A DNA stretch of 64,000 nucleotides from Pyropia haitanensis. Taxonomy: Eukaryota; Rhodophyta; Bangiophyceae; Bangiales; Bangiaceae. Both the position numbers and the translations under genes were made by a program. The stretch's first letter is position 1, and every line of letters starts with the position of its first letter. Shown here piece after piece: positions 1 through 64,000 of this stretch. The stretch covers positions 2,840,842-2,904,841 of the forward strand of contig SDUX01000006.1 in assembly GCA_008729055.1 (NCBI GenBank), written 5' to 3'. Under the pieces are notes generated by a model that ran no database searches, was not told the DNA's origin, and saw nothing but the letters and a program-made list of their open reading frames with translations.

Positions 1-10
1 GCACGCCGCA

Positions 11-1359
11 TCACGTCCGTGGCTGCCCCCTGACGCGCCACGCCTGCTCGAGCGCCGGCGGCGGCCCGACGGCGGATGCCGCCACCGTCGCCGCGGCGGC
101 GGGCGCCGCTGCCGCCGCAGTGCCTGCCGCCCCCACCCTGACGGTTGCACCGGCCGACGCGGCGGCGGCCGCCGCCGCCGCCGCCGCTGCCGACGCGGTC
201 GACGCGGGCACCGCCGGCGAGCCCGCCACCCCCCCCCCAGAGACGCGCCCCGGCGGCGGCGGCGGCGTCGGCGTCGCCGTGCGGGGCAGGCCCAGCTTGA
301 TGCGCTCCTCGGTCAGCACCATCCGCATGCGCGCCACATCGATGCCCCCCCCGTTCCCCGGGGCGAGCCGCAACGCGTCCGGCGTGTAGGGCGGCGGCAG
401 GTGCAGCGCATCCAGGATCGTGATGGTGGTGCCCTGCCACGAAACGTCATGCCTGTGGGGGAGCGCAAAAGGGGGCGGGGGGGGGGGGGAGGAGGTGGGA
501 GCACCCACACGGAAACATGCACGCCCGCGGCGCAGACACAAAAAGGCAAAACGACCAGGCCACGCGGCGGCAGCAGCGAGGGCACGCCAACCACGGACAC
601 ATGCACAAACGACAGGCCAGACTCACCGAGCGAGGTTAGCCTCCGAAATTGTGCAGACGCCGCTGCCGCGGCACGACACGCACAACCCGTCCGCACCGGC
701 GGGCCCCCCACCGCGTCCGCGCACGGGGCGTCCGCCGGCGCGCCACCCCCACCAGCGTCAGCGCCGCTCCCCCTCCGACGCGCCGACGCGTCCCGCGGCG
801 CCCGGCGCGGTGCCCCCGACAGACACGGTCGCCCGGCACGCGACCGCGGGCGCCCAACCCCCCGCGGCCGCGCGGGCGGGAAACGGGCGGCGCGTCCCTC
901 TCCGCTCTCCCCCCTCCAGCAATCACCACAGCACTGTCGAATCACCCCCCACGCTCCCGCACCCGCCCCCGCACCCGCCGCCACCCCCCCCCGCTCCCCC
1001 CCAAACCTCGTCCCGTCCCCCCCCCCCCTCCCGCCCAATCCTCCCCTCACCGCCCCCCCCCCTCCCTCTCCCCCGCCCCCCCTCTAAAAAGAAACGTACG
1101 CGATGGCCAGCGCGTCAAAAATGGCCTGCGCCTCGTCGGTAACGTCCACCCCCTTCCGCTCGCGCTCGCGTTTCTCCGCCTCCCGCACCGGCCCCGCGGC
1201 TTCCGCCAGCCGCGCCCGCGTCGTCGCCGCCGCGAGCGTGCCCGGCGGCGCGGGCGCGGGCAGCGGCGCCGCCGCCGCCGCGCCCGCCACCGCCGCCGCC
1301 GCGGCGGGCGCGGCGGCGACCCGCCCAATCAGGCGGCCGGGGATCAGGCGCAAGCCACC

Positions 1360-1411
<52 letters not shown>

Positions 1412-1587
1412 ACGCGGAGCACCAGCACGTCCACGCTCGCGTCGTACGCAACGACGGCCCCCTCGAGCGTCGCCGGCAGCGCCGCGGCGGCGGCGCCGCC
1501 CACCCCCGCCGGCGGCCGCAGCGTCACGCGCACGCCCGCGCCGAGGCGGTAGTCCCGGGGGTGGGGCGGGTGCGCCGACGCGGCCAT
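11..1587 (-). CDS. LSM12: LSM12-like RNA-binding protein (Sm-like plus anticodon-binding-like domain), 2 exons
   Basis: The model is exon 1 1587..1100, intron 1099..453 and exon 2 452..11, giving 309 residues. The donor is GTACGT and the acceptor CCACAG. An N-terminal Sm-like half has a strand pattern ending VVAYDASVDVLVLRV, broken by a poly-Gly tract, then LRLIPGRLIGRV. The LSM12 C-terminal domain follows: a basic helix (REAEKRERERKG), then FDALAIA, which joins across the intron to HDVSWQGTTITILDAL and LPPPYTPD. This matches the WQ...PPY core seen in animal LSM12. The Ala/Pro-rich tail after about residue 225 has no family counterpart. LSM12 proteins associate with ataxin-2-type complexes and ribosomes in the cytoplasm. 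The start is the ATG at 1587; an open frame upstream is low-complexity and not supported. It is divergent from the secreted-protein gene at 3257. Confidence 0.8.
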
Positions 1588-3256
1588 GGCCCGATGCAAA
1601 AACAAAAGAAGAACACCGGGGGGGGCGGGGGGGAAGGGGAGGAAGGAGCAAGGGCTGGGGGGGGGCGGGCGGGGGAAGGGGACGGCAACGGCCACGGCCG
1701 TGCGGGCACCGCGGGCGGGACCGGCGCGCGGTTGTGGTGGGGGGCGGGGCGACACCGGTGCAGCCGCCGCCGCAGCGGCCGATGGGTGGGGAAAGCTGGG
1801 GTGATGCTGTCGGCCGGCCCGGCCGGTGGCGGCGGCGTTGGGTGGGGAGGCGTGGGGCCCGGGAAACGTCCTGCCAAGAGTTGGCAATTTCTCCCCACCT
1901 TGCGCAAAAACAGATCGGGCTCTTGTTTGTGCAGCCACTTTTGGCGCACAAACGATACAATTTGATTGCGCACTCTTCGACTATCCTCGAGTTCGAGCCC
2001 ATACGACCGCCGCATTTACCACAATAAGGCGTGAGGTAATTGGTACACGAATTCATGAGCAGTCCGTGAATGACCGGCCAACAAGTTCTCCACGCACTAA
2101 AGTACCCACCTATTTCCATTCCTATGACGACTGGCAACCAGCCGCGCTTCGCAAAAGAGTTACATTAAAATTAAAGCTCGTGTGCACATCCGCGAAGATG
2201 AGGGCCCAGGCAACGCGGATCAAGTCCACTGACGATCGCGGTCCTGAGTGGTCCCCCGCTCTCTCAACCAGGAATCCATTATTGGGCCAACAGGTCAGCC
2301 CGAGGACGACCGTGCCGGGCGAGCCCGCGTCAGTGTCAATGGGCTCCTACGTTGCCATGGGCACACGGCCGTCCCCACGCGCCAGGCTCATCGATCAAAA
2401 CACGGGGCTGCCGCGACGACCTCGGCGTCTGCGGCGAGTCTGCATACGTTTCCCCACCGGCGGGGAGCGGCAGCAGGTTGTGTCCGCAGCCGTGAGCCAG
2501 AACCGCTTCACCGGTCCGTCTACTCTGCTGTATGGGCGCCCGCCCGGGGTACGTACTTCGATACGTAGGCACCGCCACACCCGCGCATCGGCCTCTGGTC
2601 GGCGTCGGCACGCGGCGCCTCGCAGGCCAGGGCATTGGCGTGGTACGCGCCCACGCACTACGCGTGATGCGTGACCGTCACGCCCGCACGGCGCTACGTT
2701 GCCGACCCGACGTCCACTCCCGCGCGGCCGACTCCTGCGGACGGTGTTTGGCGACGCGCGCGAGACCGGGGGGGGGGGCAGCCAGACCGCGACGTGGTGG
2801 TGGACGCGTGCGCACGCACGCCCGCACGGCGGGGGCGGGGAGAGGTCCGTGGCGCAGCGGATGGCGGCAGCCGTTCCCGCCGTGGCTCGGCCGTCTGCTG
2901 CGTGCTCGACGTTGCAGCGGCGGCTGGGCGACGTAGGTGGGGTCGCGCAGTATCGCCCCGCCCCCCGCCGTAGGGCGCTTTCTTGGGGGGTTTTGCCCGT
3001 GGACGGCCCCGCAGCGCGGTTTGTACGTGGGGCCGTGGGGAGGGGGCCTGCCACCCTGCGACCTTGGTTTATAAGCGTGACCCGTTCACGACGTGAGCGC
3101 TCCTGCGGCAGGACGGTGGTGATCACATCCCAGCACCCCGAAGGTCTCCGACTCGCAAGCGCGGTGCATCTTGCCGCCCGTCTTCCCTTGCGTACCCAGC
3201 TTGCTCACGGTCACCTGGCGACGCGCTCGTATCCCCCCCCCCCCCCCCCATTCACC
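1588..3256. other. Gene-less interval between divergent genes
   Basis: This is the shared upstream region of the LSM12 gene and the secreted-protein gene. GC-rich sequence is interrupted by a more balanced stretch at about 1880-2300. I see no recognisable coding similarity. The only regulatory candidate is a TATA-like motif near 3068. Confidence 0.5.
3068..3075 (+). promoter_or_regulatory. TATA-like element of the secreted-protein gene
   Basis: TTTATAAG lies about 185 bases before the ATG at 3257, in an otherwise GC-rich upstream region. Position and composition fit a TATA box; no transcription start data are available. Confidence 0.35.
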
Positions 3257-4195
3257 ATGACGTTCTCCGGGGTCGCCACGCTTGGCGCGGCGGCCGCGCT
3301 CGTCGCTGTCGCCGCGGCTGCGGCCGCCCCCCCCGCGGCCGCGGCCGGCGTGGTGTGGTCTCCCACCCTGCACGCCACCTTCCGGCAGGCGTCGGCCATC
3401 CCCCCCGAGCTGCTCGCTGGCAAGCAGCCGCCGGGCTTCTTCCCCCCCGGCAGTGAGCCGACGCCCGTGCCGCAGCAGGGGCCGAGCCCGACGCCAACGC
3501 CGACACCAACGCCGACGGCGTCTGCGGCGCCGACGCCAACGGCGTCTGCGGCGCCGACGCCCACGTCGTCCGCGGGGCCGACGCCAACGACGTCCGCGGG
3601 GCCGACGCCAACGACGTCCGCGGGGCCGACGCCAACGACGTCCGCGGGGCCGACGCCAACGACGTCCGTGGCGCCGACGCCGACGGTGTCTGCGTCACCC
3701 GCACCGTCCGCGACAACCTCCCCCGCGGCGCCCGGCGGGGCGCTGACGCCCACCGCGGACCGGCTGCGGGTGCGGCGGTCGCACGGCAAGCTCACCGCCC
3801 GTGTCAGCAATGCCGAGTGCACGCTCCTCACGTACGACGGCTACCGGCCGCGGCTGATCAACCGCCGCAACGTGGTGCACACGGACGCGGCGGGCAAGCG
3901 GATCGCGGTGGTCAGCGTGTCCCGCCGCGTGCAGTGCGTCATCCAGCAGGGGGACCCGTCCAAGGGCACCCCGACGGGGGTCGTGTTTGGTGGCAAGGTG
4001 TACGGCTCGTTGGGGGCGTCGGGCGAGGGCGGCTGGTGCGAGGCGGGCGAGGCGCTCGTCAAGGACGCGCTGTGGGCGACGCACCAGCCGTCGTCGCGGC
4101 GCGTAACGGGCGGTATCAGGGTGTCGGTCTACACGCAGGGGGAGGCGCGGTGCGAGCTTGTGGCGGGCACGCGCAAGCCCCGAAGGGAGGACTAG
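3257..4195 (+). CDS. Secreted protein with Thr/Pro tandem repeats and a Cys-containing C-terminal domain
   Basis: This is a single exon of 312 residues starting at the ATG in TTCACCATGA. The N-terminus (MTFSGVATLGAAAALVAVAA...) is a typical Sec signal peptide with likely cleavage after the Ala run near residue 35. Residues about 75-155 are a TPTP linker followed by tandem octapeptides of the form TPTTSAGP, encoded by near-identical 24-bp units. That composition suits heavy O-glycosylation or a cell-wall spacer. The C-terminal ~145 residues form a distinct domain with four cysteines (NAECTLL, RVQCVI, GGWCEAG, EARCELV), so two disulfides are possible. I do not recognise the domain family. An extracellular or cell-wall role is inference. 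Confidence 0.7.
   Translation: MTFSGVATLGAAAALVAVAAAAAAPPAAAAGVVWSPTLHATFRQASAIPPELLAGKQPPGFFPPGSEPTPVPQQGPSPTPTPTPTPTASAAPTPTASAAPTPTSSAGPTPTTSAGPTPTTSAGPTPTTSAGPTPTTSVAPTPTVSASPAPSATTSPAAPGGALTPTADRLRVRRSHGKLTARVSNAECTLLTYDGYRPRLINRRNVVHTDAAGKRIAVVSVSRRVQCVIQQGDPSKGTPTGVVFGGKVYGSLGASGEGGWCEAGEALVKDALWATHQPSSRRVTGGIRVSVYTQGEARCELVAGTRKPRRED
3520..3690 (+). repeat. 24-bp tandem repeat encoding TPTTSAGP
   Basis: Consecutive 24-bp units carry only scattered substitutions. Four central copies are nearly identical, and diverged SAAP-type copies lie upstream. The unit keeps the reading frame, so copy-number change alters linker length only. Confidence 0.8.
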
Positions 4196-5412
4196 GCGCG
4201 TTGGGCGGCCCGCTTTGGTTTTTTTTTTCGTGATAGACCAGGGAGGGGTGGGGAGAAGCACCATGGTTTCCTGGCTGGCTGCCAACGCGGCTAGAGGAAG
4301 CCACCGACGGGCGCGCGTGCCTTCGTCTCTCCGCTCGAGGAGGGGGTTCCGAGGTGGCCTCTGGGAGCGGTCGGGTAGGGGAGCGGCGGGCGCCACGGTA
4401 GCCAGCAGAAAATTCGAAAGAGCTGCGTGGACTCTACTGCGTACTGCACACAAGCTGGCTTGGAGGACCTCTGGGGTTGTGGACATGACGGCCGCTGGCG
4501 GCGGCCTCAATAGCGCTCAGCGCGGATCGTCCGCGTGCCGCCGCCACTTGGCACGCTCAGCATGGCACTCGGCCTCGCCGAGCTCACCAACCCCCAGGTC
4601 GTGCCGACGCTGGCGCCCCTGCGGCCGACGGCATGGCGATCGCGCCAGAGGCAATGGCAGTGGGGGACAGAACAGAAAGACGCTGATGAGCGCTTGCAGC
4701 GCCGCAAGAGCAACACGCCGGGCAGGGCGCACGTAGCCGGAGGGCCGGCACGGTTCCGGCCCGTTCCATGCCCGTCGGCGGCCGGCACTCGTCTGTCGGA
4801 GCGGGTGGCCGACGTCACGACAGGCCCCCCTACGTGCCGAGTCGAGCACACGCCAGAAAATGGGGGCGACAGCTGTGCCGCTATCGCCCGCCCAACACCC
4901 ACACGATAAGCACGAGAACGACCGTTCAACAAGAGCATCCAGCGCCACGACCCTGTACAACCCCGGCTCGTCCACGGCGTGTACGCAGCGTGGGAGGGTG
5001 CGCGCGAGCGCAACGTCTGCCGCTCTCGCCCCTTTGGACCACGCGGAGACCGGCCGGCGTGTGGCTGACCGCCGTGGGGACTCCCCTCGAGGGGGCCACC
5101 CGTGGTCGAAACAAATCTTGTCATCACCCATTTCTGTTTGCCAGCGCTGGCGTGCGTGATCCGCGCAACCTCCCGCCGCCTCGAGCTGGACCTCGACCTT
5201 GCAAGCCGCCAGCGAGGGCGACCGTCTCCCGCGACCACCGTCGCCCGGCCCCCGCGCCCCCGCCACTGCCGACCGCCAACCCCCCTCGTTCCACCTCGCT
5301 CCCAGCCTTTCCCACCAGAGTTTCACCCCCCGCCAGCGGCCGCTCTCCTTTTTTCGTCGGCACCGGCTGCCCCACCCGCCCCAACGACCGCCGCCGCCGG
5401 TCGCCGCCGACC
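4196..5412. other. Gene-less interval
   Basis: No coding similarity was recognised between the secreted-protein gene and the HEAT-repeat gene. The first ~100 bases contain a T-run (about 4217) expected of a 3' end. The last ~200 bases are pyrimidine-rich, as expected for the next gene's 5' leader. Confidence 0.45.
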
Positions 5413-6611
5413 ATGGCCGCCGCCCGCCCCGCCTTCCTCCCCCCGCCGCCGACGGGCACCCGCGTCGGCGGCACGCCGCGGCACGCCGCCGCCGTCTCGA
5501 CGTGCGGTGGTGTCCTCTGGCCCCACCAGCGGCTGCGCGGTGGCGGCGGCGCGCTGCTGCTGCGGCGGCCGGCGCCGCCGCGGCGGCACCGCAAAGGCGG
5601 CGGCGGCGTGACGATGGCGGAGGGCGAGGGGGAGGGGGCGGGCGCCGCCGCCGCCGCCGACGCGCCGTCGACGCCGCCGCCGATGGACATGGACGCCGCG
5701 TTTGCGCGGCTGGGGCATAAGAACGAGGTGATGCGGAAGCGGGTACGTTGGGTGGGGGGGGGGGATGCGTTGTCTCGGTATGGGGGTCCGCGGCGGTTGG
5801 TTTAGCGGGCGCCTCTGGTGGCCTTGGAGCAGGTACTGACGAGGTTGTTTTCGTTTTTTTTTTGCGCCATCTTTACTCACTCCTCGTGTTGCTTCTTCTC
5901 CGCCGTCCACGGCGTGTGTCCCCTCGCCTTTTTCTTTTTTATATTCTTTTTTCCCCCTCTTCTGCCTCTTTCCTCCCCCAGGCGTCGCTTGCCATTGCCG
6001 ACAACCGCACTGCGGACACCATTGACCGTCTCATGGCGCTGCTCCCGCTCGACGACGTGGCCCACCGCCGCGCCGCCGTCCAGTCCCTCGGCATGATTGG
6101 CATGGACGCGGTGCCGGCGCTGTCGGCCCAGCTGTCGACCTCCCCCGACGCGACCGTCCGCGCGTCGGCGGTCAAAGGCCTCGCCGCGGTCGCTCTCTAC
6201 TTCCCCGCCTGCCGCGCCACCTTCCCCGACGCTGCCCTCGACGCGATGGAGGCGGCGCTCGACGGCTCGCCCGACCCGGTGACGAAGCTCGCCACCGTCG
6301 GCGCGCTCGGCACGCTCGGCTCGCCGGTCAAGGGCGACGACGACACGCTCCACGCGGGCAACGCGCGGGCGGTGGCGTACCTGATCCGCCTGGCGGGGGA
6401 GACGGCCGACCTGGGCGTCGCGGCGGTGGTGGTGGGCGCGCTCGCGAGCATTGGCGCGTCGGGCGAGCGCGACACGGTGCTGCCGGCGCTGCGGGCGCTG
6501 GCGGAGAAGCCGGGGGAGGACGGGTCGGAGTTTATCCGGGAGATGGCCGCGACGCACGCGGACAACTTGGCCAGTGGGTCGTGGGCGGGAGGGGGGAGGA
6601 AGACGGACTGA
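5413..6611 (+). CDS. Plastid-targeted HEAT-repeat protein, 2 exons
   Basis: Exons are 5413..5742 and 5982..6611 (319 residues). The donor is GTACGT, the acceptor CCCCAG, and the phase is 0. The start is in a strong context (GACCATGG). Residues 1-65 are rich in Arg, Ala and Pro and poor in acidic residues, then switch abruptly to VTMAEGEGEG, which is characteristic of a plastid transit peptide. After KNEVMRKR the second exon encodes alpha-helical HEAT/Armadillo-like repeats (AHRRAAVQSLGMIGMDAVPAL, TVRASAVKGLAAVAL, DPVTKLATVGALGTLG). In algae with phycobilisomes such proteins include CpcE/NblB-type phycobilin lyase-like or scaffold proteins. That assignment is only suggested by fold and predicted location. 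It converges on SCO1. Confidence 0.7.
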
Positions 6612-6648
6612 GGAGAGAGGGGGGAGGAAGACGGACTGAGGAGAGAGG
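6591..6648 (+). repeat. 28-bp tandem duplication across the stop codon
   Basis: Two copies of a unit containing GAGGAAGACGGACTGAG abut at the end of the HEAT-repeat gene. The first copy supplies the real stop; the second is in the 3' UTR. Confidence 0.75.
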
Positions 6649-6909
6649 GGGGGGGAGGGGGGGGGGGCTGGGACTGGCGCGCGGGGTTGCGCGGCATTCA
6701 TCCATGCGGTGTGCCCGCGCGGTGGGTAGAGGTGGACTGCGCCGCGATGGGTGACCCATTTTGTTGTTCTTCATGTTCATCGTGTGCGGAGGCACTTTCC
6801 CTATCGGGTACGCCGAGGACGGCTCCTACCGGCGCACGGCCGCCGCCCGTCAGCAGCCCCGTCACGCCTCACCAGCCAGCGGGACGGCCGCCGCCCGCCA
6901 GCAGCCCAC

Positions 6910-8174
6910 TCACGCCTTGCCAGCCAGCGGCGTGGCCGCCGCCGTCGCCGCATCGCTGCCGCCCACCGCCGTCACCCCCACCGCCGCCGTCGGCGCCGCC
7001 TCCCCCCCCCGCGCGCGCCACCGCCCCAGCGCGGCGCCGATGCGGGCGGCCATCTCGGCCGCGCCCACGTTCTTGCCGTAAAACTCTTCAAACTCCCCCG
7101 CCGGGTTGACCAGGTACGTGATGATCGAGTGGTCCACATTGTACCCGCCGTCGGGCTCGACCTCCCCTTTCGCAAAGTACACCCGGTACGTCTTGGCCGC
7201 CGCCGTCGTCTCCGCAACCGTCCCGCCCAGGCCCGTCCACGCCGGGTGGTACGCCTTGGCGTACTCGTCCGCCCGCGCCGGCGAGTCGCGCTCCGCGTCG
7301 ATCGTGACAAACACCGGGTTGATGCCCACCCGGGCGGGCGCCGGCGCGCCCCCGCCCCGCGTCGGCTGCCCAATGGGCACCCCCCGCTGGCCAAGCGACA
7401 CGAGCGCGGTGCTAATCTTGGTCATCTCCTCCGGGCACACGTCTGGGCAGGCCGTAAAGCCAAAGTAGAGAAGCATAAACGCGCCATCGTGCAGTGATGC
7501 GGACGCGACGGGCGCGCCCGCCGCGGAGGTGAGCGTAAACGGGCCGCCGAGGGCGGCACGGCCCGTCGATGACGGCGCGGCGAGGCGGGTGAGCTTGGCC
7601 CGCTTCTCCACCGAGTAGTAGTAGAGGAGGCCCGTGCCGGCCGCGAGGGCCACCGCCAGCCCAGGCCACGACAGCGGCTACGCACGCACACGCAGAGTGG
7701 CAGGGGCGGGTGGGGGGACAAGGCAGGGAGGAGAGGGGACAGCGTTGACCAGTAGGGCAGCGCAAAAGCCAGGTGCGTCAGCCACAAGCCGCCATCCCGA
7801 AAGAGCAAAAGTCAGTACGCGTCCGCCACAACAACGGCAACGCCGCCGACCCAACGCCCTCCTTCCCAGGGCACCCACATCACAACCCCTCCACCACCTC
7901 AGCTCTGCCGCGCCAGCCATCGCAACCCAACGCCCCCTCCCATCGACCGGTCCGCCACGCCCGCAACCACCACCCCCCCCCACCACGCGTCCAACACGTA
8001 CGCCTTTTCCTCTCGACGTTGGCGCGTCACCGGCGCCATCCCCCCCCTCCCCCCCCCCGCCCCCCCCCCCCCCACAGCCGCTGCCCCCAGTGGCGGAGCC
8101 GCCGCCGGGGCGTTCCCGCCGCCGCCGCCGCTACCGACGGCGGCCGCCCCCGGGGAGCCCCCCGCTGAGGCAGG

Positions 8175-8249
<75 letters not shown>

Positions 8250-8639
8250 CGCCCGACCCGCCGCGTCCCCCGCCGCCTTGGTCGCCGCCGCGGACGCGGC
8301 GCCCGCAACGGTGGCGGCGGCGCCAACCGCGGCGCCCGCCGCCGCGGCCGCCGCGGGCGTTAGTGGGGGAGGGGGCGGCGGCGGCACCGCCGCCGCCGCC
8401 GCCGCCGTGGCCGCCACCCACCGGCGGGCGGCGGCCGCGCCAGCAGCGGCGGGCGGCAGGCTAGCCGCGGCGGCAGCCACGAGCCCCGCCCGCGTCGGCA
8501 CCCGTGACGACTGCCTGGCGGCCGCGGCGGCGGTGGCGGTGGAGGCGGCGGCGGCGGCCGCCGCCGCCGCCGGGGGATGCGGCGGCCGCAGAGCGCGAGC
8601 GGTGCGGAATCGGGTGGCAAGCGACGGGGGGAGCCGCAT
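6910..8639 (-). CDS. SCO1: SCO1-type mitochondrial copper chaperone, 2 exons, apparent frame break in exon 1
   Basis: Exon 2 is 7677..6910 and the intron 8001..7678 (donor GTACGT, acceptor CGTAG). Exon 1 runs from the ATG at 8639 to 8002. SCO1 delivers copper to the CuA site of cytochrome c oxidase at the inner mitochondrial membrane. Exon 2 shows the membrane anchor (PLSWPGLAVALAAGTGLLYYY), the copper-binding CPDVCP, and the distal His in NVDHSIITYL. The splice restores GPLSW, matching the family. The exon 1 N-terminus (MRLPPSLATRFRTARALR) is a good mitochondrial presequence, followed by an Ala/Gly-rich linker. The presequence frame and the frame that reads into the splice (GDAPTSRGKG) differ by one base. 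The switch must fall in the G-runs at about 8041-8075. This is either a one-base sequence error or a real indel. Confidence 0.8.
8172..8249. repeat. (CCG)n trinucleotide tract in the SCO1 linker
   Basis: About 26 uninterrupted CCG units encode poly-Gly in the SCO1 reading frame on the minus strand. Confidence 0.85.
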
Positions 8640-11063
8640 GGTTGTGGCGCAGGGGGGGGGAGGGAGCGGAGGGGGGGGGGCGGAGGGAGGGGAGGGAAGC
8701 AGGGGGGAAAGAGCAGACGGGAATCGTGGTCGCGGCGCGCGGGTCGGTCGGCCAGGCACGGCGTTCGCCGCGGTGGCGACCACGTCGACAAAGACGCGAC
8801 GGCGCCCCACCGACGGGACGCCCCGCGATTGCAGGCCAGCAAAAGCGCCGAAAGTGAATCTCTTCCGCTCAATCGCGGCAAAACAGGCGGAAAACGTGCG
8901 CGTCTGCCAGACAAGAGGGTATCGACGGCGTCGCGGCCAAGGTGCGCCGCCCACGCGACGACCTCGTCCGACCACCTCCTCGCTGCTGCCGCCGCGAAGC
9001 AGTGCCGCCCCCATCGCGCAGACGCTCCCTCGCCACTGCCGCCCCCGACTGCATGACAAACTTCTCACTGGCCTCACCGAAGTACAGGAAGTGTTGGAGC
9101 GGTGCGACGGAGTCATCCCTCGGCAACCGCCCGCAAGGCAGCGCTGGTACCCCCGGAGCGACGGGAGAAAGGCGTCCACGACCCCGCGGCCATGGCCAGG
9201 ACAGAGTCCACTGCGGCCTCTTCCGGGTGCATCCTGCGGCGTGGCCCGCACTACCGGGCGTCTGCGGGGGGGGGGAGAACCCCCGGCGCACACGGGGCCT
9301 GCCGTTGCGATTGCCGGCCGTGCGGTTTAGCGCGCTGGGGAACCCGGGCGCAGGCACCCCCTCGATTGCCGCTCTGGCCCGCCGAGCCTCACAGTCCTGC
9401 CCACCGCCTATTTGCTGGCGCCTTCCACCAACGGACAAGATGGCCTGCCTCTTGACCACACCGACCGTCTAGTAGACAGCGGTTGTGTCCGGGAAGTGAC
9501 CGTCCGCCGGTCTCGAGGCTGTCAATTCCCTCGGTCCTGACGAACAGACCCTGCCGCTCACGACCTCGCCGGTGCGGGAGTGCTCTGGTGGAGCAGCTTC
9601 TGGGATTGCTGATGGCGGGGGTAATGGTAGTGGGCGCGGCAGAGCGAGCGGGCGGTGATAGTAGTACAGGGGAAGTGGCTGCCGAGGCAGAAGCGGCATA
9701 GGTGCCAGAGGGAGGTGCGGGAGGTTGATTCACGCTCGCCCGCGACTCAAGCACGAAATGGCGGTGCGAGATGCATTTTCGGCGTGGTACCCGGTGGCAA
9801 AGACAGTCCGAAACCCCCCACCACCCCTATGCCGCTCGGCGATGAAGAGGAGCTCCCCTCAAACGGGCAGGCCAGGGGCAGTTGACCGCCAGTCCGGGTG
9901 GCAGTGGGCAGCGCCGGCCTTCCAATCACCTGTTTCCTACCGACGCGCGCAAGGCTGGCGGCAAGGGCCCGCCGGGTGCCACCGTCAAAGCAAAACGGGT
10001 GGGAAAGAGACGCTTCGCTCGGTGCCAGCCTCTTCGTGGAGTTGTGCTCATGCCACGCTGGCTGGAGACTGCGCCCCGACGCGGTCCACACCGGCCTGGA
10101 ACCGCCTGTCTGCAGCCGCTGACCGCCAGCTACACCCTTCCACTTCCTCTATGTAGGCAGGGGAGCTCACTACGTCTCCCTGCCATCCCGCGAGTGCTTT
10201 CCAAACGCAGCCTCGTCCAGCACAGTATGCATTCGCGGCGCATCTGCGTCGCTGCATCACCGATACGAGAAGAGAATAGATGGGCAGCGGTGGAGTGCAA
10301 GCGCCTTTGCCCAGGCCTCCCCCCGCGACGAACGCATCGAGCGCGGAGACTGCCCGTCCAGCGCGGGCGGAAGGGGTGCCCGACGGCACCCGTCGCGGGG
10401 AGACCGTCACTGGACCGCGACCAGAACAGCGGAACCGTGTGCCACGTGTACGAAATCTGTCCCGAGCGTGCTGAAAATCCCGTTGCCAATCTTACCGTAC
10501 CCACTGTACGCTTCCTCTCACTCCAGCGTGTGTCTTCTGGGCAGTCGGTGCGGCGCCACCAGTGAGCACGCTCCCAGTCTCGCCACCCGGCGAAGTTTTC
10601 GGTTGTCCGCGGTGTGTGCGCTGATTGGTGGCGGCAGCGTCCGTCCGCCCGTCCTCTGCGCCGCTCCCTGTCCCCGCGTCCCGGCAGTGGCGACCAAGAG
10701 TTTTGGGTGGGCGACAGCCGTCGCGCAGTGGGGGGCGGCGGCGGGGAACCCGCTTTGGCGAGCCGGGTGTCTGCTGGCAGTGCAGCGACAGCCGCGTGCC
10801 TGTGTGGCGCCGGCGGGCGGCGGGAGGGGGGGGGGATCTGCGACCGCCCGTCGCGCCGCGCTCGCCGCCGCCTGTCGGTCGTTATCCCCTCCCGCCACCA
10901 ACACCACCACCGCCGCCGCCTCCGCGCGCCATCATCGCCGGGAGAGAGGGGCCGGGGTGGGGGGGGGGGGTTGGCCACGGCAGCTGGGAGGCCCGCCGCC
11001 GCGCCCCGCCTATACCCCTGGCGCCGACGCGAGCGCCGCGGCGGCCGCGTTGACAGTGGCACG
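8640..11063. other. Gene-less interval
   Basis: These 2.4 kb upstream of SCO1 and of the sulfotransferase-like gene have no protein similarity that I can recognise on either strand. Composition is GC-rich with no long inverted repeats. The open frames present are ones that high GC gives by chance. Confidence 0.45.
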
Positions 11064-12940
11064 ATGAGCCCGGGCACGACGCCGCAGCCGCGCTTTAGCG
11101 CTCGCCCCCCACAAGGGACATCATGTCAGGTACGGTTGGGGGCGGGGGTGGATGGCGACTGCTGTCTCTTTCCATTCCCCTAGCGACGGGGGTGGGGAGG
11201 TTTGTGGGCTGGGGGGGCGCTGTTGGTGTGTCTGTCTTTATTTTTTTCCGTTGCATGGGTGACGCCGTCGCGTTCGGCCCATGGTCAGCTGCAGCGGTGA
11301 GGGGGGGATGCGGGCTGAGCGCCTCACCTTGGGTGGGTGACGCATGACGCGTTTGGCCTGTGGGGTGACGGAGCGGGCCTCGAAAGAGCAGCGGTGGAGG
11401 TCGCCGGGCATGGGCCGTTGAGAGGTGTGGCTGGATGCTGGGCGGCGAACGCCTGGGGCTGCGCGCGGTTGTCAGGGTCGGACCGGCTCGTGGCGGCCGC
11501 CACATCTCGGTCAGCTGGCGACGCCACCGTCTTGGAGGACGCCCGTATGGGCATTGGTTGTTGCAACACCCAGCAGAGGTCGGTCGGGAGGAAGGTGGTT
11601 CTCTGACTTTTGCTACTTCTGTGCTGCTGCGGCTGGTGTTTTTTTTTTTTGCACATTGTTTGCATTGCGGTACGTGTCTGGTTGTTCGGCTTGCCTCGTC
11701 CCGACGTTGGCCGGTTGCTTGTATGGTGCAGGGGGTGCTCTTTTACTGCCTGCTGACGCTCATGGCGCTGGTGTACGTGGGCATGGACACCCACATGCAG
11801 TACTCGCGGCGTCTCACGTGCTCTGCCGCGGCGGAAGCGTCGGAGAAGGCGGCAATGACCAACTTGTCGAGAATCATGGCCTCCCATACGGCGGCGACCG
11901 CGGAGCACAAGCGTGTTTCCAAGGAGATTGAAGACGCGGTTGCCGCCGCCCGCGCCGACGCAACCGCCAAGCTGGAGGCGTCTCTCAAAGATACGGCCAG
12001 CCTCGGTGTGTTGACCGGGGAGCCGACGCCACAGCCGATGGACGAGGACACCCTGCTGGCGCGGATGCCCCCGTGTGCGGCGCGTCCCGGGGCGCTGGAC
12101 CCCGCCCACCGAGCCAAGGCCTTCTTCATCATGTACATGGGCCACTCGGCGTCGACCGCGGTGATCTCTGAGATGGGTCAGCACAGCGACATCTACGTGG
12201 ACCCACGGGGCCCTGAGCCGGTGGACCACCACGAATACGAGGCCAACACGACGTTGGCGCTTGAGTACACGCGTGCCTTCTTCGACGCGGGTATCAAGCT
12301 CGGAAAGATTCCCGGCTTCAAGCTCCGCCCAACGCACGTCCTGCGGGAGCCCGACGCGTGGCGGGCACTGGTCAAGGAGTACGACGTGCGGCTGATTTGG
12401 AACTTCCGGGCCAACGCGATTAAGCAGGCCAGCGGCGAGTACCGGCACCGGTACCTCAAGGACAACTCTGTCATTGAGGGCCTCCGAGACGGCGAGACGC
12501 TGGAGACAAAGTGCGCCGACGGGGGGTGCGCCTTCAACATTACCAACATGGAGTTCTTTCACACGGTGTTGACGGACCTGCTCAACAATGACAACCTCAT
12601 CACGCGGGCGGTTGCAACGCTACAAGCAGACGGCTGCGTGTTGTCCCTGCCTTATGAGGAGTACCTCTACTCGCGGGACAACTCGATGGCTCAGGTGTAC
12701 CGGTTCTTGGGTGTGCCGTTTGAGGACCACCAGCCCAACCGGCAAAAGGCTACATCTGACAACCTGTGCGACGCGGTAGCCAACGTGGACGACTTGTGCC
12801 ACGCCTTTTATGGCTGCCTCCGCTACCGGTGGATGTTTGACGATGGCAACAGCAATGGATGCAAGTGCGTTGGGTTGGCACCGAGCTCCTTTGAGGCAAA
12901 CAAGGGATATTGCGGCATGGCGCGACTGAAGCGAGCTTGA
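11064..12940 (+). CDS. Golgi-type sulfotransferase-like type II membrane protein, probably 2 exons
   Basis: The proposed exons are 11064..11129 (donor GTACGG after a CAG codon) and 11732..12940 (acceptor GTGCAG), in phase 0, giving 424 residues. An alternative is a single exon from the ATG at 11723. A short cytosolic tail precedes one signal-anchor (GVLFYCLLTLMALVYVGM). A predicted coiled stem follows (EAS...RIMASHTAATAEHKRVSKEIEDAV), then the catalytic-like domain from about residue 145. FFIMYMGHSASTAVISEM sits where sulfotransferases carry the 5'-PAPS-binding R-S/T-G-S-T loop. The C-terminal LPYEEYLYSRDNSMAQVYRFLGVPFE resembles the PAPS 3'-phosphate region and the FLGV helix. Several Cys suggest a lumenal fold. 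A role in sulfating cell-wall galactans is inference. It converges on the SWIB gene. Confidence 0.6.
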
Positions 12941-13645
12941 GAGCGTGGCGAGGGTGAGCTGGGGGGTGGTGGTCGCCAACGGTCCACGCTGCAGGTTTCG
13001 TCGTGTGTGGTGCCAGGACCAGTGGGGTGGCTGCTCTCTGGGCGGAACTCCATTGGTGAGTTCCTACCGCTTTCGATTTTCGGCTGGCCGTTGCAGTTTG
13101 TGTGGGAACAGCTGCGCGGTGGGGGGCGTGTAATATGGCTGGTGATGACTGGTAGTCTCGCGTCGTGTCTATTTCCCTTTTCCCATCTGTTGGTAGGGTT
13201 GCTGTCGAGTGACGCGCGCATCTTTCCTCGTCGGGTCGGCTAAACTTATTCTCTTGCGCCGTTGCCTTGATGTGCTATGTGACGATCACACACGCCCAGC
13301 CGCAGAGTGGTAGTGCAGCCCCTACTGGACCGTACGCCCCCGCCTCTGCTCCGAAACGCGGCGCCCTGTAAACAGCAGGAAAATGGAAAAAAGGGAATGG
13401 CGCCATCAGCCAGTTTCTTTTACAGCACCACAGAGCAAAGAACAAGGCGCAATAGCGTTTCCGCTGCCCTGGCTCCCCTCGTGACCCACAAATCGCCAAC
13501 CAGCAACACCGCTACTGCGGTTCATGCGGCACGCAGAGAGTGTGACGCACCCAAACGGGTGCGCACAAACCTCGTGACCGCCCTTCCCGTCCCTCGCCCC
13601 CCTCCCTCCCTGCCGCTCATCAGCCATCGTCTCCGCGACGGCCTC
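12941..13645. other. Gene-less convergent interval
   Basis: This holds the 3' flanks of the sulfotransferase-like gene and the SWIB-domain gene. No coding similarity or repeat was recognised. Confidence 0.45.
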
Positions 13646-14578
13646 TTACATCTTGGTGAGGTGGGGAGTGAGCAGCTTGTTCATCTTAAACGCGTCCGTC
13701 TTGTCGCACTGGAACACCTCCTTCAGCAGCGCATCACAAAGGATGATGCGGCCGTCCTGGGGGGACTGCAGATTGTTCAGCTTAATGTACCGCCACATGG
13801 CCCTGACCGCGTCAGGGCGACACAACGTGTCCGCGCCACACACCTTGGAGAGGGCCTTGCTGAGCTTTTGCGGCCGGAAGATGCCCCGGCCCTCAGCCTT
13901 GGCACGGGCGGGCCCCAGCGCCTTGTTCGAGTTCTTCTTGCTCTTGCGCTTCTTCCCACTCGCGTCCTCCCCGTCAATGCCGGCCGCCTCCTCGGCCTCA
14001 TCCGCGGCCGCGTCGGCCGCCTCCACCATCTCGGCTGCTTCCTTGGCCAGCGCCGCGCTCACATCCTCTGGCTTCTTCAGGTGCGGCGTCAGGTGCTTGC
14101 TGATGGAGAGGAAGGAGCACTCGTCCACATCGAGGAACTTGCGGAGCTTCGCGTCGGTGCGGAACTGGCGCTTATCCGTCTCGAGCTGCAGGCCCGACTC
14201 CTTGACGTACGCGCAGACCGCGCGGATGAGTTCGGGGCGGGTAGAGATGGACACCCCAGCAAAGTTCTTCAAATCGCCAACGACGGCAACCGGCTTGTGG
14301 ACCCCCTTCAGGCGCTTGGGCACCTCTGACCGCGCCTCCTCCTTGGTCGTCGCCACCGCGTCCATGGTCAGTTGCCGGGACGACGAACGAACCGCCGCGG
14401 CACCCGCGGGCATCACCCCCGCCGCCGCCCGCCGCGTCGCCGCCGCCCCCACCGGCGGCCTGGCGGCGATAAAGGAGCACGCGGCGGCGCCCATCGGGCG
14501 GGCCAATGCCAGCCCGCGTGGTGCCGCCGACCGCCACACCATCGGCGACCAGCCGCTCGCAAAGGCGGTCGCCATCAT
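13646..14578 (-). CDS. Protein with two SWIB/MDM2 domains
   Basis: This is a single exon of 310 residues starting at the first ATG of the ATGATG at 14578. The N-terminal ~75 residues are Arg/Ala/Ser-rich without acidic residues (organelle presequence-like), ending near TMDAVATTKEE. SWIB domain 1 lies at about residues 92-168 (KPVAVVGDLKNFAG to FLSISKHLTPHLKK). SWIB domain 2 is at about 232-310 (IFRPQKLSKALSKV to FKMNKLLTPHLTKM). Between them is an acidic segment followed by a lysine/arginine cluster (GKKRKSKK), a potential nuclear localisation signal or DNA-binding patch. SWIB domains occur in SWI/SNF BAF60 subunits and in plant and algal plastid nucleoid or chromatin proteins. The presequence favours an organelle, the basic cluster the nucleus. 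The sequence alone does not settle it. Confidence 0.75.
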   Translation of the reverse strand: MMATAFASGWSPMVWRSAAPRGLALARPMGAAACSFIAARPPVGAAATRRAAAGVMPAGAAAVRSSSRQLTMDAVATTKEEARSEVPKRLKGVHKPVAVVGDLKNFAGVSISTRPELIRAVCAYVKESGLQLETDKRQFRTDAKLRKFLDVDECSFLSISKHLTPHLKKPEDVSAALAKEAAEMVEAADAAADEAEEAAGIDGEDASGKKRKSKKNSNKALGPARAKAEGRGIFRPQKLSKALSKVCGADTLCRPDAVRAMWRYIKLNNLQSPQDGRIILCDALLKEVFQCDKTDAFKMNKLLTPHLTKM

Positions 14579-15502
14579 GGGAACTAGGGGAGAGACGTCA
14601 GAAAGGAACACCGGACTGGAAGACCGCGCGGGGGTGAACGAAAAAGTCGCGCGGGATATCCGCACCGCGTCCCGAGGCCAGCGTCTGACCGCACGATGCC
14701 GCCGTCAGATGATCGGGGCGGTGGCGCGAGCAGGCGGCGGCGGGGGCACGCACGGGCGCGTCGGGGCGGCGCGGACTGCCGGCGGCGGCACGGGCCGAGG
14801 GCGCGGGCGGGCGCGGGCAGCGGGCGGCTGGCGGGATGATGTCGTCGCGGCGCGGGCGTCACCTCGAGCGCGCGCCCTCGGCGGTCGGCCAGGTTGCAAT
14901 CTGGAGACCGCCCCGACCTAAACCGCCAGAGGCAGCCACAAGTTTGAAAACCTTGGCGGGGCTACGCTGCGCATCGATTGATCCAGGCAGTACGGTGGTG
15001 CACACGTTGTCCACGTGGCCAATATTATGTTATAAGAAATCTGCCAACCGTATAACGACATATTCAGATGATCCATGGTGTCACCTTTCAAAATAGTGCT
15101 CTGTTGACCAATAAAAAGTCGCTATTGTAGATTGATTACCAGTCCTGGCATAAAGAAGAGCAGATTTTCAGGAATATTTCATCAATAGGAACGCACGCGA
15201 TCAAACGGTCAACTGCGTGGACCAGCCGCTCACGGGATCGGTGAGGACCTCCTTACAGAACCAGGCACGCTCGAGGTCTGCAGCGGAAGTGGTGATCGAC
15301 GTGCCGCGCTTGTTGGGACCACTGCCAACAGAGACACGCCGCCCTCCGTCACCCCCGAGCTGGCTCCCCTCCGCCCCCGCGCTCCGTCTCCCCCGACCTT
15401 GCTCCCGTCCGCCCCCCGCCCCCTCCGCCCTTCCCTCCTCCCCTCCCGGTCCCGCCTCTCACACCCGTCCCCTCCGTCTCGTCCTCCCCCACCCCCCCCG
15501 CG
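14579..15502. other. Divergent intergenic region with an AT-rich island
   Basis: This is the shared upstream region of the SWIB and F-box genes. The centre (about 14985-15195) is strikingly AT-rich for this genome (TATTATGTTATAAG, CCAATAAAAAG, GGAATATTTC). I see no open coding or terminal repeats there. It may hold core promoters or an old insertion. Confidence 0.4.
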
Positions 15503-17240
15503 ATGCTCGACGCCCTCCCCGACGACCTCCTCCTCTGCCTCGTCCTCCCGCGTCTCCACCCGCGGCACGCGCTGAGCCCCGCGCTGCTCGCCGTCGGCGG
15601 CACCTGCCGCGCCCTGCACGCGCTCCTCACCACCGTCTACCTCCCTTCTTTCACCGCCCTCGACCTGTCACCGCCCCACACGCCGCCGCCGGCGGTCTTG
15701 CGGGCGGCGCTCCGCGGGGGGCTGGCGCCCGCCGCGCTCGTTGCGAATGGCGTGCGGGGGGGGGCCTGTCACCGCTGCTCGACGCCCTCGCCGAGGCTGG
15801 CAGCGACGCCGCGGCGGCTGGCGGCGGTCGCGGCGGTGGGGGGGGGGGGGCGGGGGGGCGGGAAGCGCGGCGGGTGCGTCGCGGCCGGGCGGGCGGGTTA
15901 GCGGCGCGGGCGCACCCCGCGAGCCAGGTGAGGGGGGCAGCGGCGGCGGTGGCGGCAGCGGCGGTGGTGGCGGCGGCGGTAGCGGCGGCGGTGGCGGCGG
16001 CGGTGCGCCGAGCACGCCCGCCCGCGTCGGCGGCCTCGGCCGCCTCGTCTCGGCGGCCGCGTCGCACAGCTCGGACGTGGACGCGGCGGCGGTGGCGCGG
16101 CTGCTCCGCGCGTCGGGCGGCCGGCTGGAGCGGCTGGCGGTGCCGTACTGTGGGCGCCTCGGGGCGGGCGGGCGGGCGCCCGACTGGGCCGCCGCCGCCG
16201 CACTGACGGCGGTGGACCTGGCGTGGACGGGGCTGGACGATGGGGGGGTGGCGGGGCTGATTCGCGTTGCGTGCGGGTACGCTGGTCGGGGGGTGCGTCG
16301 CGTGGCGGGCAGTCTCGACGGAGGGCGGTGGGGAGCGGGGTGCGGGGGGGGGGGGGGGGGGGGGGGGAGCGAGAAGGCGGTTGGGCAGTGACCGTCGGCT
16401 CTGGGGAGCGGGAAGGGGTGCTCCTGCGGTACTGTACCCTTTGCTTGGCGGCACGCGCGTCCACGCCCTCCCGCCCGCTCTTTCCGCGCCGCCCATCCAC
16501 TGCCGACGCGTGTCGGGTACCGCGCCGCTGCTGACGCCGCGCACTCCCTTGGCATCCCTCCTCTCCCTCATGAACCGCCATGACCCGTTGGCAATGAATG
16601 CGTGTTCCCCCTCCCCGCCCGCCTCCCCCCCCCCCCCCCCCCCTTTCCTTTCCCTTCCAGACTGCGCTCGCTCTCCCTCCTCGGCAACGAGGCGATCACA
16701 TCCGTGACGGTGCGGTCGCTGGCGGCCGCCGCGTCCGCGGCGACGCTGACCGACCTCAACGTTGCGTTTTGTGCGGTCGACAACGCCGCGCTCGCCGCGC
16801 TCGCCGCCGCCGTCTGGCCGCCGCCGCCGCCGTCGTTGCCGACGCGTCCGACGCCCACGGCGGGTGGGGCGGGGGGGGGCGGTCGCGGCCGCGGTGGCGG
16901 TGGTGGCGGTGGCGGTGGCGGTGGCGGAGGCGGTGACGGCGGGGGGCGCGCCGACGGTGGCGCGGCGGGGGGCGCGGCGCCCGGCGCCGCCGCCACCGCC
17001 GCGGCCGCGGCCGCCACCACCACCGCCGCCGCCGCGTCCGCCGCGGCCGCGGCCACCGCCGGGACGGCGCCGTCGGCGCGGCCGCCCCCGGCCGCTGCCC
17101 CCCCCGCGTCTGAGCGGCGGCTGCGCCTGACGCTCGCCGGCAAGAGCAACAACCTGTGGGCGACGGGCGCCTACACCGACGCGGGCGTCCGCGCGCTGCT
17201 CGCCGCCTACCCGGGCCTGAGCGTGCGGTACGTGTACTAG
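15503..17240 (+). CDS. F-box / leucine-rich-repeat protein with apparent frame breaks
   Basis: The start is the ATG at 15503 (MLDALPDDLLLCLVLPRL), a typical N-terminal F-box; F-box proteins recruit substrates to SCF ubiquitin ligases through SKP1. After about residue 85 the frame must change at G-runs near 15755-15765 and 15838-15858 to reach the next recognisable part: ARLLRASGGRLERLAVPYCG and LTAVDLAWTGLDDGGVAGLI, which are cysteine-containing LRRs. The intron 16277..16660 has donor GTACGC and acceptor TTCCAG in phase 2. It joins to LRSLSLLGNEAITSVTVRSL and LTDLNVAFCAV, more LRRs. These are followed by an Ala/Gly linker and a final segment ending PGLSVRYVY. The LRRs and F-box are clear; the full-length model is not, because at least one frame shift in poly-G is needed. 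A GTACGT at 17228 could be a further donor. Confidence 0.6.
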
Positions 17241-17408
17241 CGGCCGTCGCGGGGTGGGCGGGGGGCTGCGGCCGCACGCGGTGGGGGCTGGGGGCGGGAA
17301 CAGGAGCGCGGGGGCTGGAACAGGAGCGCGGGGGCGAGCCCCACCCTCGACAGAGGGTGACGTCCGAGTAGAGCAGAGGGGCGGTGCGGAACAGCGAAAG
17401 AGTAGGCG
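17241..17408. other. 3' flank of the F-box/LRR gene
   Basis: This short GC-rich spacer holds a direct repeat of the motif GGAACAGGAGCGCGGGGGC and no coding signal. It ends where the inverted-repeat element begins. Confidence 0.4.
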
Positions 17409-19138
17409 GCGCAGTGCTACCAAACCCGTGGACCCCTGGCGAGCGTGCGGGACGTGAAATCAGCACGACTCCGGCCCGAAGTTGTGCATGTGCGGCACGC
17501 GAGGCGTGTCAGCCTTCGTGAGCGCCGCGTGCCGCCGACGTGAGGGGGCGTGCAGGAGGCTGCTCCTCCTCGTGCAGCGGCGTGCCTCAACTCGGTATTG
17601 CCTGAGCATTTTCGGTCTAGTGCGGGCCAAGCCCTCGAAAGGCACACTGCGACTTGGGCCAGCCACAGCCCAAGTCTTCTGAAGCTATACTGCGACCCCA
17701 CTGCACTTGAGTTGCATTTATTGCCAAGGTCTCCGACAGCACCAGCTTCGCCAGAGATATACACTTCATTGTACGCTCACATTCGTCAATAATGGGTGCC
17801 ACATACCAGCCGCTGGTAGCTGCCGCTCCGCCGTCGGGGGTGCGGCGGGGGCGCCCACCCCGCCACGAAGGGGGGACCGGTGGGGGCGGCACCGGCCGCC
17901 GGCAGCTGCCGCGCCGTCGTCGCAGGGGACGGCAGGGGGGTCGACCCCGCCGTGAAGAAGAGACCTGTGGGGCGGCACTGGTCGCCGGCAGCTGCCGTGC
18001 CGTCGTCACGGGGGAGGGCGGCGGCGGCGTCACTTCGTCGAAAAGACGTCGGAGGAGGCGGCACCGGCGGCCAGGTGCTGTCACTCCGCCGTCGGGCGCG
18101 ACAGGTGCTCGTGAGGGAGACGCTGGCCGTCACGTAGCCATTGACAGCAGAAAGCCGCCGGGGGCAGGGGAGGGGCGCCGAGGGGGTGGGTCTGCGTCAT
18201 CTACAAAACTGCCGCCTTGTGGGGAGGGTCTTGACGGGGGAGATGCTTGCGACTCGATGTCTTCTTGTCGCGGTAGGGTCGTGGTCGTGTAAAGAGCACG
18301 GGCGGTGTCGGGCGGTCGCTCAGACAGAGACGGGTCGCGGGGGTTGGGCCTTCATTGGTGGGTCGGCTGCAACGGCAACGCAGGTGCTGGTGACTTCCGC
18401 GCCCAGTCAGTTTGCTGCACGAGGTATGCGTGTGGTACGGGTGGGGGGGAGTGCTTTCACTTGTTGAGTCGACTTGCGTTTTGGTATGAGGTCACAACAG
18501 ATTTTGGAAATGGGAGGGTATGACTGTGTGAGGCCGTAACGTCCTTGCTGATTGGGCAACCGCCGTGCAATGGGCTTCCTGTGTGGGCCATCTGATGGTC
18601 TTAAGATCGAGTCAGTCCATCATGTCGGACAAACAGCACGGAATGAAGGGCTCTCTGGTCGGGTGTACCCAGTAGTTTTTGGAAGGCCTGCTCACATGGC
18701 GACGCATTGTCGCGAAACCGTGCATCATTCCGGGTTAAATGTGACCGACTTACGCACGCGTTGCACGATCCTCGGCTGGGCCGCGTGCGGAACTCGTGCA
18801 TCGCCTGCACGACTCCAGAATAACTTGTGCATCGGCGGCACGAGTTACAGGCGTCCGCGTGCACTGCGATTTGTCGTTCGGCGGGGAACGACGTGCACGC
18901 CCTCCGGTGATATGGTCGAGGTCCATCACGAGCTCCAGTACGCCCTCCATGTATGGGTGGAAAAAAAGTGCACCGGAGCCCGTGCACGGACGACTGAGCG
19001 GCGCTATAGGGCAGGTGTTGGAAAAATCGGCCTCTGCGATACCGTAGAGGGGGGTTTGCACGCCGCTGCACGCCCGCGCACGCCCGATTCCGGCCAAATT
19101 CTGTTCTCCAGGGGTCCACGGGTTTGGTAGCACTGCGC
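17409..19138. mobile_element. Putative non-autonomous DNA transposon with 31-bp perfect terminal inverted repeats
   Basis: Positions 17409-17439 and 19108-19138 are perfect reverse complements of each other (31 bp). The core is CTACCAAACCCGTGGACCCC and identity stops abruptly on both sides. The 1.73 kb block lies between two genes and has no recognisable protein. Its base composition is visibly lower in GC at 18400-18800 than its surroundings. No obvious target-site duplication is seen next to the repeat ends. Interpretation as a MITE or non-autonomous element is inference from structure. Confidence 0.55.
17800..18095. repeat. ~86-bp imperfect tandem repeat inside the inverted-repeat element
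   Basis: About three copies of a unit are arranged in tandem, each with the landmarks GAAG...GACC, GGCGGCAC and GCCGGCAGCTGCCG. The central ones are most alike. Confidence 0.55.
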
Positions 19139-19589
19139 GGGCTCCGACGTGTCGTGTGTGTCACACTGCCCACGTGGAGTGTACAAACTCTGTTTCATCC
19201 ATTGAAATGCGTAGTAGCTTTTGACAGAACGGCTGTGAGCATCGGAGAATTTCGCGACCCAACTTCCCAACGACGCAATTTACGACCGAGAAAATGTAGC
19301 CCCTCTATCCAATCTTTTGTACGTAGGTACTGTGGTCAACTTTTTGCTGCGACTTACATCGATGGCGCTGGTGTTAGCCTCCCTCCCAGACAGGCACCGC
19401 CCATCTCGTTCCCGGACCGCTCGCACTGACGTTTCGTCCACCTTCCCCTTCCCCTCAGTCGCTTTGCGCGCGCGGTCGTTGCGTTCCGCCCCCCCTCTCC
19501 GACGCTCGCCACCCCCGCCCGCTTGTCTCTTTACGGTTCTCCCTTCCCCCCACCCCCGTGGAGCACGTTCCTTCCGCTGCCGGCCCAGC
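19139..19589. other. Upstream region of the V-ATPase subunit E gene
   Basis: This holds about 450 bases with no coding similarity. The last 150 are C/T-rich, as expected of a 5' leader. Confidence 0.4.
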
Positions 19590-20989
19590 ATGAACGACTC
19601 GCAGGTCAAGCAGCAGATCCAGCAGATGGTCTCCTTCATCCGCCAAGAGGCGGAGGAGAAGGCGGCGGAGATTGGCGTCAAGGCGGAGGAAGACTTTAAC
19701 ATCCGCAAGCTGTCCACGGTGGAGGCGGCGCGCGAGAAAATCCGGGCCGAGTACGAGCGCAAGACCAAGCTCATCCAGGTCAACCGGAAGATGTACGTCT
19801 CGGGGGGCGGGGGGTTGCCCCGGATGGGCTGGGGCGTGTGCTTGAAGGGGAGCGTGTAGGCATGACGTGGCTGCGTGTGGGGTTTGGGTTGCTCTGCAGG
19901 GCGTGGGGTGGGCGGACCGTGGGTGCATGGGACGTGCTGTCGGCGCCGCCGCGGGCTGTGCGGGAGGGGTCGTGGTCGGCCTTGCGGCGCTCGTTGGTGC
20001 TGACCCTGTTTGTGGACTCTTGGTTTTCTTGTTGCTTTTGTTGGCCTCGCCGAGCCCCTCCCGTTTTCATGCTTGCGGTGCTGCCCAACCGTGACACACG
20101 ACGGCATCTGGTGGCCTGCCCCCGTGGTCGGCCCCCCTTGGTTGTGCTCCCGTGCCCTTCCTACCACACGGTGACATCTTCCGTGCGATATGCGTGCGCT
20201 CGTAGTGCCCACTCGACGGAGCTCAATGGCTCCCGCCTCAAAGTCCTGAAGGCCCGTGACGAAGTGCTGCGGGAGGTGTACGACGACGCGGACAAGCGGC
20301 TGGCCCGTATTTCGACCGAGAACCCGGACGTGTACAAGGCCCTCCTGTCCTCGCTGATCCTCCAGTCCCTCCTCGCGCTCCGCGATGAGGAGGTGGTTGT
20401 CCGCACCCGCGAGGCCGATGCGGCCGCCGTCGAGTCGGCGCTGAAGACCGTGTCGGAGGAGTACACGGACAAGACAGACGGGGCGGCTATCAACACGGTG
20501 GTGGACTCGAAGCGGTTCCTGTCTGAGAACTGGTACGTTCCAGTCTGCCCATTGGGCCGTGTCCTGCCTCTGTCTATGTTGTCGTGCTTGTGCGGGGCGG
20601 TGGGTATGCGAGGATACGGGTTGACGAGCATTATGGGTGTCCTATTTCTGTTCGATGCGCATCGCTTCGCCATGTCCATGGCGAGGCGCTCCAGCCCTGC
20701 GTCGCTGCCACCGGCACTGTTTCTTACAGGTACCGGCTTTTCCCTGTTGATGGCTTGTCACTGGTATTGATTGTCGTGCGGTGGTCCGTCATCGCCCTCC
20801 TCCGTTCTTGTGCTTGTTCGGGCCCTCATCCATCGCAGTACCGGTGGCGTGACCCTCTTCACCAATGGCGGGCGGGTGATGCTGGAGAACACGTTTGAGA
20901 GCCGCCTGGAGATTGCGTACCAGCAAAACCTGCCGGTCATCCGGAGCATGCTGTTTGGCGACGACGATGCCGAGGCGGCGTCGGCTTGA
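19590..20989 (+). CDS. VMA4: V-type proton ATPase subunit E, 3 exons
   Basis: Exons are 19590..19792, 20206..20532 and 20839..20989, giving 226 residues, the usual family length. Both donors are GTACGT, acceptors are CGTAG and CGCAG, and both introns are phase 2. Subunit E is one of the peripheral stalk subunits that pair with subunit G to hold the V1 sector against rotation on endomembranes. The N-terminal helix has DSQVKQQIQQMVSFIRQEAEEKAAEI and FNIRKLSTVEAAREKIRAEY. Exon 2 has NGSRLKVLKARDEVLREV, equivalent to the family's RLKVLRARDD. Exon 3 carries the C-terminal TGGVTLFTNGGRVMLENTF, then ESRLEIAYQQNLPVIRSMLFG. Splicing reproduces family spacing without gaps, so the junctions are firm. 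It converges on ABC transporter copy 1. Confidence 0.95.
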
Positions 20990-21974
20990 TGCGCCCGTGC
21001 CCGTGGCGCGCGCCCGCGTGTGCGACTGATAGGGCGAACGTGGGGGTGGGCGAGGGGGGGGAGGTGGCGAGGGATGAGGATGCCGGCGAGGAGCGGCTGG
21101 CTTTCCGCCACCTGGCCTGTGGTGCGCGTCGACATCTGTCCGCACCGTGGTGGGCGTGCGGATTCATTGCTCGAAATCTGCGGGTGTGGACGCGGCAAGA
21201 CCGGGTCACCCCGACGCCCGTGTGTGCTGTGAAGGGGGGAGGCGGCGGGAGGCGGGGGGGGGGAGGGGTTCGTGCCCCGCGAGCCAAAACTGTGTATTAT
21301 TCTTGACGCCTCGGTCATCTCACGTGCCGCGAGCGCCGTAGGCGCGGGTGGCAGGCGCCAGCAGCGGTGTCGCCGCGGCCGCTCGCGGCCGGCGGGCGAC
21401 CCGCCGACACCTGCCGCCCGCCCGCCCGCTAGCACACCCGCCAGCCCGCCCACCCACGCTCATGCCCGCCCGCCCGCCCGCCCGCTCGCCGTCCAGACCC
21501 GTTTACGTTTGCTGCCTGGCCGCCGACGCCGCTGGCGCCCGCGTTGGCCGCGCTCCGCCCGCGGTGCGCTCTCCCCGCCACCCTTGTGAGTCTGTCCCGC
21601 CACCGCCGCCGCACTCCCCAGCCCCCCTCCCCTATTCTCCCTCTGGCCTGGACCGCAACGCCTCGTACGCGGCGCACCTCGCGAGAAAAAAAAAAGCTGC
21701 CAACCGCAACACAGACCGGTGCCGCCGACGCGTCTGGTCCGAGGGTGGGCGCGTTCCTGGCTGGCACGGACCGCCACGGCGGCGGCCCGCGCCGAGACCG
21801 ACGGACAAGCTGAGGCGTTGGCGGTGACGGCAGGGGTGACATCCCCCCCCTCCCCCCCCCCCCCCTACTTCCACTGTGCCTGGGCGGCCTTTTGTGACCC
21901 GGTCGGCCGCCGTGCCACCCATGCGAGGGACGATAGTGTAAACAAGTAGGGCAGCCGCCCTCAGGCGGGCCTTT
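20990..21974. other. Gene-less convergent interval
   Basis: No coding similarity was recognised. The stretch 21410-21490 is a degenerate CCCG/CCCGC simple repeat. The segmental duplication begins at about 21975. Confidence 0.45.
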
Positions 21975-22170
21975 AACACTCCCATTGGAAAGACCCCGCT
22001 CGCAAGAAAGAGACCCACACCCGCGCACCGGCTCGCGCCGCCCCACCCGCCTCGCACCCCCCCACTACTACTAAACAATATGTACATGCGTGCACGCCGG
22101 CAGGACGGCCGCGGTGGTCGCGGCGCGTGCTGTCCACCCCGCCCCCCCGCCTCGGCGCTTCCCCGCCCCA

Positions 22171-25038
22171 CTATCCTTTGGCGCGTCTAGCCACCCACCG
22201 TGACGGCAGGCGGCGACGGCGTGCCAGCCGCACCCGCCGTGTCGTCGGCGATGGCCGACGGCGGCGCGGCGGCTGCGGCGCTCCCCCCCTCGTCGTTGGC
22301 GGCGGCGACCGGCGTGGCTGCCGCCAGTACCGCCGGTGCCGCTGCGTCGCCCGCCGGCAGCCGCCCGTTGGCAGCGGCTGCCTCCCCAGCCGCCGCCGGC
22401 ACCACCCCCCGCCGGCCACCCCCTCGCCGTCGGCGCCGTCGGCGGCTGCGCTGCCACCGTCCGTCGTCCTGTCCGTAGTGGTGGTGGCATCGGCATTGGC
22501 GGCGGTGGCCGCGGGCGTGGCGTCGAGCCGAGCCGCGTCCGACAGATCCCGCGCGGCGGTCGGCTCGTCGCCGCCGTCGCCGCCGCCGGCGCCTCCGTGC
22601 TGCAGCTCCCACATCCGGCGGTAGCGCCCCCCCTCGATGCGGCGGAGCGCGTCGTGTGTCCCCCGCTCGACGATGCGGCCGGCGTGGAGGACGAGGATCT
22701 CGTCCGCGCCGACCACCGTCGACAGCCGGTGGGCCACGACGAGCGTCGTCGCGCCCGCGCTCGCGTCGCGCAGCGCTGACTGCAGGGACCGCTCCGTCTC
22801 ACTGTCGAGGGAGGAGGACGACTCGTCGAGGACGACCACCGCGGGCGACCGCACCACCATCCGCGCAATGCCCACCCGCTGCCGCTCGCCGCCCGACAGC
22901 AGCACGCCGCGCTCGCCGCAGATGGACGCGAGGCCCTTGGGCAGCCGCCCGACCCAGTCAGTCAGCTGCGCGACGCGCGCGGCGGCCGCAACGTCCGCGT
23001 CGGGGACGTCGTCCCCGCCGCCGCGGCCGTAGGCAATGTTGGTGCGCACCGAGTCGCGGAGGAGGTGACAGTCTTGGGGCACGACGCCGATCGCGTCGCG
23101 GAGGGACTGCTGCGTGACGTGCGCCACGTCCTGGCCGTCGATCGTGATGCGGCCGGCCGAGACGTCAAACAGCCGCAGCAGCAGCCGGAGGAGGGTGGAC
23201 TTGCCCGACCCGGTGGGACCGACAATGGCGGTCGTCCCACCGGCGGGGACCGTGAAGGATATGTCGTGCAGTGCGCCCGCCGAGTCCGCCCCGTACGCAA
23301 ACGAGACGCCCTCAAAGCACACGCGGCCGCCGCGTGAGGTGGGCGTCGGGCACAGGACCAGCGGGGTCGCGTCGGGGGCGTCCACAACGTCGGGGCGCTC
23401 CTGGCGGATGTCCACCAGCTTGCGCAGCGACAGCATCGACGAGTGGAACCGGCGCACCGAGGAGGCCGCGTACGAGAACGGGTCAAAGATGCGACCCAGG
23501 AAGGTCTGAGCGGCGACAAAGTCCGCAACCGACAGGGTGCCGTCCATCACCCAGCGGCCGACCATGACCATCCCCGCCGCCATAAACAGCGACTCGATGA
23601 GCGACTGGCCGTTGCTGATCAGCACCGAAGTGGCGTAGGAGCGACCCCGCCGGGCGTTCTGCCGGCTAAGGAGCGCACGGTACCGGCGCACCTCCACCGC
23701 CTCGGTGGCAAACATCTTGACGTTCTCATAGTTCTTCAGCGAGTCTATTGCGCGCGACGAGTCGCGCGCGTCCGCCTTGAAAGACTGTTTTCGCTGCCGC
23801 ATCTGCAGGCGCGTGCCCACCCACGTAAAGGCAGCGTACACGCCGATGGCACCGGCCGCCAAGGCGGCCAGCCGCCACGAGCCGAGCTGCCAGAGCGCGG
23901 TCAGGTTCATAATCAGCTGCGCGACCATCGGCAAGATCTCAAAGCTGACAAGCTCGAGGAGCTCCGTCACCGATCTGATGCCAATGTAGAACAGGTAGAG
24001 CACGCGACTTGAGTTGCTGTTGAGGTGCCACCGCAGTGAGAGGCTGTGCAGGTGAGCAAACGTGGCGGTCTGGAGGTCCCGAAGAAGCGCTGCCTCCGCT
24101 GCGTTCCAGCTGAGCCACCGCACATCGATGAGGAGCCCAGAGATGTAGTCCGTGCAGATGTAGCCCACAATGGCGACCAGCGGGCGCTGGTACGCCGCCG
24201 TCGGGACGAGGCGGCCCGGGAGGAGGTGGAGGAGGCGCTCGGTGACGGCCGCCGGCATCCACGACGGCGCCGCCGCCGACGCAGCTCCGTCGGTCGTGTC
24301 ACGCGACGTGGCCGCGGCCGAGTTGGCCGCCCCGCCGGCCGCGGACGTGAGGCTATTCATGGCGTAGCGCAGCAGCAGCAGCTTGGCAACCGGGCACGCG
24401 TTGTGGGCGACCTCGGCGGCGACGGCCAACACAAAGAGCGCGCGCAGCGTGCGTGTACGCGGCACCACCCACGGCGCCGCCACGCGCAGGGCGCCCAGGG
24501 CCGACACCTTGGGCTCCTCCTTCTCGTCGTCCTCCTTGTCCTCGTCCCCCTTTTCCGCGTCCCCCTCTTTCTTGTCCTCGCCCTTGTCCGCCTCCTTCTT
24601 GTCGCCCTCCTTCTTGTTGTCTTTGCCACCAGACTTGGCCCCGTTCCCGTCACGGGCATCCTTGTCGTCGGCGACGCAGGCGGTCCCGTTGACACCCGCC
24701 TCTGGCTCCTCACTGCCGGCTATCACCGTGGCGGCAGTAGCGGTGGATGTAGATGGATTCGTCGACTTGGCGGCGGCGGCGGTGGCCGTGGCGCGGCCCA
24801 TCCGCCGCCGCAGGCCGGCCGCCCGGCTGGCCGCCGCGGCGAGCACGCGCGACAGCGCGCCGCCGCGGACGACCGTCGGCGACGCGGCGGCAGGGGCGGC
24901 CGCGGCGGCGGTGGGAGCGGCAGCGTCGCCGCCACCACCGCCGTCGCCGCCACTGCCAGTGTCGCCGGTGCCAGAGGCGGCAGCGACGGTGGCGTCGCCG
25001 ACGGCGCCCGCCGCGGGCGCCGCCCCCGCCAACGTCAT
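22171..25038 (-). CDS. ABCB-family half transporter (HMT1/ATM1-like), copy 1, C-terminal tail frameshifted
   Basis: This is a single exon of 955 residues starting at the ATG at 25038. The order is an Ala/Gly N-terminus, a charged linker of KE/DK repeats (about 130-180), and a transmembrane domain (about 185-500). The membrane domain carries the mitochondrial/vacuolar half-transporter signature AIDSLKNYENVKMFATE. The nucleotide-binding domain has Walker A GPTGSGKST near 607, Q-loop VVPQ, signature LSGGERQRVGIAR near 713, Walker B VVVLDESSSSLDSE and H-loop AHRLST. Relatives export glutathione conjugates, phytochelatin-metal or Fe-S precursors; substrate and membrane are not determinable here. 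After residue ~870 it differs from copy 2 because a C-run (near 22404-22409) has six C instead of seven. That replaces the Ala-rich tail by an Arg-rich one, outside the catalytic domain. Confidence 0.9.
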   Translation of the reverse strand: MTLAGAAPAAGAVGDATVAAASGTGDTGSGGDGGGGGDAAAPTAAAAAPAAASPTVVRGGALSRVLAAAASRAAGLRRRMGRATATAAAAKSTNPSTSTATAATVIAGSEEPEAGVNGTACVADDKDARDGNGAKSGGKDNKKEGDKKEADKGEDKKEGDAEKGDEDKEDDEKEEPKVSALGALRVAAPWVVPRTRTLRALFVLAVAAEVAHNACPVAKLLLLRYAMNSLTSAAGGAANSAAATSRDTTDGAASAAAPSWMPAAVTERLLHLLPGRLVPTAAYQRPLVAIVGYICTDYISGLLIDVRWLSWNAAEAALLRDLQTATFAHLHSLSLRWHLNSNSSRVLYLFYIGIRSVTELLELVSFEILPMVAQLIMNLTALWQLGSWRLAALAAGAIGVYAAFTWVGTRLQMRQRKQSFKADARDSSRAIDSLKNYENVKMFATEAVEVRRYRALLSRQNARRGRSYATSVLISNGQSLIESLFMAAGMVMVGRWVMDGTLSVADFVAAQTFLGRIFDPFSYAASSVRRFHSSMLSLRKLVDIRQERPDVVDAPDATPLVLCPTPTSRGGRVCFEGVSFAYGADSAGALHDISFTVPAGGTTAIVGPTGSGKSTLLRLLLRLFDVSAGRITIDGQDVAHVTQQSLRDAIGVVPQDCHLLRDSVRTNIAYGRGGGDDVPDADVAAAARVAQLTDWVGRLPKGLASICGERGVLLSGGERQRVGIARMVVRSPAVVVLDESSSSLDSETERSLQSALRDASAGATTLVVAHRLSTVVGADEILVLHAGRIVERGTHDALRRIEGGRYRRMWELQHGGAGGGDGGDEPTAARDLSDAARLDATPAATAANADATTTTDRTTDGGSAAADGADGEGVAGGGWCRRRLGRQPLPTGGCRRATQRHRRYWRQPRRSPPPTTRGGAPQPPRRRRPSPTTRRVRLARRRRLPSRWVARRAKG

Positions 25039-26361
25039 GGCCGCACGCGGCGCTGCAGCGGTCCGACGCACGGACAGGGACACAGCAGCTGCGTGCGCGG
25101 ACGACCCGATGGGGGAGAGGGTGGGCGGGCGAGCGCGATGCGGGTGCTGTGGGGACTGGGGAGGCGTGCAAGACGATGGCGGCGACGGACGGCGACAGCG
25201 GCGGTGGGGGTCCGTTTATATTGGCGGCAGCCAGCCGCCCAGAGCACGCACGCGGACGGCGCGACCCACTGTCTGTGGGCATTGGGGGGGGGGGTGGGGG
25301 TGGGGTGCGCGCGCCGCGGGGGGCGCGCGGCCAGCGTGGCCATGTCACGTGACGGTCGGCCCGCAAGCGCACAGACAGCGAGTGGGGGGGATCGGGGGGG
25401 GGGGCGTGTGACCAGGTGTAGCCGTGACTGCCTGCGGTCGGGGCGCGCCGCGCGTCGCAGCGGCTGTCACAGCGCCACCCACAGGCGTCCCAGGCAGGTA
25501 GCCAGGCACCTATTCCCCCACCCCCCCAACGCCCACCGCCGCCGCGGCTTCCACCCAAGGGGGCGAGGGGGCGCACCCGCCGCGGCTCAGGCAGCAATGC
25601 ATGACCGGGTTGTGGTGGGCGGCCGCCAGCGGTGGCGGCGGTGGCCCCCATCCCCCTCCACTCTCCCTCCCCAGCGGTGAGTACCTCGCCGCGTCGTCGG
25701 GCCCGCCGGCGGTTCCATCCGCCGTCACGGCCTCTCCTCCACAGCTGTTGCAACCACCGTCCCGTGGGCCCTGTGAGTGGAAGTGATCTGAGCGGGCCCA
25801 CGAGGTGGGGCGGCCGCCAGCCTGGGGGCGGGCCCCGCCTGATGTGGTCGGCGGCCGCAGGCGTCCACAAACTCCCGACAACGGGTCCTCGCTGGCTGGC
25901 AAATTACGGCAAGTAATTGTCTCTCTCAGCGACATGGACCGCAAGGACACCCACCTCGCGCCGTTCCCGCGTGGACGTGGTCCCGCGGCGCGGCGGCGGG
26001 CCCGCCGCCAGCCTTTATCCCCCCCCACCCCGCCCCTCCTTCCATCCATACCGCCGCGGGCTTGCTCCGGTTTGACGTTGTCCCACGGCTGTCGCTGTCC
26101 CGCCGCAGCCGCCGCCGATGCCGCCGACAACGCTAGCGAGCGAACTGCCGCCGCCGCCGCCGCTGCTGTCACTGCCGCCGCGAAGAGCTCGATAGAAAGC
26201 TGGGCATGGCGCCGCACCTGCCAGTGGCATGTGAGGCAGGTCACACCAAGTGGCAGGCGCTCGCCTCGTCACACCGGGTCCGTGGACCGCGACGGAGCGC
26301 TTCTGGGCAGACCGCGGCCTGGAGCGCCTGGTTTTTTGGGGTTCGACTGCAGTGGCAAAGG
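25039..26361. promoter_or_regulatory. Upstream region of ABC transporter copy 1
   Basis: This 1.3 kb is shared with copy 2. It holds a TATA-like TATAAAC on the minus strand (25214-25220) preceded by CCAAT (GCCAATATAAAC), about 176 bases before the ATG. No separate gene was recognised; the rest is GC-rich and low-complexity. Confidence 0.45.
25214..25220 (-). promoter_or_regulatory. TATA-like box of ABC transporter copy 1
   Basis: TATAAAC on the minus strand overlaps a CCAAT (GCCAATATAAAC). It is identical and at the same distance from the ATG in copy 2 (35383-35389). Confidence 0.45.
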
Positions 26362-26365
26362 CTAG
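26362..26365. other. Target-site duplication (CTAG), left side of transposon 1
   Basis: CTAG flanks both ends of the element (the other copy is at 27916-27919). The unoccupied site in duplication copy 2 has a single CTGG at 36538-36541. Confidence 0.75.
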
Positions 26366-26379
26366 TGTCTATTCTACCG

Positions 26380-26418
26380 ACCGGATCATTTGATCCTTTT
26401 CGGATCAAATGATCCGGT
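26380..26418. repeat. Subterminal hairpin pair, left end of transposon 1
   Basis: GGATCATTTGATCC (26383-26396) and GGATCAAATGATCC (26402-26415) are reverse complements. With flanking ACC/GGT they form a perfect 17-bp stem with a 5-base loop. Each 14-mer is itself a 5-bp stem (GGATC/GATCC) around ATTT. Confidence 0.9.
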
Positions 26419-26779
26419 TTTTCAGTGTCTGTTTTCTTCTAGTTCCCGCCACCTGCCGCCTTTTCTGAGGCCAGAAACGAACTCAGCGCCGTCTCTTTGC
26501 CCTTGGGGGAGCTCCGGTGCATCCAAGCCTGAGCAGAAGATGAGTTTGGCGCGCTTTTTGTCGAGTGCCCGGGCCGGTGGCGCTGCACCGGGGATCGCCG
26601 CCCGCGGCACCATGTGCCAGGTCTTGCGCGCCCGCCGCGTGCCGCGGACGCACAGAAGCAGAGAGAGCCTGGCGCGTGCGGGTTCCGCACACCATGGCCG
26701 AGCGCAGAGGGGGGGTCGACTACGGGAAAAGCCCCCTCAGCCGAACGGTTGCCAGTTTACTCCTCTTCCTTCACAGGTC

Positions 26780-27810
26780 TTCCCCTCTGCCCACCCCCGC
26801 GCCACGGCGGCGGCGGGTGCCCCGCCGGCGGGGGGCACCCCCCAGACGCCGGCGCGGGCGGGGGCGGGCGCCGCCCCGGTGGGCGGCGGCGTCCCCAGTG
26901 GCGGCACGCCGACGGCGGGCGGCGGCGGCGGGGTGGTGGCGGCGCCGCCGTTTGGGGCCACCCCCTCGACGTATGGGACGCCCTTTGGGGTGCGTCTGCG
27001 CGGCGGGGCGGCCACCCCCGGGGGGGGGCCCTTTGGGGGGGCCCTGCTTGGGGGATTTCGCTTTGGCGGTACGCCCCCCGCGGCGGCTTCAGCGAGCAGC
27101 GTTGCCGCCGCCGGCGGCAACGGCAGCGGCAGCGGCAGCGGCAGCGGCAGCGGCAGCGGCAACGGCGGAACGCCGTCGCGCGCGGCAGCGTCGCCGGCGC
27201 CCGCCGGCAGCGGCCGCGGCAGCAGCTGCCGGGTGTTAGCCCCACCGGCGGCCGGGAAGCGGGGAGGGCCGTCGCCCTTCCCGCCGGCGGCCTTCTCGCC
27301 CTTTTCGTCGCTCCTGCCGCCGCCGGCGACGGCGAAGGGGGACGGGGTGGGGGTCTGGCCTCCGGCGGAGGCGCCGTCACCTCCGCCTCCTCCGCCGCGC
27401 AGCCGTCGCCGTCGACGCCGGCGTAGGGGTCGGAGACGGCACTGGCGACGGCGGCTGTGCCGGCGACGACGCCGCCGCGGCGGGGTGGGGGCGCAACTTT
27501 GACGCCTCCGCCGGCGGGGGCGCCGCGGGCGCCCGTGTTCGGAGCCCTACCGGCACTGGGCAGGGGGCTGTGGTGCTGGCCGTGGCGCGGCCGTCGTTTG
27601 GGGCGCCCGGTCCAGGCGCACCTGCGCTCGTTGCGCCGGGCGCGCTGGCCGCCGTGGCGGGGCCTCTGCCTGCCGCCCCTCTCGTGGCGCCCCCGTCGTC
27701 GCCTTTGTGGTCGTCTTCGCCGGCGCTGCGAACGGCGCCGCGGCCGCCGGTCGCCGCGGGCGCCCCTCAGGCTGCGTCTGTAGCTCTCCGTAGCCTGGTG
27801 GAGGACAAAA
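26780..27810 (+). pseudogene. Coding-like cargo in transposon 1, possible captured gene fragment
   Basis: After an acceptor-like CCTTCACAG there is an open, Gly/Pro/Thr-rich frame with scattered FG dipeptides (PPFGATPSTYGTPFG, GGFRFGGTPPAA). Another frame near 27590 reads ARPSFGAPGPGAPAL. FG-rich disordered composition recalls nucleoporins, but no full domain is visible and more than one frame is needed. It is most simply a captured, decayed host exon. A functional protein is not supported. Confidence 0.3.
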
Positions 27811-27855
27811 AACCCTCTCAGATGCATGGAATCGACGATTTCTGGTCAGGTCAGG

Positions 27856-27897
27856 TGAGGATCAAATGATCCTCAGGTGAGGATCATTTGATCCTCA
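27856..27897. repeat. Subterminal hairpin pair, right end of transposon 1
   Basis: The 20-mers at 27856-27875 and 27878-27897 are exact reverse complements separated by GG. Their cores are again GGATCAAATGATCC and GGATCATTTGATCC, the same stem as at the left end. Confidence 0.9.
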
Positions 27898-27919
27898 TCT
27901 CCGGTAGAATAGACACTAG

Positions 27920-28285
27920 ACCCGGGCGCCAGAGCAGACGAATGCTCGGGTAGCCAACCAGATGCGCACGGTGATTTCATTTAAATCATGTCAATTTTCA
28001 TGAATAAAAATATACAACCAAGAGCTCTGTGATTTGAATCACATGGATTAAGAAAACAGATAAAGTGTACTTGGACGATATCTGTGGTAAGTGTACATTT
28101 TTGTGTAACTTCGGCGTTGCAGCGCATCGTTCGAAGAGTTTGTGGCCAGGATCTGACGTATTTGCTTCGTGCACCAAGCGAGGTCAGGGCGTGTCTTGAC
28201 GACATCTGGAAAGTGTCTGCGAATGCACAAAACACAGGCTGTAATTCCGTGGGCGCACGCAGCCAGACACGCCCTGTCTTGACGA
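27920..28285. other. AT-richer spacer between the two transposons
   Basis: After the last duplicated bases (to 27950) the spacer is AT-rich and has small palindromes (TGATTT-CATTT-AAATCA near 27970; GTGATTTGAATCAC near 28028). An 11-bp inverted repeat (AGGGCGTGTCT at 28186-28196, AGACACGCCCT at 28265-28275) overlaps a 12-bp direct repeat TGTCTTGACGAC (28192-28203, 28275-28286). It may be the relic of an older element. No gene was seen. Confidence 0.4.
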
Positions 28286-28303
28286 CTAGTGTCTATTCTA
28301 CTG

Positions 28304-28342
28304 ACCGCCTCATTTGAGGCGATTCGCCTCATTTGAGGCGGT
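28304..28342. repeat. Subterminal hairpin pair, left end of transposon 2
   Basis: GCCTCATTTGAGGC occurs at 28307-28320 and 28326-28339, flanked by ACC and GGT. Each unit is a 5-bp stem (GCCTC/GAGGC) around ATTT. Spacing is identical to transposon 1 but the stem sequence differs. Confidence 0.9.
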
Positions 28343-28810
28343 TTTTGGGTGCCCTTTTTCAAGGTCTTCCGCTCGTCAGACGAGGATTCTGACGCCAGAA
28401 ACGGACTCAGCGCAGTCTGTTTGTCCTTGGGGGAAGCGGAGTGCGTCCAACGACGATGGGCGGCCATCGGGTGGCGTCTTCTCTTCCGCGCCACGGAACG
28501 GTTCCCTTGATGCAACAACCGCGCTCCAGAGCGCCCAGAGAGCAAAGTGCCCGACCCGTAGAGGCTCGGCTGATGGCGCGCGCGCTCTTCTCTTCGTTTG
28601 GTCTGCCGCGCCGCGACCCGAGCCGCACGCAGGTCCCAGCAGCGGCCGCGCATGCGCGCCCGTTCCATGCCTGGTTCCCGTCGTCCACCTCTGCACTGTC
28701 GCGCACCGGCTGACCACGCACCCAATCCTGCACCATCTCTCTTTCATCTTGTGCCTGCTCCCGCGTGACCCCCCCACCCCCCCCCCTGTTTAGCACAATC
28801 TTTTTGCACC

Positions 28811-29179
28811 ATGGACGAGCGGCCGACCGCTGGCTGGTCGAACACGTCGGCCCCCAAGGCCGGCTCTTCCATTCGCTTTGCGATTGCTCCGCCGTTTCCC
28901 CCCGCCCCCGCTGCCACCCTAGCGCTCTCTCCAACCCCCTACCGCCCCCCCGTGGCTGACTCTGCCGGTCCCTCTGCGCTTGCCCGGCCGGTTACCCCAT
29001 CCCCCAGTGCCACCGTTGCCCCCTCTGCAACCCCCCCCTGCCGTCGCCAACGTTCTCTGGGGCCTGGCACGGACCCTCGCCTGGATGTGGGCGCGGAAGT
29101 GCACACCAAGGCAGCAGTGGTGGCTACGGCCGCTGCCACGGCCGTACAGACGGCAGCAGCGGCCTGCAAAAGTAAATGA
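28811..29179 (+). CDS. Hypothetical 122-residue open frame inside transposon 2
   Basis: The ATG sits in a strong context (CACCATGG) after a leader-like C/T-rich stretch. The product is Ala/Pro/Ser/Thr-rich (MDERPTAGWSNTSAPKAGSS...) and ends AAACKSK. No domain was recognised. It could be the 5' part of a host gene captured by the element, or chance coding in GC-rich DNA. Confidence 0.3.
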   Translation: MDERPTAGWSNTSAPKAGSSIRFAIAPPFPPAPAATLALSPTPYRPPVADSAGPSALARPVTPSPSATVAPSATPPCRRQRSLGPGTDPRLDVGAEVHTKAAVVATAAATAVQTAAAACKSK

Positions 29180-29587
29180 GGACCAGTGCCGGAAACATCC
29201 CCCAGGGACGGGAGACGGGGTGAGTGTTTAGGGACGGGAGGGGAAGGAGACGGAGCCCGTGGGCGGATGCTAGAGTGTGGCTGGTGGGACAACGGCGCGC
29301 AGCGGCGCGCCCGCGCCATCACTGTCTGCTCACGGCCGCGGGGGCCGGCCGGCACCGTCGTTGCCACCACCTCCGCGGCCGCCCCCGCCACCGCCGCCGC
29401 CGCCGCCGCGGCCCTCCCTCGCCGCACAAAGGGAAGGGGACGGGGTGGGGAGTGTGCAGAGTGGGAGAGAAGCGGGGGGAGGTGGCCAGGGGGTGCCGCA
29501 GGTGGAGCGGAAGCTGTCCGGAGAGGGTACCGACAGCCTCTTCTTTGTGAGACATGTCAAAATCGGCGATTTCCGGTGATCCGGGGG

Positions 29588-29627
29588 GAGCCTCATTTGA
29601 GGCTCGAGGCCGCCTCATTTGAGGCTC
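29588..29627. repeat. Subterminal hairpin pair, right end of transposon 2
   Basis: GCCTCATTTGAGGC occurs at 29590-29603 and 29612-29625, each extended by TC on the right and the first by GA on the left. All four hairpins of this element share the GCCTC/GAGGC stem. Confidence 0.9.
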
Positions 29628-29826
29628 AAGTGCAGTAGAATAGACACTAGACAACGTGCACGAGCAATCGTTGGTGACTGCGGGATACGACGGCGAGGGG
29701 TGGGCTACCTTCTTGCACACCACACGATTGCGCGAGGAGAGACGGCGTGCCTGGAGGCTCGGAGAGCCCCGAAGAGGTTCTCTCGTCTGCCCTTGCGGAT
29801 CTTGTTTTGCGGCGACGGCGTGTTTT

Positions 29827-29865
29827 TTTGTGGTCGGAAAAACACACTGCATTTCCGACCACAAA
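29827..29865. repeat. Perfect 14-bp inverted repeat with 11-base loop
   Basis: TTTGTGGTCGGAAA (29827-29840) and TTTCCGACCACAAA (29852-29865) are exact reverse complements. No flanking gene explains the hairpin. Confidence 0.85.
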
Positions 29866-31929
29866 CGAGGCATGTCTGCAACTCGTTTTACTTGAAACTG
29901 TCTGAGTAAGTTCTTGTGCCCCAGGCGCCCGGCTCATCGAGTGCGCGAAGCATGTTTCCACTTCTGACCAATAGGAAAGCTCTCTGCCTCTGTTCTTTGT
30001 CTGAGACACGCCCGAGTTCCGCCGTCAAGACGTGCCCTCAGCAAGAACGCCGCTTGCACGCGCACATCTGAGCACGCTTCATGGCGCCGCCGCACTTCGT
30101 GTCCTACGCTTCGAAAAGCAACCTTCTATGTCTTTCCTTCATCGGCGTCCTCTGCCACGGTGCGTACCCTGCTGCCCCGCCTGTGGGAGCGCTTTGGTGG
30201 CTTTGAGCCCTCCCCTCTTTGGTGGTCGGGTTGCACCTTGTCTATACAATGCTTGGTAAGGCCGCTCCTTCTCAGCTGGAGGGTCGCTGACGCCCTTGTC
30301 CCGTTTTGATCTGCTGTACCGCTACACTCAAGCTTCTTCTCGTTCCCCGACACTCCATGCCTCTCCCTACTCTGTAGACAGACCGCCACGGGAGCTAAGC
30401 TGCGTCACAGCGACACTGTCTTGGCGGGCAGGCCGGCGGCCCCTGAGCTGGCATCAAAGTAACGTGGACGTCCCGCCATCGAGTGCTCGTCGCACTACGA
30501 GCTCGTCAAGGCCTTTCCGCAAGATGGCGTGACGCGCATTCCTCGTCTCCTTGTCCTAGAAGCTCGCAGGCGACAAGGACAGTGCAATAGGGGCAGAGCC
30601 ACCAACGTGGGCAATGGCCCGTACACGACGATACATATGCCACGCATGCGAAACGTGGCGGTGAACATCGAACGTGGTGGAACCCATCGTCGTCGAGCAT
30701 TAGAGAGTTGAAACAATAACGTCGTGGAAAGAATCACCACTTAACGTGGCACGCCACGTATGCCACGTACACAAAAACAACCCAGACTTCTCACGAAAGC
30801 CTTACCATTTGTCGTTATTGGAGGCCGTCTTGCGCAGACTTTGGGGGATCGCTTCCCGCGACGGATCGTGACACGTGTCGCACTCTCACGCCTGTTGCTT
30901 GACACCGGCGAAGTGACGACGCAGGGCAGGTGTTCGAGGGGGGGCGGGCCGTCGCTGGGCGCTGGGCGGCGCGGCCGCTGGGGAGAGACGGTGGGGGGGC
31001 AGATAGCTGGGAGGTGCAGGCTGGGGAGGGGCGGCGGCGTTGCTGGCACGGGGGTGCTTCGGCACGCTGGCGGGGGGGCGGCGCAGCGGCTGGCTGGCGT
31101 ACGTCGACGGCTGGCCGTGGCGACGCTGCTGCTGGGGGCGGTGGTGGCTGCGTACGGGGCAGACGTCCATCGACTTGCGGGGGTGGCTGCTGGCAGCGGT
31201 GCGGGCCGGCTGCAGTCGGGGGTGGCTGCTGGCGGGGGTGTGGGCCGGCTGCGGTCGGGGGTGACTGCCGGCGAGGGGGCCGCGCAGCTGCTGGTGCGGG
31301 TGACACTGCTGCTGGTGGGGGGGGGGCGGCCGCTGGCAGATGTTAGCGGACGCTTTTGGGAGCGGACGAACGCTGCGGGTGGCAGTAGCGAGAGTGACGG
31401 CAGGCGGGAGGCGCGCCGGCTGAGGGCGTGGCGGGCGGGCGCTGGCGGGGCTCGCGCGGTGCGGTTGCTATTCGGCGACAAGTGGGCATTGGCGATGAGC
31501 GACAGTGTGCCGGGGGATTGGGCGGCCAGCGGGGGGGGGCTGCTGGGTGCGGCGGGACGGCTGTTGGGTGCGGGAGGTGCGCGCGCTGGGGGCAAGGTGC
31601 GAGGCAGGCGGGGGGGGCGCGGGTGCAGGCGGCGGGCCCCGTGGACGTGTGGTGGGCGGGGTAGTCGTTGTGCTGCCCGCCGCACGCTTCCTTCCCGCCT
31701 GCGGTCGCCTACCAGCCGCCACGCCCCCGCCACCAGCGGCGTCGTCAGCACAATGGCTGGCCTGCCAACTCTTCAGACGCTACGCCCCCCCCCCATCGGC
31801 AGTCGCGGCACCCTTCCACCAGCAGCCGCGCCGCCCCCCTACCAGCAGCGGCGCCGCCTTCCCTCCCCTGGCGGCCGCGCCGCCCGGCCGCCCGCCGGCT
31901 GGCAGAGCGCCACTCTTCAGGGTCGGAGC

Positions 31930-32042
31930 CGTGCCGGCGGTTGGTGGGTGTCGTGCCGGCGGTGGGTGGGAGCCGGGCCGGCGGTGGGTGGGAGCCGGCG
32001 GCGGTGGGTGGGAGTCGGGCTGGTGGTGGGTGGGAGCCAGGT
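31930..32042. repeat. GGTGGGTGGGAGCC minisatellite
   Basis: Four to five imperfect copies of a GGTGGGTGGGAGCCGGGCC-like unit (20-22 bp) are found just before the start of duplication copy 2. Confidence 0.7.
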
Positions 32043-32354
32043 CCTCCGCAAGACAAGAAGCAGCTCAGGCTACAGTGAAATATTCGCGGCTAGGGCATTT
32101 TCGCTATCGCGCTCCATGTAATTCAAGTCTCACCTCTGCCTGCAACACTCCCTTTGGAAAGACCCCGCTCACAAGACAGAGACCCACACCCGCGCACCGG
32201 CTCGCGCCGCCCCACCCCCCCCGCACCCCCCCATTACTACTAAAAAAATGTACATGCGTACACGCCGGCAGGACGGCCGCGGTGGTCGCGGCGCGTGCTG
32301 TCCACCCAGCCCCCCCACCTCGGCGCTTCCCCGCCCCCCTATCCTTTGGCGCGT

Positions 32355-35207
32355 CTAGCCACCCACCGTGACGGCAGGCGGCGACGGCGTGCCAGCCGCA
32401 CCCGCCGTGTCGTCGGCGATGGCCGACGGCGGCGCGGCGGCCGTGGCGCTCCCCCCCTCGTCGTTGGCGGCGTCGACCGGCGCGGCTGCCGCCAGTACCG
32501 CCGGTGCCGCCGCGTCGCCCGCCGGCAGCCGCCCGTTGGCAGCGGCTGCCTCCCCAGCCGCCGCCGGCACCACCCCCCCGCCGGCCACCCCCTCGCCGTC
32601 GGCGCCGTCGGCGGCTGCGCTGCCACCGTCCGTCGTCCGGTCGGTAGTGGTGCTGGCATCGGCATTGGCGGCGGTGGCCGCGGGCGCGGCGTCGAGCCGA
32701 GCCGCGTCTGACAGATCCCGCGCGGCGGTCGGCTCGTCGCCGCCGTCGCCGCCGCCGGCGCCCCCGTGCTGCAGCTCCCACATCCGGCGGTAGCGCCCCC
32801 CCTCGATGCGGCGGAGCGCGTCGTGTGTCCCCCGCTCGACGATGCGGCCGGCGTGGAGGACGAGGATCTCGTCCGCGCCGACCACCGTCGACAGCCGGTG
32901 GGCCACGACGAGCGTCGTCGCGCCCGCGCTCGCGTCGCGCAGCGCTGACTGCAGGGACCGCTCCGTCTCACTGTCGAGGGAGGAGGACGACTCGTCGAGG
33001 ACGACCACCGCGGGCGACCGCACCACCATCCGCGCAATGCCCACCCGCTGCCGCTCGCCGCCCGACAGCAGCACGCCGCGCTCGCCGCAGATGGACGCGA
33101 GGCCCTTGGGCAGCCGCCCGACCCAGTCAGTCAGCTGCGCGACGCGCGCGGCGGCCGCAACGTCCGCGTCGGGGACGTCGTCCCCGCCGCCGCGGCCGTA
33201 GGCAATGTTGGTGCGCACCGAGTCGCGGAGGAGGTGACAGTCTTGGGGCACGACGCCGATCGCGTCGCGGAGGGACTGCTGCGTGACGTGCGCCACGTCC
33301 TGGCCGTCGATCGTGATGCGGCCGGCCGAGACGTCAAACAGCCGCAGCAGCAGCCGGAGGAGGGTGGACTTGCCCGACCCGGTGGGACCGACAATGGCGG
33401 TCGTCCCACCGGCGGGGACCGTGAAGGATATGTCGTGCAGTGCGCCCGCCGAGTCCGCCCCGTACGCAAACGAGACGCCCTCAAAGCACACGCGGCCGCC
33501 GCGTGAGGTGGGCGTTGGGCACAGGACCAGCGGGGTCGCGTCGGGGGCGTCCACAACGTCGGGGCGCTCCTGGCGGATGTCCACCAGCTTGCGCAGCGAC
33601 AGCATCGACGAGTGGAACTGGCGCACCGAGTAGGCCGCGTACGAGAACGGGTCAAAGATGCGACCCAGGAAGGTCTGAGCGGCGACAAAGTCCGCAACCG
33701 ACAGGGTGCCGTCCATCACCCAGCGGCCGACCATGACCATCCCCGCCGCCATAAACAGCGACTCGATGAGCGACTGGCCGTTGCTGATCAGCACCGAAGT
33801 GGCGTAGGAGCGACCCCGCCGGGCGTTCTGCCGGCTAAGGAGCGCACGGTATCGGCGCACCTCCACCGCCTCGGTGGCAAACACCTTGACGTTCTCATAG
33901 TTCATCAGCGAGTCTATTGCGCGCGACGAGTCGCGCGCGTCCGCCTTGAAAGACTGTTTTCGCTGCCGCATCTGCAGGCGCGTGCCCACCCACGTAAAGG
34001 CAGCGTACACGCCAATGGCACCGGCCGCCAAGGCGGCCAGCCGCCACGAGCCGAGCTGCCAGAGCGCGGTCAGGTTCATGATCAGCTGCGCGACCATCGG
34101 TAAGATCTCAAAGCTGACAAGCTCGAGGAGCTCCGTCACCGATCTGATGCCAATGTAGAACAGGTAGAGCACGCGACTTGAGTTGCGGTTGAGGTGCCAC
34201 CGCAGTGAGAGGCTGTGCAGGTGAGCAAACGTGGCGGTCTGGAGGTCCCGAAGAAGCGCTGCCTCCGCTGCGTTCCAACTGAGCCTTTGCACATTCCTGA
34301 GGAGCCCAGAGATGTAGTCCGTGCAGATGTAGCCCACAATGGCGACCAGCGGGCGCTGGTACGCCGCCGTCGGGACGAGGCGGCCCGGGAGGAGGTGGAG
34401 GAGGCGCTCGGTGACGGCCGCCGGCACCCACGACGGCGCCGCCGCCGACGAAGCTCCGTCGGTCGTGTCACGCGACGTGACCGCGGCCGAGTCGGCCGCC
34501 CCGCCGGCCGCAAACATGAGGCTATTCATGGCGTAGCGCAGCAGCAGCGGCTTGGCGAACCGGCACGCGTTGCGGGCGACCTCGGCGGCGACGGCCAACA
34601 CAAAGAGCGCGCGTAGCGTGTGTGTACGCGGCACCACCCACGGCGCCGCCACGCGCAGGGCGCCCAGGGCCGACACCTTGGGCTCCTCCTTCTCGTCGTC
34701 CTCCTTGTCCTCGTCCCCCTTTTCCGCGTCCCCCTCTTTCTTGTCCTCGCTCTTGTCCTCCTCCTTCTTGTCGCCCTCCTTCTTGTCGTCTTTGCCACCA
34801 GACTTGGCCCCGTTCCCGTCACGGGCATCCTTGTCGTCGGCGACGCAGGCGGTCCCGTTGACACCCGCCTCTGGCTCCTCACTGCCGGCTACCACCGTGG
34901 CGGCAGTAGCGGCGGATGTAGATGGTGTCGTCGACTTGGTGGCGGCGGCGGTGGCCGTGGCGCGGCCCACCCGCCGCCGCAGGCCGGCCGCCCGGCTGGC
35001 CGCCGCGGCGAGCACGCGCGACAGCGCGCCGCCGCGGACGACCGTCGGCGACGCGGCGGCAGGGGCGGCCGCGGCGGCGGTGGGAGCGGCAGCGTCGCCG
35101 CCACCACCGCCGTCGCCGCCACTGCCAGTGTCGCCGGTGTCAGAGGCGGCAGCGACGGTGGCGTCGCCGACGGCGCCCGCCGCGGGCGCCGCCCCCGCCA
35201 ACGTCAT
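32355..35207 (-). CDS. ABCB-family half transporter (HMT1/ATM1-like), copy 2
   Basis: This is a single exon of 950 residues starting at the ATG at 35207. The domain order is as in copy 1: charged KE/DK linker, transmembrane domain with AIDSLMNYENVKVFATE, then the nucleotide-binding domain (GPTGSGKST, LSGGERQRVGIAR, VVVLDESSSSLDSE, AHRLST). The Walker B region has DESSSSLD where most ABCB proteins have DEATSALD. Amino-acid differences from copy 1 cluster in the membrane domain (RNVQRLSWNAAEA versus IDVRWLSWNAAEA; NACRFAKPLLLR versus NACPVAKLLLLR), which could alter substrate handling. The tail stays in the Ala/Thr-rich frame (ends PPAVTVGG), so copy 2 is taken as the intact form. An endomembrane or organelle export role is family knowledge; the substrate is unknown. 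Confidence 0.92.
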   Translation of the reverse strand: MTLAGAAPAAGAVGDATVAAASDTGDTGSGGDGGGGGDAAAPTAAAAAPAAASPTVVRGGALSRVLAAAASRAAGLRRRVGRATATAAATKSTTPSTSAATAATVVAGSEEPEAGVNGTACVADDKDARDGNGAKSGGKDDKKEGDKKEEDKSEDKKEGDAEKGDEDKEDDEKEEPKVSALGALRVAAPWVVPRTHTLRALFVLAVAAEVARNACRFAKPLLLRYAMNSLMFAAGGAADSAAVTSRDTTDGASSAAAPSWVPAAVTERLLHLLPGRLVPTAAYQRPLVAIVGYICTDYISGLLRNVQRLSWNAAEAALLRDLQTATFAHLHSLSLRWHLNRNSSRVLYLFYIGIRSVTELLELVSFEILPMVAQLIMNLTALWQLGSWRLAALAAGAIGVYAAFTWVGTRLQMRQRKQSFKADARDSSRAIDSLMNYENVKVFATEAVEVRRYRALLSRQNARRGRSYATSVLISNGQSLIESLFMAAGMVMVGRWVMDGTLSVADFVAAQTFLGRIFDPFSYAAYSVRQFHSSMLSLRKLVDIRQERPDVVDAPDATPLVLCPTPTSRGGRVCFEGVSFAYGADSAGALHDISFTVPAGGTTAIVGPTGSGKSTLLRLLLRLFDVSAGRITIDGQDVAHVTQQSLRDAIGVVPQDCHLLRDSVRTNIAYGRGGGDDVPDADVAAAARVAQLTDWVGRLPKGLASICGERGVLLSGGERQRVGIARMVVRSPAVVVLDESSSSLDSETERSLQSALRDASAGATTLVVAHRLSTVVGADEILVLHAGRIVERGTHDALRRIEGGRYRRMWELQHGGAGGGDGGDEPTAARDLSDAARLDAAPAATAANADASTTTDRTTDGGSAAADGADGEGVAGGGVVPAAAGEAAAANGRLPAGDAAAPAVLAAAAPVDAANDEGGSATAAAPPSAIADDTAGAAGTPSPPAVTVGG

Positions 35208-36537
35208 GGCCGCACGCGGCGCTGCAGCGGTCCGACGCACGGACAGGGACACAGCAGCTGCGTGCGCGGACGACCCGATGGGGGAGAGGGTGGGCGGGCG
35301 AGCGCGATGCGCGTGCCGTGGGGACTGGGGAGGCGTGCAAGACGATGGCGGCGACGGACGGCGGCTGCGGCGGTGGGGGTCCGTTTATATTGGCGGCAGC
35401 CAGCCGCCCAGAGCACGCACGCGGACGGCGCGACCCACTGTCTGTGGGCGTTGGAGGGGGGAGTGGGGGTGGTGGGGTGCGCGCGCCGCGGGAGGCGCGC
35501 GGCCAGCGTGGCCACGTCACGTGACGGTCGGCCCGCAAGCGCACAGACAGCGAGTGGGGGGGATCGGGGGGGGGGGGGTGTGACCAGGTGTAGCCGTGAC
35601 TGCCTGCGGTCGGGGCGCGCCGCGCGTCGCAGCGGCCCACACAGCGCCACACACAGGCGTCCCAGGCTGGCAGCCAGGCACCCATTCTCCAACGCCCCCA
35701 ACGCCCACCGCCGCCGCGGCTGCCACCCAAGGGGGCGGGGGGGCGCACCCGCCGCGGCTCAGGCAGCAATGCATGACCGGGTTGTGGTGGGCGGCCGCCA
35801 GCGGTGGCGGCGGTGTGGCCCCCATCCCCCTCCACTCTCCCTCCCCAGCGGTGAGCACCTCGCCGCGTCGTCGGGCCCGCCGGCGGTTCCATCCGCCGTC
35901 ACGGCCTCTCCTCCACAGCTGTTGCAACCACCGTCCCGTGGGCCCTGTGAGTGGAAGTGATCTGAGCGGCCCCACGAGGCGGGGCGGCCGCCAGCCTGGG
36001 GGCGGGCCCCGCCTGATGTGGTCGGCGGCCGCAGGCGTCCACAAACTCCCGACAACGGGTCCTCGCTGGCTGGCAAATTACGATTGATAAATGTCTCTCT
36101 CAGCGTCATGGACCGCAAGGACACCCACCTCGCGCCGTTCCCGCGTGGACGTGGTCCCGCGGCGCGGGGGCGGGCCCGCCGCCAGCTTTACCCCCCCCCA
36201 CCCCGCCCCTCCTCGCATCCATACCGTCGCGGGCTTGCTCCGGTTCGATGTTGTCCCACGGCAGTCGCTGTCCCGCCGCAGCCGCCGCCGATGCCGCCGA
36301 CAACGCTAGCGACCGAACTGCCGCCGCCGCCGCCGCCGCTACTGCCACTGCCGCCACGAAGAGCTCGATAGAAAGCTGGGCATGGCGCTGCACCTGCCAG
36401 TGGCACGTGGGGCAGGCCGCACCAAGTGGCGGGCGCTCGCCTGGTCACAGTGGGGCGGTGGACCACGACGGAGCGCTTCTGGGCAGACCGCGGCCTTGAG
36501 CGCCTGGTTTTTTGGGGTGCCACGGAATTGGCGACGG
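35208..36537. promoter_or_regulatory. Upstream region of ABC transporter copy 2
   Basis: This holds the same TATA/CCAAT arrangement as copy 1 (35383-35389, minus strand). The rest matches copy 1 with scattered substitutions and small indels, for example at 35630-35700. No separate gene was recognised. Confidence 0.45.
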
Positions 36538-36572
36538 CTGGACCCGGGCGTCAGAGCAGAAGAATGCTCGGG

Positions 36573-38098
36573 GAGACAACTCAAAGGAGGTGCGGTGGCC
36601 ATGGACGCCGCCCAGACCCTATAGTAAGTACACAGGGCTGACTTCACTTTGTGTGTCAGGCACTACGCCGCTCCAGCCATTTGCTGACATCAATGTGTCA
36701 GGACACTAGATCGCATCAATCGGATAGATCAAAATTCAAAGATCCGGCCGGATGAACAGAAATGAAAGTTCAGCTGATAGCGCAAAGTGATGAGTGGTGT
36801 TGTGAACATTTGGGAGGTGTGCACTTGTATGACCGTCGATTGTAACTACCTGGGGAGTTCCGCAGAGGCCTATCCAAAAACTCAAACCGACCGATCGCGC
36901 AGCGCGACCCCCCGCAACTCACCTCCATGCCAGCCCAGGCCACCCCAAACCAGGGGGGGGGCCACGATGTGCGCGCAACCCCCCCCCCCGCCGCCAACCC
37001 CTGTTGCCGCCCACCGCTGCCCCTCCTCCAGCGGGCCCGCTGCCCGCGGGCCGCCGCCCCCACCCCGACCGCCGGCGCGCCGCGTCCAGCGCAGCCGGTC
37101 GGTGGCGGCCGGCCGCCGCGTCCCCCCCAAGCGCGCTGATCAGTGCCGCCCAGCAGCGGGGGCCTTGTCGGCGGGTGGGCGTCGGGGGGTGGTGTCTCGG
37201 CCACCCGCCCCCACACGCCACCTCAGCGCGTAGGCCTTGGGCCCCCCAGTCGTAGCTTCTCGACCCCCAGTCCCCCCCCCCCTCCCAAGGCCAACGCCAC
37301 CCCCCCCCCCGGTCTCTCGACGCCCACCACCCCGCCTCGTTTGAGCCCGCCACCACCTCCTCTCCCCCCCCCCCCCCCCCCCCCCCTTCACCGCCACCGC
37401 GACAGCACCCGCCGGCCGCCGTCGACCGGCAGGCGGGACACTTTTTTCACGCACCCCCTCCCCCCCACGCAGGCGTGTACCTGGCGCGGGGGGAGCGCGC
37501 GCGGGTGTCCCGCCGTGACCGTCGGCCGCGTCCGCGGGTCGGGGGCCACCGCGCTGGCGCGGCGCTAGGCGGGTGGCCTCGGCGGGGCCTGGGCCCCGCG
37601 GCGGCGGCCGGGCGACGACCGCTGCTCGCTGCGGCTGCCGAGGGGGTGGCGCGAACGCTGCCGCCAGCGCACTGTCGGGTCACCCCCCGCCTCGCCCGCT
37701 GCGCCCACTGGCTACGGACGCTGGCCGCCCCCGCGGCACCCGTTCACCGTCGTCGGCACCACCACGACCACCATCACCCCCCTGCGCACGGCCGCTTGCG
37801 CCGCGCTTCACTCCACACGACCACCCATCCCCCCCTTCCTTGCCCGGCCCCCTTCTGACTCCTCCTCCCCCCCCCTTCCATCCCCCGGCACGGCCACCAT
37901 TGGCAACACGCAGCGCCACGACGCGCACCCCCAACGGCACCTGACATTTTTTGGCACGCGTGGTCACGGACCGGCGTGACCGTCTCGTCCGCCGGCCGGA
38001 TCCACCACGGTGGCGGTGGCCCGCCGGCGGCGACGGTGCTCTCTTCCTCCCGTCTCAGCCCTCCTTCCCCCCCCCCCTCTCCCTTTGCGTCCGTGGCG

Positions 38099-38137
<39 letters not shown>

Positions 38138-39472
38138 TCAGCGGCGGCGGCCGTGTGCAAGGCACCAGCCAGCGTGTCTGGCGGCCGCCGGCGGCTGGGG
38201 GCGCGGCCGCGGTGCCGATTTTAGGGTCCCTTCAACGGCAGTTGGCGGCGGGCCGGCGCCCGCGGCGGCGGCGCTTGACGTTGGCTCGGTCGCGTGAGGC
38301 CGGCCGACGTTCTCGCCACCCGGCCCCCATCGGACCGGCTTGACCGGCGCGGTGCACCGTTTCACAAACCCCCCCCCCCCCCCCGTAGGGGCTCTCGTGG
38401 TGCCAGGTGGTGGCTGAGTCTCGTGGCGGATCTCGGCATTGCGGAGGAGGCGTTGCGCGCGGCCGCCGCTGTGCCCCTAGCGGCACCGGCCGGGCGGCAG
38501 CGCCCGGCGGCGGCCCGCCACCACGCGCGTGCGCGGCAGCGGCAGCTGGCGCCGCCGCCTGCGGCCGCACCGGTCGACGTGTCTGCCAAGGGGAGGGCGG
38601 GGCACGCCGGCTGGCCGGCGGCGGCATTGGTGGTGGGGGCGGCTGCGAGCGGCCACCCGCGGACCGTCTCTATCTCGGCGCACCTCCCGGTTGAGTGGGC
38701 CCGGCGGGCGGGCGTCCGCGGCCCGCGGCGGCGGCGGCTGGTAGGAGCGGCGGCGGCGCCGGTGGCGGCAGGTAGGTGCGGCGGCGGCGCCGGTGGCGGC
38801 GGGCCCGCCCCCGAGGGGGGGGGGGGTGCCTCGTGAGGGGTGGCGTCCCGGCCGTCGGCGGCGACTGTCTGCCAGTCGCTGCCCGCGTGCCCGCGTGCCC
38901 GCCGGTGCTGTACCAATCAGCCGGCGGCCGCGTGAGCGGGCGGCGGTCACGGCGGCTGCCGGCGCTGGTGTCGGTGGCTGGGTAGACGACGCGCACACGC
39001 CACGCGCGGGGGGTTTCCGGCAGTGGGCGCGTGTCGCAGCGTCCTCGGCGGAGGGTGGGGGGGACGACGCGCGGGGGCGTGGGGGGGGGCTTGGGGGGGG
39101 GGGGAAGCCGACCACTGCTGTGCGCTCTGCTCGCTGCGTGCCCTCCCCCCCCCCGGTTTTGCCTGGCTGGCGTGTCTTTTGGCCTCTGCAGGGGTGGCCG
39201 CTGGGCGTGCCGCCGCGGCGGGGCCCACTGACCACTGGCGGTGCCCCACGGGCGTGGCAGCCACCGGCCTGTGCGGAGGGGGGTGGGGGGGGGGTCATCC
39301 GCACCTCCCCGGTGCCGCGCGCCGCTGCCACCCGCCGCCGCCGCCGCTGCTGTCGCCGGCGCGGGCGCTGGCGCCGCCGTGCCGTCCCCCCCCCACCCTC
39401 CCACTCGCTTTCGATTCCACCTGTCCTCCCCGACCTCTGTGGCGGGAACCCGTCCGCCCTGGCCGTGGTGCG
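36573..39472. other. Gene-less interval upstream of the kinase gene
   Basis: 36600-36870 is AT-richer and without coding similarity. From 36900 on the sequence is extremely GC-rich with long C and G runs and a GCG tract (38098-38130). Open frames exist in all phases but none shows a recognisable domain. Confidence 0.4.
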
Positions 39473-39586
39473 ATGGGCAACGCGCCCCCGGCGTCGACGG
39501 CGGCGGCAGGGGGGCAGCCGCCACGGCGCAGGCACGGCGCCGGTGTGCCTGGCGGTGGCGGTGGTGGCGGTGGCGGTGGCGGTGGC

Positions 39587-39624
<38 letters not shown>

Positions 39625-39761
39625 GGGGGGGGGGGGGGGGGCGGTCCGCGGGGGGGGCGGCGGCACCCCCACGCCCCCGGTCTTCGGTCGTCGCCACGAG
39701 GGGGGGGCGGGCCCCGTGGGGGGGGGGGCGCTGGTGGCGCTGGCGGCGGCGGGCGTCGGGA

Positions 39762-39832
<71 letters not shown>

Positions 39833-40802
39833 GCCGTCCACCAGGCGGACGGCCCCCTACAGGGGGGGCGGGGCTAGGGGCTGGCGCCCGCGGCGGTGGC
39901 GGCGGCGGCGGGCGTGGCCACCCCCCCCCCCCCGCCAGCTCTTCGGCGAGCTCATCTGGTACGTTTGGGGAGGACGGCGTGCCACGGGCGGCGGTGCTGG
40001 CCAAGCGGCTCATTGAAAACTACTACGCGGAGCTGCTGGCCGCCGCCGCCGAGCGCCGCCGCCGCGCGCAGCGCACCGCCGCAGCGGTCGCGGCGGGCAG
40101 CCTGTCGCCCGCCGCGGCGGCGGCGGCGGCCCGTGACGCGGCCACCGCCGACGTGTCGCACCAGCTGCGGTGGCGGCAGCGACCGCCGTCGCCCGCCGAC
40201 TACGCGGTCGTGCGGCACGGGGTGCTCGGGCGGGGCTCCTTTGGCCGCGTCTTTCTCGTGCGGCACCTCGAGACGGGCACCCTCTGGGCGATGAAGCGGC
40301 TGTCCAAGCGGGACGTGCTGTCCAAGCGGCAGGTCGACCACGTGTGGCTCGAACGGTACGTGCTGCTGTCTGCCGCGGCGGGGCAGGCGGTGGTGCGGCT
40401 GGTCGCGGCCTTCCAGGACCGCACCCACCTGTACTTTTGTATGGACTACGCCGCGGGGGGGGACCTGCTGTCGCTGCTCATCCGCGCGCCACGGGGGGTC
40501 CTCCCCGAGGCGGTCGCCCGGTTCTACATAGCCGAGGTGGCCGCGGCGATCGCCGCGCTGCACGCGTCGGGCATCATCCACCGGGACATCAAGCCGGATA
40601 ACGTGCTGCTCGACGCGTCGGGGCACTGCCGGCTGAGCGACTTTGGGCTGTCCAAGTCCCTCCTGCCGGCGGTCGCGGGCGCGCCGGGCTGCCGCTTGCC
40701 GGCGCCCAGCAGCAGGCGCCACTCGTTGGCCGAGGGGGCGGGGCCGTCCTGGCGACGGCGGCCGCCGGGCGCCGCCGCGGTGGGTGGCGGCGGCGGCGGC
40801 CG

Positions 40803-40880
<78 letters not shown>

Positions 40881-43800
40881 CCGCCGCCGCTCCTTTGCCG
40901 CGGGCGCCGACGCGGGCGTCGACGCCGACGCGGCGGTGCCGCTGCGGAGCTCCGAGTCGGGCACCCTCTCCCTCACCCCCGCCGAGCGGGCGGCGGCGTG
41001 GCGGTCGGCTGGCCGGCGGGGTCTCTTCTCCGCGGTGGGGACCCCCAACTACATCGCCGTCGAGGTGCTCCAGCGCCGCTACACCGACGCGTGCGACTGG
41101 TGGTCGCTCGGCGTCGTGCTCTTTGAGATGCTCGTCGGCTACCCGCCGTTTTGCTCCTCCTCCCCCGCCGCGACGGTACAGATGATCCTGCACCACGAGC
41201 GGTACCTGGTCTTCCCACCCGAGGCGGGTCTCTCCGCCGCCGCTGTCAGCCTCATCCGCTCCCTCGTGTGCGCGCCGTCGCGGCGGCTGGGCGCGACGGG
41301 CGGCCTCGCCGAGGTCGCCGCGCACCCCTGGTTTGACGGCCTCGACTGGGCGGGCCTCCGCGACGCGCCGCCGCCGTTTGTGCCGGCGCTCGCCGCCGAC
41401 GACGACACGCGCTACTTTGACACGCTCCCGCCCGAGCCGTCCGACCTCGAGCCATTTGCGCCGCTGCCCGAGTGCTGGGGGGGGGACCCGCCATCGCCGC
41501 CCGCGTCGCCCCCACACACCCCCGCCGGCGGCGCCGGCGGCGCCGCCGCCGCCGGGCGGGGGGCGGTAGCCGCGGACGCGGCCACCGCCTCCCCGTCTTC
41601 AACACTGTCGCCCAGCACCGACGCAGGCGACGCGACCCCTCTGGCGGCGGCTGGGCACGGCGCCCCCTCTCCCCACCCCCCCGCGTCATCCCCCCCCCCC
41701 GCCGCCCCCCCCACCGGCGACGCCCCCCCCGCCACCCGCACGCCCCGCGTGTCGGGCGACCGCCGCCGCACGACAGCCGCCGCCGGCGCTGCCGACGCGG
41801 CCGCAGCGGCCGGCGGCGGCGGCCGCGCGTGGGCGGCGCGGCAGGCCGCGGCGGCCGCGGCGCCGCCGCGGACCGTCCGCCTGCGCGCGCTCCGCCACAT
41901 GTCGCGGGTGCTGTCGACGGACCTGGCGTTTGTGGGGTTTGCGTGGGCGGCCGCGCCAGACGTGGGCGGCCGCCCGGCCGCGATTGGGGGGGGGGGGGGG
42001 GGGGCGGGGGGGTCGCCGCCGCCGCCGCCGCCGCCGTTTCCACCGTGGCGGCGGCGGCGGCGGCGGCGGCGACAGCGGCGGCGGCCGACACCCCTGTGGC
42101 TGCGGCGGCGACGGCAGCGGCCGACACCCCTGGTGCTTTGGCGGCGGCGACTGCCGCCGACGCCCCTGTCGGCGCCGCGGCGGCTCTTACCTGCGCGCCG
42201 GCCGGCGTTGTCACCGCAGACGCGGACGACGGCGCGGCCGACACGGGGGCGACCGCCGGTCGGTGCGCTCCGCCAACGGGGGCGGGGGTGCCGTCGGCCG
42301 CGGCGGTCGACGGGCCTGCCAAGGAGCCGCTTGCTGCGGCTGACGCGCCCCTAGCAGGTCATTCGCCGCCAACACGCACGTCCGGGGCGGCAACCCAGCT
42401 GGCGGTGGTGTCGGCGGCACCGCCCCCCTCGCCACCGTCGCCTGGCGCGACGGCGCCACCGCCGCGAACGGTGGCGTCGACGGCGCCCGCCGCCTCGCCA
42501 CTATCACCCACCATTTGCCCCACGGGCGGGCCTTGGACACCCCCTACCCCAGCGTCCTCACCCGCGCGGGGCGTCGTTCATCCGCCGCTTGCTGATGGCG
42601 CTGCTGTGCCGCCACAGACGGCGGCTCCCCTTCCCTCGCCGCCGTCGCCCGCCGGGCGCCCCACCAGCGGGCGTTCAACACCACCACTACCACCACCGCC
42701 GTCCCCGCCTACGCCGAGCGTTGTCGACTCCCTAGCCACCGGCGCAGCTGCTGTCTCCCTGCGGACGGCAGCGTCGACGCCGCCCCCCGCCTTGGCGCCA
42801 TTGACCGCCGCCCGCCCTGCTGGCGAGTCTTCGCCACCGCCACCACCACCACCTCCGTCGCCGCCCGCGCGGGGCGTCGATGAACCGCCGCCCGCTGGCG
42901 CGACTGCTGCACCACGGGGGACAAGAGAGGCGGCGTCGCCGCCCCCCTCGCCTTCCCCTCCTCGTAGCCCCCCCCCAGCGGTCGCCCCCCCCCGGCTAGT
43001 TACGGCGGTGCCGGCTCCGGCGGGCGGCGGCTCCTCCTCGTGCAGCAAGTCCGGCGCGTCGGACTGGGTTGCCTCCCCCACTAGCGGCCGCTCCGCGTCG
43101 CCGCCTCGTTCGCCGCCGCCGCCAGGCGTCATGCCCCTGCCGCCGCCACGTCGTGTGGCGCCGCTGCCGGTGGCTACGCGCCGCGGCGTCGCCGTCGGGC
43201 CGCCGTCCGCGGCCGCCACCCCGCCACGCGGGGTGGGGGTGGGCCCACCGGTGGCGACGCTGGTGGACCGGTTGGTGACGGCCACCCCCCCACCTTGCGC
43301 CGCCTCTGCCATCGCCATCGCTGGCGCTCCAACCGCCGCCGCGGGTGCCGCCACGCGTAGCGTAGGAGACGGCCGCTGCCTCCGCACAGAGCCGCTGCTA
43401 GACAAGGCCGACGCGGTGACAAGCGACGAGGAGGAGCAGTCGGAGAAGCTCGCTGCGGTCGGAAAGCCGCTCCCGCCGCGCGCGCACCATGACACCGCCG
43501 TCACCGCCGATGCCGCCGCTCCTGTCGACGGGCGAGGAACGCCAGCCGATGCGGCGGGCGAGAGGCCCGCCGCGGCGGCGGCGGCGCTGGCCCCACCGTC
43601 GGGGGCACCCCCGTCGGTCGCAGACGCAACGCGGCCGCCGCTCCACCGCCCGTGTGGCCTACCAAGCGTGCAGCACGCGGCGGCGGCGGCGGCAGCGGCG
43701 GTGGCGGCGCGACCGCCGCCGTCGTTGCTCCAGCCGCTGCCGCCGCCGCTGCGGGTGCCGTCGCCGTCGGCGGCGGCCGCGGCGGTGGCGACGATGCTCG

Positions 43801-44246
43801 CGACCGACGCGGCCGCCGCGGCGGCGGCGGCGGTGGCGGCCGCCGCGGCGGCGGCCGCGTCCGCGGCGGGCGCGCCCGCCCCGCGGTGCGGCTCGCCGCG
43901 GCCACCGCCGCGTGACGGCGCGACCGCCGCCGCGGTGGCGGCGTCGGGCCGTGTCGCCCATGGCGGCGCGGGAGTGGGTACCCGTGGCGGTGGTGGCCGC
44001 GGTGGTGGCGGCGGTGGCGGCGGCAGCGACAGCGGCGACGACGGCGGCAGTGTCGACGACAGCAGCGGCAGCGGCGTCGGCGGCGGCGCCGGTGGCGCCG
44101 GCGCCGGCGGCACGGTGGCGCCGGCGGCCAGTACACCCGGCACGCTGGACGATGTCGCCACCTCCTCCGTGTCGGGCGACCGGCTGGTCGCGTACCTCGA
44201 CCCGCCCGGTGTGGCGGCCAGGGGGGGAGGCGCCGCCGTGCACTGA
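39473..44246 (+). CDS. NDR/LATS-family AGC serine/threonine kinase with very long disordered tail; two frame switches
   Basis: The probable start is the ATG at 39473 (MGNAPPAS, a myristoylation-type N-terminus); the switch from this frame to the kinase frame is unresolved. The kinase frame begins by about 39945. It has the MOB-binding helix AVLAKRLIENYYAELL, glycine loop GRGSFGRV, VAIK-equivalent WAMKRL, HRDIKPDN and DFGLSK. A ~110-residue Gly-rich insert with SRRHSLAEG follows, then the activation segment FSAVGTPNYIAVEVL and DWWSLGVVLFEMLVGYPPF. NDR kinases act in Hippo-type growth and morphogenesis pathways with MOB proteins. The hydrophobic motif reads DLAFVGFAW, so the usual phospho-Thr is Ala. 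At a G-run near 41985-42010 the plausible coding frame changes again to a ~750-residue Ala/Pro/Ser/Thr tail ending at 44246. The kinase domain is certain; the ends are not. Confidence 0.75.
39761..39830. repeat. (GCG)n tract near the kinase N-terminus
   Basis: More than 20 GCG/GGC units directly follow a run of GGTGGC hexamers (39550-39615). Such tracts flank the unresolved frame switch of the kinase model. Confidence 0.8.
40797..40880. repeat. (GGC)n tract encoding poly-Gly in the kinase activation-loop insert
   Basis: This long GGC run within the DFG-to-activation-segment insert is in frame with the kinase. Confidence 0.85.
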
Positions 44247-47200
44247 CCGGCCCCCACCCCACGCGCCGCCGGTGGGGAAGGTGCTGGCGCCACGGCCGCT
44301 GCGGGCGACGAGGGCGGTGCCCGCCAGCTCCTCGCTTGACAGGGTTGTGCCATGCGCAGCGGCGGCGGCACCCCCACTGGCGCACCCCTTAGAGGGTGCC
44401 GCCCGTGCGTGCATGGGGTCCTGCCCGTTCTTTGTGTCGTGTGTTTTGCAAGGGCGTGCGCGACGGGCCTCCCATCCCGTCTTCCTCATTGGGGGCCGTC
44501 CCGTCTTGCTTTGTTGTGTAAATGTCTGCGTGGGCCCCGCCCGCCGTCGCGGCGCGCCCCGCATACCCGTTCCCTACTCTGTCGGTGTGCGGCCAGGCCG
44601 CGGGTGTGCTCCCTCCCCGGTGGGGCTCCCGCTCCCCCTCCCCACGTGACCGCGCGGCGGTTTCCACTCCGCGCCGTGGCGGTCCGCCTACTCCCCGCCG
44701 GCAGTCCTCGTCGTCGCTTGTACGACGGGGACCCCAGCGCTGCTGCACGCGCTCCACCAAAGAGCCATTGCGGCGGCCGTTTCTCGGGTGCAGGAGTTGG
44801 AACAGCGGCAGGCCCATAGAACAGCGCGCTTCCTCCCTCCCACTCCACGGGGTACGGTCCTGGCAGGTGTCTCTTCCGGTGAACCAGGCTGGAGGCCCAT
44901 CTTGTCCATAAAGCGCGTCGACGCCGCCGCACCCTGCGCGTGGCGCGGCAGCCAAACGCCAATCGGCTGGGGAGACCGTGAGGCGACGCGCCGGGCGGCG
45001 GTGGGAGCCGCGGCGCCGCCGCCCGACGCGGCAGCGACAGTGCAAGTCGCCAAGGCGGCAGGGGCGACAGCGGCGGTGGCAGCAACGGCGGTGCGCGCGC
45101 GGCGTTGGCGGCGGTGCAAACGGTGATGCCTGGCTTGGCCGCCAGTGCCGGCGGTGACCCCCCCCCCCCCCACCCCCTTCACCCCTTGCGGCCGATGAAT
45201 GGGAAACCCCATCGCCACCGAGGCGCCCGCGGGCGCCGCCGCGGGCCCACCGCCGCCGACGCCGCCACCGACACCACGCAGGCCACCACCGTGGTACACG
45301 CAGGGGCCACGGCGCCGCCGTGGCCACGCGCCAGCGGCGCCGCCTTGCCCGATGAGAGCGGGATGAGCTCGGGGTGGAAGGGGCTGCGGGTGGCGGCGCA
45401 CCGCTGCCAGGGCCGCCGCGTCACCGCCGCGGCGGCCACCGCCGTTGTGGCACGGCCACCGTGGGGTCGGGGGGTGGGGGGGGGGGGGGGGGGAATGGGC
45501 GGCGTCTTGCCACTGGAAGGGGAGGGGGCGGTGGATGATGGTGGAGTAAAGGGGAGGCACGACACCGCCGCCGCCACCGCGGCCGCCCCCCCCCCCCCCA
45601 CCGTCACCGCCGCCGCCGGTTGTGCCAGTACGGGAGGATCCCCACCACCACCGAGACCGTCCCGCCACCGGCGTGGCGGCGACGGCGGCGACGCCAGCCA
45701 CCGCCGGCCCCGTCTGCACGCCGCACGAGCGGCACCGCGCACCCGCACCGCCGTTGGCCGGGCGCGCCGACCGCGCACGCCGCCGGTGCCGCTACGCCCA
45801 TGGGCGAGCGGCGGGGGGGGGGGGGGAGAATGAAGGAGACGACGGCGGTGGTGGCGGACGTCCCGCGGCCACCCCCTCCCCATCCCCTCCCCACAGCGCC
45901 TGGTGGCCGTCGGTGGCGTCCCCCTCCCCCCTGCCTCAGTCCCCAGGCGCTCCCCTCCGCGGCGGCCGTCGGCGGTCACGCGGGCGCGGCACCCGCCAGC
46001 CGCCGCCGCCGTCGCCACCGCTGCCGCCACTGGTGCCGTCGAGGCAGCCGCTGCCGCTCCTGCTACCCCCACCGCCATCGCCACACCCACGTCCACGCCC
46101 GCGGCTGGCCATGACGTCATCCGCCGCCCTGCGTCCCCCTCCCCCCGTCCCCCTCCTCGGCGCCGCGATCCCCACACGGGCACGCCCACCTCCAATCCCC
46201 CCTCCCCTCCCCTCAACCTCCCACCCCCACGCCCTCAGCTCCAGCGCAGCTCACTCCCTCCTCCCGCTTCCACCCCTCTGACCGGCAGCCCCCCCAGGCC
46301 GCCACCGCCACTCGCGCGCGAGTGTCTGCGCCCGCCCCCGCGAGCACCCCTCTCCCCCCCCCCCTCCCCCCCTCACACCCGTGCCGCCCACCCCCAGACG
46401 CGTGCCCGCTGCCGTCCCGCGTCCCGCGGCGCGGAACCAGCGGCGGCTGCCGCTGGACTCCCAACACAGCCACACTCCTCCTCCCCCCCCCCCCCCCCCC
46501 CCCCGCCCCCCCCAACGCCCCCACCCACGACCTCGTCGCGCCGACCGCCGTCAGCACCACGCCGGCATCGTCGGCAAGCGAGACGCGCGCACCGCAGCGC
46601 GGGCAGCCGCCTGACAGCGACGGAATTATTTGTGGCGTTGCCGCCCAATTCGGCTGCCCGCGCGGCGCAGGGATGCAGCGGGCAAGCGCCGCGCGTGGCC
46701 GGCGCGGCACCCGCGCCACGAGCAGCGGCGGTCGGGCGTGTGGCCGCCGCGACGCCCTGCGCCGGCGCCGTCGTCGTCCCCCCCGCTCCCCCGCCCCGCT
46801 CCCCCCCGCTGTGTCCCGAAATCCCTCCCCTGGTGCGTGGCGCAGCGTCGACCCGTGCACCCCCCCCCCCCCCCACTTTTTCCCACCTTTGCTCCTCTCC
46901 CGCCCCCCGACGTCCTCCGGTTCCCCCCCCCTCCCCGCTCGCTCTCCCCCGTTGGCCTTTGGCGGCTGGCGGTTGTTGGCGCGTACGCTCGCCCGTCCAC
47001 CCGTACGCTGGCCGTTCTGCCCGGTCGGCCGCTCTGTGACTCCCCCCCCCTCCCCCGTGTTCCCCGGCTGCCGCCCTCTGGCAGCGGCGGGGCGGCGGGG
47101 GGCGGCGGGGAAGCCCACCCCCACCGCGCCCGCCACCGGGGGTGTGTGCGCCGCCGCCGCTGCCGCCGCCGCTGCCGCCGCCGCTGCCGCCGCCGCTGCC

Positions 47201-47559
47201 GCCGCCGCCGCCGTGGTCGCGGCCGCCGTTCCTGCGGCGGCGGCCGCCGCCACCGCTGCCGTAGCTGCTGCTGCCGCTGGCCGCCGGCCCAGTGGTGGCT
47301 TCGGAGAGGCGGGCGGCGTTCCCGCTGCCGCCGAGTGGGCCCGCCCTCACGGCCGCCGTGCAGCGCGCCGTGGGGCGGCCGTAGTGCGCTCTCTGACGCC
47401 GCCCTGCTACCCCCCCCCCCCCCCCACGTGCGCGCCCCTCGGTGACCACCGCCGTAGCCGCTCTGGCGGCCGCCGCCCACTCACCCGCCGCCCCATCCCC
47501 CCCGGCCACCGACGGTGGGCCGGTGGCCTCCCCTCCCGTGGGTCTCGTTCCCACGGGAC
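44247..47559. other. Gene-less interval
   Basis: These 3.3 kb are GC-rich and low-complexity with G and C runs up to about 20, and no recognisable domain on either strand. The last kilobase may hide an upstream exon for TerC, whose known relatives in algae need a plastid transit peptide. The ATG at 46674 (MQRASAARGRRGTRATSSGG) has transit-like composition but no proven splice. Confidence 0.4.
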
Positions 47560-47863
47560 ATGGCGGCCGAGGCGGGTGCCGACGCAGATGCGCCACCGCA
47601 CCCCGGGAGCGCGGCGGCGGTGGCGGCGGCAGCTGCGGCGGCGGCGGCGGCGGGGGTGCCCAACCCCAAAGACGGCGCCGCCGACTCACTGCTGCTGGGG
47701 AGGAGGCGGGAGGAGCCTGGTGGCGGCGGCGGCGTCGGCGGGGACGATGTGCCGTCGCCCGTGGCGGTGGTGGCGTCGGCTGGCGGCGACGCGGTGGTGG
47801 TGCTCGACGGCGGCGACGGCGGCTCGGTGGTGCCCACGTTGGCGGGCAGCAGAAGGGCCGGTG

Positions 47864-47894
<31 letters not shown>

Positions 47895-48984
47895 CGGCAG
47901 TGGCTTGGCCAATGGCGGGAGCAAGCACAGCGGCGGGAGCGACGGCAGCTCGGCAGAGGTGTCGGTGCTGGTGGGCACCCCATCGGTCCATGATGGGTCG
48001 ACGGCGCCGGCGCTGGTCACCTCCGCGTCGGCCGGCTCGGCCGGCATGGAGCCGCCCAACGTGCGTGACGATGTGCTGTGCACGCTCGGCTGGGTGGCGG
48101 CGGCGGGCGTGGTCGCCGCCGGCGTGGCGGCGGGCCTGGGCGCGGAGCGGGGCCTCGAGTTTGTGGCCGCCTACGTTGTTGAGTACTCGCTGTCGGTGGA
48201 CAACCTGCTCGTCTTTCTGTTGCTCTTTCAACACTTTCAGGTGCCGCGGCGGCTGCAGTCGCGGGTGCTCAAGTGGGGCATCATTGGCGCCATGTCCCTC
48301 CGGGGCGTGATGATTGTCGCGGGCGAGGCGCTGACCCGCCGCTTCCGGTGGGTGTCGCTGGTGTTTGGCGGCATCCTCCTTGTGTCGGCCGGCAAGATGC
48401 TGTTTGCGGCGGGGGGGGAGGAGGAGGACGTGGCCAACAACGCGACCGTCCGGTTTGTGCGGCGGCTGCTGCCGGTCAGCGACGCGTACGACGGGGACCG
48501 CTTCTTCACGGTCGTGCCTGCCGGCGCCGCCGGACCTGGCAGCGGGGAGGGTGGCAGCGGTGCGAGCGGCGGCAGCGGCGGCGGCGCGCCGCCGCTGGCC
48601 AGGCGGCTCGCCACGCCGCTGATGCTGGTGCTTCTGTCGGTGGAACTGTCGGACGTGGTGTTTGCGCTCGACTCGGTGCCGGCGGTGCTGGGCATCTCGG
48701 ACCACACGTTTGTGATTTACGCAAGCAACATGATGGCGGTGCTGGGCCTGCGGAGCCTCTTTTTCGTCATCTCCGAGGCGATTGGGGACCTGCGGTTCCT
48801 GCAGCCCGCGCTGGCGATCGTGCTCGGCTTTGTGGGCGTCAAGATGATTGCGGGGGTGGCGGGCTTTGAGGTGGGCATCCTCCCGTCGCTCGGCGTCATT
48901 GCCGTGACGGTGGGGGCGGGCGTGGGCGCCAGCCTCCTGTTTCCTGAGGCCGAAAAGACCGACGAGGCGGACAAGAAGGCGTGA
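47560..48984 (+). CDS. TerC/Alx-family integral membrane protein, plastid type
   Basis: 474 residues follow the ATG in GGGACATGGCG. The N-terminal ~155 residues are Ala/Gly-rich and disordered. The TerC domain follows with seven to eight hydrophobic helices. The family's acidic membrane motifs are both present: VEYSLSVDNLLVFLLLF and VELSDVVFALDSVPAVLGI. FVIYASNMMAVLGLRSLFFV and LRFLQPALAIVLGFVGVKMI complete the core. A Gly/Ser loop near residues 325-345 separates the halves. Bacterial relatives handle Mn2+ or tellurite stress. Plant TerC is a thylakoid protein needed for membrane protein insertion. This copy starts with acidic residues after Met, so a transit peptide may lie in an unidentified upstream exon. 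The tail is charged (EAEKTDEADKKA). Confidence 0.85.
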
Positions 48985-51032
48985 GCACGGGTATGGGGGG
49001 GGGGAGGGGTGGGGCGAGGGTGGGTCGTTGGCTGGCGAGAGGGGCGGGGAGGAGGAGGATGGGTGGCGAAGGAGCAGGGACGGGCCGATGCAATGGACAG
49101 AAGACGGCGGCGGGGAGGAGGGGGAGGGGGAAGCAGGGCGACGGGCGTGGCTCGTTTCGACAGCCACCGCGCTTGCTGAGCCAGCGTGGCCTCCTCTCCC
49201 GTGGCGGGGCACTTATTTCCCTATTTTTTTTCTCTCCGCGCCCCGTCTGCTGCTCGCCGCGGGCTGCCGCCAGCAGCCGAGCGCATTGGCTGCTATAACC
49301 GGACCCGGGAAGGCGGTCCCTGTCACCACCCTCGCACACCTCGGGCAGTGCCGGCAGTGGCCACGTTGGACTGGCGATCGGCTATGTGATGGGTTCTTGC
49401 ACCTATGGTCATATAGAAAGGGGTGGCATGAGCAACACCGACGTGACGTATGGAGGGGTACTCGAGCATGAGCACTTCCGACCAGGCTTAGGGGCTTGCG
49501 CGTACGGTCTGTATTCACCTGGCTAACCGGTTGGGGGAACATGCCCTAGCACCCTCCTCTGTCATCGCCCCCGTTGCCGCGGCAAATGCGGTCACCATGG
49601 ACCTCGTGGACGTGAAGGGGGGAGCCGACGGGCCAGACCGAGTGAGGCATGGGGGCGGGGGGCGACGTAGGGGTGACTTTGCGGCAGCAGTGGGCGAACG
49701 GCGCCGGGCCCAGAGCGGCGGGGCTCATGCCCACCACACCAGCTTGGGCAGCTCACCCATGCGGCTTCCTAAAGCTGAAGAGCAAACATGGGCAGCGAGT
49801 CTCATGCGCTCCCCTTCGCCGCGCATGACATGATCCACGGCGTTGCCACCCGCTTTCGAGGGTCATGACCTCGTGTCTCCACGGCGGTTTACCGCGTGGC
49901 GTTATGGACAGCGCGTGCGTGAGCCCGGACCGAGTGCTGATCCGTGTTTACAGGGAAGAGGAAGCGCAGGGGGCGACGGCGCTGCCTTTCTGTTCGGCTC
50001 CCGCACCCCCCACCCGCTGGCCCGCCCCGGGACATGGCGCCCTACCAATGGGCGTGCAGGTTTACTTGAACGGTCTCTAGGAGTCTTGTGAAGCGCAGTC
50101 GGGACGCGTGGGCACTGGCAGCGGTGCGTGCGTGCGCCGCACGATCTGGCGTCAAATCCGGATCGGGGTGCGAGCGCACAATATCCAAAAGTAATTAGTA
50201 TATGCATACAACGTACATATAAATACAAAGAAATTAAATGATGCCCTTCCCATTTAAAACATTTAAAAAAATTACACACTTCCCTCACGTCTCTACCGAT
50301 AAGGGCTGGGGGGGATGCATCCACCAGATGGTGCCAACAGCGGAAGAAAACTCGACCCGTCTTCCCGCCAACACCTGTCCACCACCCACACCGACCGACG
50401 GGCGCGTCTCAGCCTCTGTTACCATCCTGCTCTTCTCCACGGAGGTGGGACAACGCGACGGCCCCCCACCGCTGTGGTGCCGGTGCCGGCCACCCCTGTG
50501 CCCAAACCCCCCTCCTCTCTACCCCACGGCCCGCGCGCCGTCGGGGCCCTGTCTTTCGCTTCCGGGCGGCGGTGGTCGGCAGCGGCTCCCGCGGTGGGTG
50601 CCCTCCCGTCTCGCCCGCCCGCCTGCCCGCCTCCCCCACCGCTCGCCCGCCCGCCGGCCCGCCCGCCGGCCCGCCCGCCCGCCCTGCCCACCCTGCTCGT
50701 CCCGACTGCCGGCGGCTGCGGCGGCGGCAGGGGCGGCAGCGGCCGCCGCCGCCTTTGGGGGCAGCGGCCCGCCGCGTTTGCCTCCCCGTGCCGTCTGTCG
50801 CCTTCGTGAGTGCCGCGGCGGGCGCCACCCGCGGATGGTGGGCCGCGGCTGAGCGGAAACCCTCGCTCGCGGGGCGGCGACGTGGCGGCTGGCTCGACGC
50901 GTCGGTGGCGGGCGTGCCCTGTGCGGGACCGCCCTCTCCCGTTTCCTCTCTTCCCATTCCCGTCCCCTCCTCCTCCCCGCCCGCTTTGTATCCGTTTGGC
51001 ACGCACCCGCCCACGCGCGGGTGCTTCCCACC
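48985..51032. other. Gene-less interval upstream of SMC3
   Basis: No protein similarity was recognised. 50165-50285 is an AT-rich island (TTAGTATATGCATACA, TTTAAAACATTTAAAAAAATT). 50610-50690 is a CCCG/CCGC simple repeat. The final 100 bases are C/T-rich, leading to the SMC3 ATG. Confidence 0.45.
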
Positions 51033-54000
51033 ATGCATATCAAGCAGATTACCATTTCGGGCTTCAAGAGCTACCGCGCCCCCTCCGTGGCGGGCCCCTT
51101 CACGCCCGGCGCCAACGTGGTGGTTGGCCGCAACGGCAGCGGGAAGAGCAACTTCTTTGCTGCCGTCCGGTTTGTCCTGTCAGACGCGGCGGCCAGCCTC
51201 CGCGCCGAGGAGCGGGTGGCGCTGCTGCACGAGGGCGCCGGCACGTCCGTGCTGTCGGCGTACGTGGAGATTACATTTGACAATGCGGACGGGCGGCTGC
51301 CCGGCCTGGACGGGGAACCCGAGGTGGTCCTCCGCCGCATGATTGGGCTCAAGAAGGACGAGTACGTGCTGAACCGCAAGAATGTGAGCAGGGCCGAGGT
51401 GCTGTCGCTGCTGGAAGCTGCCGGCTTTTCCCGCTCCAACCCCTACTACATTGTGCAGCAGGGAAAGGTGGCCGCCCTCGTTGCCATGACAGACGCCGCC
51501 CGCCTGGCGCTGCTCATGGACGTGGCGGGCACAAGCGTCTACGATACGCGGCGGAGCGAGAGCCTCAAGCTCCTTGCCGACACGGACGCCAAGCGCGCCA
51601 AGGTCGCCGACGTCCTCTCTTTTATCAGCGACCGGCTCGACGAATTGGGCGCCGAAAAGGCCGAGCTCGCCCGCTTCCGCACCCTCGACCGGGAGCGCCG
51701 GGCGCTGTCGTACGCCCTCCATGTGGCCGAGGCGGAGGCGGCCAAGGCCGCGCTCGACGCGCTCGACGACAAGGCCGCCGAGACGGCTGCCGGCGACGAT
51801 GCGCACGCGCGGCTGGCCGACGTCCAGCGGCGGGCGGCCGACGCGGAGCGCGTCCGCGACGGCGCAGAGGCCGACGTGTCCCGTGCCGCCGCTGCCGCGG
51901 CCGCGGCTGGCACCGCCCGCGGCGCCGCGGCGCGGCGGGTGGCGACGCTCACCGCCGCGGTCCGCGACAGCACCGCGGCGGCGGCGGCGGCCGCGGACGC
52001 GCGGTCGCGCGCGGCCGCCGCCGCGGCGGCGGTCGAGGCAGAGGTGGCGGCCGCCGAGGCGCGGCTGGCGCCCCTGCGGTCCCGCCTCGCGGCCGCGACG
52101 GCCGAGTCGGCGGCCGCCGCCGACGCGTTGGCGACGGCGCGGGCGCGCCGGCTGGAGCTGCAGGTCCGTGCAGGCCGGTCCGAGCAGTACGCCACCGCCG
52201 CGGAGCGTGACGCGGCGCTGCGGGCAGAGATGGAGGCCGCCGCGGCGCCGCTGGCCGCGGCGGTGTCGTCGGCAACGGCGGCCGAGGCGGAGGCGGCGTC
52301 GCTGGCGCGGCGCGCCGAGGCGGGCAGCGCGTCGCTGGCGGCCCTCCGGGCGACCGCGGCGGCCCGCAAGGAGGCGGTCACCGCTGCGCGGGCCGAGGTC
52401 GCCCGCCGCCGCGAAGCGCGTGACGCGCTCCACGTCCGCCGCGACGCGCTTTACCACCGGGAGCAGGAGCTGGAGCGCGCGGCCGCGGCGGCGGCCGCCG
52501 ACGTCAAGCGCGCCGAGGCGGCCCGTCGGGCAGTCATTGGCGGCGGCACTGCCGACGCGTTGGCGGCGGTGGCAGCGGCCGTGGCGAGCGGCGGGTCGCT
52601 GGGCGCCCGCCTCGCCGGCCGGGTGTATGGGCCGCTGATGGACCTGGTGGCGGTGGACGCCAAGTTTGCGACCGCCGCCGACGTGACTGCGGGGGGGGCG
52701 CTGTGTCACGTGGTGGTGGACAGCGACGAGACGGCGGCGGCGTTGGTGGGGGCCCTGCAGCGTGCGCGCGCCGGGCGCGTCACGTTTATCCCGCTCAACC
52801 GGGTGGGTGGCGGTGGGGGGGGGGGGGCGCCGCCCCGCCGCCCCCCGACGGGCGCGGACACGGTCGCGCTCGCCGACAAGATCCGCGCCGAGCCGCGCCT
52901 CCGCCCCGCCGTCGACGCCGTCTGGGGCCGCACCCTCGTCGCCCGCAACATGGCGGTTGCCGCCGCGGCCAGCCGCGCCCACGGCGTCGACTGTGTGACG
53001 CTCGACGGGGATACGGTGAACCGGCGGGGCGCCATGTCTGGCGGCTTTGTCGACACCCGCCGCAGCCGCCTCGACGCGGCCGCGGCGCTGCGGACGGCCA
53101 CGGCGGCGGCGGCAGCCGCCGAGGCGGCGCTCGCTACCGAAGTGCGCGGCCCGCTGGGCAGGGTCGAGGCGGAGCTGGCCGCCGCGGTCAGCGACCTGCA
53201 GCGCGCGGAGGCGGCGGTCCGCGCCGCGACCACCGCCGCCGCCGCCACCGCCGCCGACGTGGCGCGCACCGCCCACTATGCGGACGGGGACGCGGCGGCG
53301 GCGGCCGCCGCGGCGGCGCGGGCGGCCGCGCTCCGTGCGGCCGTGCGCGACGGGGAGCGCTCCCGGGATGCGCTGGCGGCCGAGCTGGGCACCCCACTCG
53401 TGTCCGGGCTGGCGCCCGCCGAGGCGGCGGAGCTGGCCCGTGCCAAGGCGGCCGCCCCCGACTTGGAAGCCGCGGCGACGGCCGCGACGCGGCGGGTCGA
53501 GGAGCTGACCGCCACCGCCGCGGCGGCCGAGACGGACCTGCGGGACAACCTGCGGGTGCGGGCGGCGGAGCTGCGCGCCGCGGCGGAGCGTGCCGACGCC
53601 ACGCCCGCGGCGCGGCGGCGGCGGAGGCGGCGGTCGCGGTCGCGGCCGCCGTCGCGGCGGCGGTCGCGGTCGCGGCCTCGGTCGCGGCGGGGAACCGCCG
53701 CAGAGGCGGAGGAGGAGGATGACGAGGAGGAGGCGCCGCGACCGCCTGCCGGTGGCAACGACGACGGCGGCGGCGACGCGTCGGACGGTTCGGACGGGTC
53801 GCTCGGCTCTGCTGGCGCCGACTCGGAAGACGGGGTGGCGGCACAGCGCGCCGCGCTCGTGGCCGCTACCGCCGCGGCCGAGCGGGAGACGGCCCGTGCG
53901 GTGGCTGCAGACGCGGCACTCGCCGCTGCCGAGGCCACCCGTGCAGACGCGGCGGCGACCGCCGAGCGCCTCCGAGCGGAGGAGGCGGCGCTGACCACGG

Positions 54001-54986
54001 CGGCCGCCGCCGCCGCCGCCCGTGTCGATAGCCTGTACGCACGCCGTGCGGCGGCGGCGGCCAGGGTGGCCGACGCGTCGCGGCGCATCCGGGAGCTGGG
54101 CGCCCTCCCTGCCGACCATGACAAGCACCGGCGGACGCCGCCCGCTGCGCTGCGCGCGGCCCTCCGGCGCGTCAATGGGGGACTGGCCGCGTTCCGGGGC
54201 GTCAACAAGAAGGCTCTCGACCAGTACGTGGCGTTTGCCGAGCAGCGCGACGCGCTGCTCCCGCGGCGGCTGGAGCTGGACGAGGGCGCCGCGGCCATCC
54301 GGTCGCTGGTCGCGTCGCTGGACGAGCGCAAGGACGCAGACATCCTCCGGACGTTCAAGGGGGTGGCCAAGCACTTTGCCTCGGTCTTTGCGGAGCTGGT
54401 ACCGGGCGGCACCGCGTCGCTGGTTATGCTCAAGGCGCCTGCCGTTGCCAAAGGGGGGGCGAGGCGCCGTGCGGGCGCCGCCGGCAATGACGACGAGGAG
54501 GAGGAGGAGGAGGACGCGTCGCCTGCCACCGGCGACGCCGCGTCGACGCCCGGCGGCGGTGGCGACGGTAGCGGCGACGGCCCATCCCAGCCCGCTGGCG
54601 GCGGCCTTCGCTACACGGGCGTGGCGATCAAGGTTTCGTTTGCGGCGACCGGGACGGCGCTGTCGCTGCCGCAACTAAGCGGCGGCCAAAAGTCCATGGT
54701 CGCCCTCGCCCTCATCTTTGCCATCCAGCGGTTGGACCCCGCCCCGTTTTACCTCTTTGACGAGATTGACGCCGCGCTCGACGCGGCCGCCCGCGCCGCC
54801 GTCGCGGGCCTCATTGCGCGGCAAGCCGCCGCGGGCGGCACCCAGTTTATCGTCACGACGTTCCGGCCCGAGCTCGTCGCCGCGGGCGACCGCTGGTTTG
54901 GTGTGCGCCTCCGGGGGCGCGCGTCGGCAGTGGAGGCGGTGGACCAGGCGGCGGCGCTGTCGTTTGTGATTGCAGACCCGACGTGA
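51033..54986 (+). CDS. SMC3: Cohesin ATPase subunit SMC3
   Basis: This is a single exon of 1317 residues, about 100 longer than animal SMC3, starting at ATG 51033 (MHIKQITISGFKSYR). SMC3 pairs with SMC1 in the cohesin ring that holds sister chromatids together. The N-terminal ATPase half has Walker A GRNGSGKSNFF (residues 32-42), LRAEERVALLHEG, the paired lysines IGLKKDEY at 107-108 that are acetylated in other eukaryotes, and GFSRSNPYYIVQQGK. Ala-rich coiled coil runs to a hinge (about 515-675, with GRVYGPLMDLVAVDAKF and NRRGAMSGGFVD). The second coil follows, then signature LSGGQKSMVALAL and Walker B FYLFDEIDAALD. At about residues 865-935 the second coil is interrupted by an RS-type Arg/Ser stretch and an acidic EEEDDEEE/DGSDGS stretch, unusual for this family. 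A smaller acidic insert sits near 1150. Confidence 0.95.
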   Translation: MHIKQITISGFKSYRAPSVAGPFTPGANVVVGRNGSGKSNFFAAVRFVLSDAAASLRAEERVALLHEGAGTSVLSAYVEITFDNADGRLPGLDGEPEVVLRRMIGLKKDEYVLNRKNVSRAEVLSLLEAAGFSRSNPYYIVQQGKVAALVAMTDAARLALLMDVAGTSVYDTRRSESLKLLADTDAKRAKVADVLSFISDRLDELGAEKAELARFRTLDRERRALSYALHVAEAEAAKAALDALDDKAAETAAGDDAHARLADVQRRAADAERVRDGAEADVSRAAAAAAAAGTARGAAARRVATLTAAVRDSTAAAAAAADARSRAAAAAAAVEAEVAAAEARLAPLRSRLAAATAESAAAADALATARARRLELQVRAGRSEQYATAAERDAALRAEMEAAAAPLAAAVSSATAAEAEAASLARRAEAGSASLAALRATAAARKEAVTAARAEVARRREARDALHVRRDALYHREQELERAAAAAAADVKRAEAARRAVIGGGTADALAAVAAAVASGGSLGARLAGRVYGPLMDLVAVDAKFATAADVTAGGALCHVVVDSDETAAALVGALQRARAGRVTFIPLNRVGGGGGGGAPPRRPPTGADTVALADKIRAEPRLRPAVDAVWGRTLVARNMAVAAAASRAHGVDCVTLDGDTVNRRGAMSGGFVDTRRSRLDAAAALRTATAAAAAAEAALATEVRGPLGRVEAELAAAVSDLQRAEAAVRAATTAAAATAADVARTAHYADGDAAAAAAAAARAAALRAAVRDGERSRDALAAELGTPLVSGLAPAEAAELARAKAAAPDLEAAATAATRRVEELTATAAAAETDLRDNLRVRAAELRAAAERADATPAARRRRRRRSRSRPPSRRRSRSRPRSRRGTAAEAEEEDDEEEAPRPPAGGNDDGGGDASDGSDGSLGSAGADSEDGVAAQRAALVAATAAAERETARAVAADAALAAAEATRADAAATAERLRAEEAALTTAAAAAAARVDSLYARRAAAAARVADASRRIRELGALPADHDKHRRTPPAALRAALRRVNGGLAAFRGVNKKALDQYVAFAEQRDALLPRRLELDEGAAAIRSLVASLDERKDADILRTFKGVAKHFASVFAELVPGGTASLVMLKAPAVAKGGARRRAGAAGNDDEEEEEEDASPATGDAASTPGGGGDGSGDGPSQPAGGGLRYTGVAIKVSFAATGTALSLPQLSGGQKSMVALALIFAIQRLDPAPFYLFDEIDAALDAAARAAVAGLIARQAAAGGTQFIVTTFRPELVAAGDRWFGVRLRGRASAVEAVDQAAALSFVIADPT

Positions 54987-56525
54987 GGGGCGGCGCGGGG
55001 GGGCGCGGGAGGGGGGACGTTCGGGCCAAGGATGGGCGCGCGGATGGATGGGCGGTGGCGGGATGGGCGGAAGGGGGGGTGGGGAGGGGTCTCTGTCACC
55101 GCCTCCCGCACGCGCCTGCTGCAGCGTGACGACGGCGTGGCGGTGGTGTCTGGCTGTGACAACGGCGGCGCAACGCGAGGCGTCGGACCTTCGCATCACG
55201 GCCACATTCACCAGACGGGAGCGCCGAGAGTGGCTTCGCTGTACGGGCGGCTGCGTGGCTGTATCGGTCTTCGGGGGAAGCGGAGGGACAATGCGTGGGG
55301 GGCGGCTTGCTGCTCGCCCGTGGCGGCGGCCGCACCCCCTCGCTTTGTCAGTTGTGCGGGCGGGCGACCGCGGCCGGGGGGTACCCGCATGGGAGGGACG
55401 GGGCCCGAGTACGCGGGTGGCACCGGCGCCGTCGGGTGGGAATCCCGCCGTGCTTGCGCGCGGGGTGGGGGGCGCCCTAGGTGAGGGGGAGGACACGAGG
55501 ACTCGTGACCAGAGATAGGGCAGGGAGCCCGTGGTGAGCGCACAGGGGCAAGCGGGGAACTACGCAAGCAACAAGAAAACCATATGCACCGTGGAGGGCG
55601 GCCTCTGCACCCACTGCGGGATGATTTCCGAGAATCTTCCTTTTTCTTTTCGAGGGAGCCCCTGCCTTCCGCTGCGAATGCCTCTGAGGTGTGCGGCCAC
55701 GATGCCATCACGGGGGGGACCCCGTTCAGTGACGCTGACGTGCGCGGCAACAGCTTGTGCGGGCCTCCCTCGTGCCCTCCCTGTGTGTGCGAGGGTGGCG
55801 TCCACGTCGACGTGGTTGGGCGGGCGAGGGGCGGCGGCGGCGGCGGACCCGCCCCCCGCCAGAGGTAAATAGAAGAACGCCAACAGGTGTTGTTCCCTCA
55901 GAGTCGGCATGCCGTTGCCGCCGCTGCCACTTCAACGGCTACAGGGCAACCGCGCGGCGGGGCGGTCAGCCGTGGCGTTGACGGGCGGCCTTTCTCACTC
56001 GCGAGGGAGTAATAAGGCTCAGAAGCCGGGCGGAGGGAAGAGCTGGGGGTATTCAACGCTGATGGTGGAGACGAGCGCAACGCTGGCGGCAGAGTCGAAT
56101 ACCATCGCCTGCGGGCGGGCGTCTGCTGCTGGGGTGGCGGGGTGCTGCAGAGCGAGGGTTCCCTGGAAAAGCCCGACGCGTGGCGGGGGCAAGAGGCCTT
56201 GTCATCGACCCACGTGAGGGATGGCCACAGCCGTGGTCGACTTGAGCTCCAAATGGATGCGACTGTACACGTCACTCAGCGTACGTGTCTATAGTAGTTT
56301 CAGTCGCCGGCGTGCACTTGAGCCCTTACGAAGTTGATCCACAATTTTTTGGTGACCGGCCCACACAGCGTCGGTGGCAGCGCCTCCCTCGCCGCGGCCC
56401 TCTTCTTCACCGCGGCGCGCCGTTGCTGTCGGTCAAGTCTCTGCGGTTGTGTGCCCTGCGCCGCGCCCGCCCCTTGCTCCCCTTCCTTCTCCTCACCTAC
56501 TTTCTGTTCTTCATCGCCAGGCATC
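54987..56525. other. Gene-less interval between SMC3 and CCT2
   Basis: No recognisable protein was found. A GTACGT at 56281 follows a short ATG-started frame (56220: MATAVVDLSSKW) and could be a 5' exon or leader intron donor, but nothing confirms it. The last 150 bases are C/T-rich, ending CGCCAG, which could be an acceptor just before the CCT2 ATG. Confidence 0.4.
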
Positions 56526-58636
56526 ATGTATGGCGGTGGAGGCGCCGCCGCGGGCGGTATGCCCTTTGGCATGAACGTCGTCCCGTCCGTCTTGCAGCAG
56601 GGCGCGTCAGAGGATCGCGGGGAGACGGCGCGGATGTCCGCGTTTGTCGGCGCGCTGGCGGTGACCGACCTGGTCAAGACTACCCTCGGCCCAAAGGTAC
56701 GCTTTCTTTCAGCAGTCCGGAGGGGGGGGGGGGGCATAGCCTGGGCCGTTGAGGTGTCGGGAACTGTTGGCTGTGTGCCCCCGGTTCCCGTGCCACAGGT
56801 TACGGCAGATGCGCACTTGTCATCTCCTGTCCAACCTCTGGTTACAGCAGGGCTTTTCTGTTTGCGTCGGATTCCTGGTCGGCGAGTGCCTGGCTGGCCT
56901 TGCAGCAGGTGCCGTTACTGACTGGTGTTGTCCTGCTCGATTTTCCCTCTCCGTTGGTTCCGGTCTGGTCGTCTTCTGCCTCTGGCCGTGACAGGGAATG
57001 GACAAAATCCTGCAAAGCACGAGTGGTGACGTGCAAGTCACCAACGATGGCGCCACCATCCTGAAGTCGATTCACATTGACAACGCCGCGGCCAAGGTGC
57101 GTGCCTCGACTGTACACTACTCTGCCTGTCCTGTACTGTATCTACTCTCTTGCATGTATTGAAGGCTGAGGCCATGTATGGTTGTTGACTCGGCTCGCTG
57201 CCGTGTTCATGCTTTCCTTGTCGTTTTTGCATCATTCTGGTTGGCATGGTTGTGATGGGCGCGCTCGTCTGCAGGTGCTGGTGGACATCTCCAAGACGCA
57301 AGACGACGAAGTCGGTGACGGTACTACGTCTGTGTGCTGCCTCGCTGGTGAGCTTCTGCGCGAGGCTGAGAAGCTGCTTGACCTCAAGATCCACCCCCAG
57401 ACGGTCGTGTCGGGGTATCGTCTGGCCGCCACTGCCGCTGCCAAAGCGCTGGAGGACGCCGCGGTGGATCACGGCGGGGACGTTGACGCGTTTCGTGTGG
57501 ACCTCCTCAACATTGCGCGCACTACTCTGTCGTCCAAAGTGTTGTCCCAGGCCAAGGAGCTGTTTGCCAACATTTCAGTCGACGCGGTGCTGCGGCTCAA
57601 GGGTTCCACGAACCTTGACCATATCCAGATCATCAAGAAGGCTGGGGGCTCGCTGGCAGACTCGTGGCTGGAGCCGGGTTTCATTCTGGAGAAGAAACTG
57701 GGTGTCGGCCAGCCGAAGCGCATTGAGAACGCCAACATCTTGGTGGCCAACACGGCCATGGACACGGACAAGGTGAAAATCTACGCATCGCGGGTGCGGG
57801 TGGATTCCCTGACGCGGGTGGCGGCCATTGAGCAGGCTGAGGCGGAAAAGATGTCGGCCAAGGTCAAGAAGATTCTGGACCACGGCTGCAACGTCTTCAT
57901 CAACCGGCAGCTCATCTACAATCGGCCGGAGCAGGCCTTCACGGCCGCGGGCGTGATGGCCATTGAGCATGCAGACTTTGACGGAGTGGAGCGCTTGGCT
58001 CTTGTGACGGGAGGTGAGATTGTGTCCACCTTTGATGATCCTAAGGCCGTGACGCTAGGCCACTGCGACGTTGTATCCGAGGACATGATCGGGGAGGACG
58101 CCGTCATTCGCTTTTCTGGGTGCAAGTCTGGGGCTGCTTGCACTATTGTGCTCCGTGGCGCTACGGGGCAGCTGCTAGACGAGGCGGAGCGGTCGCTCCA
58201 TGACGCTCTGTGCGTCCTTTCTCAGACGGCGGTGGACACTCGCACTGTTCTTGGCGGCGGGGCCGCCGAGGCGCTGATGGCGCGGGCGGTGGATGAGCTG
58301 GCGCCCACGGTAGCGGGTAAGGCGAGTTTGGCTGTCGAGTCGTTCGCCCGCGCGCTCCGGGCGCTGCCCGCCATCATCGCGGACAATGCAGGGTATGATT
58401 CGGCGGAGCTGGTCGCACAGCTGCGGGCGGCGCACGCTGGTGGCAACGCTGAGGCCGGGCTGGACATGAACCAAGGATCGATTGGGAATGTACGGGAACT
58501 GGGGATCACCGAGAGCTTCAAGCTCAAGCGCCAGATGTTGTCTTCGGCGGTGGAGGCCGCGGAGATGATCATCAGGGTGGATGACATCATCAAGGCCGCG
58601 CCGCGGGCGCGTGACAACCCGCACCCACACATGTAG
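56526..58636 (+). CDS. CCT2: Cytosolic chaperonin CCT subunit beta, 3 exons
   Basis: Exons are 56526..56696, 56995..57096 and 57275..58636, giving 544 residues. Donors are GTACGC and GTGCGT, acceptors GACAG and TGCAG, and all introns are phase 0. The subunit is one of eight in the TRiC/CCT ring that folds actin, tubulin and WD-repeat proteins with ATP. Family motifs are LVKTTLGPK joined to [71 protein letters not shown] and [46 protein letters not shown] and [16 protein letters not shown] complete them. QPKRIENA and MNQGSIG with the ending [18 protein letters not shown] identify beta rather than another CCT subunit. The N-terminus has an extra Gly/Met-rich segment ([17 protein letters not shown]). 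Confidence 0.95.
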
Positions 58637-59068
58637 GGCGGACCACCGACATATAAACGCAACCGGTTACGAATGAGGCGTCGGTTGGCGTAAGTGGACT
58701 TGCAGTGCTCTGCGCGCTCTGTCGACGTGACCGAGGCCAGCTCGATTGCGAGAACAGATAGGCTCAGCCTACGTACGCCGGCAGCACGTGGGCATGTGGC
58801 GCGATCAGGGAGTCAGGGGGTTAGGGTGAACCTGCGCAGGTCCAAGGTCATGGGCGACCGCAAGGAGCGCCTGCCCACGCGCCGGTACAATGCCACGTGA
58901 CATGCACGAGAACGTAAATAGCTTGCAGAGAAACAAGACGACCAAAAGAAAAAGTGTACACAGTGAAAGACATGAGCCACCAGCGCGCCTGACTCCGCCA
59001 CACCGACTGACCGTCGAGCGCAAGGGCGACAGAACAAACGAAGACCCAGCAGCGAAAGGCAGAAGCTC
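58637..59068. other. Convergent 3' flanks of CCT2 and PSMA2
   Basis: These 430 bases, less GC-rich than average, carry no gene. Confidence 0.45.
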
Positions 59069-60030
59069 CTATTCTACCTCGCTGAGATAATCCTTCACTT
59101 CCGCCGGCGTCAGCTTCTTGAACTTGAGGTCGTCAGACACAATGCCTACTTCAATGTTGTTCTCTGTCACCTGCCCCTCGAAGCCCTCCTTGATCGTCAG
59201 CAGCGCGGTGTGGATGGCGTCCTCGAGCTCCATGTCGTCCGAGTACCGCTTCTCCAAAAACGTCTTGCCGTTGACCATGTTCTTCCCGATGGCCGAAGCC
59301 TTCCACGCAAAGTAGGAACCCGACGGGTCAACCTGGTACAGGTGCGGTCCCTCCTCGTCAAAGCCCGCCACCAGCAGAGATACGCCAAAAGGCCGCACGC
59401 CACCCGACTGGGTAAACTCCTGCATCACAGAGGCGACTTGCCGCACCAGCTGGCTCACAGGAATCGACTCTTTGTAGATGCGGTAGTACGACTGCGCGTA
59501 GTTGCGTGCCTTCTTCAGCAGCACCCGCGAGTCGGGGCCCATTCCAGCGTAGACCATGCCAATGTTACCAGTGATCGACGTCACCTTATCGATAGTGGAC
59601 TCATCCATCAGCGGGCTGGGCAACCGCTTCTCTGTCGCCAGCACGATACCATTCTTGGCTGTGGCCGCGCCAAGGATCCACCAACCAGCAGACGGATTCA
59701 CCGGTCAAGTCGAGGCCAGCATGAAGGATACACGAACCAGTCGACACAGTGGTTAGAATAACTATCCCAAAACGCGATACGCCGGCTCAGACTCCTGAAG
59801 GGCCGAGCCAATGGCCAGGACAGAAGCAAAGCAGACAAAATAGGAACAACCATATGGCGTCTAGATGTTGGTATGGCAAAACAATGGCCATAACCCGCAA
59901 GGCACTACGTACCCTTGATGCCCAGCGACGTCGCCCCAGCCGCGACAGCGTTCAGCGCATACTCGATCTGCACGAGCTTGCCACTGGGACTGAACGTTGT
60001 CAGTGAGAAGGAGTAGTCAGACTCCCCCAT
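59069..60030 (-). CDS. PSMA2: 20S proteasome subunit alpha-2, 2 exons
   Basis: Exon 1 is 60030..59913 and exon 2 59658..59069, giving 235 residues. The donor is GTACGT, the acceptor CCACAG, and the phase 1. It is a structural subunit of the outer ring of the 20S core and has no catalytic Thr. Exon 1 carries the alpha-subunit N-terminal helix ([20 protein letters not shown]) that gates the channel. The splice gives [14 protein letters not shown]. Exon 2 has [71 protein letters not shown] and the C-terminal [14 protein letters not shown]. Identity to alpha-2 is clear from the [10 protein letters not shown] and [10 protein letters not shown] blocks. It is divergent from TPS. Confidence 0.95.
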
Positions 60031-60567
60031 GATGCCCCTCAACAAAGACCGCGGCAGTTTCAGGTGCAAAGGCAGCGTACGATGAGCCAAGAGAACAATG
60101 CACCAGAGCAGCCGTAGACAATGGCGCGGTGCGGGGCGGTCCGACCAACGCGGCCGATACAGACAGCGGTGACAGTTCGACCGCCAACAAGCAGCAGCGA
60201 GCATCGCGACCAGGACAGCAAGCAGCCGTCTCTGTGCCAAGTACTCTGGCAACTACTATAGATCAAGTCTCACCTGCGAGGCTAAACTTACTGTACCAGA
60301 CAAGAACCCCACGTGTCTGGTGCGTGTGCCGTGCTGTCAAAAGCCGGCGAGGCTTACAGACACTGATGCCGGGCCACCTGACCCCAATCACGGGGTGAAT
60401 CTCGATCAGGGTCTCCCGGGGACCACCACATCACAGCAGCTGCTGGGTTGGTTGCCTCCGCCCGCAACCGCCCTGTCGTGCCATGCCGACTTGGCAGCCG
60501 CGGGCCGAAGCTACTACCACGGTTGGTTCCGTCTCCCCAGCGGCTTGCACCGCTGACGTGCGTCACC
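60031..60567. promoter_or_regulatory. Bidirectional intergenic region between PSMA2 and TPS
   Basis: 537 bases separate the two ATGs. No TATA box was recognised; composition is less GC-rich than the genes. Confidence 0.4.
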
Positions 60568-63500
60568 ATGTCGTTCCCTACGTCCTCCTTTGACGTCAAC
60601 TCGCGGGTGACGTTCGTGTTGCGCTGCGAGACCGAGTTTGGTCAACGGTGCGTTTCTTCGCCCTGCTTCCACATCTCGCTCGTCGCTGTCTGAGCGGTGC
60701 GCTGGCGAAGAGGGCCTCGGTTCTGGGCCCCACCCTACGGTTGCCGGGTGAGGCGCTGGAAGTGGGCGCTATGTTTCAGCCTTGCTTCGTGGTGCATCGT
60801 AGATCCAGCGGTGGTCTGGTGTGTATGGACCGGCTCTGCACTTTGCACTCGCGCTCGACGGCGGGATGGTGTAGTGGCGAGGTGTGGGGCCCGCGTTGCA
60901 TGCTGTTGTGCATAATGGTGTGTTGCACTTTCTGTGCGCGTGTGCTGACTTGTGTCGTATTTTCGCGCTGATCTTGGATCTGTGCTGGGCCTGGTTGGAC
61001 TCGTGAGCAGCGTCCGTGTCATTGGGAATGACTCGCGTCTTGGCGGCTGGGACCCCCGTCGAGGTGTGGAGTTGACGACTTCGGCAGGCGCGTGGCCTTC
61101 ATGGCGTGTCTCTGTTGACCTGCCTGCCGGACGCAAGGTGGAATACAAGTACGTGGTGCAGCAGGGCACCCCGAACGTCCTCCCCGGCGATGAGGACCTG
61201 GTGGTGGGCAGCCCAGACGGTCCTGGGATGACTCCTGGGTCTGTCGCAGCCGATGCTGCTGGTAGCGTTGGCGCGGACACGATGGACGGCTCTATGAAGT
61301 GGGAGCTGTTTGAGGAGAACCGCACCCTCACCACCCGTTCGGGCCACATGATTGTGAACGACGGGGAGTTTGGGAAGTGGAATGACGTTGATGAGGGGCG
61401 TGTCAAGTGCTTTCTGACGCCGGACGAAGGATTTGGTGACGCCATCGAGAGCCTAGTCATCGTGCTGTACCGGCTGCCCATCATTGCCAAGCGCGACTCG
61501 ACTACGGGAGCTTGGAGCTTCAAGTGGGACGACGACGCTCTCTACCTAACGTCCACCGGTTTACGGAAGGGCTTGGAGCAGCTCAAGGTGGCACCTCTCT
61601 GGGTGGGCATACTGAACTCGGAGGATGAGGTGCCTCGGCAGGAGCGCGAAGGGGTTGCTGACCGGCTGCTGGAGGAGTTCAACTGCGTGCCCGTCTTCAT
61701 CCCGCACGACACGCTGAAGCATTTTTACCAGGGCTTCTGCAAAGGCACCCTCTGGCCGCTCTTTCACATGGTGTCGTCTGCCACAGATCACACGGAACAC
61801 ACTACCCGTTTTGACGACCACCTCTGGCGTGTTTACATGAACGTCAACCGGATGTTCCGCGACAAGGTGGTGGAGGTGTATGATGGGGACCGAACGCTCA
61901 TTTGGGTGCACGATTATCACCTGATGCTTCTGCCGCAGGCGTTGCGGTCGCGCCTGTCGGGTGTGAAGATTGGTTTCTTCCTTCACATTCCGTGGCCCTC
62001 GTCCGAAGTTTACCGCGTACTGCCGTGGCGAAACGAACTACTCAAGGGCATGCTGTCCGCGACGCTGCTGGGCTTTCATCTGTTTGACTACGCCCGCCAC
62101 TTTCTCTCCGCTTGTGTACGGCTGCTGAACCTGGAGCACGAGGCCAACAGGGGCTCCCTTGGTCTCGACTACGACGGTCGGCACGTGATGCTGCGCGTGA
62201 GTCACATTGGCGTGGACCCCGAGCGGTTCTCGGAGGGCCTGAGCGCGCCGACGCTGACGGACCGGGTGGCGGAGTTTAAGGAGCGGTTTGCCGACTGCAC
62301 TGTCCTCGGTGCCGTTGACGACCTGGATCTCATCAAGGGCATTGCCCTCAAGCTGATGGGGTTCCAGCGGTATCTCGATACCGCGCCCAAGATGCGGGGA
62401 AAAGTTGTGCTTGTACAAGTAGCCATTCCGAAGGCTGCCCGCGTCAAGGCGGCCGTGCGTAACGAGATTCGGGAGCTGGTTGCCGCCATCAACGACAAGC
62501 ACGGTGACGGGTCTGGGCGGCGACCCGTTTGGTACCTGGAAGAAAGCATCTCCTTTGAAAGCCGCCTCGCGCTGTACAGCATCATGGACGCGCTGGTTGT
62601 GACGCCCATCCGAGACGGCCTCAACCTCATCCCGTACGAGTACATTGTGTCTACCTCCGAGGGCAAGGGCCAGTTGGTACTGTCGGAGTTTACTGGCTGC
62701 TCTCGGGCGCTCTCATCTGCGGTGCGCGTCAACCCGTGGGACTTGGAGAAGCTGTGCGGCGTCCTGGACATGGTCGTTCAAAAGGCCATTGCCGCTTCGC
62801 CCGAGGTTGAGCTGAAGCGTCGGGCGGATAAGGCGTACGTGTCGGCGCACTCGTCCCAGCAGTGGGCGCAGTCCTTTTTGCATGACTTGAAGGAGGCGTC
62901 AGAGCCGGCACAGGTGGTTGTCAAGGTGGGTCCACTAGCTGGCTTGCCTGGCGTACTCACCTACGACGAGTTCACTCTTCTCAACCGCTCGGCGGTTCTA
63001 CGCGCCTACAAGGCCGCCAAGAGGCGCCTGTTCCTGTTTGACTATGATGGGACGCTGACCTCCATCACCGAGCAGTCTTCTCAAATGGCTCACGCATGGG
63101 CGCGGCCGAGCGAGGCCGTGGCAGCCAATTTGGACACGTTGTCTAAGGACCCGATCAACGACGTCTACATTATGTCTGGTCGTAAGACAGAGGTGCTTGA
63201 GGCGGGCCTGAACAACTCCCCGACGATTGGGATTGCGGCTGAGCACGGCTTCTTCTACCGGAAGAAGAATTCGAAGGAGTGGCAGCGGCTGTTGGAGGAT
63301 GCGGACCTGTCATGGATGGAGCTGACGTTGCGTATCATGCTGATGTACACGGACCGCACGGACGGGTCTTACGTGGAGCAAAAGACGGCTGGCATTGTGT
63401 GGCACTACCTGGACGCGGACCGAGAGTTTGGCTCGTGGCAGGCCAAGGAGATGCGTGACCACCTTGAGTCGCTCCTTACCCCCTTTTCGGTGCAGGTGGT

Positions 63501-63954
63501 ATCTGGTTATGGATGGCTTCAGGTCCGGATGGCGGCGATGAACAAGGGCGTGATGGTGGAGACGATCCTTCAGGACATGCCCGAGCCCCCGGACTTCGTG
63601 CTCTGCTGTGGCGACGACCGCACGGACGAGGACATGTTTACGTACTTGGACACGCATCTGGACCCTTCTGTGAAGCAGTTCACGTGCACGGTGGGCGTCA
63701 AGCCGAGCAATGCGCGTTACTACCTGCACTCATCCAATGAGGTGGGCGCGCTGCTGGAGACCCTGGTCACTGGGAGCTACCCTCGCGGTGTGCGCCCCCG
63801 CGGTCGTGGTGCGTCCATTTCTCTCGCTGACCTCGTACCCGACGACGAAGGCTCCTCCAGCACACCACCGATGCCGCAGAGGACCAACGGGCCCCGGACA
63901 AGCGCGTCGGGCCAGAAGAGGCGAGGCCTGGCGTCCTCGTTGCCGAGCCACTAG
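60568..63954 (+). CDS. TPS: CBM20-fused class II trehalose-6-phosphate synthase/phosphatase, 2 exons
   Basis: Exons are 60568..60647 and 61011..63954 (donor GTGCGT, acceptor GAGCAG, phase 2), giving 1007 residues. The N-terminal CBM20 starch-binding domain (about 10-115: VTFVLRCETEFGQR, DSRLGGWDP, WRVSVDLPAGRKVEYKYVV) is split by the intron. A GT20 domain follows (about 165-660: WVHDYHLMLLP, GFFLHIPWPSSEVYRVLPWR, HIGVDPERF, RDGLNLIPYEYI). Last is an HAD phosphatase domain (FLFDYDGTLTSI near 700, MSGRKTEVLE, GDDRTDEDMF near 893). The GT20 motif VDDLDLIKGI has Asp where active synthases have Arg before the Leu-Asp, as in plant class II proteins, so synthase activity is doubtful. The phosphatase motifs look intact. 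The C-terminal ~60 residues are Ser/Arg-rich. The CBM20 suggests association with floridean-type starch, by inference. Confidence 0.93.
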
Positions 63955-64000
63955 CTGCCCCAGACGTCGCGGCGCCTGCGACTACTCCTTCCCCCATCTG

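Follow-up and report, generated by a model that had tools for sequence, protein, structure and literature searches.

A piggyBac-superfamily transposon family of Pyropia haitanensis with CTAG target-site duplications and subfamily-specific subterminal palindromes

The closest described relatives of the elements treated here are piggyBac from Trichoplusia ni and piggyBat from Myotis lucifugus, for both of which complexes have been solved. At the left end of piggyBac, the palindrome at bp 17-33 is occupied by the two cysteine-rich domains (CRDs) of the transposase dimer, with the DNA bent, and the rest of the dimer holds the outer 16 bp; the near-strict choice of TTAA as target is explained by the way in which the unpaired TTAA is held (PMC7351741). 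In piggyBat, R543 and E545 of the CRD contact bp 19 and 20, which belong to the palindrome P1 at bp 19-30 (PMC11707139). A number of piggyBac-like elements are known to carry inner inverted repeats at both ends (PMC12324416), and the CRDs of the superfamily are diverse (PMC8086355). Canonical piggyBac/TTAA elements possess a tip beginning with CC[C/T]T (PMC2872659), and other tips, e.g. CAC, are found in bees (PMC10140906).

The window analysed here, a 64-kb stretch of the genome of the red alga Pyropia haitanensis (contig SDUX01000006.1), harbors two related elements that consist of the following parts:

26366..27915, + strand: element 1, 1550 bp, a non-autonomous copy of subfamily A by its tips and end layout
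28290..29646, + strand: element 2, 1357 bp, a non-autonomous copy of subfamily D
26362..26365, no strand: target-site duplication CTAG, left of element 1
27916..27919, no strand: target-site duplication CTAG, right of element 1
28286..28289, no strand: target-site duplication CTAG, left of element 2
29647..29650, no strand: target-site duplication CTAG, right of element 2
26366..26377, + strand: left tip of element 1, TGTCTATTCTAC
27904..27915, - strand: right tip of element 1, inverted
28290..28301, + strand: left tip of element 2
29635..29646, - strand: right tip of element 2, inverted
26383..26396, no strand: left outer palindrome of element 1, GGATCATTTGATCC, bp 18-31 from the tip
26402..26415, no strand: left inner palindrome of element 1, GGATCAAATGATCC, bp 37-50 from the tip
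27859..27872, no strand: right inner palindrome of element 1, GGATCAAATGATCC
27881..27894, no strand: right outer palindrome of element 1, GGATCATTTGATCC
28307..28320, no strand: left outer palindrome of element 2, GCCTCATTTGAGGC
28326..28339, no strand: left inner palindrome of element 2, GCCTCATTTGAGGC
29590..29603, no strand: right inner palindrome of element 2, GCCTCATTTGAGGC
29612..29625, no strand: right outer palindrome of element 2, GCCTCATTTGAGGC

The original prediction, which had been made from the sequence of the window, gave the coordinates, the termini and each of the eight 14-base palindromes correctly: GGATC/GATCC in element 1 and GCCTC/GAGGC in element 2. The common form of the palindrome, GNNTCAWWTGANNC, shows 8 matches in the window, all at the eight sites of the two elements, whereas 200 first-order Markov simulations averaged 0.055 matches and never exceeded 2. 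Each palindrome follows the 14-bp consensus G-N-N-TCA-W-W-TGA-N-N-C, and every end carries two of them at fixed distances from the tip, starting at bp 18 and 37 in left ends and at bp 22 and 44 in right ends. The sites had been regarded as hairpins with a 4-base loop. Their pairing is as described, but it runs on into the supposed loop, with positions 6 (A) and 9 (T) complementary and AATT centers also occurring; judged by sequence, these are duplex palindromes with an A/T center rather than stems closed by a loop.

The claim that no family with such an arrangement has been described is not supported, given one CRD palindrome per end in piggyBac (PMC7351741) and three at the left end of piggyBat (PMC11707139). 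Two palindromes at both ends are the layout of neither solved complex. As in piggyBac, the ends are asymmetric and contain an internal palindromic repeat, which in piggyBac is bound by a CRD dimer; piggyBac differs in having one palindrome per end instead of two (PMC7351741). With piggyBat, the family shares several transposase sites on one end and nearly the position of the first palindrome (bp 19-30 in piggyBat, bp 18-31 here), but the three piggyBat palindromes lie on the left end only, every 44 bp (PMC11707139, PMC13405395), whereas here they are 19 and 22 bp apart and present at both ends. The piggyBac-like elements with subterminal repeats likewise have inner inverted repeats at both ends but target TTAA, and the accessible text on them yielded no coexisting subfamilies with set-wise different palindromes (PMC12324416).

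Both window elements belong, as had been proposed, to a transposon family, and this family is distributed genome-wide. In keeping with a Bangiales host, the ABC-transporter gene nearby has its closest named match in Pyropia vietnamensis (73%); further matches are Pyropia yezoensis (73% over 60%) and Porphyra umbilicalis (60%), and one other entry reaches 97%. In the assembly of the window (52.9 Mb, 136 contigs), the 16-base pattern of CTAG plus tip has 208 matches with up to 2 mismatches, compared with 1 for the reversed control. A pair of palindromes at the left spacing occurs at 103 places and at none in the control; this pattern is its own reverse complement, so both strands count each place. 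Patterns combining tip and outer palindrome (up to 3 mismatches) detect 103 left-type and 104 right-type ends, with 0 in the controls. For pairing, 100 listed ends of each type were used, each being joined to the next facing end within 10 kb irrespective of type. Among the ends listed, at least 84 paired elements were obtained, all 84 combining a left with a right end (49 in one orientation, 35 in the other), and 32 ends stayed unpaired; two of the 84 pairs exceed 5 kb and may include other sequence.

The family duplicates CTAG, a 4-bp target, and not the TTAA of piggyBac. The flanks of 45 elements comprise 40 CTAG/CTAG, two CTAC/CTAC (subfamilies I and B), three non-identical pairs with one or two changes from CTAG, and no TTAA; of two further elements, the one at C56 is flanked by CGAG/CGAG and the one at C10 by CTAG/CTAG. 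Since CTAC and CGAG are non-palindromic, they represent direct 4-bp duplications, which argues against a duplication of TA with fixed outer letters. At ten junctions, two of them in one tandem array, two elements lie exactly 4 bases apart, the expected outcome of insertion into a CTAG beside another element. CTAG occurs 40 times and TTAA 16 times in the window. A tandem duplication of 97% identity is also present there (21969-26342 and 32138-36518); it provides no empty site as proof of the target duplication, because it stops 23 bp before element 1. As CTAG is palindromic like TTAA, seamless excision would be possible in principle. Deviations from TTAA are on record for some bee elements, where mutation is suggested (PMC10140906), and in beetles (PMC12732532); for piggyBac itself, a minority of the insertions obtained in experiments lie at divergent tetranucleotides (PMC12324416). 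No piggyBac clade with a regular CTAG duplication was found in the accessible, largely non-subscription literature, and one may already have been described in a subscription journal or in Repbase. By its target site, and by a tip, TGTCTATTCTAC, that does not begin with CC[C/T]T, the family is set apart from a canonical piggyBac/TTAA element.

The original prediction further stated that each element uses a single stem, and this applies to most elements of the genome but not to all. Among the 84 listed pairs, the four half-sites of the outer palindromes are identical in 56 (39 GGATC, 8 GCCTC, 9 GCATC). Subfamily B accounts for 17 pairs with GGATC plus one constant GGCTC half, and subfamily E for all 6 pairs that mix GCATC and GGATC; four pairs show a single-base departure, and one is a chimera of a B left end (GGATC/GGCTC) and an F right end (GCATC). 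All eight half-sites were read in 45 elements with both ends, 42 of which are among the 84 pairs. They are identical throughout in 27, and nine elements belong to subfamily B with one fixed deviant half (one of the nine being further changed). The rest comprises three mixed E elements, two partly degenerate I elements, two A elements with one base changed, the chimera, and a copy with a foreign insert in its right end. Mixed stems, named beforehand as an observation that would reduce the pattern to chance, do occur to some extent, but they are structured by subfamily and not random.

Consensus ends were derived from 42 of the 45 elements in seven subfamilies (A 20, B 9, C 3, D 4, E 3, F 1, I 2), leaving out the chimera, the insert copy and one A-like copy with different flank letters; subfamily A is the commonest, with at least 39 paired copies. 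The 12-bp tip is invariant in all seven consensus ends. The variation is concentrated in positions 2-3 of the half-site, which read GA, CC or CA depending on the subfamily, and positions 1, 4, 5 and 6 are constant among the A-E consensus sites. Subfamily-specific sites indeed change as a set: between A and D, each of the 8 half-sites is changed at positions 2-3 and none at positions 1 and 4-6, along with 12 differences in the 27 flanking positions and none in the 24 tip positions. The sole half-site difference between A and C is position 2, again at 8 of 8. Five of the eight half-sites in the better copy of subfamily I, whose sites are partly degenerate, read GGATT. In a shuffle of half-sites among A-F, the observed agreement of 146 of 168 pairs compares with a shuffled maximum of 93 in 200,000 trials; subfamily I was excluded, its sites being partly degenerate and its right-end consensus one base out of register. 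The shuffle takes no account of shared descent and hence demonstrates clustering by subfamily, not its cause. Subfamily E, with 5 GC and 3 GG halves, looks like an intermediate, and this mixture suggests a stepwise rather than a sudden change.

Such agreement within an element might also arise by gene conversion or local duplication that homogenizes the four sites without any selective reader. The sites are short repeats of one another, and one F-type left end (L094) apparently lacks one 19-bp unit in comparison with L034, so that turnover of 19-bp units may take place. Yet centers (ATTT, AAAT, AATT) and spacers differ within an element whose half-site letters agree, conversion would take neighboring bases along, and the half-sites of A and D differ at positions 2-3 only. 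Homogenization is not needed to explain the set-wise change, and we consider it improbable.

Longer, transposase-bearing copies, whose existence had been anticipated, are part of the family. Relatives of the transposase are encoded at sixteen places of the genome, and nine of these loci are copies with at least one recognizable end; scoring of 7,997 candidates from the protein collection yielded 485 relatives. The only Pfam match of the encoded enzyme is PF13843 (DDE_Tnp_1_7 core), with E-values of 8.2e-38 (131 bits) and 1e-35 (124 bits) at a cut-off of 22.4 bits. Its predicted structure is good and has the piggyBac fold, matching piggyBac and piggyBat far above all others. Among 51 proteins, D360 is invariant and D146 and D238 are at least 90% conserved, forming a DDD catalytic triad that aligns with piggyBat D237, D309 and D413 in the HMM alignment (the piggyBat numbering offset of 6 is derived from the triad residues). 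A putative C-terminal cysteine-rich zinc domain, the CRD, is marked by C479, C482, C491, C494, C506, C514, H518 and H523, all at least 90% conserved in the same proteins. In whole-protein comparisons, the sequence alignment with piggyBat extends as far as the CRD, which also lies within the structural alignment; piggyBat is the best PDB sequence match, and its cysteine-rich segment aligns with that of the family. On protein evidence, the enzyme is a piggyBac-superfamily DDD transposase, sharing superfamily, fold, triad and a 4-bp target duplication with piggyBac and differing from it in CRD sequence and target (CTAG instead of TTAA); piggyBat, too, targets TTAA and has a longer stretch between the CxxC motifs.

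This identity bears on the hairpin-recognizing transposase of the original prediction and on the related reading as hairpin or cruciform sites that are recognized by shape, as in IS200/IS605 or REP/RAYT, with stems drifting in compensated pairs. Bacterial REP palindrome families are reportedly tied to tyrosine transposases of their own, a likeness to the present family, and such palindromes with their transposases are the subject of PMC2817692. Recognition in REP/RAYT is that of single-stranded hairpins, and hairpin-recognizing HUH elements (IS200/IS605, RAYT) are defined by an HUH tyrosine transposase. The pairing here is indeed kept through changes on both sides. However, the enzyme is unrelated to that of REP/RAYT; with PF13843 as its sole Pfam match, it does not belong to the HUH tyrosine transposases, and its solved relatives bind duplex palindromes via a dimer of their zinc-binding domains. 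In addition, the supposed loop is self-complementary at its outer bases and may be replaced by AATT, free drift predicts four different stems while the stems mostly agree, and positions 1, 4, 5 and 6 are constant in the A-E consensus sites. Reading by hairpin shape is therefore very unlikely.

The transposase-bearing copies link half-sites to enzymes. Subfamily I has two transposase copies (98% alike, both ends present, half-site GGATTA) and subfamily B four (three with both ends, one with the right end only, half-site GGATCA); in the B copy L055, no left end is present at the expected position of the slice L093. One copy each was found for D (two stops, right end only, GCCTCA), C (one stop, right end only, GCATCA) and E2 (left end and outer right end, GCATCA). 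The other transposases are 53-59% identical to that of I over the aligned parts, which places lineages with identical tips far apart in protein. At least four half-site versions (GGATCA, GCATCA, GCCTCA, GGATTA) coexist in one genome on identical tips and with different transposases. A relative of 49% identity was found in a scan of viral contigs (L096); no CTAG- or TTAA-flanked inverted ends (at least 10 of 14 bases alike) were found in the 11 kb examined there.

No transposase copy assignable to subfamily A itself was found. The ends of element 1 resemble those of the transposase-coding subfamily B (78% identity over 159 bp on the left, 88% over 60 bp on the right), and its interior has no match in the seven transposase-bearing loci compared. 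Element 2 matches the transposase-coding D copy L057 (C6) at 29110-29646 (89% identity) and 28979-29112 (93%), stretches that are far apart within L057; to judge from these matches, it has the appearance of a D-type transposase-coding copy that has lost internal sequence.

The palindromes could instead be sites of a host DNA-binding dimer, a regulator or silencing factor, that were acquired by the elements. Symmetric sites with an A/T center suit many dimeric regulators. Against this, the pattern is confined to these elements in the window, the left outer site has the position of the CRD-binding site of relatives, and several versions occur in one genome together with different transposases, so that a host factor appears extremely improbable.

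The preferred reading, which we regard as likely, is that the non-autonomous elements are moved by piggyBac-superfamily transposases, each lineage with its own CRD and half-site letters. The transposase core would recognize the invariant 12-bp tip, cut, and insert at CTAG with a 4-bp duplication; tip and duplication are read from the sequences, and the chemistry of cutting, insertion and excision would follow that of the superfamily. The palindromes would serve as duplex sites for CRD dimers, with the stem letters as a lineage-specific address, and each autonomous lineage would combine a CRD of its own with distinctive half-site letters at positions 2-3 (in one case also 5). A shift in CRD preference would then select all eight half-sites toward the new letters, tip and spacing remaining unchanged, and non-autonomous copies would follow whichever lineage moves them; subfamily A, for example, would be moved by the enzyme of B, with which it has a common half-site. 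An element-specific code read by the transposase, as first suggested, is probably right.

The variable letters of the left outer palindrome (bp 18-31) stand at bp 19 and 20, and the CRD may recognize them letter by letter. In the profile alignment, R543 and E545 of piggyBat fall in a four-residue stretch between the CxxC motifs that is a gap in these proteins, which makes this a correspondence of region, not of residue. The region between the motifs diverges strongly by lineage (HVHRTTWV, KTHRTTAV, KEHRTTMV, KRKGTSYV, TRFKSCLV), and the CRDs of the five lineages are 43-69% identical. Their mapping to half-sites is not one to one: the most similar CRDs (68-69%) are those of B (GGATCA) and E2 (GCATCA), and C and E2 have GCATCA in common with CRDs that are 51% identical. 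Two places beyond the second cysteine, both GG lineages have V or T, and the three GC lineages have E, R and R; chosen afterwards and in five lineages, this residue is only a lead toward a residue-to-base code.

The structure is probably a palindrome for a protein dimer and not a hairpin, its kind is known, and the main intuition of the original prediction was probably right; what is new is the coexistence of several address versions on identical tips, together with the CTAG target. We lean toward seeing here an exchangeable-address clade, in which the target has moved from TTAA to CTAG and the CRD/palindrome pair acts as the address, so that families would split by address and not by tip. If this is true, the family would constitute a natural data set for the recognition code between CRD and DNA. 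Identical tips with different palindromes in coexisting subfamilies make it testable how transposon families gain independence from each other, through the swap of a single small domain and a single short site. piggyBac is widely used in genome engineering, and a natural CTAG-duplicating lineage allows the residues that determine target choice to be compared directly.

In the window, the ABC-transporter gene region is tandemly duplicated (21969-26342 and 32138-36518, 97% identity), and element 1, a non-autonomous member of subfamily A, starts about 23 bp past the end of the first duplication copy. A short way downstream of element 2, the non-autonomous subfamily D member, a short inverted repeat (gtggtcggaa ... 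ttccgaccac) was spotted by eye only at about 29828-29865. Subfamily A is the commonest subfamily of the family, and its interior (window 26525-27855) has no match in any of the seven transposase-bearing loci compared. Two subfamily A copies each carry an inserted small element of another kind, roughly 550 bp long, whose ends are GGGCACGTCCACCAATGTCG:

L036:310-863, copy 1 of the small element, host a subfamily A copy
right end of the first element of locus L035, copy 2 of the small element, host a subfamily A copy

More distant, degenerate relatives of the transposase (37-44% identity, stops present) are clustered on contig C8 of the same assembly at 4607529-4631113 and 4710509-4711669 (loci L061-L064 and L066), and no ends of the CTAG piggyBac-like family were recognised around them.

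The element at C3:6377854-6379144 (L039) is a chimera of subfamilies F and B, in which the right 415 bp are 99% identical to subfamily F and the remainder is about 98-100% identical to subfamily B, with CTAG at both flanks. At C10:758380-758470 (L094), a left end of F type harbors a single palindrome only and, compared with L034, apparently lacks one 19-bp unit.

Five elements form an array in the order A-B-A-B-A at C1:53800-62900, with a repeat unit of about 2645 bp, and this array probably represents a segmental duplication of one adjacent A-B pair. Exactly four bases separate two adjoining elements at ten junctions (contigs C1, C6, C7, C8, C9, and C10), including two from one tandem array, and the paired members often belong to differing subfamilies. 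By appearance, these junctions may reflect more than a random choice among CTAG sites.
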